Shown here piece after piece: positions 1-64,000 of a DNA stretch of 64,000 nt. Within the stretch, counting starts at the first letter, position 1; each line of letters begins with the position of its first letter. The stretch covers positions 58,297,585 to 58,361,584 of the forward strand of contig NC_060251.1 in assembly GCF_921293095.1 (NCBI RefSeq). The letters run 5' to 3'. The notes beneath the pieces are model-generated. The model was not told where the DNA came from and did not search any database. It saw only the letters and a program-made list of their open reading frames with translations. This DNA comes from Ischnura elegans (taxonomy: Eukaryota > Arthropoda > Insecta > Odonata > Coenagrionidae). The position numbers and the translations under genes were made by a program.

Positions 1-1751
1 TATCCAGGATTTTCTACACTTGTCATACAATTTTAAAATTCTTTTTACTTCAATAAAATGTCTGTAATGAATATTCATCTTCACTGGCCATAGGAAGGTG
101 GTAAGGTGCAGTTAAATACTAACCATAATGCCTGGTTGCACGGTACATTAACCCCTACGAGTTAATGTCAAAATGCATGAACAATTTTGGTGGACCAGAA
201 TGGAAGATTCTCAACCAATTCAGAACATATTCCTGGTAATTTCAATCTTTCTTGAATGAATGTAATTGTATGTAAATTTTATATTGACTTTAGCCCTGCA
301 GATGTCTGTATTGCCAATGGTGAAATAAATTTATTATTATTATTCTATTTTCTGTACATGCATTTGCACAAGTTGGGTTTTTATGTGGCACATTTTTGGG
401 TTCATTCTCACATTCAGAAATTTAGACATTAACTCATACATGTTAATGTAACATATGACCATGCCTTACAACAAATTAAGTAAAATCAGTACATAAAAAT
501 CAAATTTAACAGGTTTGGAGCACCATATAAATGTCAAGTTAGAAATGGGATGCTCAAATATCAAAGACATAACCATGTATGCACGACAGAAAGATGAAAA
601 ATTGTTTGATTTTTATGGCAGTATGACTTATCAAGCCTTTTCGTCATTTACCCTGACTTTTAAGACACACTGATATTTGCTGGCCTTCCAGGAAAAAAGT
701 GGCTACCCTGTTACATACAACAAACTTGAGAGGCACACAACACAGGTAGGCATTCCCAAAACTTGAGGGTGGTATGCCTTTCCGCAATTCCTGAACTAGT
801 AAACAAATACTCCAATATTATAAATTTGTTTCCAATGTTTATGAATACTAAATCAAAGAAAATACTCATTTTTAGAGTATGGCCAGATCATTGGAGATAT
901 TCACACAATTCAACCAAAAAAAAAATGGTATTCACGTGCATATGGTAAACTCTGTTCTAACAGCTATAACACCAACAGATTCTAAAATTTACTAAGATTC
1001 CCTTGAATTAGATACAGATATGATGAATTTGCTAAATATATTCACTGATGACCAGAATCTCCCTTCCCTGGTTCAGATTGAGGTGTAACCTACCAGTGGG
1101 CCATGAGTGTACTTCATTTTGTGCGGTGTAAACCACTATGTAGTAGGTTAACTAACCACTGCTCGGTGGTGGCTCCACAATGGGAGCAGGTAGAGCGAAA
1201 GTGGAAGAAAACAGAGCAGCCATGATTCCAGCCCACTGCACTTAGGGGATTACTCTGGCATTGTGATCTTTATGAAATGACTCCAGAGCAACAGCATTCA
1301 CATAGAGGTACAGTAATTCAACATCAACGGTATGGCATAGAGTCAACAGCTAGTGTGTCGCCAACAGTGATGAGGCAAAAATAATGGCCAATATTTCCGT
1401 ATGGTGTGCCGCGCAATTTGTCCAAAATAAAAAAACAGAACAGAACAGGAGCTGGGACTATGCACAACTCGGGCTATGAAGAAAAGATTGTAATCTCAAA
1501 GAGGAGGACTGAAATCCACAGATAAAGCGAGTGGAATCAGCTCAAACATTAAACATATCTACATATACTTTCAGCGCAATTATAAGTAACCGTGACAAAA
1601 TCTGAAGTCATTGTGACAAAAAGTTAAAGTTCATTAAGGTAACTTTCCAAAATAGGGAGATTTTCTAATTAAATGGTGCAAAGAAGCACGAAGTTCAAAG
1701 ATGCCATTCGATGGTTCCATCACCAAAAAGCTTTACCAGTAAAATTTAGCT
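1..1751. other. PAK intron, left part: no gene
   Basis: AT-rich DNA without a credible coding exon. It should be intronic, since the first two coding exons of the PAK gene on the minus strand lie to the right and the remaining exons must lie beyond the left edge. Around 290-345 a stretch ending in AATAAA and a short TTA repeat looks like the 3' tail of an old LINE on the plus strand. Nothing else can be named. Confidence 0.45.
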
Positions 1752-2537
1752 GTGAGAATGAGCATTTACATCACGTCAATGAAATCTATTTTTGAAAACA
1801 TTTTTTTAAGGTTTGGTGGGAAACTGGGAGGTAATTTTTTTAAACTACTTTTTATCTATCAATGTGCTGCTCATCCCGTCGATACAAGTTACCTAACGAA
1901 CACTCGGGTCGCACCCTTCAGCCTCTTCAACAAGGCATTATATGCTGTTTCAAACAAAATTATAGAAGATGAAGAACTTGTGCAAAAGAGGCTGGCAAAT
2001 CTTCAAGCAGCTGAGTGGAGGATAGATGTTATGCATTCCATGCACTTTCTCAAATATGCATGGGATTCCGTGAGAAAAGAAACTATCACCAGTTGCTTTA
2101 TAGCTGTTGGATTTCCTCATACAGAGTCTGAAACAGTGAATCATACAACAGAAGAAGCAGAGCAGACTCCATCTCAACTTGAATAGTGGCGTCAGATTGC
2201 TGGAGAGATGAATTTCTATAAATAAAGCAAGTGCAATGATAATTTTACTGCTTGCCAAACCATGTCAATTGATGAACTTCAAAAACAGGAGTTGGTGGAA
2301 AATAAAATGGAAATGATGGGAATGATGCTGAACAAGGAGCAGAGTCTGATCCATTACCCACTTCAGCTAAAGTGGTTGAGGATATGGAGTATGTATGCCA
2401 TTACTTGACAAGTGCAGTGGGAGCAGATGATGCATTGGATCTCCACAAGAAGCTTGATGCAAAAAAACTTGGTTTTAGCAAAGGAAATAGAAAGCAGAAT
2501 ACATTGGATAAATTTTCTTGTGAATTTAAACGGTAGA
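1752..2537 (+). pseudogene. pogo/Tigger-type DDE transposase, C-terminal half, dead
   Basis: Pieces of a Tigger transposable-element-derived transposase are readable in changing frames. A first open stretch (1752-2186) contains FIYQCAAHPVD, which corresponds to the D-N-C-x-A-H-P catalytic strand of the pogo DDE domain, then DVMHSMHFLKYAWDSV, the helix after the last acidic residue. After a stop, further pieces read MSIDELQKQELVENK and TSAVGADDALDLHKKLDAK, typical of the acidic C-terminal tail that ends in a TLDKF motif (near 2503). At least two stops or frame changes and loss of the N-terminal DNA-binding half make it non-functional. The family is known to use TA target sites. Miniature elements with pogo-like ends occur elsewhere in the window (7.7, 45.1 and 59.9 kb). 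Confidence 0.65.
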
Positions 2538-5500
2538 AAATAAAAACCTGCTTGTAATAACCTTTAACTGTGTTATTAATCAATATAAAAATCAAAATGG
2601 TTTTATACCAGGTGTGTACAGCTGTTGCCAGAATTTGAGATAAATATTTTACAAAGTTTTTAACAAACCAATGAAATATTGAGGGTTATCTTTATATGTA
2701 TTCTCCGAGTAAGATGTAAAAAAGAAGAAGAATAGACTAAGCTTGACTTTTTATATATATTCAGTAAAAATCTGTGAACCACGCTGTTTTTATGTAATTG
2801 TCTTAGAGAAATCTATGAAAATTGTAATTTCCATCCATGTGGTATTGTTTTGGCAGTGTATAACTCATTTTCTTAATTTTAAACATGAAAAGAGTCAAGA
2901 AAAGGTATGCTATGATAACTTTCAAAAGTAATTGTAATTATGACGACAATTCCACAGACTTCAATTATCACAGTTGCAATTATTTGCTTCCCTGGTTACC
3001 ACATTTTCCTGGGAAGTACATTCATTTTCTGTGATCCCTTCAAAAAGATAGTAACCAAGTTCTACTCTACGTAATTTCATTTCACAAGTTTTTATGTAAT
3101 TAATCAGACATTGAATTTTTCATAAGATCTTTTTGTGGTTCACATTTCATTACTTTTGATCCGTATTATGAGTCAATAACAGGTTTTCTCATGTACATAA
3201 TATATTCGTTTAATACCACTATTTTTCAGGATATATATCTAGAGTTAAGTGGGGAGGATACCTGTATATTATGGGCATCGCCCCTGGGTATTGCCATACA
3301 GTGTGAAAATATCAAAGAGGACACAAGATGCTTGCCGTTGGATACATATTTTTGAAGGACACATTACATTTTCTTAAAGTAATATTTTACAATGCAATTT
3401 TCTAGTATATGGCAGTGAATTATAACAATATGTCCTGGGTAGTGTGAAGGCTTAGTATCGGTTAGATTGAGGCTAGTCGCAGATCTAGAGAGAATAGGGG
3501 GGGGAGATTATCTCCCACCCCCCTTTGTCCCTAACCAGGATCCGGCACTTATAGTAGCCTTAGCAAGTTTCATACATTTTCTTTTTTAACAAGTTTCATT
3601 CCTAAAATTAGAGTCTTTAGCACATAAATTAGATTCAAGAACTATTTCACATGCTTATGACCATTTAATGACATAATTTGTCATTGCAATCCCATTTTAT
3701 GGTAACTAACTAAACATCTTATTGGCTGTCTCCATCGTTGCCAAGAGTTATAGTAATGGAAATAAGAATGGATTATCACCTTGAGTATACTGGAATTTAT
3801 TCCATACCAGTTTTGTTCCCCACAGAAAAATATTCATATTACGATTGAGAACTAAGGGTGCTACCTTTTTTCCTGCAACTAGGTAATTACTGATGCTTGA
3901 AAAGTAATTTACACGGCATCATTTATTTTTTCCAATTAACTTCTATTGGTTTCATAACAAATTACTGTTAAGAGCTAAAATTATTTTTTTAAAATGATAT
4001 GAAGGATTTACCTTTGATGATTTCAACCCTATGGCACACAACACTCTTTATGTTTCTCTTTAGAATTCTGCCTTCAGAGTATGTGAGGAGAAGGTAAATA
4101 AGGGTAAAGACGAGTATTTCTATAGAAATATGATATACCTAGGTAGATATGGATTTGGGTAGGATAGCAGTGTTACTTGGGCACAGGTACAATGGATCTA
4201 TTGGTCCATTGTGCCAATATTGAAATACAGCAATTTACCGCAAATGCTTTAATTTGTAGGGCACTAACATTATGAATTTAAACAGGGACATTTGCATACT
4301 TATGTGGAGATTAAGTTGTGCTCACAATACAGCATGAAAAAATCATTCCCCCAGATATTTTACACAAATAATTATACGTAATATCTAATCAAAGTGGTAA
4401 TACCAGCCATAATTGATATAAAAAGTCATCAATGATAACAATAAAAAAAACTTTTGAGTCGGAAGTCAATCAAATGCAAGCCAACATAAAACTGAAAATC
4501 AATGTATGCATCACATAAAAAGTGCAGAAATATAAAAAACGATACCAATATGCTAAAGCTAATTCTACAGATTTCCTGGATGGAAATTCACAGTATTAGA
4601 AATCAGAAATAAACAGTTAAAAGGAGAGGGAAACAGAAGTAAACCCAAAAAAATGAACATTATATACGAGATACAAACTATTCCATTTACAGAATTAAGA
4701 GAATGAGATGATGACTGATAATTTAGGCTATGACATTATTACATAGGAACAAAAATAATCTTCACAGTAGTCACCTTTAAAGTTAACGTCCTTACTTAAT
4801 ATGGTCTGCGTTGAAGGATAAATAAAACTGATAGTGTATACAAGATTTCTCTATCACCCAAGATCTGAGAAGCTTAAGGGTAAAACTATAAAAAAAAGAT
4901 GGCAGAAGTGTAGGACAAATGAAGAGAGCATCATGAGATTCCTAAGAAATGATGAGAGGTATACACTGCCAAAGTAGAGGATCCAGATACACCAATATAT
5001 GAAGTAATCAAGATCAAAATTTAGGAACCAATGGAAATTAACTGAAGACACGAGTATTTCGTAGATCAATGAAAAAAGACAATTTCGGTAATATAGCTTA
5101 AATACGAGGCGGTAACTAAATATTTTCATTAGCTGTATGACTTTAATATCCATGATGACAGCATTTAAACTAAAACACTGGTACTGCACAAATATTTCAA
5201 TACTCAGACCTTCATGCACAATTAAACAATGAAAACATGTCATAATATGTCATCACATCCAATTTTAAGGGAAAATAGTAGAGACGAATAGTATATTTAA
5301 ATAATAATATCATAATAATGAAATTTTGACAAAAATTATGTAAAATAACATACAAAAACATCAAAACAAAACAAAGATGTAAACCGAAATTCCTCTGAAA
5401 TCTTCACAAACATTAACTCTAAATGTGTGCCAATCACAAGAGGAAGGAACTAAAGGCTAATCCCAACAGAAAGAACGATCAAGACATCTTTCAAATAAAA

Positions 5501-6813
5501 ATCACATAAGGTGCTACAAAATAAAAATCATAATAGGGAGTAAAGGATAAGAATTTTATTCACAAAACGAATAAAAAATATCAAGCAAAAATACATATAG
5601 TTAAGTAAACTAATATCTCATCAGCAAGCAAAACATGAATAAAGTCGTTAACAAATTACTTACTTTTAACGGCAGCTTGAAACAAAAGAAATTGGAATAT
5701 TTAAGGGAGTGAGGTAAGAAAAGTGCTAAAAATATGTAATGACAACAATGACAGCATGAAAATGAAACTAAATTATTTTTCCACAAAAGCAATAATATAA
5801 GGATGCCAAAAAACAAAATGGTAAAATTAAACTTTTTCGTAACAGCAAATGAACTTACTGAGAACAACCACAATGCAATGATACGAAATAAATGTCAATG
5901 ATCAACACTTTATCATTTTTATAACTCATAAAATCAGCTATTTAATGCCACCTAAGCACAGAGAATAATCACATTTTAATAAGTAAAAACAATTATCTCC
6001 CAAGGAAAAAAAGTGTACCTAAATTCAAAGGCAAATACAAAAGAAAAACACCAGGATATCATCTCTATAGAGCATTCCCAAAGAACCAAATATCTCGCCC
6101 GTACATTACAACTAAAACAAAGGTAAAATTAATAACTTAGTTTCTGAGAGTAATGGGTAGCATTAAACAATTTGATTATTGCTATCATGTAGGATATATA
6201 TTTTAAAACTCCACCAACAAGTAATCAAAAATATCACAAAAAAACTCCAATGCACTCTTGCTACACAATTTAAAAATACTCTACATTACAAAAATTACTT
6301 CATCATTAACTATACATTTTTGACTTATTTAGTGATGGACAAAAATTAAGAATTAGACATAACCTGACAAATCACAAAGTTCACGGTTAAAAAATAATCC
6401 ATGCACTACTCTCAGCAGTGGGGAATATTACGTAATTCACATTCATGACCTATCTCAAATTTTCAGTAAAAAATTAAAATTCTATAGATGCCCTACATGG
6501 AACATTCAATATATGACGTATTAAAACCTCTCAGAATGAAATTTCACCTCATAAAAGCTTCAATTTTTCAACTCAGCCTTTCTCTGTTCCATCATTAAAA
6601 AAAAAACCTAGAAACAGAGGATATACATCAAGAACAGCTTTTCAAAGAAAAATCCAACACGCTTAAGCCACTCTAACAAAAATATTCCATTTTTCTGTAA
6701 ATAGAGGTTCATTCATTAACAAATTCACGAAAAAAAAGGTCAAAAAGACAAGAATATATTGGGCCCATGTGATAATTATAAACGTAGAGCCTGCAGCATC
6801 TTTTGGAACTCAC
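2538..6813. other. PAK intron, right part: no gene
   Basis: About 4.3 kb of AT-rich sequence with no exon that continues the PAK reading frame; the rest of the CRIB region and the kinase domain were looked for on the minus strand and not seen. A G-run/C-run segment at 3490-3545 containing AACCAGGATCCGGCAC resembles a hAT element end. A short hairpin lies at about 4165-4205 (ACAATGGA pairing with TCCATTGT). Open frames here have no recognisable composition. Confidence 0.5.
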
Positions 6814-8330
6814 CGTGAACTCCCCGGTGGTTGAATCGAATCCCACATGGACTGTGTGCTCGAAGTTGGTGGGATAGGAGATGTTGGGCTTGTTCCCCTC
6901 CTGCCCCTCCCGCCCACCCCCTGTCCCTCCACCCATCCCGCCACCTCCACTGCCCCCACCCTGTCCCACCCTCTTCATTACCATCTTGCTCTTAAGGCCA
7001 GGCCTCTTCTTCCTCTCCTCTCCCTCGGGTTCTTTGGGCAGTGGCCTCATATCCACCGGGACTCCCACCAATGGAACTTCCCCCCTAAAAGAGAAATACA
7101 CTCTTATTTATAAAAGTCCATACAATTTCACTTCATAAAAGATTTACACACAAGGTAGATACAGAATCCAAATTCATTCAAGAAAATTTAAGTTGAATAT
7201 TTAAGGTTGAAACCAGCCCTGGGGAACAGGAGATTTCATCGCACTCCAACATATTTACGCCATGACTAGTCAAGGTCAAACTGGAAAGGAAGGGAATAGT
7301 AGAAGTGAAGGCAGCAGGTGAAGTGAAAGTCGTGATAGCATGAGTCATAGCCAGGCACACGTCTATATAGACAATTTGCCAATGTCCTCGTTTCCTATAA
7401 CCGCTGCTGCGCTATTGATCGCGCACCCTTTGCCTTCACAGGAGTTCCGTGTTCCTGTCTTCGTCGTCTTCCTGTCGTGAAAACCACTTTTCTGAACCAG
7501 TGATCTCACAGTCACGGGCAGAGGTTTATGGAAACCAGGTATTACATCGAGCAATAGGAATGCGAGGACAATCACATCATTGCTGCTAAAGAGGTCGCAG
7601 TCGGGAAAAGAAAGCTATTAATGATTCCGGAAAGTAATCTAAAATTTCAGACAACATGGGCATATAGATTGTTTGAATTGCGTAAATTATGAAAATTACA
7701 AGCAATTTAAGTGCAAGTTTGGATTAATTCTGTTTTCTGATTATTTGTGCCGCATATCCCAATCATTAGCCCAGATAATCCGGAGTTTGCTGTACTTATC
7801 CTCACTTGCCTCAACGGATAAATTGTATGAATGTCATCTTTCAAGCTATCTATTAAGACCTGAGATATCTCAATAAAAACTCATCCTAAAGCAATAAACT
7901 ACAACATAAGTAAAGCTCTGATCCTTCATAGAAATAAATTTACCCATTTTTCATACTTATACTTCCTCTTATTCACTCTATCAGCAGAATAATTTAGTGG
8001 TTTGAGCTGTCTTCTTTACGTAATAAAATGAACAGCTGGTTTAAGTCAAGAAACTGCAGAAGTAGAATAAAGGCATACTTAAACAGTAGAGAGGAGCAAG
8101 TTGATAATGAAAATTAATTCATTATTTCTAGGCATATTGGAGTCACTAAACAAAATGCAGCCACACAATAACAAGTACTTACCGGTTGCTGGTAAGGCGC
8201 ACCGGGGGTGCTGGGGGCTTGTCTTCATCATCAGACATGGCCACAGCTGGCCGCCCCACTGGCTGACGTGTCCACGCCACTTCCCTGTCAACTCCTCCAA
8301 AAAATCCACCAATGTGTCAGCAACCAGTAC
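6814..8330 (-). CDS. p21-activated kinase (PAK), first two coding exons
   Basis: Partial gene for a Ser/Thr kinase effector of Rac/Cdc42. The first coding exon is 8183-8330 (minus); the ATG at 8238 opens with [18 protein letters not shown], and the PxxP motif is the Nck SH3-binding site known in PAKs. Its donor GTAAGT leaves two bases that join the next exon in frame. The second exon, 6814-7084, reads [19 protein letters not shown], then a basic segment, a long glycine-rich run, and [17 protein letters not shown], the start of the CRIB/p21-binding domain; it ends at GEFT with donor GTGAGT. The rest of the autoinhibitory region and the kinase domain are not in the window and must lie to the left across an intron longer than 6.8 kb. 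The 5' end of exon 8183-8330 is a splice acceptor, so an upstream noncoding exon exists but was not found. The glycine-rich insert before the CRIB is unusual compared with fly or human PAK. Confidence 0.9.
7378..7574. repeat. Short terminal-inverted-repeat element in PAK intron
   Basis: The ends CAATGTCCTCGTTTCCTAT and ATAGGAATGCGAGGACAAT are inverted repeats with a few mismatches, spaced about 197 bp. The interior is less AT-rich than the surroundings and has no gene. This suggests a miniature inverted-repeat element (MITE) of unknown family inside the intron between the two PAK coding exons. No clear target duplication is seen. Confidence 0.4.
7680..7810 (-). repeat. pogo-like miniature element end
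   Basis: On the minus strand this reads TACAGCAAACTCCGGATTAT, followed by CTGGGCTAATGATTGGGAT and GGCACAAATAATC. Essentially the same sequence is present on the plus strand at 45087-45180. The 'tacag...actcc(c)gattat' start is the style of pogo/Tigger inverted repeats. It lies within the PAK intron. Confidence 0.45.
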
Positions 8331-9490
8331 CTGATGGAAGATGAGAACTTTAACTTTTAACAGAACATATTCATTGGGACAACATAGGACCAACAATGCC
8401 ATTCACCTAGCAATTGAATGCTAGGAAAATGAAAAGTGCATTCATTTATCACATAAGCCCATAACAATAAATGCAGACGGAGGGCACCGAGTCAGAAAGA
8501 GTGATTATAACACTGTTCCATTAACGGTGTGTTATGTTTACCCAGTGGCATAACTATGAGGGGATAGATCCCCCCCAAAGCCTCAGAGAAATAAAAAAAA
8601 TTATTTAAAGATATTGTCAAGTTATGACATGTAATAACTGCATCTGCTTGAAGTTAATCTTTCGGGCCAATATTGCATAAAAATGTATTTCCAGACATGA
8701 AATGTTTCCAAAATTTTGCGGTTTACCCCTTCCCCTGTCGCCACCCCTGACCATCCCATCTTCCCCCAAAGCATATTCCAAATTACTCCTCCAACTCCAA
8801 ATTCCTGGTTTAACCTCCAACTTTCGGTTCTCAACTTGTACACTTTGGAAAAGGCTGTATAATTGGTCTACAAAAAATCATATTTTACATTTCTGGTGAC
8901 GCTGACCCCTACCTGAGGGGACCGCGAACCCCCTCTGATGCATTGATAAAAACCTATACCGCAGCGATGAGCAGCATGGTTTCCTCACGTGTGTTCATGC
9001 GTCCGGTTATTTCTGCTGGTTGTTTAGATATAACCCACATAACCAAAAAATAACCGAGTACTCATTCCATTTCAACTTGAGACCCATTGAAAAAAACCTT
9101 TCCACAGCGATAGGTTTCCCCTGCGAGTACTCACTCATCCAGTTATTTCTCTTCCGCCTGCCATCGGTTATGCCAATGAGTACTCGTCGCTTAGGTTATA
9201 ACCGACCAAAAGGTTTTTTCAGCGTTGTCATAAAAAAAGGCTTTAATGTGCTCTGTGGCCGGTAGAGGCGCAGGAAAACCTCAGGGCCGTGTGGCAGCGG
9301 CAAATAGTGCTGGTAGTTCCAACGGTTACCGAGAGAGTGCCGGAATCAGGAGTCAGGTTATTTTTTGGTTATGCCAAAAAAAAACCTATTACTCAGGTTA
9401 ACCAGTGTATAAAAATAACCAGTTTTTAATCGGTTAACCTAATAAAAAAACCAGTTATATATAAAACCAGTAATTTTTGCCCATCCCTAG
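8331..9490. other. Repeat-derived stretch upstream of PAK exon
   Basis: No gene. At 8540 the sequence CAGTGGCATAACTATGAGGGG followed by a C-run and 'cctcagagaaat' matches the start of the hAT-type family seen at 20.8 and 22.2 kb, so a partial copy is likely. From about 8960 to 9490 there are many GGTTAT/ATAACC and GAGTACTC words, and the right end CCCATCCCTAGTC, read on the minus strand as a TAGGGATGGGC terminus, is typical of another hAT-type miniature element. Confidence 0.4.
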
Positions 9491-9492
9491 TC

Positions 9493-9785
9493 AGGAGTTT
9501 TACATTATCTGAGATTACCAATGCATTCATGAGGCGGAGAGCTCATAGCCTCACACCAAGGTGGCCTAACACGGCAGCAGCCGGAACCAGAATGACGTCA
9601 CACGGGCTTTTTCCAGCATTCATACTTAGCCGTCACGTTTTCGCGTGTTTGAAAATTTTCACTTTTCATTTAATCACGAAAAATAGCTATCATAATTTAA
9701 AAATCTAAAAGCGTGAAAGTCGTACTCCAGGAGTAGTAATCTTTCAATTTCAGCAATAAAAAAATAATAGGAAACCACCCTATTG
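9493..9785 (-). repeat. Family A element, internally deleted copy
   Basis: Minus-strand copy of the roughly 670 bp family found full length at 23513, 24549 and 29926. It begins (minus strand) at AATAGGGTGGTTTCCTATT and keeps the conserved CTCCTGGAGTACG and GCGTGAAAATCTAAAAG-type segments. It lacks the middle: sequence jumps from the first GAGCTC to the part following the second GAGCTC of the full-length copies. The 3' half after AAAACTCCT is also absent. Confidence 0.8.
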
Positions 9786-9800
9786 ATGATGTACTAATAT

Positions 9801-11480
9801 CCCAGTCAGCACAAAAGATAATTTAGACTGAAATTATTTTGGTAATTTGGGACAAATTTACCCTAGTAACCTTTACCCTTTCTTTACCACATGATTACTC
9901 GTGCTCAGAATTGCCAAAAGTGAAGAACAACAAATATACATTGAGGCGTTTACTTAATTATATGAAGCTGAGAAAAGTTTAAAGTAGAAAAATAAAGTTC
10001 AATATATCCACAGTGACACTGCAGAGATATTTTTGCAATTATTTTTGATGTCATTTCGCAAATACTTTCACAGTATATACACGCTATCGATGAAAGGCTG
10101 TGGCCATTAACAAAAATTCAAGTACTTAAAAATTACCCGATTATTTTTGTGAATACATAGAGAAGCGTTTAATTTTAATCGGAAAATTATTTCCGCTAAA
10201 ATCATCACACGAAATATCAAATTCACATCATGATGGTTGGCTATATTGGATCCTCAACTGCGATTTGCAAATAGTGGACCGTAACGTTGGCTACGAGAGG
10301 ACACAAACAATGAAGGGGGAAAATGAATGCGACTGCAAGTGCCAAATTAATGTGCCTGGCAATTATAATTTCTAACTATTACAATAGCTTGAAGTAAACT
10401 AAGTTACTTGATATAATGCTGAAAATAGTAAAATTTAATTCAGTGGAAAATTTAACCAGAGAGTAGCATCACTTTTTGTTGTGACGCCATAGTGGGACAA
10501 TACTTTTTAATAACCTTTATAACTGTAATTTGGTTCCCTCAACCTCTGCTAAAGTATAGCGCTCTTTATTTGCAGTGATTTCATTGAAAAATTCAGGTGA
10601 AAAAAGTTTGGGAAAGCAGTCTTTAGGATTATCGTTTGGGCAAATTTGTCTCCTCGTAATCATGCCCTGAGGAGTTCGGTGTGGAAGCTGTTGTCACCGA
10701 GAGCTCAAAGGAAGAAAATTAGTTCAGACTTTAACATTCTTTCTATTTTAAAAGAAATCAAATTGGCAATTCCTCTTAAAACATAACTGTAATTTATTTT
10801 GGTCATTTCTCTTTCATCGAGTACGTGTATACGTACTCATGAATGTAGGTTTTATTTTTGTTATTATTTCTCTTTCACCAATTGGTTACTTCCTAATACA
10901 AATGTCATATATGTATATTTAGAAATTTTTCGTCATTCAATAAACAGTTATTCTTCAATATCAATGTCGACTTCATTCATTTATCGTGTATATGAAGTAT
11001 ACTTCTCTACCTTTCCCCCCCCCCTTTTTGGTAAACCCGCCCCCCCCCTTTTTGGTATATAACCCACAGCGACGCTACTTGTACTGCTAGTCCTATGAAT
11101 ATGATACAGTGTATCGAAACTAGTCAGGAAAATAAAGTTCCAAATTGTAGAAACAGCAAAGTTTTTCATTCACAAATCAGTGTATATGAACGCCTATAAC
11201 GCATTATAAATAAGTACTGTTAGTTCACAATAGCACCGATAGAGGGGGTGGCGTCATGTTTCTCATTAAGCTCCACAGATTGCTCTGATATCGCATTGTG
11301 AAGTTTTACTCGGAGATAGGTACAATTTTTACCCATGTTTTACCACCCAATTACCCAAATTTTACCACTTCGATTAACAGATATTTTACCCATTAATATG
11401 CAGGTTACCCATCTTTTACCAAAATTTTACCCGTGTAAAATAAGGGTAATAATGGGGTAATGTATCTTGTGCTGACTGGG
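9801..11480. mobile_element. 1.7 kb DNA element with CCCAGTCAGCACAA inverted ends
   Basis: The left end reads CCCAGTCAGCACAAAAGATA and the right end, reverse-complemented, CCCAGTCAGCACAAGATACA. Both termini continue into subterminal clusters of TTTACCC/GGGTAAA words, which are dense at 9860-9895 and 11325-11460. The interior has no transposase-like frame, so it is probably non-autonomous. A small tandem of the word CCCCCCCTTTTTGGTA occurs at 11015-11057. Flanks give no convincing target duplication beyond a possible AT, so the superfamily is undecided. Confidence 0.7.
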
Positions 11481-12089
11481 ATCCTTGTCAACCATTTGGC
11501 CTAAAACGACCACACACAGATCCAAGGTCACTGAACAGATGATATTTATTCAAAGTTAATCATGAATTTGGGACAAATGGAGTACTATTTTATATTTATC
11601 CAACCAGACTCACTATTGTGGCATAATACTACTGCTTGGTGGATATATAGACATTTCCTAATCATTTCTTTAATTCCGAGACTCTCATAGAATCAATTAA
11701 GAGTAGTCTAACATAGAAGAATCATAATTCTGATAGAGAAGAATTGTGTTTATCATAGTTATGGCGTTGGAAGGGAAGAGTGGAGAAGGACTAATCAATT
11801 GCAAATGGATGTGAAAATGAGTTACGATGGGTTTTGAGGAGTGATTTTACGGTTATGTTAGTTCAAGTCTTTAGGGCTACGTCTCCCAGTGAATTTTCGG
11901 GTGGCCCCAATGTTTCCTAACCAATGCTGGTCAATTTTTCAAGGGAATCTTATAACACAGATTATGTCATACTCATTTTGAAAACCAAGTACAAAAACAA
12001 ACATTGAAACAATACACTGTAAGCTTAAATTTTCAAAAAGAAAAACTTGTTAACTTCTGCCCATGTGGTAACTATTGGCATCATCAATA
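11481..12089. other. Intergenic, nothing recognised
   Basis: About 600 bp of ordinary AT-rich sequence with no exon, repeat or RNA gene that can be supported. Confidence 0.4.
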
Positions 12090-12800
12090 TCAAAACAATC
12101 TATTATCAACCAGTTGTAGGGATAGTAAATGAACCACTACAAACCCATTTGTGAGGCTATCATTTGCCATTCCGCCAGTTAATGGAAACTTTTTCTTGAT
12201 GTTTCCACCTTTGTTCTCAGCCCATCCTTTCAATAGTCTCTCCTTGCTCTTAAAAAGTTTCCAAACTTCTCTGCAATTGCACAAACACTTCACTTTACTC
12301 TGTCACACACATTAACACTGTAACCTTTCTCCCATAAACGCAGCCTATGCCTTTCTCCAGCAATTGTTTACTGTAATGAGTAATTTTTTTAAGGATGATG
12401 TCATAATAGTTTCCCATTCCTGAGCCATCACCTATCACCTCATGAAATTCATATGAGACACCGAGGCTATATTGAAGGAAAGCTGAGTAACCTAGAAGGC
12501 CACTTTCACACACATCCCTGTTATTCCCATGCAAATTCCAAATTTTGAACTACATTGCACATAGGTTCCCGGACTTTGTAAGAGCCAACACTCATGACCT
12601 TCTTCCTTTCCTCCTTCAATTTTGGAATATGGCTGAATACCAACATTGTTCTCAATTTTTCAACTCTGATGTTCAGCATACTTCCACAGTTATGTTCACT
12701 CGTATTTGTATTTCTGCCTATCCAAGAGCTGGTGAGTGTATATCTCTCTTTGTAAAAAAAACCAAACACTGGTGGGTCCTTAGTATCCAGGTACCAAGCT
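12090..12800 (-). pseudogene. Decayed MULE-like transposase fragment
   Basis: Two overlapping minus-strand stretches read as decayed protein. The segment 12534-12295 includes LGVSYEFHEVIGDGSG and VYGRKVTVLMCVTE. These match the pattern of the insect Mutator-like transposase domain, where an 'LRY..yiGDGDS' strand is followed some 20 residues later by 'YG..V.kiEC.NH'. The next frame (12293-12090) continues with basic sequence KLFKSKERLLKGWAENKGG, comparable to the 'LKGKGGLT' part of that domain. Stops and frame shifts break it. The identification is from pattern memory only. Confidence 0.4.
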
Positions 12801-15800
12801 CGACCTCCGTCAACATAATAAGTGATTCAAAGTCATTTCAGCAATGATTACGTAGCCTGTATTAGGTAAACACATAAAGCTTGGGAATAGAAATCGAGAG
12901 ATACCCAATTAGCCTCCTTCATCTATCTACATTTCTGTAAGGACTTCATCTTGCTTTGCTGCTTCCGTATCTTTCACTCTCTCTCCAAAATCTTCTCTCC
13001 TCAATGATCACAGCAGAAGAACCCAATTCTCATAATTTCACAACATCAACAGCAATTATAGTGTGGCAATAAAAAAAAGTAAGAACCAATAGGCAGTAGA
13101 TCAACAAGGTGTTTCTTTTGATTTGATTGATGTTTGAATTTCCTAGATACATTCTTTATGAGTAATGGGTGTTCAAACATCGTGTTTGTCGTTTGGAGGA
13201 AGGGATATTTTGAAAGACAGTATATAATACCCATTATTGGAGGTTATTCGGGCAAAAAAATACATTTTCTGTGGTCTGGATACATTATCCAGTATGTCTG
13301 CTATTTCAATGAGTTAGTTCCACAAGGTGCAATGCCCTGCAGCCGTAACCGAAAAAAACTGTGTTAAGGGGGGGTCAGACTGTGGTAGTAAAATCACAAA
13401 ATTACAACCAAAATGAATCTATGGTTTATTAATGCATTTCCACAAATATATAGCCAAAACCAAATTCCATTCCATGAATGCTAGCAATTAAAATCTCCAA
13501 CCCCCTCCACAAACTTAGCTATTCCTTTGAGGTCAAATGTGAACTAATGCCAGTACTGTGATGCCGGTGTCACCGAGCCTAAACCATGGTTGCAACTGCA
13601 TTTATGAGGATAAAAATCCAGCATTCTCCAGCAACAAAAGAAAAAAATCTAAAATTTCTACCATCTTGTGCACACATTAGCAAGTGATTAAAAATGGGTA
13701 AATCTGGAATGTATATTCAATAACCTTAATGACTGTAGGTTACATGACGTACTTATTGGGACCTTTTGCACCCATTCCATTGAAAAACACGCCATTTTTA
13801 GAGGTGGTGGGGTAGGAAGATTGAATACAAAAGATTAAAATAAGAAATCATTGAAAGAATAGCAGATATTCCAATAAAAGGTTACCCAAACAGTATTACA
13901 AGGATTATCCACATTGTAAACAGCAAATTACATTATGAAGGAATTTTCCGCCTTAAGAACACCTCCATACTTAATGAACTCAAGGCATGAACTGAGGTTA
14001 TCAGTTTAACATGGAAAATTGCAAATGCAGATGAGATATTAAATCACAAAATATTGGCTAAAACATATCCCGCTAAACTCAATTTACTGTTTTTTCATGA
14101 TTAACTAACTCAACTGCCATAGGACTACCGACTAATTGGATATTAATCACAACTACAACTGATATAAGCAAAGGCAGATAACTTCATGTGGTTTACACAC
14201 TAAAGCCATGATTAAAAAAACCACGACCACTGCATCAGAAGGCAATCGTCACATTATAGAACACTTTTCTTACAAGCTTAAGCATAGTAAAATTTCACCA
14301 GTATTAACACAAAAATTTTGTGAACTTGGCACCATTAACGACTGCGCAAACGCTTTTCGAAGATGATACAATCAAAACATAGTAAAAATAAAACTTATGG
14401 TAGATTTCATTACTAAATCAATTTAACTTTTAATCTAATACATTAAGCCAAGCAGCTCATGAATTTTTGACATGTAACTACAACTGCAACCATTAAGGCA
14501 AGCACAGACTTTACACATCCTTCCGATGATGTGAGTCGTTATTGAAATTAAAATCACCCATGAATCACGCCTCACGTACAAATTTCAAGTTAAAAATCAT
14601 AATAATTTTATCACATTAAATTATTAGGAGTACTTACCACGGATTTAACACAATTAACAGCAAATTAGACTTTTCTCTCCTAAATCGCTCATGTGCATTC
14701 GGAAATTAGTGTGTTGCTAAAAATGCGGATACTTAAAACTCTAGAGGCCTGAAACAAGAATGAAACTTGCGATGACTAAAACAAAAAAATTCAAACCAAC
14801 GGCAATGTCTAACATGACTGCATTCTGAATTCTAAGTTCAAAGTGGTGCAATATCATCAAAATATGAAAATTTAGAACAACGAATGAGTATGAAACAATG
14901 ATGGATATAAAAATGCAATGATAAAATCTGCAAAAACGACAGATACATAATACGAACCGCCCCTTTTGACGTGAGACGGTACGCCATTCTAGGTAGTTCA
15001 ATTTCATATCATATTACTTATCACAGATCATTCAGGAAGTCAATAACTTCCAAAAGGAAGCAGCTTTAATCTCTCATAGGCAATGGGAAGGTATAAATAA
15101 AATAATAACATGTGTAAATGCCAAATCGGCCGTCCAAAACCCGTAATTACCTGTACAAAATTCTTCAGCCTTCATTCCTGCAAACATTTGCCATTATCAA
15201 TAAATTCAAAGGTTCTAGAAATCGTTGACTCAATAGTCTTTCCATAATGGCAAAACAAATACTTGAAAAACATGATAAGAATAATCACCTCCGCTTTCGG
15301 GTGGTCCTCATTGCAGGTGACGTCATACAACACGCAGTGTCATCTATTGAGATTTCTCATAGATTACGGGAGCGTAACTTGAAACGGCGTATGGAAGCAC
15401 CTTCAAAGATGTTCTGTTCTTAAGAAGGTCAGAGAGCATAAAATCACAATCGTACCTCTGAAATTGTTAAAGAGCTGAATCTAATCCGAAATGAATTTTT
15501 AACAAGTTGTTTAACGAACAAAATATAACAAAATTGCTGAAAAATTATGTTAAGAAACCACAATAATTTTACAGCCTCATCCTCACATATGTATAAGGAG
15601 ACCATGTGAAAAATAACCTCAAAAACTTAACTTGGGTAGAAAATATAGAAATTAAAATTTAATTTTTAAAGTTACATTCATTCGTCTCGACCTCTTGGTT
15701 TCTCTCCAGGATTTTGGCTGCAATACAAATTTTGAGCCCTTATGGTAGTATTGGTAGAGTCAGCAACTTAAACGTCAGCGACAGCCAAAAACCTAGAACA

Positions 15801-15870
15801 CAGAACACCGAGATTGAAATGAGAAAACGCCTATTAAATACAGGAGTTGTTCTTTCCAAATTTCGATGGT
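12801..15870. other. Intergenic, nothing recognised
   Basis: Three kilobases of AT-rich DNA. Open frames here show no domain and have low-complexity compositions. A small G/C-richer patch near 15300-15420 with GTGACGTCATAC could be a promoter-like region, and a noncoding first exon of PAK could lie anywhere here, but no splice-supported exon can be shown. Confidence 0.35.
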
Positions 15871-15879
15871 ACATTTTCC

Positions 15880-16059
15880 CCTTTCCTGGAAGCACCTACG
15901 GGAGGAAATCTTTTCCCATGTTACGAGTAGCATAAGAATATTTTAAACCTCTCTGTACAGAGCTTTCTTATTGGGAGGAGTTATCCAGGTATTTTCGTCC
16001 CTCCGATTTGGGACCCAACTCAACGGGGCACAGAGCCCCTACCCTGGCCATTGGACCCT
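15880..16059 (+). repeat. Repeat unit shared with 26680-26860 (inverted)
   Basis: This roughly 180 bp segment containing GAGCTTTCTTATTGGGAGGA and TTTGGGACCCAACTCAA is present in reverse orientation at 26680-26860. In both places it directly abuts a piggyBac-like element at the same junction. Confidence 0.65.
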
Positions 16060-16063
16060 TTAA

Positions 16064-16288
16064 CCCTATCTTTGCACGAGTCCACGGTCAACTTCTTGTG
16101 TTTCTGGTGTTCTTTCAAAACAAATATTGCATTTTATTTTCAATAATTTACTCATCTATAAGAATTAGTAACGTTTTGGAATTTTAAAGGGATTTATAGC
16201 ATTAATAGCAACAAAGTCACTGAACACAAGGTACGTATTAATATATGTCCAGAAGTTCATTGAGTCAAGAACATTTGACACGAAAGGG
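16064..16288 (+). mobile_element. piggyBac-like miniature element, TTAA flanked
   Basis: A 225 bp unit bounded by TTAA on both sides (16060-16063 and 16289-16292). Its ends are CCCTATCTTTGCACGAG and, reverse-complemented, CCCTTTCGTGTCAAATG; the CCCTTTC terminus and TTAA duplication are the signature of the piggyBac superfamily. There is no coding capacity, so movement would need a transposase from elsewhere. A longer relative occurs inverted at 26074-26675. Confidence 0.75.
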
Positions 16289-16391
16289 TTAAGAAAGACA
16301 GAAGTAGAATAAAATTTTAAAAATTTGCATGTCAGGTGTATACTGCTCCGGACAATGTATTAAAGTGATACACTGAATACACCTCAGGTGA

Positions 16392-16790
16392 TTGACACAT
16401 TCAGCCTATCTCAAACTCTTTGGACTTCAGGAAGGTAACCTATTTGATAACACACCTCTATTCAGAAATAATGGTAAAATTGGTAACTTATGGAATAGAT
16501 ATGCACATATTAGTATACATTATAGAGATTTATTGAGCAATTGTGAGCAAATAGTTATATTGGATGGAAATACCTAACAGTGAAAGTGACTTAAGGTGTA
16601 CCTCAGGGAGGTGCCACAAGTCCCCTTTGTTTCTTCAATGAATAAGTGAAATTAGTACTGCTGTCACAAGCAAAATTTGACTTTCTGCATATGATGCAGT
16701 TTTACACAGAGAAATTGTTGATAAATCTGTGGTAGAGAATTTGAAATATACCCCTTTGCCATTTACAAAAGCTGTAATGAATGGAAATTA
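16392..16790 (+). pseudogene. Non-LTR retrotransposon reverse transcriptase fragment
   Basis: Broken plus-strand reverse transcriptase. It reads HISIHYRDLLSNCEQIVILDG, then after a stop a frame giving GVPQGGATSPLCFFN, the well known GVPQGS strand of LINE reverse transcriptases, followed by ISEISTAVTSKI and LSAYDAVLHREI, which corresponds to the catalytic F/Y-A-D-D strand with the second D replaced by A. Only the palm part of the domain is left, with several stops. Jockey/CR1-like by general look. Confidence 0.6.
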
Positions 16791-16959
16791 AAATTGACTT
16801 ATTCGTTCATTTGTTCGACAAGTTCGTGGTCATGAATATCTGGAAAAAGGCCACCTTTTCCAACAGAGGCTACACCACAAACAGGGTTCCATTATCAAGT
16901 GCTGAGCCTTTCAAATCTCTGGAGGTCACTCTAACTTAGGACTTCTCTTGAGGAAAGCA

Positions 16960-17584
16960 CATACAAGAACGATCAGGCACAGCAGATAAGGGGGAAATCG
17001 AGACTTCCATGCGTTCAGCGGCAGACGAGACCTGTGACGGGTGGCGACTCAGGTGCGGACGGTGCAACGGCTCCTGGCGATGCTGGGAAGGCAGGAAGGA
17101 AGTCCGGAGGAGGTCTGACAAATGGAACGAAACCCTAGGGCGGGCTCGCGAGGATACACTCCCGGGGCAGGGTCTATAAGCACGAGCTTTTTACCTCTGC
17201 ACCCAGAAGGGGGAGGACAGGAAGGAGAAGGGAAGGAGGCGCCACCGCGATAGGAGCCCGACGACGCCTCCTGGGAGGGGATATGGAAGGAAGGGAGGGG
17301 ACGAGGAATCCCGCACCGTCACAAAGGCAGGCGGGTCCTACTACTAACAAAACCAAGCTTACGCAATTAATGTTCTAACAATCTTGGAGGACCATTCTAT
17401 GAGGAAGAATGATCCAACGATCAAATCGTTAGATAGGAGGTCTGACAGCGACCCGTGACCGAGGGGAAGGGTGCTCGGAAGAGGTCAGACAGCGACCCGC
17501 GACCGAGAGGAAGGGAGGGAAGGAAAAAGGTCCCGGCCAGAGGACAGCTCCTCAATATAAGTCAATCCTTAGGAGCAAAGGTTG
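16960..17584. repeat. G/C-rich repeat-like region
   Basis: Base composition changes sharply here to G-rich on the plus strand, with many GGAAGG and GGAGG words. A segment of about 40 bp containing GACAGCGACCCG and GACCGAG is tandemly duplicated at 17436-17520. A TATA-like GGTCTATAAGCACG lies near 17171. It could be part of an LTR or another element leader, but no LTR pair or gag/pol frame is seen. Confidence 0.35.
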
Positions 17585-17592
17585 CAGGTACC

Positions 17593-18003
17593 CAGTGACG
17601 GCGCTAGCAGGTGCGGGGCTAGGGGCGAACCTTCAGTGCGGGGCCCTTCACTTAAAATATTAAACTCTATACCACATCTACAAACTCGAGCATTTTGAAT
17701 CCCTACCACTCTCTGGCTAAGTATGTGTTCCCCTCCCAAATTCAGACTTCGTAATTACGCCGTTATGATACCATCACGCAGTTCATAAATTCATAAAATT
17801 ATAATGTAAAATAAACATAAAAAGCGCGCTTTTTACTTTAAATTACTGCATTATTATTCCTTTTTCATTATATTATTTTTTGTCTAGCACGGACTAAACA
17901 ATACAGTAATAGTTGAATTTGCATTTTCAAACTATCGTATATTTTATTTTTTTTTCACGAACGCGGGGCCCGGGGCAGTTGCCCCGCCCTAAGGCCGGCT
18001 CTG
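17593..18003. mobile_element. hAT-type miniature element with 8-bp duplication
   Basis: The unit starts CAGTGACGGCGCTAG and ends CTAAGGCCGGCTCTG, so both termini carry the CAG(T/A)G(A/C)CGGC signature of hAT elements. It is flanked on both sides by the exact 8-mer CAGGTACC (17585-17592 and 18004-18011), the duplication length expected for hAT. It is 411 bp with an AT-rich core and G/C-rich ends and has no coding capacity. It is inserted in the G/C-rich repeat region described next to it. Confidence 0.85.
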
Positions 18004-18011
18004 CAGGTACC

Positions 18012-18660
18012 GCTTGGATTGATAAGAAGGTCATTGCCCGGGGTGGGGGAGGGGTTGAGTGGGTGACTAATCGGCCTCGTCACAGGGGGAGGAGAATAGC
18101 TGGCTCACGATAATGGTGATAACCCTTTCCACGAAACTGAAGTTCCTCGAGTCACTGCGACATTGCCATCTACAGCCATCCCACCAGCTGGTGTACCCAC
18201 ACTTTCACCTGCAACTCAAGGGGCAGGACGCACACTGTCCAGCAGCTCCACTAAGAGATGCTTCCATTTCCCTCAGTACCTGTTCGGCTACCAACTTTAA
18301 CTTTCTTCAATCTTTTCTCCTAAAAATTTACCATTTTTATGTTGTTCTCCTTCTTTTCTCCACATTAGCGTCATAGGATAAATGTGGTGGTGGAGCTTCT
18401 AGTTTGAAGTACCACCACCACCACCAGTACCAGGGACCTCCACCTGGCTGAGGTTGCTGCCCTAGGGCCGAGCTCCCTGGTGAGACCGCTAGGGTAGAGG
18501 AAGCCTAATGCCAGGAAGGCACCACAGAGGCTCACGAACAGTGACTGTGAGAGAAAGGACTTCCTTCAACGTGAGACAAACGGCAGTGCATAAAGACTGT
18601 TCAGACTCTATTGCTCACTATCTATTAAACATGGTCCGACTTAAGTCTATTTTCTATTTA
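18012..18660. repeat. G/C-rich repeat-like region, continued
   Basis: The base composition resembles 16960-17584, from which it is separated by the hAT-type insertion. It contains a short inverted pair GGTGGTGG / CCACCACCACCACCA around 18389-18423. Open frames are proline/threonine rich but have no start, domain or splice context. Probably a retroelement or large transposon remnant; not identified. Confidence 0.3.
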
Positions 18661-18683
18661 TTTCAATGAAGCGAGGTTAATTA

Positions 18684-18938
18684 TTTAGGGGGAGGACAGG
18701 GGCTCGTGCCTCCCCAGACACTTATAAAAATAGACAAGGTTATTAATACAGTTATCATTACATTCATTTTGTTTTGTATATTTCGCAGCCTTAATCATTT
18801 AATTACACATTAAAATAAAGAGAATATTTCGCATTGTAATTGCTGTATGTTGTTTTTAATCTCAAATATAAGAAGACCATTTGCCTGTCAGGCCTTTCTG
18901 CCCCCCAAAAAAAAAAAAAAAGTTCTGGATCCGGCCTT
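18684..18938. mobile_element. Short insertion flanked by GGTTAATTA
   Basis: A 255 bp unit starting TTTAGGGGGAGGACAGGGG and ending in a run of C and A followed by GTTCTGGATCCGGCCTT. It is bracketed by the exact 9-mer GGTTAATTA (18675-18683 and 18939-18947). The ends are not inverted repeats of each other, so either one end is damaged or it is a different class of insertion. There is no gene. Confidence 0.5.
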
Positions 18939-18947
18939 GGTTAATTA

Positions 18948-19323
18948 CCATCTTTAGCCAACCCTTCACTTCACTTAACCTCATATGTATTATGGCAGAC
19001 GAGATAACACGAGGAAGATATGGACTGTATAACAGAGAGATTTAAGATGTCAATTTTTTCATTATTTTCTAGGACTATTGAGGATATTATTAGATGTGTC
19101 ATCAATGTAATTAAATGCTGTACTCACTATGTCAACCGAATGCATGTTTTTTTTCTTCTTTTTGTCCCTTTCCTGGTCTCGATTTGTTGGTCTTAGTTTT
19201 TCTTTCAAGAATATGACTAGTTTTATGCAGCTGCATGGATATTTATCCACTTAATAATTTGTATTTTTTTAAATTAAATCGAAACTTGAAGCTTGTACAT
19301 GTTGGAAGGGCTCCATATTAAAA
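18948..19323. other. Intergenic, nothing recognised
   Basis: AT-rich sequence. A frame on the minus strand has no recognisable content. Confidence 0.35.
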
Positions 19324-19520
19324 ATGAAAGGCACTTCGTTACTTCCACATTTTATGTGTTTAAAAATTACCACCGGTTTCGGCTGTTACTTCATTGTATA
19401 TAAAATCCTCGTACTTGATGTGATATGTTTTGACTTTATGAACTTGATAAGGGCTTAAAAGCCGAAACTGGTAGTAAATAATTTTTAAATAAATTGTGGA
19501 AGTAACAAAGTATCTTTCAT
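19324..19520. repeat. Inverted pair of hammerhead-like motifs (Penelope-type?)
   Basis: Arms of about 80 bp are inverted copies: GTTACTTCCACATTTTATGT on the left pairs with the complement of the right arm ending TTGTGGAAGTAAC. On the plus strand the right arm carries TTGATAAGGGCTTAAAAGCC followed by GAAACTGGTAG, and on the minus strand the left arm carries CAGCCGAAACCGGTGG. The arrangement core-hairpin-GAAAC resembles a hammerhead ribozyme, which is known in Penelope-like retroelements of animals. The core has drifted. Confidence 0.45.
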
Positions 19521-20307
19521 TGCTAACTTGTATTTTTTAATGGTTGGTGTCAATGTGCATGGAGCAATGTATGATCAGTGAGAGCTCACACTACCTGCTA
19601 GCAAATGCATGTACTATATTGCCTCATTTTTGATGACTATGACGAAATAGCATAATGCATGATGCATTTTGGTGTATACCCACTCCCTGCCACACATCCT
19701 TGAGGTGGCTTGCAGTGTAAAATATAGATGTGGGACATTTAAGGATATTAAAAAGCAATTGCATAACAAGTTTTCTCTCTGCACTGCCCACCTTGAAATT
19801 GAGATTGGTCTACATCCCATGATTAAGCTATTGAAGACATGAAAGTAATAGTCAGATAATACCGACTCAGTCATATCTTCATCTTGTAATGGAAGAAGCA
19901 ATCTGATAAAACAATGAGTTGAATCCTAGCACTCAACACACATGAATAGTGGCTTCATCAAAGGTTACACTGATATCCTTCATGTGCTACTTGGACAATT
20001 AGCCAGACCCTAGCATATTACATATTACCATGACATAGAAGATGTGGCCAGATATATACAACCACAATTAATTACACACCCAAAAATTTCTTGTGGAAGA
20101 AGCTACTCAGGAGGTTGACAACATAAGTTTATTTCTTCAACCATTGGCATGAAAAATGACCTGTTGTTGCTATTTACTTTAAAAAATTTACTGTTGAAAT
20201 TATGCATACAGCCTTTGAACATAATTTTGCACATCATACATGTAACTGAGAATATAATCAGATAATACTTAGGACTAATTTTTCTTACAGTGTAACAAAT
20301 AATGGAA
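19521..20307. other. Downstream flank of DRC9
   Basis: This is the 3' side of the minus-strand DRC9 gene and would hold its 3' UTR. No AATAAA signal is seen close to the stop. No other gene is visible. Confidence 0.35.
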
Positions 20308-23300
20308 TCATGGCTTCTTTTTCCCTTTTTTCTTCTTTCCTTTACCTTTTTTCTTTTTGCCTTTACCTCCCTTCTTACCCTTCTTCTTTTTAGCCCTTAA
20401 TTTTTTACGGAGCAGAATCCCTTTCCACCATGCTTGTATCCGTGTGGCCATTTTAGCTTGTAATATTTCAAGCTCAATTCTTTCTTGTTTTGCTTTCTTG
20501 TATGCCAAAAAATCATCAATTTCTCCTTGTCGAGATTCATACTACATACACATGTATTGACAAAGACAAATTACAGCTATTATTCCATTATTTATATAGC
20601 TAGTTTGTAACAAACAGAAAATTTATTAGCGGCAATTACCATATCCCACCAAATTTCCATAGTCTGAGTGGAGCAATACAATGCAACTCTGGTTTAAGAT
20701 CTGATTTCCTCAAATCATACCATTACATATTAGTCTACCATAACCAAGGGATTTCTTTTTTCTGATCGTAATCAATTTTAAACATGTACACATAGCAGTG
20801 GTGCAGCGAGGGGGGGGGGGGGGGTTTGGGGGATAGAACCCCCCTCAGAGCTCAGAGAAATTTTAAAGTATAATCCATTTTACTTAATTGGATTGATATT
20901 ATTAATAGAATAGTGTAAGGATTAATAAAATATCCCTCAGAAAGCCGTAAAACTCACCATTTTGAACCATTTATCTTAAAATTTCGCAATTTATTAATCT
21001 CGCACCTGCCGCTTATCCTGGAGGGTATTCCATACCTCCACACACTCCGGTATTACAGTCCGGCCGCCGAGAGTTGTCCGTTGACAGCTAGAAGGGGTAG
21101 GGGGCAATGTTGCCAGGTAAGAAAGGGAAACGCCCACCTCACATGTAAACAAAAGGGTTCCATGAAGAAGACTGCCGGAAGGGACGACGAGCGTGAAGGA
21201 TCCACAGGAAGAATCGCGATTCGCAGAAAGGGCTAGTTTTGGTGGTTCAGGCTTATTTCAGTGCTTCATATGCACGTGACAACGTTGTATGACTAGGCGA
21301 GGGTGTGAGGTGCATTTGGGGGACAGCGATTGGCTGCAAACCATGTTGGCGCAGGGTTCTCCGCCCCTCCTTTTGAACTGTCATCGGACAACTCTTGCCG
21401 GCTGGACTGTAGTTTCACCTAAACCCCCCTAGCCTAAATTCCCAGCTGCGCCCCCGACACATAGCACGTACACGGATCAACTTGTGAAACATGTGTACAG
21501 GTTGTCCCCGCCATCATCAAATTATAAATATGTACATATGTATATTGGCCAAGAATTGTGCCATCTGATGTGCATGACCAATAACTTAAGTTTGATTGAT
21601 GTTTTCAGTTAAGAATAAAAAAAAAAATGGACATGGAGTATTTTATGCTTATTAATATGTACTTCTTTCAGTTACTAAGTTAATAGATTTTTTACTTTTA
21701 CCGTTCCAATGAAATATAATTTAAAATTCACCAGTGCCATCTCACGGAAATCCTAAGGCAGGTGTCTTCAACCTTTTCTCATGAAAGGGCCAATAACCAA
21801 TTTCACATCATCCGGAATGCCAGATTGTTTCACGTCATTTTACCACCACATCAGTAAAATATATAATTTCAGAGTTCAATTACCTTTATTTGTTAAAAAG
21901 TTCAAACAATCAAAGCAATTTTTGACACTGCTTATATTTGACAAGTGTGTCAATATTTGATTAATGATACAATATTTTCTCTAGCCCATAGTGGCCACAA
22001 GAAATTGTCCGCCGGGCCAACGGATGAAGACCCTTGTCCTAAGGGAAGGTTTTTAAGGAAATAACCTGGTATGGATCGGTGGCAAACGTTAAGTGTTAGC
22101 TGAGAAACAAAGAATGCTATATTCTTCCATCAAACTCAACTTGACAATTGAGAGATGAAAAACTATGCATAGTCTAAAGCAGTGGAATAGCAAAGGGGGG
22201 TCTTGGGGGATGAAACTCCCCCCCCCCCCCCAGAGCTCAGAGATTTTTTTAAGTTTAATAAACTTGAGCAGGCTGAACAGTTCAACTCTTTAGGCAGTAT
22301 GTTAGAGGAACACGGATACAGTAGTACGGACATTAGGAAGAGAATTGCATTAGCAATGGAGGCGCTTATGAACAGGAAGGAGCTTCTGAGAGGATTGTTA
22401 TGTAAAAGTTTAAAGAGAAGGTTAGTGAAGAGTTTGACTTGGAGTGTAGCGCTCTACGGTGCGGAAACATGGACATTGAGGAAAGAAGACAAGAGAAGAT
22501 TGGAGGCATTTGAGATGTGGATGTGGAGAAGAATGGAGAAGGTGAAGTGGACGGAGAGGAAAAGGAACGACGAAGTGCTGGATGTGGTTGGCGAGGAGAG
22601 GCAGCTTTCAGATGAGGTATGGAGGAGACAGAATGTATGGATGGAGCGAATACTTAGCGGGGATGGGATGTTGAAAATAGTGTTAGAAGGTAGAATGTTA
22701 GGGAAACAAGGGAGGGGAAGGAAAAGAATAGGATTTTTAGTTAGATTGAAAGGGAGTAGGCCTTATAGTGAATTGAAGAAGGCAGTGCTGGAAGGAAAGG
22801 GAGGTTCCCAAATCACTTCTTTAGTACTCCATGGAAACCTACCTTAATCGGTAGAATACTATAATAATAATAATAATAATCCATATTAGTTAATTGTATT
22901 AATATTTTTTTATAAAAATGACTGAGCATTAATGAAATACCCCTCATAAAGCCGTAAAACTCACCATTTTGAACCATTTATCTTAAAAGTTTTCTGGGGG
23001 AGGGTCCCTACACCTCCCACTTACCCTGGCAGGTGTTTCATTCTCCTCATACGCTCCAGTATTAGTTGTACCTAAAACTCCCTAGCCTTAATTCTTAGCC
23101 GCATACCTGTCCTAAAGACTATAATCTCTTGAGCGATTCTAAGTCTCAGCAAATGACCCATAGAGGGTAAGGTTGGATTGGAAAAATAAATATAGGCTGA
23201 CAGCTTTGCCTCCAGTGCACATGTGAAATCAGGCGATATTATAAAAGGTATGTATTTAAAATCAAAGAATGGAATGAATTGGACAGCCTGATCCAAACAA

Positions 23301-26300
23301 AATTTCAGAATTAGATAGAAAAATGTCATTACCTCTTCCTTCAGCTCCTCTAAATGTCTCTGATTTCTTGATCGCTCTATTTTGAGATTGAGAATTTGCT
23401 GCTCCTTTTCATCCAATTCAACTTCACGTTTCTTGGTCCATGTTGTAATATCATTTTCAAGGTCCTATTTTAATCAATGGAGGAAAAAACATCAGAATGC
23501 ATAAAATGATACAATAGGGTGGTTTCTTATTTCATTTTTACTGCCTAAATCGAAAGATTATTACTCGTGGAGTATGTTTTTCACGCTTTTAGATTTTTAA
23601 ATGACGATATCTTTTTTTTTGCGATTCAATGAAAAGTGAAAATTTTTAAGTGCACAAAAACGCAACGGCTAAGTATGAATTCTGGGAAAAGCCCATGTGA
23701 CGTCATTCTGGTTCCAGCTGCTGCCACGTGAGGCCACCTTGGTGCGAGGCTATGAGCTCTGCTATGATGCACGCTGCCAGCAGGTAGCAGAGTACCCTGC
23801 TAGCTGGTAGCGCTTGACTTAAATAAGGATTATTAATACCTTATCAAACGAAGGAAACTTTCTGACCACAGCCAATTTTAATAGGTGACTATTAAGAGAT
23901 GTTTCCCTGAGATCTGCGCCTCATGCATGCATTGGTAATCTCATACGATGTCAAACTACTGACTACATACTCATATAGCATCTAGGTCTCTGTGACGTCA
24001 CATGGAGAGCATAGGCTCCAATCTGGCCTTTTTCAAATGAGGTTATAATTGACCATTAACAATCGTCTAAACTGGGATTTCTAAAACCAAATAATTTTTA
24101 TATTATGAATAAAGTAATGGTGGGTAACAAATCACAAGCAATGCCTTTCATTTTCTTTGATGAAGGAAACTACTCTATTAGGTGATCAAATTCAAAGCAA
24201 TAGGTACTGAAAACTTGGATATTTATTTTTTTTTCTATTTTACAACATAACTAATGACAAGTCAACCATAGAGCTAAGGAGTAGAAGGAAGAAATTTTAT
24301 GTAAAAAAATCAATTAACTTTGCTGAGATTTAAATGGGATCTCTCAGATTTGCAACCTGTGTGCTATCAATTACAGCAACAAGCTATGACTTTTCAAATG
24401 GAATATCCTTTGACAGCTTATTTAAACAGAGGCTTAGTAAACACAAATCAATCTCCTAAGGCAAAATGCAGAGAGACAACTTCATATATTTTCCACTCTT
24501 CTTCACTCAGAGTTAGTTCTTGAAAATAGTATGAAATGTATTGAAACCAATAGGGTGGTTTCCTATTATTTTTTTTGCCTAAATTGAAAGATAATTACTC
24601 CTGGAGTACGCATTTCACGCTTTCAGATTTTTATATGATGATATCTATTTTTCGCGATTAAACAAAAAATGAAAATTTTCAAGCGTGCGAAAACGCGACG
24701 GGTAAGTATGAATGATGGGAAAACGCCATGTGACGGCGTTCTGGTTCCCGCTGCCGCAAGTGAGGTGACCTTGGGGCGAGGCTTTGAGCGCTTATACGAC
24801 GCAGGATGCTATCAGGTAGCAGAGTACCCTGCTAGCTGGTAGCGCTTGACTTAAATAAGGGTTATTAATACCTTATCAAACGAAGGAAACTTTCTGACCA
24901 CAGCCAGTTTTAATAGGTGATTATTAAGACATGTTTCCCTGAGCTCTGTGCCTCATGCATGCATTGGTAATCTCAGACGATGTAAAACTCCTATCTCATC
25001 CGGTAGAAACTAGGTCCCTGTGACGTCATGTGGAGTGGCATCGCATGGCCGCCAATCTGGCCTTTTTCAAACGAGGTTAAAATTGACCATTGCCATTCGT
25101 TTAAACTGGGATTTCTAAAACCAAATAATTTGTATATTATGAAACCTCTAATGGTGGGTAACGAATAGCAATCAATGCCTTTCGTTTTCTCTGATGAATG
25201 AAACTACCCTATTAAGTTGATGGTTTCAGGCGTTACTTTATGGAAGTTGCTCATGATGAATAAAATTTGTACTTTGTTTTCCCACATGTATTTATTTACA
25301 TGCGACAGCACGACGTCACTGCGTCATCATCTGACATTATCCATTACCCTATTAAATGAAATATAAAAGCATGGAAAACCTTTTTCTATTTCAATTGAGA
25401 TTAATTTCCAAAACATGAACTTCACGGTGGTTGGATATGGTGAAATAGGTACTGAATAATATTGGTTTTGTAGAGTAAATGGTATTATAATTTAACAAAA
25501 TCTGCGCAAAATCGCCAAGGTGTCAGTAATCATCTGTCCCCCCATAATAACCCAGCATTACCCAGATGTTAAGTGAATTACGCTGGGAGCCGCTAGAGAC
25601 TCGGAGGCTGTGTGCAAGGCTTAGATTGCTTGAACAATTGAAAAAAGATATTTTTAGGAGCAACACGAAGAACATCATCTTAGAGCCCTCACACTTTTCA
25701 TGAACCTCAAGAATTATGACCTAAATGAGATGAATATAAACTTACAGCAATCATTTTCTCCAATGCAGTGGAATACTGTGCATGAGTATACATCTCAGTG
25801 GTTAGAGATTTCTGTAGAAAATCACTCCTCCGTTGGGCATCACCTTCTATGGAGCCTAAAAATTTTTTGTTCAAATCCTGTCGGGCATGTTCCCATTTTG
25901 CCATGACAGATGCACACAATCTCTCCATCATCAGCAGATCATGTACTTGATTCTAAAATAGAAAGGGTTGATTCAATTTCTTTCACCAATTTTCATATGA
26001 ACCGCCAGAATACAAACACAGTAAGTACCTATTTATTCATTTATTTTCTCTACCCTAAAAACAGCACATTTAAACCTTTCGTGCCGGACATTGGGTGGAA
26101 CCGATGGGCATTTTCATATGCAGACACCCGATGTGGGATATAGCAGTCGAGGATTTTTCAATGCAAACAACCGGACGTAAGCCCTGGCCTACGCAAGGGA
26201 AGGGAAGAAACCACTGAGGGAGCAATTGTCTGATGCATTCAGGCCAGGCCTGAGACCCAGCTTAGCGAGTCCTTAAGGCCACTCCTCTGCAATTAAGCCT

Positions 26301-29300
26301 GACCTTCCCACTCATTTATGATCATCCTCACCGCAGGAATTCGTTGTGAAGTGGTTACGTTGTCAATAGTTTTTCAATGATATATTTTGTTGCATACAAC
26401 AATTTTTTTACACTTTGAAACGAATTCTTTGTTTTGATCAGTGGGTAAGCAATTATGAAACAAAATTTTATTGTGAAAAATAACTAATTGCCTTAATTCC
26501 TTTTATTTACTAACTTTACTGTTATTTATGCTAGAAATCCGTTTAAAATTCCACAATGCTTAAAAATATGTAAGTATTTTTTTGGAAGAGTTAATTATTG
26601 AAAATCAAATGAAATATTTGGTCGAAAAACACTGGCAACGCAATAAGTTAACCGTGAATTCCTGCTAAGATAGGGTTATTGGGCTCGCATATGGGACAGG
26701 TGCCCCATTGAGTTGGGTCCCAAATCTGAGGGACGAAAATACCAGGTTAACTCCACCCCAAAAAAGAGCTCTGTACAGGAGGTTTAAAATATTCTCATAA
26801 TACTCGTAGCACTGAAAACGTTTTCCAATTGTAGGCACTGGCAGGAAAGGCCTTTACAGCAGGGGTAATTCTCATAAAATAAAAAAAAATCTTGTATGAG
26901 GCGATTCAAAGTGAAGCTGTGTTGTTTTTTGGATAATATGTAGTCGTCTGCATTGGTGTTAGTAAATGGTTAATGCTGCTGATAAAAAAACACTTTATCT
27001 ATTGGCATTGTAAATGTAGCTCTGGACGCAACCAGTGGCATGCCGAGCGGTGCCATAGAAAACAACAGTTGCACTCATCTGTGTATGTACTTAGGAAGAC
27101 GAAGAGCTCAGTTTGGTATACTATTAATAAATTAGCTGAAAATTGTATTACTGCCATTTGCTGTTATTATGTCACAAATTGCAGCACCTTGAAACAGTGG
27201 GCCTTCTGATCTCCCATCAAAATAGGCCCTGGGCCACCCACATCCTAAATTCGGCCCTGGCATGGGTATTAAACCCTTTGGAGACGGTGGGGTTCTTGCC
27301 TTAGCATGACTGCTGGACTGAGCCCCAAGAGAATTTTCCGTTCCCTCTATTCGGAGCATTTTTGCAGGACATTCGTTACGAAGGGTCTCCCTGATAATCA
27401 CACACTCCCAGCGCCAACCTTTCTTGACCCTTCATAGCGGGGACTCCGCATTATCTCGGACTCCGAGAGTAGTTGGTCTCCCTCCTTTCCAGGTTTATAA
27501 CCCTACCAGCAGCATTGGTTCGTGGTCAATCATGCTTTGTTTATATGGATTAGCTATATGGATAATTGTTGCATGTAAATTGCAGACTTTGAATTTTAAA
27601 AACACTTTTTTATTCTGAGAATTGTCAAATTTTGAATGAAGGTCTACCCTCAATATTAATGCATTTAATGCATCAACAATTTCCATGTTGATTTTTATAC
27701 TGAACTCGAGATATAAGTTAATATTTATCATAGATTTTTGTTTAAAAATTGTAAACGCTGCTTAAACAGCAAAGAATTCAATTATTAGTTTACATTTTTT
27801 GAGAAAGGAACCAATATATATTTCAAAAACTTACTGAATGAAAAATTGAATGACTGTGGTCCCTTACCACAAAGAGGGGTAATACAAGAGGAGGGATTCA
27901 GGTATACCTGGTTTCGAGGGTACGGCCTAAGTCCCGCTTTGTTGGGTCCCGAAACTAAGACTTCACGAACCCATGACCGTCATAAAAGGGAGGGAGCAAG
28001 GAAACACATACCTTAAATTTTCGGCATTCGTTCGCCTGCGTAGGAAAATCTCTGACGAAAATTTGCGGCTTTCGTCTCCGGGATCAAGAAACATCCAGCC
28101 GCATATTTTTGTCATTAGTAGCGAAAGGGTTCACGAACAACAATGCAGCAATCATCAACAGCCATGCCCTAGATAGAGGGAATCTACCCAGGCGACCAAG
28201 CCTGGACAATAAATTTATACACTCACATGCCCTGTATATGTAGGCAGGACGAGAACCGGTGACTTTTGGTTTGGCAGGCAAGGACTTTACCCAACCACCA
28301 CTGAGACCAGCCGATTCACTCATGTCATCCCATTCAATCTTGCTTTCTTTAGTCATATTAATGCATCAATTTACCTTGATGCCCACTTATTTGCTCTTAT
28401 ACATTACATATATAGCTGTTACTTCTGTTTTATCTTCTGGATTACTTTAAACTTTGAAAGTATACACATAAGTACCCTGTAAACCATAATGGTTGCCACA
28501 ACGTTGCAGCAACGTCTCACGGCAACCAACTGGGAGTTCCATGCAACGTTGTGACAACGTCTTATTTACTGCCAAACGTCCTCCGTACTACGTTTTCACA
28601 ACGTCTTCACAACATCTTTGCAACGTGACACGTAACATGATTGCAACCTGCCTGCAACCTTCTGTAAACCATATAGGTTGCCACAACGTTGCAGCTACGT
28701 CTCACGTCAACCAATTTACTGCCAAAATTTAATCCTTACTACATTTTCACAAATCTTCGCCACCAGAAGCGTAACGTGATGCAACCTTTAATAAATAATA
28801 CTTTAAATTGTGTTGTTTCAAAGGAATTTTTTTTATTATTCCTTATTTACAATTTGTTTTCCTTTCCTCCACCCTCTGATGCCTTGACTCAGCGTGCCTG
28901 AACCAGTCAATTGCCTTCTCCTTTATGTGCTTATGGCCATATTCCTTTAATGTGGGCTTGCAACGGAAAGCATCTGAAATTAAATTTTAGTAAGGATTTT
29001 AGACACAAGTAGTTTTATTGAACAGTTCCCATTTTGAAATAATTTTATAAGCACAACATACCAATAATACAGGCACACGTTCTGGTGGCACAGAACTGGA
29101 TTTTTTTAGTGTTCATTTTGGAATGGCCGAAAAATGAAAATCTCCGACCAAGGTTATTGGTAAATAGGTGGTATAACATGCCGAAAACACCCTCAGTAAT
29201 GTTATTCCGACCTCGTCTGCATAACTCTACAGTCTGAAAAATCAGAGGAATTTTTACAACACAAAAAAACTCACAAATAGCTACTTATAAAAGCCCATCA

Positions 29301-32300
29301 AACAAATGACACTCAAAAGTTTTATTTTACCAGAGCTGCGTGGAATGGCTTTTTGAGGAGTTCCACCTCCAGGGCATCAAATTCTTCCATTGTATCCATG
29401 GGGAATTTCCAGGTCAATAATAAGTCGTTGTCACTTTCATCTGGCATCTGGCAGTTCGACTTAGCTCTTTTCAAAGCCCGAATTTCCTTTAAAATTTCCA
29501 GCTGCGTCTTCTCAATTCTCTTTAAATACTGAAGAAGGTCTTCAGAAATAACTATGGGACCAGAAGAAGTTCACATTACTAAAAAATATGTATAATGTAC
29601 TTTTCATCTTATTATAAAGGTGAGAAGTAAATTGACTATAATATAATTAAGACAGTAGTTTTTATAGGGCCATTTTTAAATAAATGCACATAACCAATAA
29701 GATGTGATGGTCAGCTGATGAAATCAGCAGGATTAGTATTGCACTTGCCACCTAGGCCAGAGCCCACAAATTTGGACTTTCTATGAGGCAAAAGTTGGCA
29801 AATTACTTCATATGAAATGACAAACAAGGGTTTGAGACACGAGCTTGGCTGCATATACTTAGTCATTTTCTTGAGCGATTCTATTATCATTACTGTCATT
29901 ACATGAGATCTTGAAATGACCTCGATAATAGGGTGGTTTCCTATTATTTTTTTATTGCCTTAATCGAAAGATTATTACTCCTGGAGTACGTATTTCGCGC
30001 TTTTAGATTTTTAAATGACAACATCTATTTTTCGCGATTAAATGAAAAGTGAAAATTTTCAAGCGCGCGAAAACGCGACGCTTAAGTATGAATGTCGGGA
30101 AATATCTCCGTACGTCGTATTTCTGGTTCCCCCTCCCGCCCGGTGAGATGACCTTGAGGCGAGGCTTAGCTCTGATACGTCGCAGGATGCTAGCGGATAG
30201 CTGAGTACCTTGCTGAACGGTAGCGCTTGGCTTAAAAAAGGTTTATTAATACCTTATCAAACGAAGAAAACTTTCCGACATTAGCCAGTTTTAATAGGTG
30301 ATTATTAAGACATGTTTCCCTGAGCTCTGTGCCTCATGCTTGCATTGGTAACCTCAGACGATGCATAACTCCTATCCTCTCGTGTAGAAACTAGGTCCCT
30401 GTGACGTCATGCGGAGTGGAATCGCATGGGCGCCAATCTGGCCTTTTTCAAATGAGGATAAAATTTGACCCTTGCCATTCGTCTAAACCGGTATTTCAAA
30501 AACCAAATAATTTGTGTATTATGAATACACTAATGGTGGGTAACGAATCGCAATCAATGCCTTTCGTTTTCTTTGATGAAGGAAACTACCCTATTAAGGC
30601 GTAAGCAGTTAATTTTCCCACAAAATCCACCTGATAAATTTAAGGCTGGAGAGTGGTTTCTTTACTTTAGAGAAATAAAAGTTTAGTCCAAATGTTAATG
30701 AAATAAGCAAGCACAACAATAATTGAATGTCATTCAAAGAAAACAGAAATTATCTCATGATATTTTTTAGAACAGCCAATCTTGAAAATCATAGGAATGG
30801 TAATAAAAATAATCGAATGCTAGGGTTGTATTGAAAGGGAGAGTACTAACTTTGAATACAACCCAAGAGACTAGAGAGCATAATTCAATTCTGGGCGCTG
30901 GACAGCACAAAATAACAAAAGTAATGTCCTTGCAAGAATTTCAACAAAATGCAAGGATGGATTGCTGATAGCTCTCAAGGAAAATACCTAAGCTACTGAC
31001 ATATGTTGGTCTCATTGAAGTATTTAATTAATAGAAATTTGAAAACTTTACTTACAGCTTAGAGCCGAATGAATGTGTGTCTGTCCAAACTTTATGTTCC
31101 CTTTAAGGCCTTCCAATAAATAATATTTTGCAATATCATCTAAGAATGATGCTCTCAACCCACGCCTTGTTGCATCTGGTGGAGTAGAACCCCCAACTCT
31201 TTTCAAAAAATCAATCTGAAATAAAAATTATTATATTAGGGATAATTCATTGAACCAAAGGCTGTACACATCCACTATGACAATTTTACATGAAGAATAC
31301 TGGGTGTCCCATTTATCTTGATCACCCGAAATAACTTTTTGTCCAGATGGAAATTCAAAAATGTGTCAAGCAAATGTTCATTAGCCGTCAGGGGGACATT
31401 AATTAGCATGATTGACTTCCTTGTAGCTTTATTATTTACAAAGATATGAACAGCGGTATGTCTTTTTAAAATGGCACCCTATATTTTTTATTTGGCAGTT
31501 CATTTCCTCTCCTAAAGACTTATTCAAAAATGTAGCACAGTGGACCATTAACATAAACACAGTGTTATGAAAAATGTCTGACTCAATAGCACTTAGTGCA
31601 GGTAGGCGGGTATTGGAACTACTCCACCAGTCATTCATAAAAAATATAGGGTGTCATTTAAAAAAGACATACCACTCTTCAAATCTTTGTAGAAACAAAG
31701 ATACAAGGAAGGCAGTCATGCTGATTAATGTCCCCCTGAGGGCTTATGAACATTTGCTTGACACATTTTTGAACTTCCATCTGAACAAAAAGTTATTTCG
31801 GGTGGTCAAGATAAATGGGATACCCTGCATAATTGGAATCAAGATCAAACAGTCTGCTTGCTTAGAAGAAAACAATATTAGGGAGCCAACGCATCTCAAA
31901 GTCTTTGATCACTCTATTGAAAAGTGCTTCAAGCAAACATAAAGGAAGATGAATCGAAACCATTTCCTATACTGGGCTGGGTATTAATAATATTACCACA
32001 GATAAACTGATATTCACTTTATCATTATGGCCCAATGTTTTTATCCCTGAGTAATGTGCACAAATAGACTTGCCTCCAACAAATCAAATCCCATTACTTA
32101 TCCCCTCTTTAACAAAATCACAGTGACATCTTTAACTACAAAAAATTATCAAAAATGAGACACAAAATTGAAATGTTTTCTTTTAATAGCAATTACCTGA
32201 TTGGAACTTTGATCCAAAACTTTTTACATCATCATGAAGATGTTTTTGACATGAAGCTACACTTAAACCCACTACACCTAAATGAAAATTAAACACTATA

Positions 32301-35300
32301 AAAAATGTAAATAACTTTAAATGAATGCGATGGTGGTTGGCGTAACATGGTGAAACTCCTTCATGATGCACAAAGGTTAAGAAAACACTTAGCTGTTTCA
32401 CAAAATAAAATATATTGCGAACGGTTTCGATACAGCGTATCATCATCTGGCCTGATGATGATACGCTGTATCGAAACCGGTCGCAATATATTTTATTTTG
32501 TGAAACAGCTAAGTGTTTTCTTAACCTTTGTGAACTTTAAATGACTCAATAAATAGTAAAGCCGAGAAGTTTTTCTTCATAATCCTCCCACACTACGGTG
32601 ATGCAATGCGTCAAGCATTAAAATAAATTTAAGTTTATGCATATGCAATGTTTTTCAATCCACAGAAGATGGATTGACTGAGCTGTCTCAGGAAGTGTGA
32701 GAAGGTTGAAAATATTAAGAATATGCTTCATTTAAAATAAAAATGTTGCAATAAGCAACACTTCTACTTACCCAGATTCTGATGAAGGAAGCAAAAGTAG
32801 AACTTCAGCGGTTGATAAACTTTTGTTGGAGAAGTTTCGCAAACATAACACTACAAAATTACGTAGTAACAGTAGATGATTGCCTAGGTGCTGGTGAAAC
32901 AAGTAAAAGAAGAACTTAAGAGGCTGATATGCTTCGGCAGGATCAATTCCGCTCACGAAGAACACAACACAGTTCACGTAACATTATTAATGTGCACATG
33001 AATACGACAACGGCCATGGCCGTTGTGGCCGTTGGATTCGGTTGGATTTGAAAGTGGTAATGCGCATGTGCGTATTTGTTTTGTTTTTCTCTCGATGGAA
33101 ATCGACTATTGGTGGAATCGACCATCGATGGTATCCACAATCGATAGCTCGACATCGCGGGCGGGAGTCTAAATCTTGGTATCCGAAAAATTAAGTTTCG
33201 CCTTATGACTTGAGGAATAAATCCCACTGGGAAATATATCTTTTTTGTATCATCGCCTTAGTAGATTAAAAAGCACGAGTGAAATCACATTTCGAAGAAC
33301 ATTCTTCTTTATGAAACGAAGAAAACTTATCATGGTAGGATTTTTTTTACATCTTAAGGGAATTGATTGATTTTTTAATTAATCTGCATTTCGTAGCACC
33401 CCAGGTGGACGGCGTTCTTGGGTGTTCCGAAAAGAAATGATGAAACACACTGTAACAACTGTGACTCAGTTATTACATACACAACAGCCTACTGTCAAAA
33501 TATATACCGCGAATATCCCACAATGGTTCGCAATGTCTCTGGGACGAAATATGAATATAAGGGATCAAAATAGGATATTCCAGGAATATCCTCTGCTGTG
33601 TGGGTACCTATTCTTTTAGCTCAATATTTTCATATTTTAATGAATGAGGGAAAATTGTTGTAAGGACGTTGCAAAGCAACCTGTCTGCAACGTTGCAAAG
33701 AGACCTCAACAGCCCTGCAACCTCTGCAACCTCGTGCAACCTGACTGCAACGTTGCTGCAACTCATTGTGTTTACAGGGTATTCAAGACTTTACTACTGT
33801 TTTAAACTCCTTTTATTAACAACGGAACTCAAGACACCATTACACAGGTTAACACTCAACCTGACTCAACAGCTCTGACCGCCTTCCAGTCAGGGGTACC
33901 AACCTTACATTGATGTCAGTTACCAATCTATAACAACTTCTCCTCGGGTTGAATTTAATTGTTCTCCTTTCTATGCAATGTATTCAAATTTATCTTACAC
34001 AAAGGGTTTTTTTTTACCCATTTGATACATATTTTATATCATACAAGAGGCTATTGATAATCCACAAAGACAAAAAGAGGCCTCTCAAGTTTGCAGACTC
34101 TTTCTTCCCTTTCTGTTCTCATCATAAGAAAAAGCTGAGAAATGTATTATAACTTACTAATCATAAACTATTTTCAATTTTAAGACTTATTGTAATTTAA
34201 GGTAAGGAAAAGAAAATCTACTTGTAATGCTTTGATAAACTGTAGTTAATCTTAATTATCTATCTATACATGGTAACGGATACAGAAAAAACTTAAGGGG
34301 AGCGGTACAAAAGATATCTTTAGCTACCTATACGTTTATCGTAATGAAAAATAATCACGTTACAAGCAAAGTTTAAGAAAGTTTTATTTAAAATGACCAT
34401 ACACATAAACAAGAAAATGCTGTCTTATGATATAAAAGCATTAAAATTGTGGTTCTGCAATGGTTGGCAATATGGACGGACCTGCAAGGGAGGGGCATGT
34501 GCCCCCTTTACGTATCCGCCACTGTCTGTATGTATAAAGGAGGATGTCTGTTTGTTTGCCCGCTATGCATTTCCATATGGCAGCATGGATTGAAACCAAA
34601 ATTAGTATGTAAGTGGACCTCATGCTCCCAAAGCTCAAAGTGTTACTTTTGGTTGTGTCCAACATGTCCTTTTTGTCTTTTTTCATTACCGTTTGTTAAG
34701 TCACGTCACACAACTTCTGTGGTTGGATATCTTGCAGGGTAGGCACACTTCTTCACTCTCTCAAAGGGAAAACATAATTCAAATAATACAACTCTTATCT
34801 ATTAATCCTCTCGGTGCAAACCTTTTTGCTGGGGTATAAGTTCACAAGATGTTTTTGGTTTACACACCTATGGGTGCACATAGTAATCAATGTTTCAATG
34901 ATGTGGAGTGGGATATAAGCTGACGGTGTCCATTATGTATATGGAAATAGTTTTTTCAATTGTTTGCTGTTCAGTGCGCCAAAAAATCGTGTATCATGGC
35001 CATAAATTCCAAGCTCCAAGTTTCCCACTCCTCTGGGTACTATCTTTCCCTAGCAATTCCAGATGGCCTGCTAGTAAACTGTATAATTATAGAACAAAAC
35101 CATTGGGCACATCCATGGGTAGAGAGAACTCAAAGCACTACCAAAACAGTTGTGGAATTTCCCCCAAATGCACCCCCTACAGCTCAGTGTGAGCACTCAA
35201 TATCTTGGAGCGTTCTCTTGGACTGCTAGTAGCATAGTGACCTGCTCCCATACTGAGAAAGATCTCAGAGGGCTAACTCCCCCTTAATGGACCTAATTTC

Positions 35301-37813
35301 CTGTGGCACCAGCAGACATGGACTGCTGAGGAGCTTGAACTGGAGCGAGATGCAGGAGATCCTGAGTGCGCAGCAGGATAGGAATAGCCATGGGACCACG
35401 ACCGCCGCTGATTGCACCAAAAGCTCAGTTGAAGAGCAGCTACTTGCTGCGACAAGTTCTGCAACTGCTTGGTTAGCAATGTAATTTAATCTGTGAGGTA
35501 GGCGTGCAGGTAGCAGCGTGGATGCTGGTGCGAACGTTCGGCGGAGAGACCTCGATGATGCGGTCCTCAAGCTTGGCGACTTCGTCCAGAGGTAGGTTCA
35601 ATTGGACAAGGAGAATCGCTAAAACCCCTGCAGGAAGATGCTGTAGCCATAGAGTTCGAAGCAGATTATCCTGGACTTAGGTGGTGCCTCCAAAGAAGTG
35701 AAAATGATGTAAGAATTGAGAGGGAGTCCTCTCACCAAGCCATTCCTCAGTGAGAAGTTGTCTAACACCCTTTCTTTTGACAGCGAGAGATGCCGGATGA
35801 GTTCCTCATTGAGGCACTGATGCTAACCTTCACTGGGAGGATTAATAAGAATGTCCTGAACCTCCACTGACTATCTGGAGTCAAGATGAGAGGCGACATA
35901 TCCATATTGCATAGTGTCTTGAGTGATGCCCGATAGAGCGAATTGACCTGCCACCAAGGGTTTCTCTACATCCTTCCTTCGCTGACCTTTCTTCATGGTG
36001 CAAAATGATCTTAGCTGTCAGTCAACTCCTTTCAATACCATACCATAAAAAAGGTCAGAGTATCTTATGTAAAAAAATTATTTCAAGCTTTCTCTACATC
36101 AGTTATTTCAGAGGCTAGTATGTTTCCCAATCAGCAGATGCTATCCATGCGGTATCAAAATAAGGTTGATATACATATAAATACGTTGTTATTACACATA
36201 GACACCCTATTTGTAACATCGAAAATGAGTTGTTAAAGTAATGCTACATATATATGTGATATCCAAGTTGTAATATCTAAGATATTACAAAATTCTTATT
36301 ACAAATAGTATCCACAGGTAGCATATGTTAACTATGGAATTGAAGGGCACAAATGTTTTGTAGGTCTGGGGATTACCAAAATCCATAATAAGCACACCCA
36401 TTATCTACTCATAAGATACTATGAAGATATCTTCGAAATCTTGAAATATGGAGCTTCATGTTTACTGTTGGACATCACTACAAAGTTGTGTGGTGGGTCC
36501 TTTGGATTTTTGACAGATATCCATGCAACATAATTTGGATTAATATAGATATTGCACGGATGTCATATCTTAAAGCTAACAATGCTGTCTGGATGTTGTT
36601 GGGATATTGATTGCTACTACACTGGAAATGAAAAGCAAAATACATCTACATTTTCTGGCACATTAAACTTGTTCCCAGGACTAAATCATGCCATCATGAC
36701 CAAAATATGCAAGCCTGTAATTATAATTTTTAGCAAGAAAAAATTTGACAAAGTAATAGGTGTAATGATAATGAAAAGACCAATGACTGAAGAAAATACC
36801 TACTAACAGAAGGGAAAAACTATAAAAGTTTCATAGCCTTAAAGGAATATGTCTCAAATAATGCACGATGAGGGTGGCTGCATGAAGGAATTAAGTGGAG
36901 AGTTTAGAAAGAACAAAGAGCTGTAAGATAAGATGTAATTTAATAAAATTTTACAGACCTACTTTTACCGGCTTACTTCATTTTAATGAGACAAACTAGA
37001 ATAAATATCACTAATAGCAAGATTGGGCATCTATCTCTTCTATAAATTTAATATTAGGCATTTTAATCCATACCTTAATAGCCAAAATTGCTTCAAACTT
37101 AAGCTTCTGTCCTTTTTTCTGCTCTTGGAGGGCGTAAACAATCGAATTCATCAGCCTTTCCACCTCTTTCAAATTGGATTCCAGTTCATCCCCAAGGCAT
37201 ACGAGATCTTCCTGTAACTGAGCTTCAACTTCTAGGGATTCTGATACCGTTGTAAAACTACCGGAGGTCATAAGTTCTTTCATGGTCTTCCGGAAAACAA
37301 CTTCAAGATATGCACTGAAAATTAATAAATTAAAAATTTACAGAAGTCTTGAATGACTAAGAACCACTACATCGTAATTAGAAAAGCAATTATTCACCAT
37401 TCATTACCCAGCATCGTAGACTGATGATTTGATACGTCTGGTGACTTTTCGAAAATCCTCTCTCTCTCGTCGATGCCTAACCTAAAATTATATGCATGAA
37501 ATTATAAATATCAATGTTGTGGTCTAAGCAAAACAAGACTGGATTAATTTCCAATTACCTAAGTCACAAAGAGACCAATTTATTACATTGTTTTGAAATA
37601 AACTTCCTAAGCCAACCTTTTACGCAGAGGTGTGTATTCCAAATTAGAGACTCGCGCACATCCAGGAAAATGGTGCCTCAAGATGCTTAGTTGATTGATC
37701 GTATCATCCAAAACGGCTATTACGAAAATTGTCTGTTGTTCTGTAAGCTTTAGGCCTAAGACATCCCCCATCATCTTTTCTAATGGCCCCATTATTCCCA
37801 GGTATTCTCTTCC
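20308..37813 (-). CDS. Dynein regulatory complex subunit 9 (IQCG/DRC9) homologue
   Basis: Axonemal protein of the nexin-dynein regulatory complex, a calmodulin-binding coiled-coil protein of motile cilia and sperm flagella. Six exons were found on the minus strand: 37617-37813, 37408-37476, 37074-37314, 25746-25952, 23333-23464 and 20308-20541 (stop at 20308). All junctions are GT-AG and keep frame. Exon 1 contains VIAVLDDTINQLSIL, matching the conserved N-terminal motif of human IQCG; exons 2-3 give YDAG-AYLEVVFRKTMKEL; exon 5 is the coiled coil WTKKREVELDEKEQQI; exon 6 has the IQ motif RIQAWWKGILLRKK and a Lys/Gly tail. From the ATG at 37792 about 352 residues are seen, against roughly 440 in human. 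Exon 1 begins at a splice acceptor, so an upstream exon exists, and one middle exon may be hidden in the 11.1 kb intron. Introns are full of transposons, one carrying its own gene. Confidence 0.85.
20796..21456. mobile_element. hAT-type element, family B copy 1 (with nested insertion)
   Basis: Starts CAGTGGTGCAGCGAGGGGGG and ends AGCTGCGCCCCCG, inverted versions of the same CAGTGGYGCAGC-like terminus. Exact 8-bp flanking duplications ACACATAG lie at 20788-20795 and 21457-21464, as expected for hAT. No transposase. It shares CAGAGCTCAGAGA, AAGCCGTAAAACTCACC and TTTTGAACCATTTATC with copy 2 at 22180-23109. A separate element (21056-21409) is nested in it. It lies in the last DRC9 intron. Confidence 0.85.
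21056..21409. mobile_element. TA-flanked inverted-repeat element nested in family B copy 1
   Basis: The 354 bp unit begins CAGTCCGGCCGCCGAGAG and ends, reverse-complemented, CAGTCCAGCCGGCAAGAG; both termini continue to TTGTCCG. TA flanks both sides (21054-21055, 21410-21411). Family B copy 2 shows the uninterrupted site, where TATTAGTT continues directly. TA targeting suggests the Tc1/mariner/pogo group. No coding capacity. Confidence 0.8.
21465..22179. other. DRC9 intron, nothing recognised
   Basis: Seven hundred bases between two family B elements in the last DRC9 intron. A segment at 21765-22040 containing CAACGGATGAAGACCC looks like a repeat remnant, but its borders cannot be fixed. Confidence 0.3.
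22180..23109. mobile_element. hAT-type element, family B copy 2 (with nested LINE)
   Basis: Starts CAGTGGAATAGCAAAGGGGG and ends CTTAGCCGCATACCTG. The flanks GTCTAAAG and TCCTAAAG match in the last six of eight bases, consistent with an aged 8-bp duplication. It is homologous to copy 1 apart from a LINE inserted at about 22259-22881. Confidence 0.75.
22259..22881 (+). pseudogene. 5'-truncated LINE, reverse transcriptase C-terminal tail
   Basis: An open stretch of about 190 codons reads EQFNSLGSMLEEHGYSSTDI, ALYGAETWTLRKEDKRRLEA, FEMWMWRRMEKVKWTERKRN and GRGRKRIGF. This is the conserved C-terminal tail of a class of arthropod non-LTR retrotransposon polyproteins. It begins abruptly inside family B copy 2 and ends in an ATA/TAA microsatellite (22861-22880), the usual 3' tail. 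The 5' truncation is typical of LINE insertion. That the frame is still open suggests a fairly young insertion. The upstream ATG of the open frame belongs to the hAT sequence, not to the LINE. Confidence 0.8.
23513..24180 (+). repeat. Family A element, full-length copy 1
   Basis: One of three full-length copies (about 668 bp). The left end is AATAGGGTGGTTTC and the right end GGAAACTACTCTATTA, which are inverted repeats. The interior has the conserved words CGAAAGATTATTACTC, TTATCAAACGAAGGAAAC and CAATCTGGCCTTTTTCAAA. It sits in a DRC9 intron and has no gene. Confidence 0.9.
24549..25214 (+). repeat. Family A element, full-length copy 2
   Basis: Same orientation as copy 1 and only 368 bp downstream. 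Left end AATAGGGTGGTTTCCTATT, right end GGAAACTACCCTATTA. About 666 bp, no gene. Confidence 0.9.
25225..25345 (-). repeat. Degenerate hammerhead-like repeat
   Basis: On the minus strand the sequence reads GTCAGATGATGACGCAG, then GACGTCGTGCTGTCGCATG. This resembles the 'ctgatgatg, stem, cgaaaccggtcgc' pattern at 32451-32490, but the GAAAC core is lost. Probably a decayed relative. Confidence 0.3.
26074..26675 (-). mobile_element. piggyBac-like element, longer copy
   Basis: Bounded by TTAA (26070-26073) and TTAT (26676-26679, one mismatch). The ends are ACCTTTCGTGCCGGACA and, reverse-complemented, CCCTATCTTAGCAGG. It is about 602 bp, against 225 bp for its relative at 16064. No transposase frame. 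It lies within the large DRC9 intron. Confidence 0.6.
26680..26860 (-). repeat. Repeat unit shared with 15880-16059 (inverted)
   Basis: Reverse-orientation copy of the segment next to the piggyBac-like element at 16 kb, including TTGAGTTGGGTCCCAAAT and GGACGAAAATACCAGG. It joins the piggyBac-like end at the equivalent base. Confidence 0.65.
27273..27830 (+). repeat. Family D (piggyBac-like) element, copy 1
   Basis: Begins after TTAA (27269-27272) with ACCCTTTGGAGACGGTGGGG. It aligns in inverted orientation with 39810-40340 over most of its length, sharing CTTAGCATGACTGCTG, ATCTCGGACTCCGAGAGTAG and AAATTGTAAACGCT. The CCCTTT end beside TTAA suggests piggyBac. The far end cannot be placed exactly. 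Confidence 0.6.
28200..28330 (-). repeat. tRNA-derived SINE copy
   Basis: On the minus strand GTTGGGTAAAGTCCTTGCCT is followed by CCGGTTCTCGTCC, which resembles RNA polymerase III boxes A and B of a tRNA-derived SINE. The arrangement matches the copy at 54690-54990. There is no tRNA cloverleaf, so it is a SINE rather than a tRNA gene. Confidence 0.5.
28843..31215 (-). CDS. DUF4806-like protein encoded inside the transposon
   Basis: Exons on the minus strand are 31056-31215, 29331-29551, 29062-29233 and 28843-28973 (stop TAA at 28843). All have GT-AG borders and every junction keeps the frame, giving 227 residues. Exon one reads LKRVGGSTPPDATRRGLRAS and YYLLEGLKGNIKFGQTH, close to the 'LkslGG....DAtRRilr..' core of DUF4806. 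Exon two is a short coiled coil (YLKRIEKTQLEILKEIRALK) and then WKFPMDTMEEFDALEVELL, the usual start of the domain. Exon three holds NLGRRFSFFGHSKMNTKK, and exon four AIDWFRHAESRHQ, the usual end. So there is one complete domain after a piece of a second. The exon before 31215 was not found; alternatively translation starts at the internal Met of MPDESDND in exon two. The function is unknown; context suggests a transposon-encoded protein. Confidence 0.65.
29926..30596 (+). repeat. Family A element, full-length copy 3
   Basis: Left end AATAGGGTGGTTTCCTATT, right end GGAAACTACCCTATTA, about 670 bp. It is inserted in the first visible intron of the DUF4806-like gene, opposite to its direction of transcription. 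No gene of its own. Confidence 0.9.
31300..31827. repeat. Foldback element with about 190-bp inverted arms
   Basis: The left arm begins CTGGGTGTCCCATTTATCTTG and the right arm, reverse-complemented, CAGGGTATCCCATTTATCTT. The inversion continues for about 190 bases through TTCAAAAATGTGTCAAGCAA and GACATTAATTAGCATGA, leaving about 140 bases between the arms. The open frame on the plus strand at 31574-31942 is a by-product of the arm sequence. It is inserted in the 5.3 kb transposon, upstream of the first DUF4806-like exon. Confidence 0.85.
32369..32532. repeat. Inverted pair of hammerhead-ribozyme-like motifs
   Basis: Two arms of about 80 bp form a near-perfect inverted repeat around TGGCC. 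On the plus strand the right arm reads CTGATGATGATACGCTGTATC and then GAAACCGGTCGC: a CUGAUGA core, a five-pair hairpin GATAC/GTATC, and GAAAC, as in a hammerhead ribozyme. The minus strand of the left arm repeats it with only small changes at the ends. Hammerheads of this style are known in Penelope-like retroelements. One base between the core and stem II is extra relative to the textbook motif. Confidence 0.6.
32772..33240 (-). promoter_or_regulatory. Possible promoter and first exon of the transposon gene
   Basis: On the minus strand this stretch contains clustered ATCGAT words near 33121-33150, including TATCGAT similar to the insect DRE motif, a CpG-richer composition, and an exon end CAGAATCTGG with donor GTAAGTAG at 32771. 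A second candidate exon with good borders is 32197-32277. Neither gives an open frame that joins the 31215 exon from an ATG, so they may be 5' UTR. Support is limited to these signals. Confidence 0.3.
33785..35260. other. DRC9 intron, mostly unassigned
   Basis: No exon was found. At 34481-34526 the minus strand reads CAGTGGCGGATACGTAAAGG followed by G- and C-runs, the style of a hAT end. The other terminus is not seen. Confidence 0.35.
35265..36005 (-). pseudogene. Gypsy-type retrotransposon gag remnant
   Basis: Read on the minus strand with several frame changes, the segment gives LSGITQDTMQYGYVASHLDS, TEEWLGERTPSQFLHHF, LLRTLWLQHLPAG and LVQLNLPLDEVAKLEDRIIE. This is the order of motifs in the gag of arthropod Gypsy-type LTR retrotransposons. 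Stops and frameshifts are frequent. No LTR, protease or reverse transcriptase was seen nearby. Confidence 0.75.
36006..37000. other. DRC9 intron, nothing recognised
   Basis: AT-rich intronic sequence just downstream, in gene direction, of the 37074-37314 exon. A missing middle exon was looked for and not found here. Confidence 0.3.
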
Positions 37814-37819
37814 CTATAA

Positions 37820-38183
37820 AGTAAAAGAAATGTAGAAATAATGAAAATATGCACCCAAAAAACTGTCTCGAGTGATGAGCTTCCGTAACTATTGCTCAGG
37901 AAAAATCAACACTAATCCATGATAATAAAATCTTGGTTACCTAATTATTGATGTATTTTGTCTATGAAATTTAAAAGGAGGCCAATTCAAGGTGTACAGC
38001 TTTCAACACTGACGTGAATTCATGGTCCTACACATAACAACCCAAGATTTTCAAGAGTATTTCAAATTGGCGGCAGGAAATCCCATGAAAACGATTAGCC
38101 ATTGTTTTAAATAACGGTTTTCTACAGTCGTTTATTTCACTGCCGACTTCCGGGCTGCCTTCAACGTTGTTGACCTGTTTCCG
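37820..38183. promoter_or_regulatory. Shared DRC9 / RpL35A intergenic region with RpL35A 5' UTR exon
   Basis: The two genes diverge from this short region. The RpL35A 5' UTR exon ends at 38183 with donor GTAAGT, and its upstream part has ACTTCCGGGCTGCC, a pyrimidine-containing ETS-like site where a ribosomal-protein gene would be expected to start (about 38140-38150). The first DRC9 exon seen ends at 37813 with an acceptor, so its own start must be in the same few hundred bases. A bidirectional promoter is likely but not proven. Confidence 0.5.
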
Positions 38184-38466
38184 GTAAGTTTGCATGTGGC
38201 TCTATTATTGCAATCCAGATACGTTCATAGATTATTTTCATCTTTGTGAAGTTAAAATATTCATTAAAAGGGGATTGTAGTGCATTAGGTAAAATTAGGA
38301 TTAGTTCATTGTCAAGATCTTGCGGATGAATTCGGATTCATGATGCTTAACCTTTCGGGCCCCTTTCCTTTCATGCTCATCATGTGTACCTCAGACAAAA
38401 ATATCGTTGCTAATATTATCTAATATCAGAGGATTTATCGGCTTCTTATTCTTCCAGGGTATCGAA

Positions 38467-41400
38467 ATGGCGGACACAGAGAAGAAGGCTACGAAAACAA
38501 AGTCTTCAGATAAGAAGAAAGCTACCGAAGAAAAGAAGGAAAGCATAGAGAAACCCACAACTCCCAGACTGAAGAAAAGGCCCCGTAAACGTCATGGACG
38601 TTTGTACGCGAAGGCTGTGTTTACGGGTTACAAGCGTGGACTCCGCAATCAGCATGAAAATACCGCCTTGTTAAAGGTGGATGGGTGCAACTCTAAAGCA
38701 GAAAGTTGGTTTTACGTCGGCAAACGTTGTGTCTATGTTTACAAGGTATGTCTTACGTATTATTTCCCTCTTCATTGCGTGTTCTCCGTTTTATTTGAGC
38801 CATGTTATCAAGGGCGCGTTTTGTTTCTTATTGGAGAAGTAACAGAGAAGTTAAGATCCGTTCGTCCGCCCGTCTGAAAGAGTGCATTCACAGTAGACCT
38901 AAGGGTGATGCCGTCGGGGTCAGGATTTTTTTTTCAATATTCGACTCCTTGGATATTTCCACTCTGTATTATTTTATTGCGTTATATATCATTACGTCTG
39001 ATGTCTGTCTCAGGATAATACCTCGGGTGTGCTGCAAAATTTGGCCTGCTTCCTTATGCCAATTCATTCTTTCTTTGACACGATTACCGAGGATGCGTAT
39101 GCCATACGCAGATTTCTGGGGCATTTCACCCCAAATTAGACGGGAATGTCGGGTGACCATCGAAGATTTCCTTATATTTAGGAATGTGAAGGAGATGAGT
39201 TATGATAACTTCATTGAAGCTCTGAACTTACCCACTAAAATATGAACCTTGCAACATAGTAGCTTCGTACCCATGGAGAGAAATATGGAAATCATTGACA
39301 TGGTAAAGCTATGTAACCAAAGCACTCGGAGAAGTAATCCTAGTTGCTGTGAAGAAAATACTAAATGCACGGTTTGGAAGTAATTCTAAACGATTGTAAA
39401 CAAATACTTATTTAAACAATAATTATTGGAAATTATTTGAGTAGTTTGATTTGGATTATCTATTAAAGGTATTCATTATTTTCAAGTCCTCATAGTTGCT
39501 AGTGTTATGTGTTTTATAGGTTTAATTTGTGCATGTGCAACAAGTAGAAGGCAATAATGGAAAAGGAAGACCCCGGACAAAATATATGGAACAAGTAAAG
39601 AGAGATGTGAAAGAGGAGAAATACGTAGGTGTGAAACGATTAGCTGATTGGAGAACTGAGTGGAGAGCTGCGTCAAACCAATCCTAGGATTGTTGACCAG
39701 TGATGATGATGATGATGATGGTTTGGGGGAAAAAAGAATAAACTTCAACATCTTGCGCTGGGAAAACCTCAGATCTTTCTTCTGGTCATACAATTGTTTA
39801 TCCAGTCAGGTTTCGAAATAAATATTTGTTCATTTCTCAATAAAAAATAAACTAAGAATTGAATTATTTGTCTTTTGAGTAGCGTTTACAATTTTTAAAC
39901 AAAATTCTACGATAAGTATTAACTTGTATCTCGAGTTATGTGTAAAAATCAACATGGAAAATGTTGCTGCGTTAAATGCGTTAATATTGGCCTTAGAACT
40001 TCGATTACAATTTGACAAGCTTAGAAAAAAATGAGGAATTCAATTCAAAGTCTGCAATTTATGTGCAAGCAACAATTATCCATTTGCTAAATATATATAA
40101 GCAATACATAAGTTGACTGCGAACCAAAAGGCATGGTCGTAAACCCAGAAAGAAGGGAGCACAACTACTCTCGGAGTCCGAGATAATGCGAAGTCCCAGC
40201 GTGGAGGGGTCGAAAAAGGTTCAGCGAGACCCTTCTTAACGAATGCCCTCCAAAAATGCTCCGTACCACGAGAAGGAAGTCTCTTGGGGCTCAGTACAGC
40301 AGTCATGCTAAGACGAAAACTCCGCCGTCTCGAAAGGGTTAAGGAATGTATATTAATTTCCATATTAGATATAGGTAGTGTCCTTTGACATCAGGGAATA
40401 TATTTTTGTTGAATAATGGGAAAGTCTGTGGGCTGGTAAAATCTTGATGTGCTTTTGCAACTTTTTTAATTGCCATCGCCTTAGTTCAGACTTTCACATT
40501 CATTGGCAAAAATTTGTCTCGGAATGAGGAACTTGCATGGGTCGTAGATTGCCCTAAAAACTATTTTGAATAAGTCAAATGGATACATAAGCTCGCGAAA
40601 ATACCTTCAGTTTCTCCATTCAACATCAAAATAAATAAAAAAATTGCATTTAAAATCGAGAAAAATTTCTCTGAGCCGACCACTGCACGAAGACACCCGA
40701 GCGTTGCCGAGGCCAGGCGTGACGTCATAGGTGCCTAAACAACCGTAGGGAGTAGGAAAATACGCTGCGCGCATGGTGTAAAATTTGTTTTGAGGGAGTA
40801 TTTAGCCGCTCATCGTCACTTTATTTTGTTCTGTTATTCTTAGGCAAGTTTTCCTATTGCTATTGTGCCTAGATTATTACTTGGGTTTTAGTGATAAGAA
40901 AAATGGATGATAACGTTGCCACTCGTTCGAATAGTACACCTGAAATTCATCTATATCTACATAATACCCCGCAAGCCGCCTAAAAGGCGTGTGGCATGGG
41001 GTGTTAGGACACCAGCCTTTTTTTAGGACACCAAAAATTGATGCCACGACCCTCATGGAATTTGTTAAGACAAATTATTGCTATACGTCGGCGGCAAATC
41101 GAGTTGTAAAAGAAACTTGTAATACTGGAGGATAACGATCGTAAGCTGTGCTGTTGACATTAGAGTAAGCTGTGCTGTTGAATTTTGCAACACCGAATTA
41201 ACGGAGAAGGTAGTCCTATCCGTCCTACGGGACGAATTCACAGCAAAACAGTCTGCACACAATCCACATGTGAGATCGCGAATCGGTTCCGCTGCCAACA
41301 CACACACAAGCTATAACCTATTTCAATAATATAGGTAAATCCATAAACAATATACTAGCATATACCATAAAAATATAGTGGGAAATAGACAAATACTCTT

Positions 41401-44400
41401 ATCAAAAACTGGATGTCACTGTCACATTCTTATATTCATCATGTACAACTTACAATAACAGAACTCATTATGATGAAAACAACTATTTATTCACTGATTT
41501 AAACCCTTAAATTAGCCCACACAAGTGACACAGGTGACTTTTCTCACTACTATTCGTTGAAATAATGGAATAACAAACTTCACTCACAGTTTTTATTTCA
41601 ATAGCGTGATCGTGAAATGCCATATCTACGATGAACAACAGAGATTAGCACGCCACTGACAATTTTTACACTACTGTTAGACATTCATCGATAGCGTAAT
41701 AGCACTTTTTACAGTTCAATCACGATGGAACACTGATAACTCTTGGCCGATATTTTTCAACCTTGTCAAACTTTGTGCATTACAACCACTGGCACTGTGA
41801 TTATTAGTAGTAGCTTAACGGGAGATGTCACGTTGAAAATAACACTATTTTGGCACAAAAATGTTCCTAGATGTCTCCAATCAGCGAGCAAAAGTTGCAT
41901 TGACTGGAATTCACCTCATAATACAAGCACATACAGTCCTAAACGACGAATTCTCCGGTACCTACGAATAAACGGATGAAGTTATTGTATATAAAAGCTA
42001 AGCGGACATTAGTAAACATCAAAATCGTTCTAATTACATACTTAAATGAATGATATGCCGTCGATAACATCAACTTACAATTAACGTATCCCCCTTCCAA
42101 TGGCCGTGGCTCAGACTCCTACAACGATGTTATTTAGGTATTATAAAATTTTTGGTTTAACTGCTCCAGTTTTATATTTTATGCCCTTACTCAGATATTA
42201 ATATTATAAATAATGCAAAATATGAGGGCTTCCAAGCCTCTATCGTCGGATATTTATCTTTAAATATAAAATAATCAACACGTCTAACAAACGAAGCTCT
42301 CACAACTGCTGGCAACTATTACAAACAATCACAACAATAGCTTCGCGTGATGTTTAGGCACCTTTGACGTCATAGAGGCTTCGTTGGCAGTGGCTTGGGG
42401 GGTGAGGGAGTTTTTCCCGCGCTTTAAAATTCGTTATATTTATCATTAAATATCTCGCGAAGGAAAACTCAGATTAACATGCGGTTTTCTTTGTTGTATT
42501 CAGAAAATAATTTTCTGTCCACCTGTGAAGTAAAAAAAATTCATGCAAGTTCCCCATTGACAGTTGGTGTTCACCAAACTTAGTTTTCCCATGTTACTGT
42601 TTAGGTCATTGTTAGAAATCTGCATCTCTTTTCCATTTGCAAGTTTTACTCTTCAATCCATCTGCAAAGTGCCATCTTCTACATACCCTTGAGAATATTT
42701 TTTTTATCTTCAGCATACTTGAAATCATAGTACATACATAGTTGCTCACATTTTGATCGAGTCAGGAATGTTGATTCCTTTCAACATAACTACATTTCAA
42801 TTTCAGAATTCCTAGACCGAAGCTACCTTGTCTAATTCCCTATTTTCCAAAAATGCCACCTTTCAAAACTCTCCTTTGGATTCCTCTTAATCTTTCATGG
42901 CTGTCTAAAGTAATTTCTATTGATTAGAAATCATCAAAAATGTATTTGATACCCTTAAGCTTCATAAGTTATTTATCGTATGTTTTAAGCTATGTTAATA
43001 ATGGGCCCAGAAGACATGGTGAAGAACAATCTATTTTATCAGTATTCAAGCCACACGTCTTACACCTTGGAAAGCATTTTTTCTCCCGTTCAAATAGGAT
43101 TTCAATCATTAATCAAAATATTGATGTACTAAATGGAATTTAAAAAATGTGCCATTATCATTGCAAGTGCCCAAAAGGAAAAACTCATGCTAAATGCAAA
43201 CAATTGTTGCCATTAATTTCGTATACAAATATTTTCTCCTGTTGCTTGGAAGTAGTGCCATGCATTGCAATGATGATATGATTTCAGTTTAATGTAGCAG
43301 GAAATGGGAGATGAGGTGATGATTGATTTGGGCAAAAATGTCCAGGAAGGCAATACATTTATTTACCAAACAATATTTATGTTGGGTCGCAAACATGGAT
43401 GGCCCTACGTATTTACCATGGCTTTTTTAGCAGGGTTTTATAAATAAATGTGTGAGGATGAGCTGCGGCTATTGGGTGTAATGATTGTAAAGACGTAAGG
43501 GTATATGAGTAAAGTGGGATAGCAGGAAAATGAGGAAAAGCGGTTGTAAATTTTGAATTTGTTATAAAATTTAGTAATCGTTTAAATTCTGTTAAATAAT
43601 GCATTATTTATCTTTCCTAATGCTAGGCGTTCAAAGTGAGCAATTAATTGCATGTACATTTATCTTCCATATTGATGGAGACATATTGTCTAATGTGAAG
43701 AGCTGGATGCCACTGATGATAATTGTGTTCGTGTTTATATCTCTATGTTTCGTCTATTTATTCTGTTTGTGTTTGTACATAATTATGTATGGCATTGAAA
43801 TGCAGATGTATTTTGTTGAGTCAAGAGTATCAGTTATCACATATAAAAGTATCTTTGGAAGTTGAAATTTATATTAAATGTGAAGTTCTAAGCTTCTGTA
43901 AAGAATTGAAAAAAATTGATTTAAAGTTGTCTAGTCTGTGTTATAATTAGCTTAATTTATAAATGAATATAATAAGATTATGGAGTTATGCCATCTAGCC
44001 GTTCAATGTTAGCCAATCGGTGAAGACCTTACATGCCAATTTGTTGAACTAGGGTTGATACTGGTGGGACACCTTGCCGTACAAATATGGTGGCTATTAT
44101 TTACGTCAGATGGTTGAGTCAACATCTACAAGTTTTCATTGATTTATCAAGAATGTGGGAAATTTTGTCAGTATTAAGTTGATACATTTATTGCATAGGA
44201 TTTGTCGTAGGTTTCAATGTTAAAATTATCTCAGTTGTTGGTAGTATTGTAGCTATGTTAATGCATGTTTATGTGTTTTATGGAAACGTTTTTAAAGGCT
44301 TTGTCTGAAATTCTAAAGCTATGTTTATTTCCTCATAGGCAAAAACAAAGACGAGGGTTCCCGGAGGAAACAGGAAAAGCAATATCCGTGCTATTTGGGG

Positions 44401-44605
44401 AAAAGTCACACGACCACATGGCTGCAGTGGCGGTGTCAGAGCCAAGTTCCGTACCAATCTCCCAGCTAAGGCAATGGGACATCGAATTAGGATTGTAAGT
44501 AATAATAACATGGAATCTGGTTCCTTTTGTCATAAATTGTTTTCATATGACATCTATCATGATATTTTTTTGCCTTTTCAGATGTTATACCCATCAAGCA
44601 TTTAA
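38467..44605 (+). CDS. RpL35A: 60S ribosomal protein eL33 (RpL35A)
   Basis: Large-subunit ribosomal protein of 152 residues. Coding exons: 38467-38745 (exon begins 38458), 44339-44494 and 44582-44605, with canonical GT-AG introns; the first intron (38184-38457) lies in the 5' UTR. The start [13 protein letters not shown] opens a lysine-rich extension of about 40 residues absent in mammals but common in insects. The conserved body has [32 protein letters not shown], then in exon three [11 protein letters not shown] and [20 protein letters not shown], and the last exon encodes MLYPSSI. An AATAAA lies at 44632. The second intron is 5.6 kb and holds a LINE fragment, a family D element and a 2 kb inverted-repeat element, large for a ribosomal protein gene. 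No snoRNA was recognised in its introns. Highly likely functional. Confidence 0.97.
38746..39535. other. RpL35A intron 2, first part
   Basis: Nothing identifiable. Open frames at 38802-39245 run from the exon into the intron and are chance extensions. Confidence 0.45.
39539..39722 (+). pseudogene. LINE 3' end fragment
   Basis: Reads [20 protein letters not shown] and [16 protein letters not shown] then a stop, followed by a TGA/GAT microsatellite. This is the very C-terminus and tail of an RTE-like non-LTR retrotransposon common in arthropods. It is extremely 5'-truncated and lies in RpL35A intron 2. Confidence 0.7.
39810..40340 (-). repeat. Family D (piggyBac-like) element, copy 2
   Basis: Inverted relative to copy 1 at 27273. 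The right end reads GACGGCGGAGTTTTCGTC in reverse complement, next to CCCTTTCGA and TTAA (40339-40342). Shared internal words include CTCTCGGAGTCCGAGAT. No gene. Confidence 0.6.
40524..42557. mobile_element. 2 kb inverted-repeat element in RpL35A intron 2
   Basis: The ends ATGAGGAACTTGCATG and CATGCAAGTTCCCCAT are inverted repeats. A second inverted pair lies further in: GTGACGTCATAGGTGCCTAAAC at 40720 and its complement near 42352-42376. At 40950-41010 there is ATAATACCCCGCAAGCCGC with a small GCC/GGC hairpin, a motif I associate with repeat tails in arthropods. There is no transposase frame. Flanks give no clear target duplication. Confidence 0.55.
42558..44338. other. RpL35A intron 2, last part
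   Basis: AT-rich, no supported feature. The open frame at 44265 runs into exon 3 in the wrong frame. Confidence 0.4.
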
Positions 44606-44631
44606 GAAGCTGTTCTCCTGTTTAAAGGATA

Positions 44632-44637
44632 AATAAA
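44632..44637 (+). terminator. Polyadenylation signal of RpL35A
   Basis: AATAAA 27 bases after the stop codon. Confidence 0.75.
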
Positions 44638-44639
44638 AA

Positions 44640-47600
44640 ATTTCCACCAACAATGTGTTTTTTGTTGAAGCATTATGACATTCCATAATTGAAACTAATG
44701 GTTTTTAATGAAATATTCTTCAATGAGGTAATTATGAAAGTATTTTCCTTTTAAGAGTGCACATTGGAGGAAGTGACAAGGTAAATCAAAATTTTTGGGG
44801 TTTCTATAATGCCTTCTACCCTCAAAATTACTGGAAAATTTGAAATTATGAAAGAAAGACGTGGTTTACATCTAAAGTTATTTTACTAGTTGAATATTTA
44901 GTACCAATGTGTTTCATACCTTCATAATACAATTTTAGAGATTTCTTATATTGTAAAAGACCAGACCAGACCTTCATGAGAGGTATTGTATAGTCTTCAT
45001 GTGTTAAAAAAAGAAGTGATTTCCCTTTCTTGCATATAGACCCCATCTGATCTTGTTCACAAAGGACAGGGAAGTCGTGGAATTAAATACAGCATACTCC
45101 CGATTATCTGGGCTAATGATGGAGAGGCGGCACGAATAATTGGAAAAAATTAATAATCCAAACTTACAATGACAACTATAGCTCGCTCTAGAATCCACAC
45201 AATCAAACAGGCTGTGACACTATCAAATTCAGATATAAAGACTTTCAGTACTCAAAATCTCACCATGAAACAGTACTCACAATCTCACCATGAAAGACTC
45301 TGTTGTGTCTTTCCGAAAAAACCAGATGAATTTCTTTAATCACTGCAGTGTGTTTAGAAGGGAATGACATTAGTGTCTCGTTTTTGCATCCACATGGTCC
45401 ATCAAAATGTTCCTCATGGCCCAAAGTAGAAGACTTTGTGAAGTGCCATTGATAAATACTCTGTGAAAATTGAGACTCATTCACAGTTTCCAGCCAGTAG
45501 CAGTGGGTGTTCGCACACATTGGATGCCATGGAAGTAAACAAGTTTGAACTAGCTTTCACTCAATAGATGTAACCAATCATTCTTATATGAACTTTTCAC
45601 TGTTACGAATGCTAAGTAGAAGCTTCATTTTTTTCCCCCTTCGATGGTATACAATCTTTGGTGTAAAAGAGTCGAAAACATGCCTAACTTTGTCATGCCT
45701 TAACACATACAGTATAAAAATACTACCTTTCTTTATTTTTTTATTGAAAGCAGAACATATGAACTACCCCCTGAGAAATTTTAAAGAAAATAAAAGGTGG
45801 CCTTTTTTAGTAATAAATTGTTAAATAATGACTAATTTTTATTGTTTAAACAAGTCCTATTTGTTTATTATTGCTTCAAATGACTTGCAAATTATGCCAT
45901 AATGTGCATAAATAAATTATCTTCAAAATGAAACAATAACCACTGCTTTATGGGCCATGATTCCTTAGTAATCAGCATTTATGTGATTTTTCATTTTTTA
46001 CCCTGATGCCTGATACTGCAATGTTCAAAGGCGGATAACTTTAAGAAGGTTCAGTTCTGAGCTGAGATAAAGGCATCATTATTCATCATAAGGATACTGC
46101 TTTCACACATAAATTTCAGAGAAATCGGTGATAGTCTCCTGACACCCCTCTGCCTGATTTGAGATGAAATCCCCCTGCACTTGTATTCTTACTGCTCTGT
46201 ATAATAACTAGTTTCTGAAAACTGCACATCCATGGCTTCGAGATCACGGCTTCAGAAATGTAGTTTGCATGAATGCTTCAAAAGCATTGTGCGACTACAA
46301 CGTCAGGCACCACGCCACGTCTCGCACAAGTTGTCTGGGACGCAGATCCGTGATCACTGGCAATGAGCATGATCGCACACCCTGATGCTTGGTGAACAGA
46401 ATTCTGTAACTCTTGTGATGGCAACTGGCACGCGATCACCCCATCGCCCAGATGTGGTTCTAGAAAACCAGGACTTATTTCAAACTTTTCGAAAGCAAGT
46501 GCCTAGCTATGACTCATGCTATCTTTACTTCCACTTCCCTCGCCGCCCTCACTTCTACTATTCCCTTCTTCTCCAGATTGACCTTGACTAGTCACAGTGT
46601 AAACATGCCCAAATGTGATGAAATCTCCAGTTCCCTTGAGCCATATGCTAGTCCAGGGCAATAATTGCACGTCTGAGAATTTGAAATAACCATGTAAAAA
46701 ATCATACATAACATTTTTCGTCAATTACGATGTATTTGCAACACAGAAATTACTATAAAAAAATGAGTTTTTTCCTGTCGCTGATCACCGTCTGCAATGC
46801 TAGATCATACGTCTGAGTAAACTTGAAACATTCCTTGGCAGCAAGTGAATAAAATAATTCCATTTTTTTGACGGGAATTCTAATGGAAATAATACACCCG
46901 GTGTAGCCATGCATTAAAATGCTAATGTTCTGCTGCTTTTGCATCTGATTTTTTTTAAACCAAGATCTCTGAAAACATTGAAGTAGTAAGGACTCGTGCA
47001 CAGGTAAGCCGTGCCCTGATAATAGGGAATCTGGTGTATTAAGGCTGGTAATTGTAGGAATGTCAGGGAAATTTTGTTAAGGCCATGGAAAAAATCTAGA
47101 AGAGTAGCAGGAGGATGAAAATTGGATTGAATTATTCCTGTGTTGTTACATTTCAGCAGCGAAGTGGGCCTTACATTTTTGTTCAGGCTAGGGGATATGG
47201 GATAGTGCTGACTGCTTTACTTTTTATTTCTGCCAATATTTCTATTATTTCACTTTGATTTTCTGTATGCTGTGCTACTTTTCTCCATAAAATAACTACA
47301 TATATTGGAAGGTCAATAATGCAAAATGTAAATAATGTAAGCATCTAAACTATGGTAATGTTACTACAGTTATTTAAATTCCTATTTTTTAAGTTGAATC
47401 GCTGATAGTCAAGCTATGGATAAAATAAGGCTGAGTGGTATTATCGCTGTCTCAGAGCTTGAATGTCTTCACACTAATCCCAAGAGAGTTATTAAACTAA
47501 TTTTCTGTTTTCTTCTGTAAAATATTTCCTTTTGACATTTGGGTTACCTAGATGCGGTGATTTGCAGAACAGAATTCATTGCATTAACAAGCTATGTTGA

Positions 47601-49370
47601 TTCCACACTTAAATGAGGAGAGGAGTGGAAATTGGTTGAAGTTGACATTGTGAGATGAAGAGGAATACTACCGGCATCTTTTATTTATATCCGCTCATTT
47701 TGCAGCAGTGAGAATCAATATGTTTCTGAAAGCACATTTGTCAGCTGTTTTTTTCCTGGTGAAAGTACTTTTCCGATTATTTTTCCAATGATATGGAGAT
47801 ATTTTTCAAGTGCAGGCTGAAAATCAATTCAATAAAAACTTGCTTTGTGAAGAATGTGCCAACAACTAAGTGCATGGATGTTGCTGCTGCAAATATGTAA
47901 TGCTCACTACTCACTCTTAGCCAATAAATATCTTATGAATGTAATGGTTAGCAATTTTCAATTTCTTTTATGTATGCAACTTTAGGATCATATTGTTTAT
48001 GATGTCATTTAAAAGTTGATTTTCCAAAATACTCATACTAATACTAATGTTAAATTGTATGACATTTTTGTTTTATTTGTGAATGGGTAGTTCAGTCAAT
48101 TTGATGTGTAGTAAGGTTTGATGGGAGAAGTAACTGTCAGAAAATTGAGGCAAGAAATATATCAAGTGTCACTGCTGCAAATATTATGTTGAACTCTGGC
48201 TGGGAGATTTCAGTGGTTGCATCATCTTCATCACTCTCCTCCAAAACTCAGTCTTTTCCTCTGCATCGCAGAGCCACTTGCATCAGAATCAAAATTGATT
48301 TTGTGACTTACAGGGTTGCTTTCATCACCTAGCAGTGACAGGTAATTGACCATATTTTCATCTACTTTATGTACTCAGTCTGGTCCTCTCAGTTGCCATT
48401 TCAGGCAATTAAAATAATTGCAAAAGTAAAAACATGTACTTCATTCAAATCGAATTTGATGTAACCGGGAAAATTTGATGTAAGGGGGAAACCTCACTGA
48501 GCTTGGATGGACCGCTAAGAAGGTACTGCCCTCATGTTAATCCATAATATCCATCATATTTATGCAGAGAAGGATGAAACCATAATCATATGAAGGACTA
48601 CTGATGATTCCACATGGCCCATGCAATTAGCTAGGGAGGGATGACTCAAGAAACCGAATTTATTATAAAGTAATGCTCACATTTGTGTTTTATAATCAAT
48701 AACTTATAGCATTTTTTATCTAATTAATTCATCATGGAATGGACACCGACATAAGTAAAAAAATTGAGGGCATTAAGCAGAGTTTTCCTGGCACATGAAA
48801 AAAGTTCAACAAAAATCATAGTAACATTTAAGCTTTATTTAAAGTAAAGGGAAAATATTGTGTGATATGAAGAAGAGGAAGAATTATTCTTTTGATATAA
48901 CTAAAATAATTCTATGCAAGAAAAACAAAGAATTTTTAACAATGTCATATGCAGGAGGAGGTGTATTGGCCCATTGTACTAGGAGGGTGATGCTGATGGT
49001 GGCGTTTATTTTTATGGCCATTTTATATTGTGAGTTTTCAATGCTATTTAATGTGCCACCCACTTGCCTTTCCTCATGTGATCCCATATTTAATTATTGG
49101 GTAGAAATAGCCATAAGGTAGTCATTTTTGTTTTAATCACAATTTCATTATTTATACTGGACATCCCAAATTAGCTTTGTTGAGCTGATCTGAAACATTC
49201 AAGTGTTCATTCCATTTAACATTCTTACCAACTATTACCCCAAAATTCTATCAGGGCTTCTAATATTTTTTTAGGCCTGCCTTTTGCTGTCTTGTGGATG
49301 TTGTGTTAATTTTTTACAGTTTTGAAATGGATTATTGGTACCGCTTTTTGACTTATTTAGTTTTTAGACA
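44640..49370. other. Intergenic between RpL35A and the RGG gene, left part
   Basis: No host gene was recognised. At 45087-45180 there is a pogo-like element end (see the copy at 7680), reading TACAGCATACTCCCGATTAT. The frames at 46753-47001 and 48858-49121 have protein-like stretches but no family resemblance, splice context or codon bias that would support them. Confidence 0.4.
45087..45180 (+). repeat. pogo-like miniature element end
   Basis: TACAGCATACTCCCGATTAT followed by CTGGGCTAATGATGG and GGCACGAATAATTGG; inverted copy at 7680-7810. Other end not placed. Confidence 0.45.
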
Positions 49371-49372
49371 TA

Positions 49373-49483
49373 CCCATATGAAAAAATTGTATAAACCTGT
49401 TTCAAAATTTTATACAATTTATACAATTACCATGGTAATTGTATAAAATTTTGAAACAGGTTTATACAATTTTTTCATTGGGG
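49373..49483. mobile_element. Palindromic miniature element, copy 1
   Basis: Almost the whole unit is one inverted repeat centred on CCATGG: GAAAAAATTGTATAAACC at one end, its complement at the other. TA flanks both sides (49371-49372, 49484-49485). The right arm has lost about nine bases relative to copy 2. Confidence 0.85.
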
Positions 49484-49739
49484 TAGGCTGCCAAAAATTC
49501 ATCATAACTATGATAGGATATCCAGTATATCACTTGTTAAGTTCTCAATGCAGCTCCTTGTCTGTTGTTCAGTAAGTTATTACTCTTTGCATGTATTGAA
49601 TAGAAGTGGGCCGAGCACTAAACCTAGATGGGCTCCTTTAATGAAGTTCTCTCATTTGGACATATGTACATATTTTTATCACCTTAGCAAGTTATGTCCG
49701 TTCTGTTTGCAGTCTTTAAAAATCATTAAAATCTAAATT

Positions 49740-50290
49740 CATTTGTTTTCTTGTATCAAATAGTAAACTAGTAGTTCTTATGGCTATCGGTGATCAATGC
49801 AATCAAATGCTTTAACTGGTTGCATGTACGGACAGTTGTCTTGTATGATTTGTCAATTTGTTTATCAATTCTGTTAAGGCAGTTTGTTGGACAACCTTTT
49901 CCTACACCCATGTTGTTGGTTGGAAAGAAATTATTTTCTATTTAATTAATTGCTCATAGATAGTCGTTTCAAATGCTTTGGAGAAACTGGTTAAGAGTGA
50001 GACCTGACATCAATTGGTAATAATTAATTCTTGGATCCCACCTTGGTGGAGTGGTTTTCCATAACACATTTTCAGCTGAAAGGAAAGGTGCCAGTTAACA
50101 TAGATCCTTTTATTAGTAGGCTGGATGGTTTGCCCACAACTTTTTTTAGCATGACTGTTGGAATCCCATCCTAAACTTTTTTCAATTACCTTAACAATGC
50201 TTTCTTCATAAATCAGGTGAAGAGTGAATGTGTGTTATACTATCAATAGATCTTTTATTTGAGGATTCAATTTTGCTTAAGTTTCCACCT
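49740..50290 (-). pseudogene. LINE reverse transcriptase remnant
   Basis: On the minus strand, in shifting frames, the order of motifs is GWDEIP-like text with HAKKSCGQ (50150), SFSKAFETTIYEQLIK (about 49950-49985), QHGCRK (about 49900) and KAFDCIDH (about 49800). These correspond to the reverse transcriptase motifs 'G.DeIp..llk', 'RPISLLp.fSKvfE', 'QhGFRkg.ST' and 'KAFDtvDH' of Jockey/CR1-like elements. Many stops; no longer coding. Confidence 0.65.
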
Positions 50291-52740
50291 TGGTGCTTAG
50301 TTTTTTTTTTAGTAACAATAGGTATAAAGGGTAATAATTGATGTGGAACATTGATGTACGTGGTAGCTCAATAGTTTGGCTTGAAGGTCCTACCAAGACA
50401 AGGTTTTTGACCTCAATGTAAAAGAAAAAAAATACTAATTATAATTTAAAAAAATGCCCAATTAAAAATAATATGAATTGGGCAGAAATAGATTTTCAAT
50501 CAAGAGGCAAGGAGTTGGAATAATAAATATGCAATGGGTAGTTTCTTGAAGCTGAGGCTTGTAAAGTTGACTTTTTATGAGGTAATATGTACGTTAGGGA
50601 CTCAAGAAGGAAGGAGAATGCAGTTTCCTGGAGTTGATAACAGACAAAAGAGTTGTGGTTAAGTAAAGGTGGCAATGAAATAAAACCTGTGGAGTGTTAA
50701 TTTTATTTACATCATTCTTCAGTCCCACAACGATAGTGTCTACTTTAGCTGCCTTCCCTCTTTCGTTCATAATGAACACCTGTGAGACATAAATATCAGT
50801 TGGTGCTTCCTTATGTGTGGAAGCTGATCTTGAATGTATTTCACTTGGATGTCAAAATGCAGTTGAATGATAAAGGTAGTTTATGGAAGGATTCATTTAG
50901 TCTGATTTACACTTAGTTTATGGTGCCATCTATCTGTCATTATCAGCAAAGCAATACAGCTTCTGCCTTTTTCCCCGATACTGAGGTGAAATGGAAAAAA
51001 TACACTCATGATTATGATTTTACAATTGTGGAAACTTGTCTGTTTTATGTTGTATGCTGATTCAATGAAATCACATTGACTGGGCACACTAGGCCAGTGA
51101 TGCAAACCACTTTGAAGTGCCAACTGTATGCACTGGAATTCAGTTCGTATTTCTGTTGATACTTTGCACACAGTAACTCAATCCATCATCTTTTGCCACT
51201 TGCTCAAATCTCAACTCCACTCATGTATGGCTAATGCGAGTAGGATAATGTGTACCAGACTTAATTATATTACATCTCAGATTTTGAACTTGAAAATGTT
51301 GACAATTACTGGGGCAAGAAATTGGTAACCTTGCATCTGCAGATAAGATGGGTTGAGTATGTGAGAGTGATCTTCAGAATCCATAGAAGAGCTGTGGGAA
51401 CTGATAATTTCTGAAACAACATGCTCGATGAAGGTACTTGTCAACGGGGGCATGATAGGGGTTGTGTCCCCACCCCAAATTTTATCAAAACTAAAAAAAA
51501 AATTATTAGTTTAATGCTGTTTGTTTCCTCTTAGAAGTAATGCTTACGCAAATGCATGGATACAAGTCCCAAACATGAGGGAAGATGAGATGTGCATATC
51601 ATAGAGCGAAGCACTCCCTCCTGTAAAAAAATAAGCTGCGTCTCACATGAAACATTTTACATGGGAGAACACCCTTCTGTTCTAGGGAGTATTCTGTAAC
51701 CCCCGAACCCAGGTTATGAACCCCCCAAATTGGATGCTGAATACGCCCCTGCTTGTCGCCGTGAGTGCCGTCGGAAATTGTCGGGGTGCATTCATTGCCG
51801 CCCCTTGAGCGTTATGTTGCCATGTGTGACGCTTTTGTTAAAGTACGAAGTGGAACAAAGGAAATTCTGTTAAAAGCGAATTTTTAAAGCTTTTCTTAGT
51901 TGTAATGTTTTACTATATTTAAAGCACTGTTCGTAAACAACAAATGAGTTCGGCTCAATCTTTCCCCAAAATTTTTCACGTGCCCATGCTTGTCACATTT
52001 CTTATGACACTCAAGGACTAAATCGTTTTTTCCCTGACATTTCAAAAATGTATGTTTAAAGAAAATGATTGTTGAAATGAAAGCTGTTGATAGTGAGTTT
52101 TTCGTAAATTCTAGGGGTTAGCATAACATCGCAATGCAATTCCAGAGGTATAAGTAAAATGGCACAGATTCGTCAGTATATCCAAGAGGTGATGAATTAT
52201 TTGTAGCATGAGATTGAGTAAGGAGGTACGGATTTGAGTTATGGCTCATGGGAAAGGATTTGAGGATGAAACCAGGGAAGCTTTACCATAATAAGACCAT
52301 TTAATTGGGAAATGGCTGTAAAAAAGAATCACCGTATATTTGTCAAAGTATTATCCGCTTCGAAATGAGCGCCCATCCATTTCAGTCCCGTTCGTTCGAA
52401 GAGATATGCCAAAAGAAGTTGCACAGTTGCTACGTTACTAACCATGGCAACAGGCAGAACAAATACCTTGGCCTCGGTGGCTATAGCACATTGCAATTGC
52501 CCTTGGTATACTTGCAATTTCATGTAGGACTGCGAAGTAATTACTTGGCCGTGGAAGAGGCATCTTGGCATGTTTCTTGAGAAGTGATTAAATAAGCACC
52601 TGCTTCGCCCTCTCCCAACAGATCAGGATGGATTATGTCGCTCCAAGAAATTATTATGTAACTTTAAGTCTGCAATATGATCGAGGTAAAAGGACATCAA
52701 TAGATTAAGAAAAGCCAATGCTGCCAAATCCTACAAAGGA
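50291..52740. other. Intergenic, right part
   Basis: No supported gene. An element with decayed hAT-like ends lies at 51443-51751. A region at 52300-52600 has open frames on both strands and higher G/C, but no recognised domain. Confidence 0.35.
51443..51751. mobile_element. hAT-like miniature element with CTTGTC flanks
   Basis: The ends CGGGGGCATGATAGGGG and, in reverse complement, CAGGGGCGTATTCAGC are weakly inverted, and CTTGTC stands on both sides (51437-51442, 51752-51757). About 309 bp. The C- and G-runs near the ends match other hAT-type units in the window. Confidence 0.45.
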
Positions 52741-52753
52741 AATTATTTTCAAT

Positions 52754-52893
52754 GCGATATTCTCATATTATCAAGGTTATTTGCATTTTGGTGATAAAAT
52801 TTCTCATAGTGACAGCCATTGGTAGAAGCGATAGGAGGGACGATCGCGAGGAACGCTCCCAAAGTAACCCTACTCGCCACAACAGATGCCATT
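52754..52893 (-). CDS. Possible small divergent ORF (hypothetical)
   Basis: Minus-strand frame starting at 52893, MASVVASRVTLGAFLAIVPP, giving about 46 residues with a hydrophobic N-terminal segment. It lies in a G/C-richer area just upstream of and divergent from the RGG gene, where a bidirectional promoter could be. It is either the first exon of a small mitochondrial or membrane protein or chance. No downstream exon was identified and no family is recognised. Confidence 0.25.
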
Positions 52894-52899
52894 TTGATT

Positions 52900-53043
52900 T
52901 CGTGCAAGTGAATCTGAGGTGACACTACCGGCCAAATCGGTTTGTGAATTCCATACAATACAATATGAGTATTTTTGTTGTTCAGAATGTTCTTTATATC
53001 CCATATTTCGTTCTTGTAGTTCCATTACGCAGTTATATTCGTC
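52900..53043 (+). promoter_or_regulatory. Putative 5' UTR exon/promoter of the RGG gene
   Basis: The first coding exon starts at a splice acceptor (53169), so a noncoding exon must precede it. TTCGTC followed by donor GTGAGT at 53044 is the nearest plausible donor. The transcription start cannot be fixed. Confidence 0.3.
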
Positions 53044-53169
53044 GTGAGTTTGAAATACGATGTAAATTTAAGTACCTCCTCGTGGTTTCAAGGACTCCTC
53101 ACGATCGGCATACAGTTTAGTTATATATCTCTCTTTAATGAATGAATTTTTTTATTTTAATTGGTGTAG

Positions 53170-56100
53170 ATAAATCATGGCAGAAGATTCTGGTGAACGT
53201 GGCCCTGGAGAGCGTGGTGGATTTATGCGTGGTGGTGGTAGAGGAAGGCCGGGCCGAGGTATGCCCAGAGGAAGGGGAATGTTTGGTGATGGCCAGTCTT
53301 TCCGCGGGAGGTATGTGCTTGCATAATAATTACGTTAGTGTTAAATTTTAATACTGCATTTGGATTTTTACCATTTATTTTCGGCTTGCAGAGGTGGCCG
53401 AGGGATGATGCGAGGTGGTCCTCCAACTAGGGGCGGTATGTTGATGAGAGGGAGCCGTGGCGGCATTCCTAGAGGCGCCATGAGAGGTGGCGGTGCACCT
53501 GCCAGGTAAATTATTCCCAATCTCGATTTCCGTATTTTAAATTTGGCTATTAATTCGCCAGCTATTATGATGCGTCGTGATATGAGCGCGACCTTGTTAG
53601 ACTTGCGTTAAATATCGATGGCCTTTTCTCAACCCCAGTAGTTTTACGGTTTATCTTCTATCCGGATTTACGATGTCCAAGTCGTGGTTAAATTTTTGTA
53701 TCCCGGAATATTGCTGTTCAGTGTATGTGGTGTGAAGGTGGCGTAGAATCCCGCCATTTTCTTCGGTCGTGTTAGTGGTCATTCACGAAGGTATTAAAGT
53801 GGTTTAACTTTCAGTAGGGACATCTTTATGGAATCTACTTCTTGTTGAACTCTCGAGGTTTTTCTCCGTATTGCCCGAATTTTTGATGCCGCATGAACGT
53901 ATCACGTTCGGAATTGGTAAATACGCTTCTAAGTATAGTCTCTCTTGAATTACTAGTTTGCACGTAGTTGAAATGGCCTTCACTTGGTTAATTTAATCTG
54001 TTATTCCTTAAACTTTTTGTAAATGAGTCAGTTGAAATATTTACTTCAGAATTATATATTATGGAAAGGTCTCAGGTTCTAAAAGAAATGGCCCCAGGAG
54101 AATTTGAAAGCTTAATGCGTATTCCTGCTATTATCTAAAATATTTGTGCCTATCTGAACGCTGTGCTGTTAAACTGTGCTTCATTCGTCAGTTATGATAC
54201 CTGTAGAGTGTAACTTATTGTTAGCATGTAGACGATCGTGATGGATTTTTTCTTGAATAATTTCAGCACTTAGGAGTATTAGATCCATCTAATCCAGAAA
54301 CATTTGTTATATATTATTCACACATGCTTGATCTTGGATGTCATAAAACCAAGTTTTATTTACTGAGAATTTTTTATTCACTGACTGGTCCCTTTCCCCA
54401 CCATTAGCATTCCTCTTCATCCAAGTTCACACAATGGAAGTGCTTTGCTTCACAATTTCAAATTGCCTTATTGCGTCAGGTCTATGTCCCTTCTCTATTT
54501 GTAGAATCCCTGGCCCAGAGTCACTTAGATGATATTTGTCCATCAAATATTTTGCTAAGAGAGATGTCAGGTCCTTATTTCTGATGCATGAATGGTGTTA
54601 TTATTCCTCTCTCGAAACTTATCTGGTGGAGAATGCTGCTTTGCATTGACAATTCAATTTATACATGTAACTTTTATCACTTACTGGAGTTCCTTCCTTG
54701 GTTAAGTCCTCACCTACCAAACCGAAGGTCGTGGATTCGAGTCCCGCCTGGGTTGGTTGCTCCTACCCCCTATGAAAAAATTGTATAAACCTGTTTCAAA
54801 ATTTTATACAATTTATACAATTACCATGGTAATTGTATAAATTGTATAAAATTTTGAAACAGGTTTATACAATTTTTTCATTGGGGACCCTGGGAATGGT
54901 TGAGTGTGATAGTTGTTTCATGTTATTTCCTCCGATGTGATAGGCCTTAAATGAGCTGTTTTTGGGGCAAAGTAAAGAAATAAAAATAAGTCCTGTTAAT
55001 TTTCAATCGTCGTTTTTAAATAACTAATTATAACAGTCTTTATCCAATGTTATTGCTATTGCTAGCTTTAAATAATAAATCAACATTGTATCATAAAATA
55101 TCAAGGAAAGATATTTACATCTAACCGCAAAATAATAAATTGGTGGCAGGCAGGAGAAAAAAATATGCATTTGGCATACCGATGTCTTTGTACAATAAAT
55201 TTGATAAGCCAGAAGTGGATATGAAATTATCTCTTGATTGATCTATATAAATGGTACATAACTCGCTCAGAAATATTATGTCCATCAAGGTCAAAGCAAT
55301 TGTCTTACAACTGTGTGTGAATTTTGATTCCTTTCCCTTGGAGTCTTGGATTACCAAGTCTTAGTTGTTGCTGTTTTCGGGTTCTAGTGGTTGGGCAGAA
55401 ATTAGAATGGCTCTCTTTAGTTGAGATCGTAAATGTGAGGACCTCTACACTATCTACCTTATTTCTTGGGACATAATAAACCCCCAAGTTCTAGCGCTCA
55501 TGATTTTTGAGGTTTGCTTTTAGAAAAGAAATGTCTTCAGTTCAAAGCAAGACTCAAAGCATAAGATGTTCAGCATGGCTGGTGCTCATGGTGTTAAAAT
55601 GCATTTTACTATTATCAGATCAATTATTATTGAGTTTATTTTTATTGTTAAATGCATTTTATTTCATAAGTATTCTGAGAGTTTCTTAAAGAGTCTGTGC
55701 TAATTCTGCTGAAACACATGCTAAATCTATTGCTGTATTAACTCAATAACATATAGCCTGATAGTGATTTCATCAATATGATTTTTTAACCTTAATTCAA
55801 TAGGTTTGCTTGAACATTGTTTAGAAAATGGACAGCCGAAACTTCCCAATACTGCAAAGTGTGCATCATCATCTTCTCACAGTGTTTTTAATGATAAAAG
55901 CTTCTAGTAAATAGTAGATTTTATAATGTTGGTTAAAATATAATAGTTTTGATGTTAAACAAATTAGGATCCATGAAAAATATGACATTGTCAATTGAAT
56001 GGAGAACCATGGAGTCAAACCTTTGGCTGTGGGAGTACATGATTTTTTTATAACCAGCCTGTGTGAGAGGTAACCAAGAAAAATATTTTTCCCTTTAGCC

Positions 56101-59100
56101 TGGCCGATTGTTTTGCAAGGAGTAAACCCTTTTAATCCAGGGAAACCCTTCTTTCTTACCTATGGATGCGCCTACATTTGGGCATTTGTCGTCGACATAT
56201 TAACACATTCAATGCGGGCCTGATTTTCATTAAAGTTGTCAAAATCTGCCGTTTAAATAAGAAAGAAAGATAGAGGAAGTTTTCTGTGCCACAACTTCCG
56301 TTAAAATACTGATTTTTACAAATGACGCACATGGTTTGAAAGAGGGAAGCTTGCTGAAGGCCATACACACGATCCAAAGACTCTGAAGTCGATATTAGTG
56401 ACGTGCGGAGGTGGAGAGAGGGCACTTGGCCACACTGATTGTGTTAACAGAGTGGACAGGAAAGGAATTATGCGAAATGGGTAGTACCTTGGGAAATGCT
56501 GGGAGGCACCCCCTGCCTTGAGGGATAGCCGGAAAGAGTTATGCTGCCTTAGTGATCAGTTACAGTGAGGGAAAGTGCACTTGAGCTCTACCTGAGTAGC
56601 AATAAATATTTTGGGAAACTGCCATAGGTAGTTGAGCAATGATCATTATTTGAAAAAAAATTCCTGCGGTGAGTGTAAAAAATGTTCCTGCTGTCTAAGG
56701 GTTAAGCAAAAGACGACCCATTAAGCCGTCATGCCTCATGTAGGGTGTAGAGCCTTCTATGCATGCTAAATCTCTGTTATGAAGAAAGCTGGTTTTGAGT
56801 TTCAAAATAATAGGGAAAGGCACTGAGAACCTTTGACTGCATGGTATGTTGTCTGTGGCAGTGTCGTGCTTGGAAATACGATGGGCATGGGTACTTATTA
56901 AGTTTAATTTTTAAAATATGGCTCAAATACTCAGTGATGATTTGAACACTTCTGTCAGAGTTAATTATACTATTCACTATGTGTCAGGGTTGTTCCTAGA
57001 AGTTTCTTCTGTACTTAAGAAATTCTAAAGGATTACTGAAACAATGTAATTATCATGTTCACAATGTCAGAAATTAGTATTCTGTCAATCATTCCTTCCA
57101 TATCAATGGATTGCAAATTGAACATCATGGAAATATCCTTGGGTTTCCAATTACTTAAAAGATAAAAAAATAACTCGAGTAACCTTTTGAAATGATCCAA
57201 TAGCAAGTATGCATTTGACATGCTGTAATATATTCTCCAGTAGTTGTATTAAGGTTGTGTAATTAGTCACTGTCTAACAGAGTACAGTAAATTTACTTGA
57301 CTTCTGTAGTGATTATTAATGAATAAAACTTATCTATTTGAATATCACCGATGTATTTGTATTATTAGTTGGTGAGCAAATTTATTATTAGGTGTTGAAG
57401 TTAGAGGTACCACTGTTAAGTTGTGTTAATGTAACCATGGTTTTGTTCACAACAATTGAAAAAATTCCCATGGACCAAGAATATAATCACTGACCTTAGT
57501 TTTTCTGGGCCACTACTTCTTGGACCTCTACATTCTGTCACGGTCCAGGCCAAATGGTCAAGCCAAAAGTCCGTGGTTTGATTGTGGTCCATTGATATCT
57601 TTTTCCCTGTGGCAATTATGGTGAATTTCACGTACGTTGACGTGGTGGTCTCAAAATATATCACACTTGCTGCCTTGTGCTGTTTTAGTGGAGATTCGGT
57701 GATCGCTTCTTGTAGTGGTCCTAGTTCTCCTTGCACCCCTTGATAGACTGCTAGGGCCTAAAATCTAGCACGATGGACCTCAGAAAATTGGTGTAGGAAT
57801 CAAGGAGCTTGGATGATGTAGTTATCAACTCAGTGGCTTGGAAAGCCAAAGTTCTGTGAATTGAAATCCGATCCAAGAGAATTTTTTCCAGAATAATGTA
57901 ACTATCCCACGGCACTCAGCTTCTCCCTATCGTATTTCAATCTCCTGGGGAAGATTCAAACTTTGTGTCTGTCGTTATTAGCCGTAAACAACACGTTGTA
58001 AACACTTTGTCTCATTTTCGTCAAACGATAGATGTGGGAAAATTATACGACGGGACCGCGATCGTCAAACGATAAATGCGGGAAAACGATACTTAGGGGA
58101 ACAATAGATGCGGGAAAAAATCACATTGTCTTTATGGAACTTAATTTGGGACCAGGAGCGGCGAACGGTGAATGCGGGAAAACGATGAATGCGGGAACGA
58201 TAAATCGGGGTTCCACTGTACATATATTTATTGAATTGACTACGTATTACTAGAGGTTAATTCAATTCAATTGTGCTCATGGAAGTTTTTAAGAGACATT
58301 AATTTTAATTCATTTCCAAATTCTGACACAATAACCATCAGCGTCCCTCTTTATCTTTTTCATAGACATCAAGCTAAGTATTCACAATAGAAAATTAACA
58401 AGGGTATTGGAAAAGTGAGAATATCTTAGAGAATACATTGTTGTACTGCCTAGTCCAGGAATTAGGTACCACACTCGAGAGTAGTTTTCAACTAGACTCG
58501 AGATGAAAAGGCACTGCTCATACATCCCTATTAACATGTATTTCGGTTAAGAGGAATAGAAGGCATTTTCCTCTATCCCTTGAATCACATAGTTTGCTGA
58601 TGGGCAGCCTGTCTGACTGAAAAAGACCATAGCAGGAAGGCAGTGTTTAAAATGTCAATGAGACGTGAAGACATCCCCTTTGCAACGTGACTCCTAACCC
58701 TAGCGTGTTTCCTTTTTACCGTCTGCTTTTTGTTATCATGCTGGTTGCAATTCATTGCCTTGGCTTCTATTTTTAAGCAATGGCTCAAGAGAAAGTCACG
58801 GACCTAACAAGGTAGTAGGGCCAGTAGGAAAAACTCTTCAGGGAAAGAATTTGAATAATTTTGTGCAAGCCGAATAGCAGTTAAAATTTACACCTGGTGC
58901 AAAAATTAAAAATTTCTGATTTGAAAGCTTTGGTTATTTTGTTTATTTATGCAATGCCTGTCTGTGATGTAAAATACAAAGGTTTTGCCAATTAAAAATT
59001 ATAAATCTATTGCCAAAATTGAACTATCAAGTACCTTAGTCTACAAAGTGGTAGTGTAAGATTCGATTTAAAAAATTTGATCGTTACACGCTTGTAAACA

Positions 59101-62100
59101 GCAATATAGACTCTAGTATATCAGCAAATATTTGTACTTTTTTTCCACACCACTATCGATGTGAATTTTTCTTAACACTAATTCTGACTGGTAATTTGAG
59201 ATTTGTTTTAGTGGGGGTATATCACACTTAATTTTGCTGAATTTTTTTACTGTGAATGTCCACTTTAAGAATGCCCAAATTGTTTTGAATTTGTGTAACT
59301 CATGCCTAGCATGATTCTTTACAGTTTTGGTGAGGGGAGACCACCCATTGAAGGAAGTCCTATTCCAGTGACATCTTACCGAGGAGGTGCACCTCGTGGT
59401 ATGTCATCTAGAGGTGGCTCATCTCTTGGTTCAAGCAGAGGAGCTGGAGGATTTAGCCGAGGAGGCCCTGGATCTCGTGGTACTTTCACTCCTCGTGCTG
59501 GATATAGCTCAGATTCCGGCAGTTCTAGAGGGTTTTCTCCAAGAGGTGGTTACTTTCATAAGGCATTCATAGTAATAATAGGCATGACTTTAAATTAGAG
59601 TTCTCGTTACTTGTGGAAATTCTGTTGTTTTGCTGTTGTGGTTGCAGATCTCATGCTGTTGTTTTGAGCACGTTCAAAAGCATGCTTTTAAAATATCGTG
59701 TTTGAAATTTGAACATTGCTTATGTTATTGAAACCTTGTAAGTCTGATGGAAGGGGATCCTGTGCAAATTATATGTATCAATTCAGCCAAGGCATTAAAT
59801 TTTTGGTCTTATCAGTGATGCAGAATGAAGTCTTCAGCAAAAAAGTGGTTTTGAATCAAATTTCTGCGTATGTTATGGGTCAAGTGACTTTTTTCTATTT
59901 TCCATTATACAGTAGACTCTCGTTATTACAACCTTATTTCGAAGTTCTCGTTAAAATGAAGCAAATTGTCGGTCCCAATGAAATGGCCTATCCAATCTAT
60001 GGTTAAAGAAATTGTTATTACGATATTTTTGGTGTTACGAAATTATGAACATCAGTCCCGGTCCCACTGACTACTAAAAGAACTTTATTACGAAGATCCA
60101 CGAATAAGCAACGGCGTTTAGGTGGATATATAATACACTGCATTATAACCATTGCACTGCGTTTAAGTTCTCCTCGTGCACTGTACGCAACAGCATCAAT
60201 TATGGTTCTTTGTTCAGTTGGAGATACTTCATTATGCTCGCAACATCATATGATAAGCTTCATTCCTGCGGAATCATGGTGACCCACTCATTACTGCTTG
60301 TAAATTGGACGTAAAGTCCTCTTCTTACGAATACAGGGGAACTTGGATAGTATTTTTTTTCCTCTTTAGCACATTTTCCTACTTAATACGACGATTTCTC
60401 TTGGTCCCAGTACCATCCGAACAAAATACAGGTAAAACTATTTGGTTAGTACGTTTTAAATAATGGTGCTTTCCTTAGTAGTACACTCAATTACTTGCCA
60501 TGATGCAACCTGTAAGTTGTTTCCTTGTATCTTTTGAAGGTGTTTAAACTTTCGAATTTATAAGTTATTATTGTTATCAGCCATTGACCTTCTTATTTTT
60601 ATCCTGTGTTTTATGTTACATCATACAATTGCAATGCAGTGTTGCATTCTGCAGGATAGCCACACTTCTCGATGCCTTGCATAGCTTTATAAACTAAAGA
60701 TTCCCAAAAGAAACGTTCATACGATTTTCATTATTACAAACCTCCAGTTTTTCGGTCTGGTGAACCTCGTAATAACAAGTGTCTACTCTTTAGCAAAATA
60801 ATGTCATCTTTTATGTTGTTATTTAAATTCGAATGTGGACAGACATTGTTATTTTGTAAGTACTAGGGCATGAAATGATAACTTATTTCTCTGGTGTCTT
60901 CATTGGATTTCCATGTGTAAGCTCTGTATCTAATTTATTTATTCATGATAGTTTTACCTCAAATGCAATGGGAAAATCACTGTTTACTGTAATTTAGTAT
61001 TGATTACTTAACCACCTTAATTTTTTAATTACTTCATTTGAGTGAACTAAATGTTACAATATGAGTTAATAAGTTAGGGTTAGTTTCCAAATAATAGGTT
61101 AGTTCTCTGAGATTTGAAATCACACACCAATATAATAATTAGGTTGATATAGGGGTAAGACAAAAAGAACATCCAGCTTTTTTAGCCTTTCTCTCACGAA
61201 AATTAAGTGAAAATGACATGAAACTTTCACCTGCTATTCGTGAGATGTTGATGTCATTAGGGAAAAGTTTCATTTATTTGTTTTGATGGAACATTTCATT
61301 GAGGAAGGCCTCAGTGTAAACTGCAACAAACCACATGTCACAGGTGGGGAGCTCATGTAGTAATGTTTGATCCATGGCCAACTGTTCTAATAGCTTGTCA
61401 TCTGGATAGTTAGGAAATGGATCCAGCCTGTAGGTAGTTGTAGATCAATGATTTAGCGTACACAAACCTTCCTTTTCAAAGAAAATGTGCCAAAATTACA
61501 TCTTGGCAATCACATTTTGGGATGTTATCAAGTTTTCTAAGTGGGTTAGAGGATTTATTAGTGCCTAATTCTAATAAATTCATCTGGACTGCTTGTTGAA
61601 TCCTCAGTAAATTTGCACTGCATTTACTAAACAGACCTAAAGAACGAACTGGAAAGAATGGGTACCTCTTTTCCATTTTTAGCTGTTAGGTCAGAAATGC
61701 CATCCCTGCAGGGGGTATGTGATTGTAAGGATTTCTAAAATTTTTTGTCATAGAAAGCTTCCAGCATCAAAGGAACCAAAAACAAGACGAGAACAGTGAA
61801 AGTAATGGATATCAGGTTGCACATTCAAGACATTCATGTTCGAAGTACTCGAGGCGTACATTCAATTTCTGTTAGTTGGTATTATATAGGAGGTGGCTGA
61901 AAACTAGGGTCGCTTGTTCTAAAGGGAATGAAATGGAAGGAAGGGTGGAGAGAAACTTTTCTGCATTTGATACTTTGTTTTACATTATACTGGTTTATCC
62001 CGTGTTTTTTTGGTACAAAATAAGTGACATGAAACGATGCCCTACATACGTCTAGAACTGTAGCTCTTTCTTGTAGGCAATGGTTTCCGTGGATCAAGCA

Positions 62101-62357
62101 GAGGTTTTGAGCGTGGGGCTCGTGGGGGACGAGGTGCTGTTGGTGGAGAGCGAGGTGGCTTTGCTGAACGCTTCCCCAGGGGTGCAGGAAGAGGAGTTGG
62201 AGTTGGAGACAGGGGGTCAAGGCCACCACCACTTCTTGGAGCCAAGCGGGGATTCCGTGGTGCACCCCCTGGTGGTCCCGCTCCCAAGAGAGGACGCTTC
62301 GAGCCTCAGGCCCGCCATAACGGGTACTCACCTCCAAGGCATGTGTTAAACAAATGA
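53170..62357 (+). CDS. RGG/RG-rich protein, probably RNA-binding
   Basis: Exons: 53170-53310 (ATG 53177), 53392-53505, 59325-59548, 62077-62338 or to the stop at 62357. Borders are GT-AG and all joints keep the frame, usually splitting an Arg or Ser codon after AG. The protein starts MAEDSGERGPGERGG and is built of Arg-Gly repeats: RGGGRGRPGRGMPRGRG, RGGRGMMRGGPP, SYRGGAPRGMSSRGG, then FRGSSRGFERGARGGRG and GAPPGGPAPKRGRFEP. RGG repeats bind RNA and are arginine-methylated in known proteins; no RRM, KH or zinc finger is seen in about 245 residues. At 62338 either the frame runs six codons to TGA or a GC donor (AAG then GCATGT) leads to an exon outside the window. The 5.8 and 2.5 kb introns carry a SINE, a palindromic element and a pogo-like element. 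I do not recognise the orthologue. Confidence 0.8.
54690..54990 (+). repeat. tRNA-derived SINE split by a palindromic element
   Basis: GGTTAAGTCCTCACCTACCA followed by GGATTCGAGTCCCGCC matches RNA polymerase III boxes A and B. The SINE is interrupted at 54767-54886 and resumes with ACCCTGGGAATGG, ending in an A-rich tail near 54990. Related copy on the minus strand at 28200. Confidence 0.6.
54767..54886. mobile_element. Palindromic miniature element, copy 2 (near-perfect palindrome)
   Basis: 120 bp, nearly perfect inverted repeat without a loop, centred on CCATGG, with ends GAAAAAATTGTATAAACC and complement. It is in the 5.8 kb intron of the RGG gene. A transcript of this intron would form a long hairpin. 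Confidence 0.9.
54991..57536. other. RGG gene intron 3, nothing recognised
   Basis: AT-rich intronic sequence without repeats or exons that I can name. Confidence 0.35.
57537..57900 (+). repeat. Two weak tRNA-SINE-like segments
   Basis: GGTCAAGCCAAAAGTCCGTG with GGTTTGATTGTGG at 57558-57590, and CAGTGGCTTGGAAAGCCAAA with TGAATTGAAATCCGATCC at 57830-57875, resemble the box A/B half of the SINE at 54.7 kb, but with more mismatches. Confidence 0.3.
58015..58222. repeat. Miniature element with repeated GCGGGAAAACGAT words
   Basis: The word ATGCGGGAAAACGAT recurs five times with variation between 58028 and 58205, and the right end ATCGGGGTTCCACTGTA read backwards is TACAGTGGAACCCCGAT, a typical pogo/Tigger-type terminus. 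Left terminus not located. Confidence 0.5.
58223..59324. other. RGG gene intron 3, last part
   Basis: Nothing recognised; it ends with the acceptor TTCTTTACAG at 59324. Confidence 0.4.
59909..60789. mobile_element. pogo-like non-autonomous element in RGG gene intron 4
   Basis: The left end CAGTAGACTCTCGTTATTAC and the right end, reverse-complemented, AGTAGACACTTGTTATTACG are inverted repeats typical of pogo/Tigger miniature elements. About 880 bp. Internal segments repeat the 'ttattacgaa' word. The left flank ends in TA; the right flank is slightly changed. Confidence 0.65.
60790..62076. other. RGG gene intron 4, last part
   Basis: No feature recognised; ends in acceptor TTCTTGTAG before the 62077 exon. 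Confidence 0.4.
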
Positions 62358-64000
62358 AACACATTGCCTTGCTGTCTCTTTTTACAGTATACTGCTGGTT
62401 GGCCTCTCATCTTCAAGATAGTGGGAAAACCTATTTAAAATTCCACCTGCTTGAACATTCCTTGTATTATCTATTTCTGGTAAATCTTTGAAACTCATTT
62501 AGTGTCTAGGACTTACTCTGAAGTTTCATACAGAGGCTATCTTTTTACCTAGACCTTTTAGTCTTAGGTGTTTCTGAGAATCCTTTTTTCATTATTCTTC
62601 CTCAATGGCTTAACTGTCACTTACCCATTTGTCATCTGCAACCTTTCCTCAGCAACAAGTCTGAGCAAAAATTAGAATTAATACTGCGATGATGTTAAAT
62701 AAGGATTATTGTGGTAATGTTGGAATTAGAAATAGGGTGGCTACCTCATCCTAGTTGTAGATTAATGTCATGTAAAGAGCATAAACCATCAATGGTAGCA
62801 TTTTATTTCATTATGGTCATAATTTATGTGTGATCTAGAAACATGTCTCTTCCCCTGGGATACAATGCTCAAAATCATGTGATGGATTGCCTCGCCTCAT
62901 ATGCCCTACCTTGCGTGTATGTGAGATGAGATTTGGTGTGCCTTAGTGATGTACTACTTTCAAGGGAGTGAGAGAGGGAGCCGTGATAACTCTGCAATGT
63001 GAGAATGGCATGAGCTTTCAAAAATCACAACCAATCAGCGACATTGGATCTATTCTTAAGGCTGAAGTGTGACATTAATCTATTTCTGATGGGAAATAAA
63101 TTTAAATTCAGATTCTTCTAAATGAAAATGATTTCCTTGTTCACATGGCTCGTGAAACTTGTGCCGGTTGCTCCTGTTTCAGTTTTTCAATTGCGAACAT
63201 TGTAAAAATGCAAACGGCATGTTGTTCGTTTACTCGTATGTGCAAGTAGGTTCTCTTCGGGTTTGAGGGAGTGAACCAATTGTACATTCTAGTTAACTCC
63301 CCCTACTTAGGTATGCTAAATTTACTAGCTGTGCGATAAAGGGTCACGTGACTCCTTGGTCACCTATCACTTGCATGCAAATGAAAGCTCAGGTATAGTC
63401 CTCCCCCCTGGGCTTCTTAATGGGAGAACCATTGGAAAGGGGTCAGTAGTATAAGAACGTTGGTGATAATAAGTTGGCAATTTGATCATTCTGTAACAAT
63501 ATTTTTAAAATACCTGATTTTTTAACATGACAAAATTGACGATAATAGTGACGAGCGATGAAGTCCTATTTACTGGTCACAGGTGGTGACCACAGTGGTC
63601 ATTACGATAGTAAGGTCTTGTAAAATTCATTTTACTTGACCTTGCAATGTTCGTGTAATGAACCAATAAAATGCAACTATTGATGCTTTTGCAATATAAC
63701 CAATGAAACCCAACTGATGATGCTGTTGCAATAAAACCAAACTGATGTACTAAACTCTTAGCCGCTAAATTGAGGTACCCTCTGCTGCTGGATTCAATTC
63801 CAACTCTGTAGCATGGGTGCCAGTTCGGGCATGTCAGGTACTCATTGGTGCATTTTTCCCTTTCCAGTGTAGCCACGCTAGCAGTTATAAGGTTAAGCAC
63901 AAGGGATGTTTTCTTTCAAACTCCGATGGGTCATGAACAGGATACAAAGTGATTGATTAAATATGATTTAATTGCTAAACATTGAGCACACTTGTGTCCT
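62358..64000. other. Right edge: no further exon found
   Basis: About 1.6 kb without a recognisable exon. If the GC-donor reading of the RGG gene is right this is its next intron; otherwise it is 3' UTR and intergenic DNA. No AATAAA was noted close after the stop. Confidence 0.35.

Follow-up and report, generated by a model that had tools for sequence, protein, structure and literature searches.

A stretch of 64,000 nucleotides of Ischnura elegans DNA (the window) carries, at positions 28475-33779, inverted ends which enclose a spliced frame with DUF4806-like domains. The first-pass annotation took this segment for a transposon inserted at TA, whose protein would either take part in transposition or have been captured from the host. 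The question raised by this locus is what a DUF4806 gene does inside a mobile element, and whether it serves that element.

The window copy and its family

The inverted ends and the flanking TA were confirmed in the sequence. When the ends were searched in the genome, they recurred as a pair: a right end was found within 25 kb of 81 of the 88 terminal left ends, 39 pairs being spaced 4.0-4.7 kb, and about 80 genome copies possess both ends. Ends that fail to recur jointly had been named in the first-pass annotation as a refutation, and this outcome spoke against it. The segment is a genuine transposon. Its length of 5305 bp includes two extra inserts, while typical other copies measure 4.42-4.48 kb (Table 1). 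The common ends flank size classes of 7.13, 4.4, 1.06 and 0.7 kb. In the two short classes, the copies compared (L042, L046, L049; L044) derive from the 7.13 kb form by internal deletion. The subterminal arrays also held up, as TTGCAACGTT gave 8 matches in the 700 terminal bases of the window copy against 1 in its 4605 interior bases (at most one mismatch, both strands; a single site may count twice).

Table 1. Features of the transposon copy, in window positions
Feature	Positions	Strand	Remark
Left target duplication TA	28473..28474
Non-autonomous transposon copy, entire	28475..33779		both ends recur jointly across the genome
Left terminal inverted repeat CCCTGTAAAC	28475..28484	+
Left subterminal array, GCAACGTTGC-like words	28491..28714		borders approximate
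Last exon, with stop codon	28843..28973	-
Exon, remainder of DUF4806 domain	29062..29233	-
Exon, coiled-coil-like stretch and DUF4806 start	29331..29551	-	derived from the family's own ORF2
Foreign middle segment	29735..33590		covers the two extra inserts; approximate borders transferred from copy L016
Extra insert, inverted ends AGGGTGGTTTCCT	about 29930..30592		missing from other copies compared
First recognisable exon, half DUF4806-like domain	31056..31215	-	within the foreign middle segment
Internal inverted-repeat insert	31297..31830		also in the 4.4 kb copies compared and L057
Extra insert with palindrome (82-nt arms, 98% complementary)	32325..32532		borders approximate; missing from other copies compared
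Right subterminal array, GCAACGTTGC-like words	33666..33765		borders approximate
Right terminal inverted repeat GTTTACAGGG	33770..33779	-	equals CCCTGTAAAC on the minus strand
Right target duplication TA	33780..33781

The supposed preference for TA proved wrong. Identical 2-bp flanks were present in 34 of 36 copies and spanned 12 dinucleotides, TA being found in five copies; the remaining two copies showed a 3-bp flank match. When the flanks were re-paired 2000 times, 2-bp duplications averaged 5.4 and never exceeded 13, compared with the 34 observed. Insertion of a Tc1/mariner-type element would account for the TA on both sides of the window copy, but it is scarcely credible in view of this diversity and of the match of the family's transposase to RAG1/Transib described below. 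Tc1/mariner and other TA-specific systems were refuted by the flank survey.

Origin of the DUF4806 frame in the window

The four exons described by the first-pass annotation were confirmed by eye: their frames are open, GT and AG stand at their borders and their phases agree. No other protein-coding frame was recognised in the window copy. After splicing, the 227-aa frame matched PF16064 (DUF4806) at 21.6 bits (E 2.7e-4), so that its DUF4806-like character was recovered but at a score below the curated 25 bits. When the exons were searched singly against Pfam, no DUF4806 match was obtained, and a start codon for this frame was looked for and not found.

The middle 2.9 kb of the window class matched a different DUF4806-like locus, L057, of which a manually joined exon pair gave no match in a Pfam search. 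In the 4.4 kb copy L016, positions 251-3163 were about 96% identical to L057 and unmatched in the 7.13 kb element. Because this middle has no counterpart in the 7.13 kb element, a simple internal deletion was rejected as the origin of the window class. The first exon differs in origin from the last three. The window copy is a non-autonomous chimera, in which the ends and the final three DUF4806 exons are those of the family and surround 2.9 kb from the other locus. Its DUF4806 frame is a truncated chimera and is unlikely to give a working product. The earlier idea of capture proved partly correct, though not as foreseen, in that the middle segment matches another DUF4806-like locus.

A transposase and a DUF4806 gene in complete relatives

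Four 7.13 kb relatives with the window's ends contain a transposase frame (ORF1) and, directly downstream, a multi-exon DUF4806 gene (ORF2). In the 4.4 kb copies compared there is no room for ORF1, and their sequence is fully explained without it. The view of DUF4806 as the only protein of an element with terminal inverted repeats holds for the non-autonomous class but fails for the 7.13 kb copies, which share its ends and have a transposase frame.

ORF1 (668 aa) is uninterrupted in all four 7.13 kb copies, with 99-100% identity. Residues D180, D258, C277xxC280, H475xxxH479 and E499 do not vary among the four families compared. They form the DDE, C(2)C and H(3)H signature by which the CACTA/Transib clade is recognised and match the CMCT signature as stated in PMC12730594. 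D180 lies on a strand followed by two strands, a helix, a strand bearing D258 and a helix, and E499 lies in a later helix. When the ORF1 model was compared with the PDB by Foldseek, four matches were obtained at E ≤ 0.001, three to RAG1 and one to Transib (E 2.3e-7 to 1.1e-4), with low TM-scores and from a low-confidence model (mean pLDDT 49, pTM 0.32). By sequence, the PDB gave no useful match (uricases at E about 1), and an NCBIfam search gave no match. Pfam returned DUF4218 for 4/4 ORF1 proteins (best 3.5e-6; L033 at 0.014, below cut-off) and DUF1258 for 1/4, and Transposase_21 (PF02992) was absent from 4/4 at E ≤ 1. ORF1 is likely a RAG1/Transib-like DDE transposase and the DNA-cutting enzyme. 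The nuclease-like fold match, which the first-pass annotation proposed to look for in the DUF4806 protein, belongs to ORF1.

The window copy, where the DUF4806 protein has the sole coding frame recognised, and the 4.4 kb copies compared, which lack ORF1, could be taken to mean that this protein acts as the transposase of an element with one gene. As the relatives with the same ends possess a separate DDE protein matching RAG1 and Transib, we hold this to be very improbable, and a catalytic role for DUF4806 was rejected.

For ORF2, five of five spliced models from ORF1-bearing elements passed the curated PF16064 cut-off (25.6, 43.6, 33.1, 32.0 and 29.6 bits), that of the 7.13 kb relative only barely (25.6 bits). 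The predicted gene models have a conserved domain at the N-terminus and the DUF4806 domain at the C-terminus, with a charged linker and a coiled-coil-like stretch between them. An ORF2 start codon was not found for L033 or L053, nor was a start exon upstream of ORF1, where the sole DNA match between these two loci was the terminal repeat. ORF2 matched nothing in the PDB by sequence and showed no BEN match in Pfam; the link between DUF4806 and the BEN DNA-binding domain comes from a statement in a citing paper. A genome search with PF16064 found nothing, the control genomes giving no match either. In the four accessible papers naming DUF4806, no tie to a transposon was found.

The order of ORF1 followed by the DUF4806 gene recurs beside transposases that are 34-62% identical, and ORF2 intron positions and phases agreed, by eye, in the four families compared. 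ORF2 exon A was located on the same strand, at most 1.5 kb downstream, in 42 of 64 scored ORF1 loci (with a permissive linking threshold, E ≤ 10), and no nearest match within 6 kb lay upstream or on the opposite strand. At the same threshold, 20 of the 64 loci had no exon A within 6 kb; in one of these, L058, ORF2 was present on reading. Conversely, only 19 of 53 exon A matches at E ≤ 1e-3 had a scored ORF1 within 4 kb upstream. Because only 75 of more than 700 ORF1 candidates were used, free-standing DUF4806 genes may exist.

These data bear on whether DUF4806 is carried along without any role, as a passenger gene that one ancestral element captured from the host. The segment which the window class has in common with another DUF4806-like locus speaks for it, as do the 34 good exon A matches without a scored transposase within 4 kb upstream. 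However, a passenger would be expected to decay, whereas comparison of the DUF4806 exons between the 4.4 kb copy L016 and the 7.13 kb copy L033 gave dN 0.045 and dS 0.252 (dN/dS 0.18). Furthermore, ORF2 has stayed open, in the same order and strand and with the same introns (four families compared), beside transposases of such divergence. A passenger gene is improbable. The suggestion that DUF4806 belongs to a transposition system is supported for the family, since several divergent families have the gene behind a DDE transposase; that it takes part in the transposition itself is inferred.

Reading of the ends and relation to known transposons

The subterminal words differ between the L033 and L055 families. 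L055 uses TTGTAATACA-like words, of which 15 matches fall in its ends and one in its interior, as opposed to the GCAACGTTGC-like words of the 7.13 kb family, and two of the three families compared have a word in common. For L054, no terminal repeats of its own were found in the stretch examined. Dense words at both ends, different in L033 and L055, are what a protein encoded by the element and reading each end would lead one to expect. Instead of recognising ends, DUF4806 could serve the element through chromatin or the host, for instance as an anti-silencing factor or a self-repressor. This has precedents in fungal transposons carrying TET/JBP genes, which likely aid escape from silencing (PMC12730594), and in plant TnpA, which itself regulates the promoter (PMC1636069). 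Promoter control alone, however, would need words at one end only, and we consider such a role rather unlikely.

We regard it as likely that the window copy, non-autonomous and recently moved, belongs to a two-gene, CACTA-related, TRC-resembling cut-and-paste family in which ORF2 reads the ends. This reading builds on what is established: the ends and their duplications, the structure of the family, the signature of ORF1 with its fold match, and the pairing of ORF1 with ORF2. Complete relatives carry ORF1 and, immediately downstream on the same strand, ORF2, which would bind the family-specific words repeated across the subterminal 200-350 bp. ORF2 would then bring the two ends together and/or control the element's promoter, as TnpA does in plants, and would presumably be needed for movement. 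ORF1 would cut at the CCC ends and insert with a 2-bp (rarely 3-bp) duplication. Since the window copy keeps its ends and arrays, it could be mobilised in trans.

In En/Spm, the transposase gene sits in an intron of the second gene. Plant CACTA elements of this kind (TnpD and TnpA) resemble the present family in having a transposase gene and a multi-exon gene for a second protein, subterminal repeats, and many non-autonomous and gene-capture derivatives; they differ by CACTA ends and 3-bp duplications, where CCC ends and 2-bp duplications occur here, and by a second protein with Transposase_24 in place of DUF4806 (PMC8195511).

Animal TRC elements include SmTRC1 of Schistosoma mansoni, with relatives in Tribolium and Aedes (PMC1636069), and Spongebob of Hydra (PMC4298943). 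Their inverted repeats start with CCC (CCCTAGTAGC in Tribolium and CCCAGTCAAC in Aedes, PMC1636069; CCCAGCCAAC in Hydra, PMC4298943), and the CCC core at the ends and the 2-bp duplications are common to TRC and the present family (PMC1636069, PMC4298943). SmTRC1 likewise has a large transposase frame and extra spliced products using 3' exons (PMC1636069). In contrast, the accessible text of PMC1636069 gives SmTRC-PrA and SmTRC-PrB no similarity to proteins of other animal or fungal elements, whereas DUF4806 is recognisable across families here. As Transposase_21, which characterises the main TRC frame, was not detected in ORF1, the element is termed TRC-like and not TRC.

The CMCT clade groups EnSpm, Mirage, Chapaev, Transib/RAG1, Plavaka, ESTA and Lanisha (PMC12730594). 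Its conserved signature was present in 4/4 ORF1 families, together with the RAG1/Transib-type fold match of the low-confidence model, and its target duplications of 2 to 5 bp encompass those observed (2 bp in 34/36, a 3-bp match in 2). The CCC..GGG ends differ from the CA..TG ends that the clade has 'in most cases', a feature which is not strictly defining (PMC12730594). The family is probably related to plant CACTA (En/Spm) elements, and it resembles animal TRC elements.

When animal CACTA-related elements were described in 2006, their short protein was predicted to bind DNA in the manner of TnpA, and in the accessible text of that paper no TnpA-like protein common to the species was found (PMC1636069). 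We propose that DUF4806 (PF16064), located here in a transposon, may be this second, TnpA-like protein missing from TRC descriptions, as it occupies the predicted position in several divergent families. More tentatively, and with about as much doubt as confidence, DUF4806 might be the class-wide end-recognition protein of animal CACTA-related transposons, equivalent in function to plant TnpA but unrelated to it in fold (BEN-like). It would change together with the subterminal repeats between families, and many annotated animal DUF4806 genes would be transposon genes or their descendants.

These results suggest a testable job for DUF4806, that of helping elements to recognise their own ends, and turn an old question into a binding experiment. 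DUF4806 domains number 69 and 54 in two Hydra genomes, and the same table lists 0-6 for its five other species (PMC7642931), a CCC-ended TRC element is on record in Hydra with 441 copies (PMC4298943), and DUF4806 is enriched in a beetle (PMC13270666). A transposon origin may explain this abundance in Hydra and the enrichment in the beetle, and annotators should be warned that DUF4806 genes may be transposon genes.

Copies of the element and their flanking dinucleotides

The first-pass annotation had described the transposon as bearing inverted ends, a flanking TA, subterminal arrays and four phase-consistent exons; all were found at the positions given (window 28475-33779), the exons being on the minus strand. 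When the left 226 bp were searched against the 1.72 Gb genome, 115 candidates were obtained, with 40 scored matches, 33 of them sharing the top score. With as many as 3 mismatches allowed, the ends were listed 94 times (right) and 91 times (left) in pattern searches, and the reversed control pattern gave no match in the same searches. After three left-end rows, internal repeats next to a true end, had been set aside, 81 of the 88 left ends had a right end within 25 kb (seven had no partner within this limit), so the two ends do recur together. Their spacing clustered at 4.0-4.7 kb (39 pairs), below 1.3 kb (15) and at 7.13 kb (4), the others being scattered.

The window copy is of the 4.4 kb type, with two extra inserts present in none of the other copies compared. 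Long blocks of the other copies were approximately 98.5-99.5% identical to it, one block (see table) being lower at approximately 92.5-96%. This high identity points to recent movement.

Of the 36 copies for which both ends were available, 34 have the same dinucleotide on either side; 2000 random re-pairings gave 5.4 such copies on average and 13 at most. The two exceptions, L031 and L050, have a 3-bp match instead. The dinucleotides were TT (9), AT (6), TA (5), GA (3), AC, AA and TG (2 each) and five more found once each. Both TG copies have common flanks and probably represent a single insertion, later duplicated. The proposed TA duplication was thus retained for the window copy and TA specificity was not: as the dinucleotides vary across copies, the TA beside the window copy is incidental.

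Coordinates of the features in the window and of related loci elsewhere in the genome
Feature	Location	Strand	Remarks
First extra insert	window ~29930-30592		Inverted ends AGGGTGGTTTCCT; perhaps a MITE; similar pieces twice in locus L011, by eye
First exon	window 31056-31215	-
Second extra insert	window ~32325-32532
Near-perfect palindrome	window 32369-32532		82-nt arms, no spacer, 98% complementary; inside the second insert
Block of lower identity	window 32533-33756
Host ribosomal protein gene exon	window 38344-38877	+	PF01247 Ribosomal_L35Ae, E 2.3e-18
L057, DUF4806-like gene fragment	C3:1521800-1526200
L056, DUF4806-like gene fragment	C15:1578500-1582500
Tandem array of an ORF2 fragment	C12:65428642-65436039		Seven exon A copies in a row, ~1.2 kb apart
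Seven exon A matches of equal score	C9:115251579; C19:120090208; C19:122113493; C1:1655887; C5:719159; C8:116909639; C7:117217367

The two genes of the 7.13 kb form

The same ends were found on four 7.13 kb copies (L033-L036), which carry ORF1, a predicted DDE transposase gene, and ORF2, a downstream multi-exon gene with a C-terminal DUF4806 domain (PF16064). L033 is 92% identical to a 4.4 kb copy over the last 1.29 kb and 98% over the first 237 bp. ORF1 is uninterrupted in all four copies (695 codons stop to stop; counted from its first methionine, that of L033 has 668), which are 99-100% identical. In three other families, L053, L054 and L055, its identity to L033 is 62%, 40% and 37%, respectively. 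Pfam analysis of the four families gave only DUF4218 in each (best E 3.5e-6; L033 itself, at 0.014, was below the cut-off), DUF1258 in one and Transposase_21 in none at E <= 1. D180, D258, C277xxC280, H475xxxH479 and E499 are invariant across the four, the same residue pattern as the signature of the CACTA/EnSpm-Mirage-Chapaev-Transib clade given in the available text of PMC12730594. The AlphaFold model from the four sequences was poor overall (mean pLDDT 49, pTM 0.32); in this low-confidence model, strands and helices succeed one another as in RNase H, and the three acidic residues sit where they are expected. A Foldseek comparison with PDB structures gave four hits at E <= 0.001, to three RAG1 chains and to HzTransib; their TM-scores were low. 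A first look at the genome gave more than 700 ORF1 candidates, and many of the divergent loci that were scored have an uninterrupted frame of ~650-740 codons, which suggests a large population of ORF1-bearing elements.

In all four families, ORF2 has the same orientation as ORF1, and its first recognised exon (exon A) lies ~90-370 bp further downstream. Exon A starts near WVVVEF in L033, L053 and L054 and near WLVAEM in L055, and is followed by a charged linker, a coiled-coil-like exon, the intron-split DUF4806 domain and a last exon (borders read by eye); the splitting intron has the same position and phase throughout. The spliced C-terminal parts scored 25.6, 43.6, 33.1 and 32.0 bits against PF16064 (cut-off 25). 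At a permissive E <= 10, exon A queries from L054 and L055 gave 81 and 57 matches, and 42 of 64 scored ORF1 loci had one within 1.5 kb downstream on the same strand (44 within 6 kb); no nearest match inside the 6 kb limit lay upstream or on the opposite strand. One of the 20 loci lacking a match within 6 kb, L058, was read and has ORF2 from MEFAIVKF onward (29.6 bits to PF16064); the ORF1 that precedes it shares 34% identity with that of L033. This miss, at least, is therefore due to the limited reach of the query. Conversely, a scored ORF1 lies no more than 4 kb upstream of 19 of 53 exon A matches (E <= 1e-3), a count that is no measure of the number of free-standing DUF4806 genes because 75 ORF1 loci of the more than 700 candidates were used. 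Several of the seven equal-scoring exon A matches lie less than 2 Mb from contig ends; either subtelomeric duplication or a free-standing state of these DUF4806 genes could explain the seven.

Chimeric make-up of the 4.4 kb class

The short copies compared (1.06 kb and 0.7 kb) derive from the 7.13 kb form by internal deletion. In the 4.4 kb class, the first 237 bp and the last 1.26 kb belong to the 7.13 kb family, and positions 251-3163 of its reference copy, L016, are ~96% identical to L057, a locus on another contig. Over the 4.4 kb compared, L057 did not match the 7.13 kb element; it has a DUF4806-like exon of its own, and its last exon, read by eye, is a different one. L056 and L057 form a family of DUF4806-like gene fragments sharing this foreign middle. 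The four exons of the first-pass annotation differ in origin: the first belongs to the foreign piece, the other three to the 7.13 kb family. No start codon was identified for the chimeric frame of the window copy, which is unlikely to make a working ORF2.

Between L016 and L033, the last three exons gave dN 0.045 and dS 0.252, which indicates that selection mostly kept them while these lineages diverged, the period after the 4.4 kb class formed lying outside the comparison. Scored for length and gaps, the four exons were full length and gap-free in 18 of 23 copies of the class, L016 included; gaps occur in L018, L019, L026 and L028, and one exon of L048 is partial. L017 and L019 have a stop codon inside the first exon.

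Subterminal words and a candidate role for ORF2

With at most 1 mismatch and both strands counted, TTGCAACGTT has 12 matches in the 700 terminal bases of L033 and a single one in the 6432 bases of its interior; the corresponding counts are 8 and 1 in the window copy and 6 and 0 in L053, whose stretch appears to end just short of one end. L055, with the ends CCCAGATAGC and TT flanking both sides, has no match to TTGCAACGTT; TTGTAATACA is found 15 times in its ends and once in 7944 interior bases.

In the plant TnpA/TnpD system, TnpD acts as the transposase, TnpA being the protein that binds the subterminal repeats (PMC8195511, available text). Animal CACTA-related (TRC) elements carry CCC at their tips and are flanked by 2-bp duplications; the authors who described them predicted that the short protein binds in the manner of TNPA, and found no between-species similarity for it (PMC1636069, available text). 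A Hydra element was later classed as TRC by the same two features (PMC4298943, available text), and PMC11075544, in the text available, cites 2023 work linking DUF4806 to the BEN DNA-binding domain. ORF2 may be a TnpA-like partner: the CCC tips are conserved, the subterminal words differ between families and the second gene is conserved, as would be expected of a TnpA-like system.

In the available literature, no paper naming DUF4806 ties it to a transposon, and none brings the BEN domain together with a transposon-encoded transposase, Repbase and subscription journals lying outside the scope of both searches. The element type is already known; within the literature covered, the DUF4806 gene as a conserved second component of such elements appears to be new.
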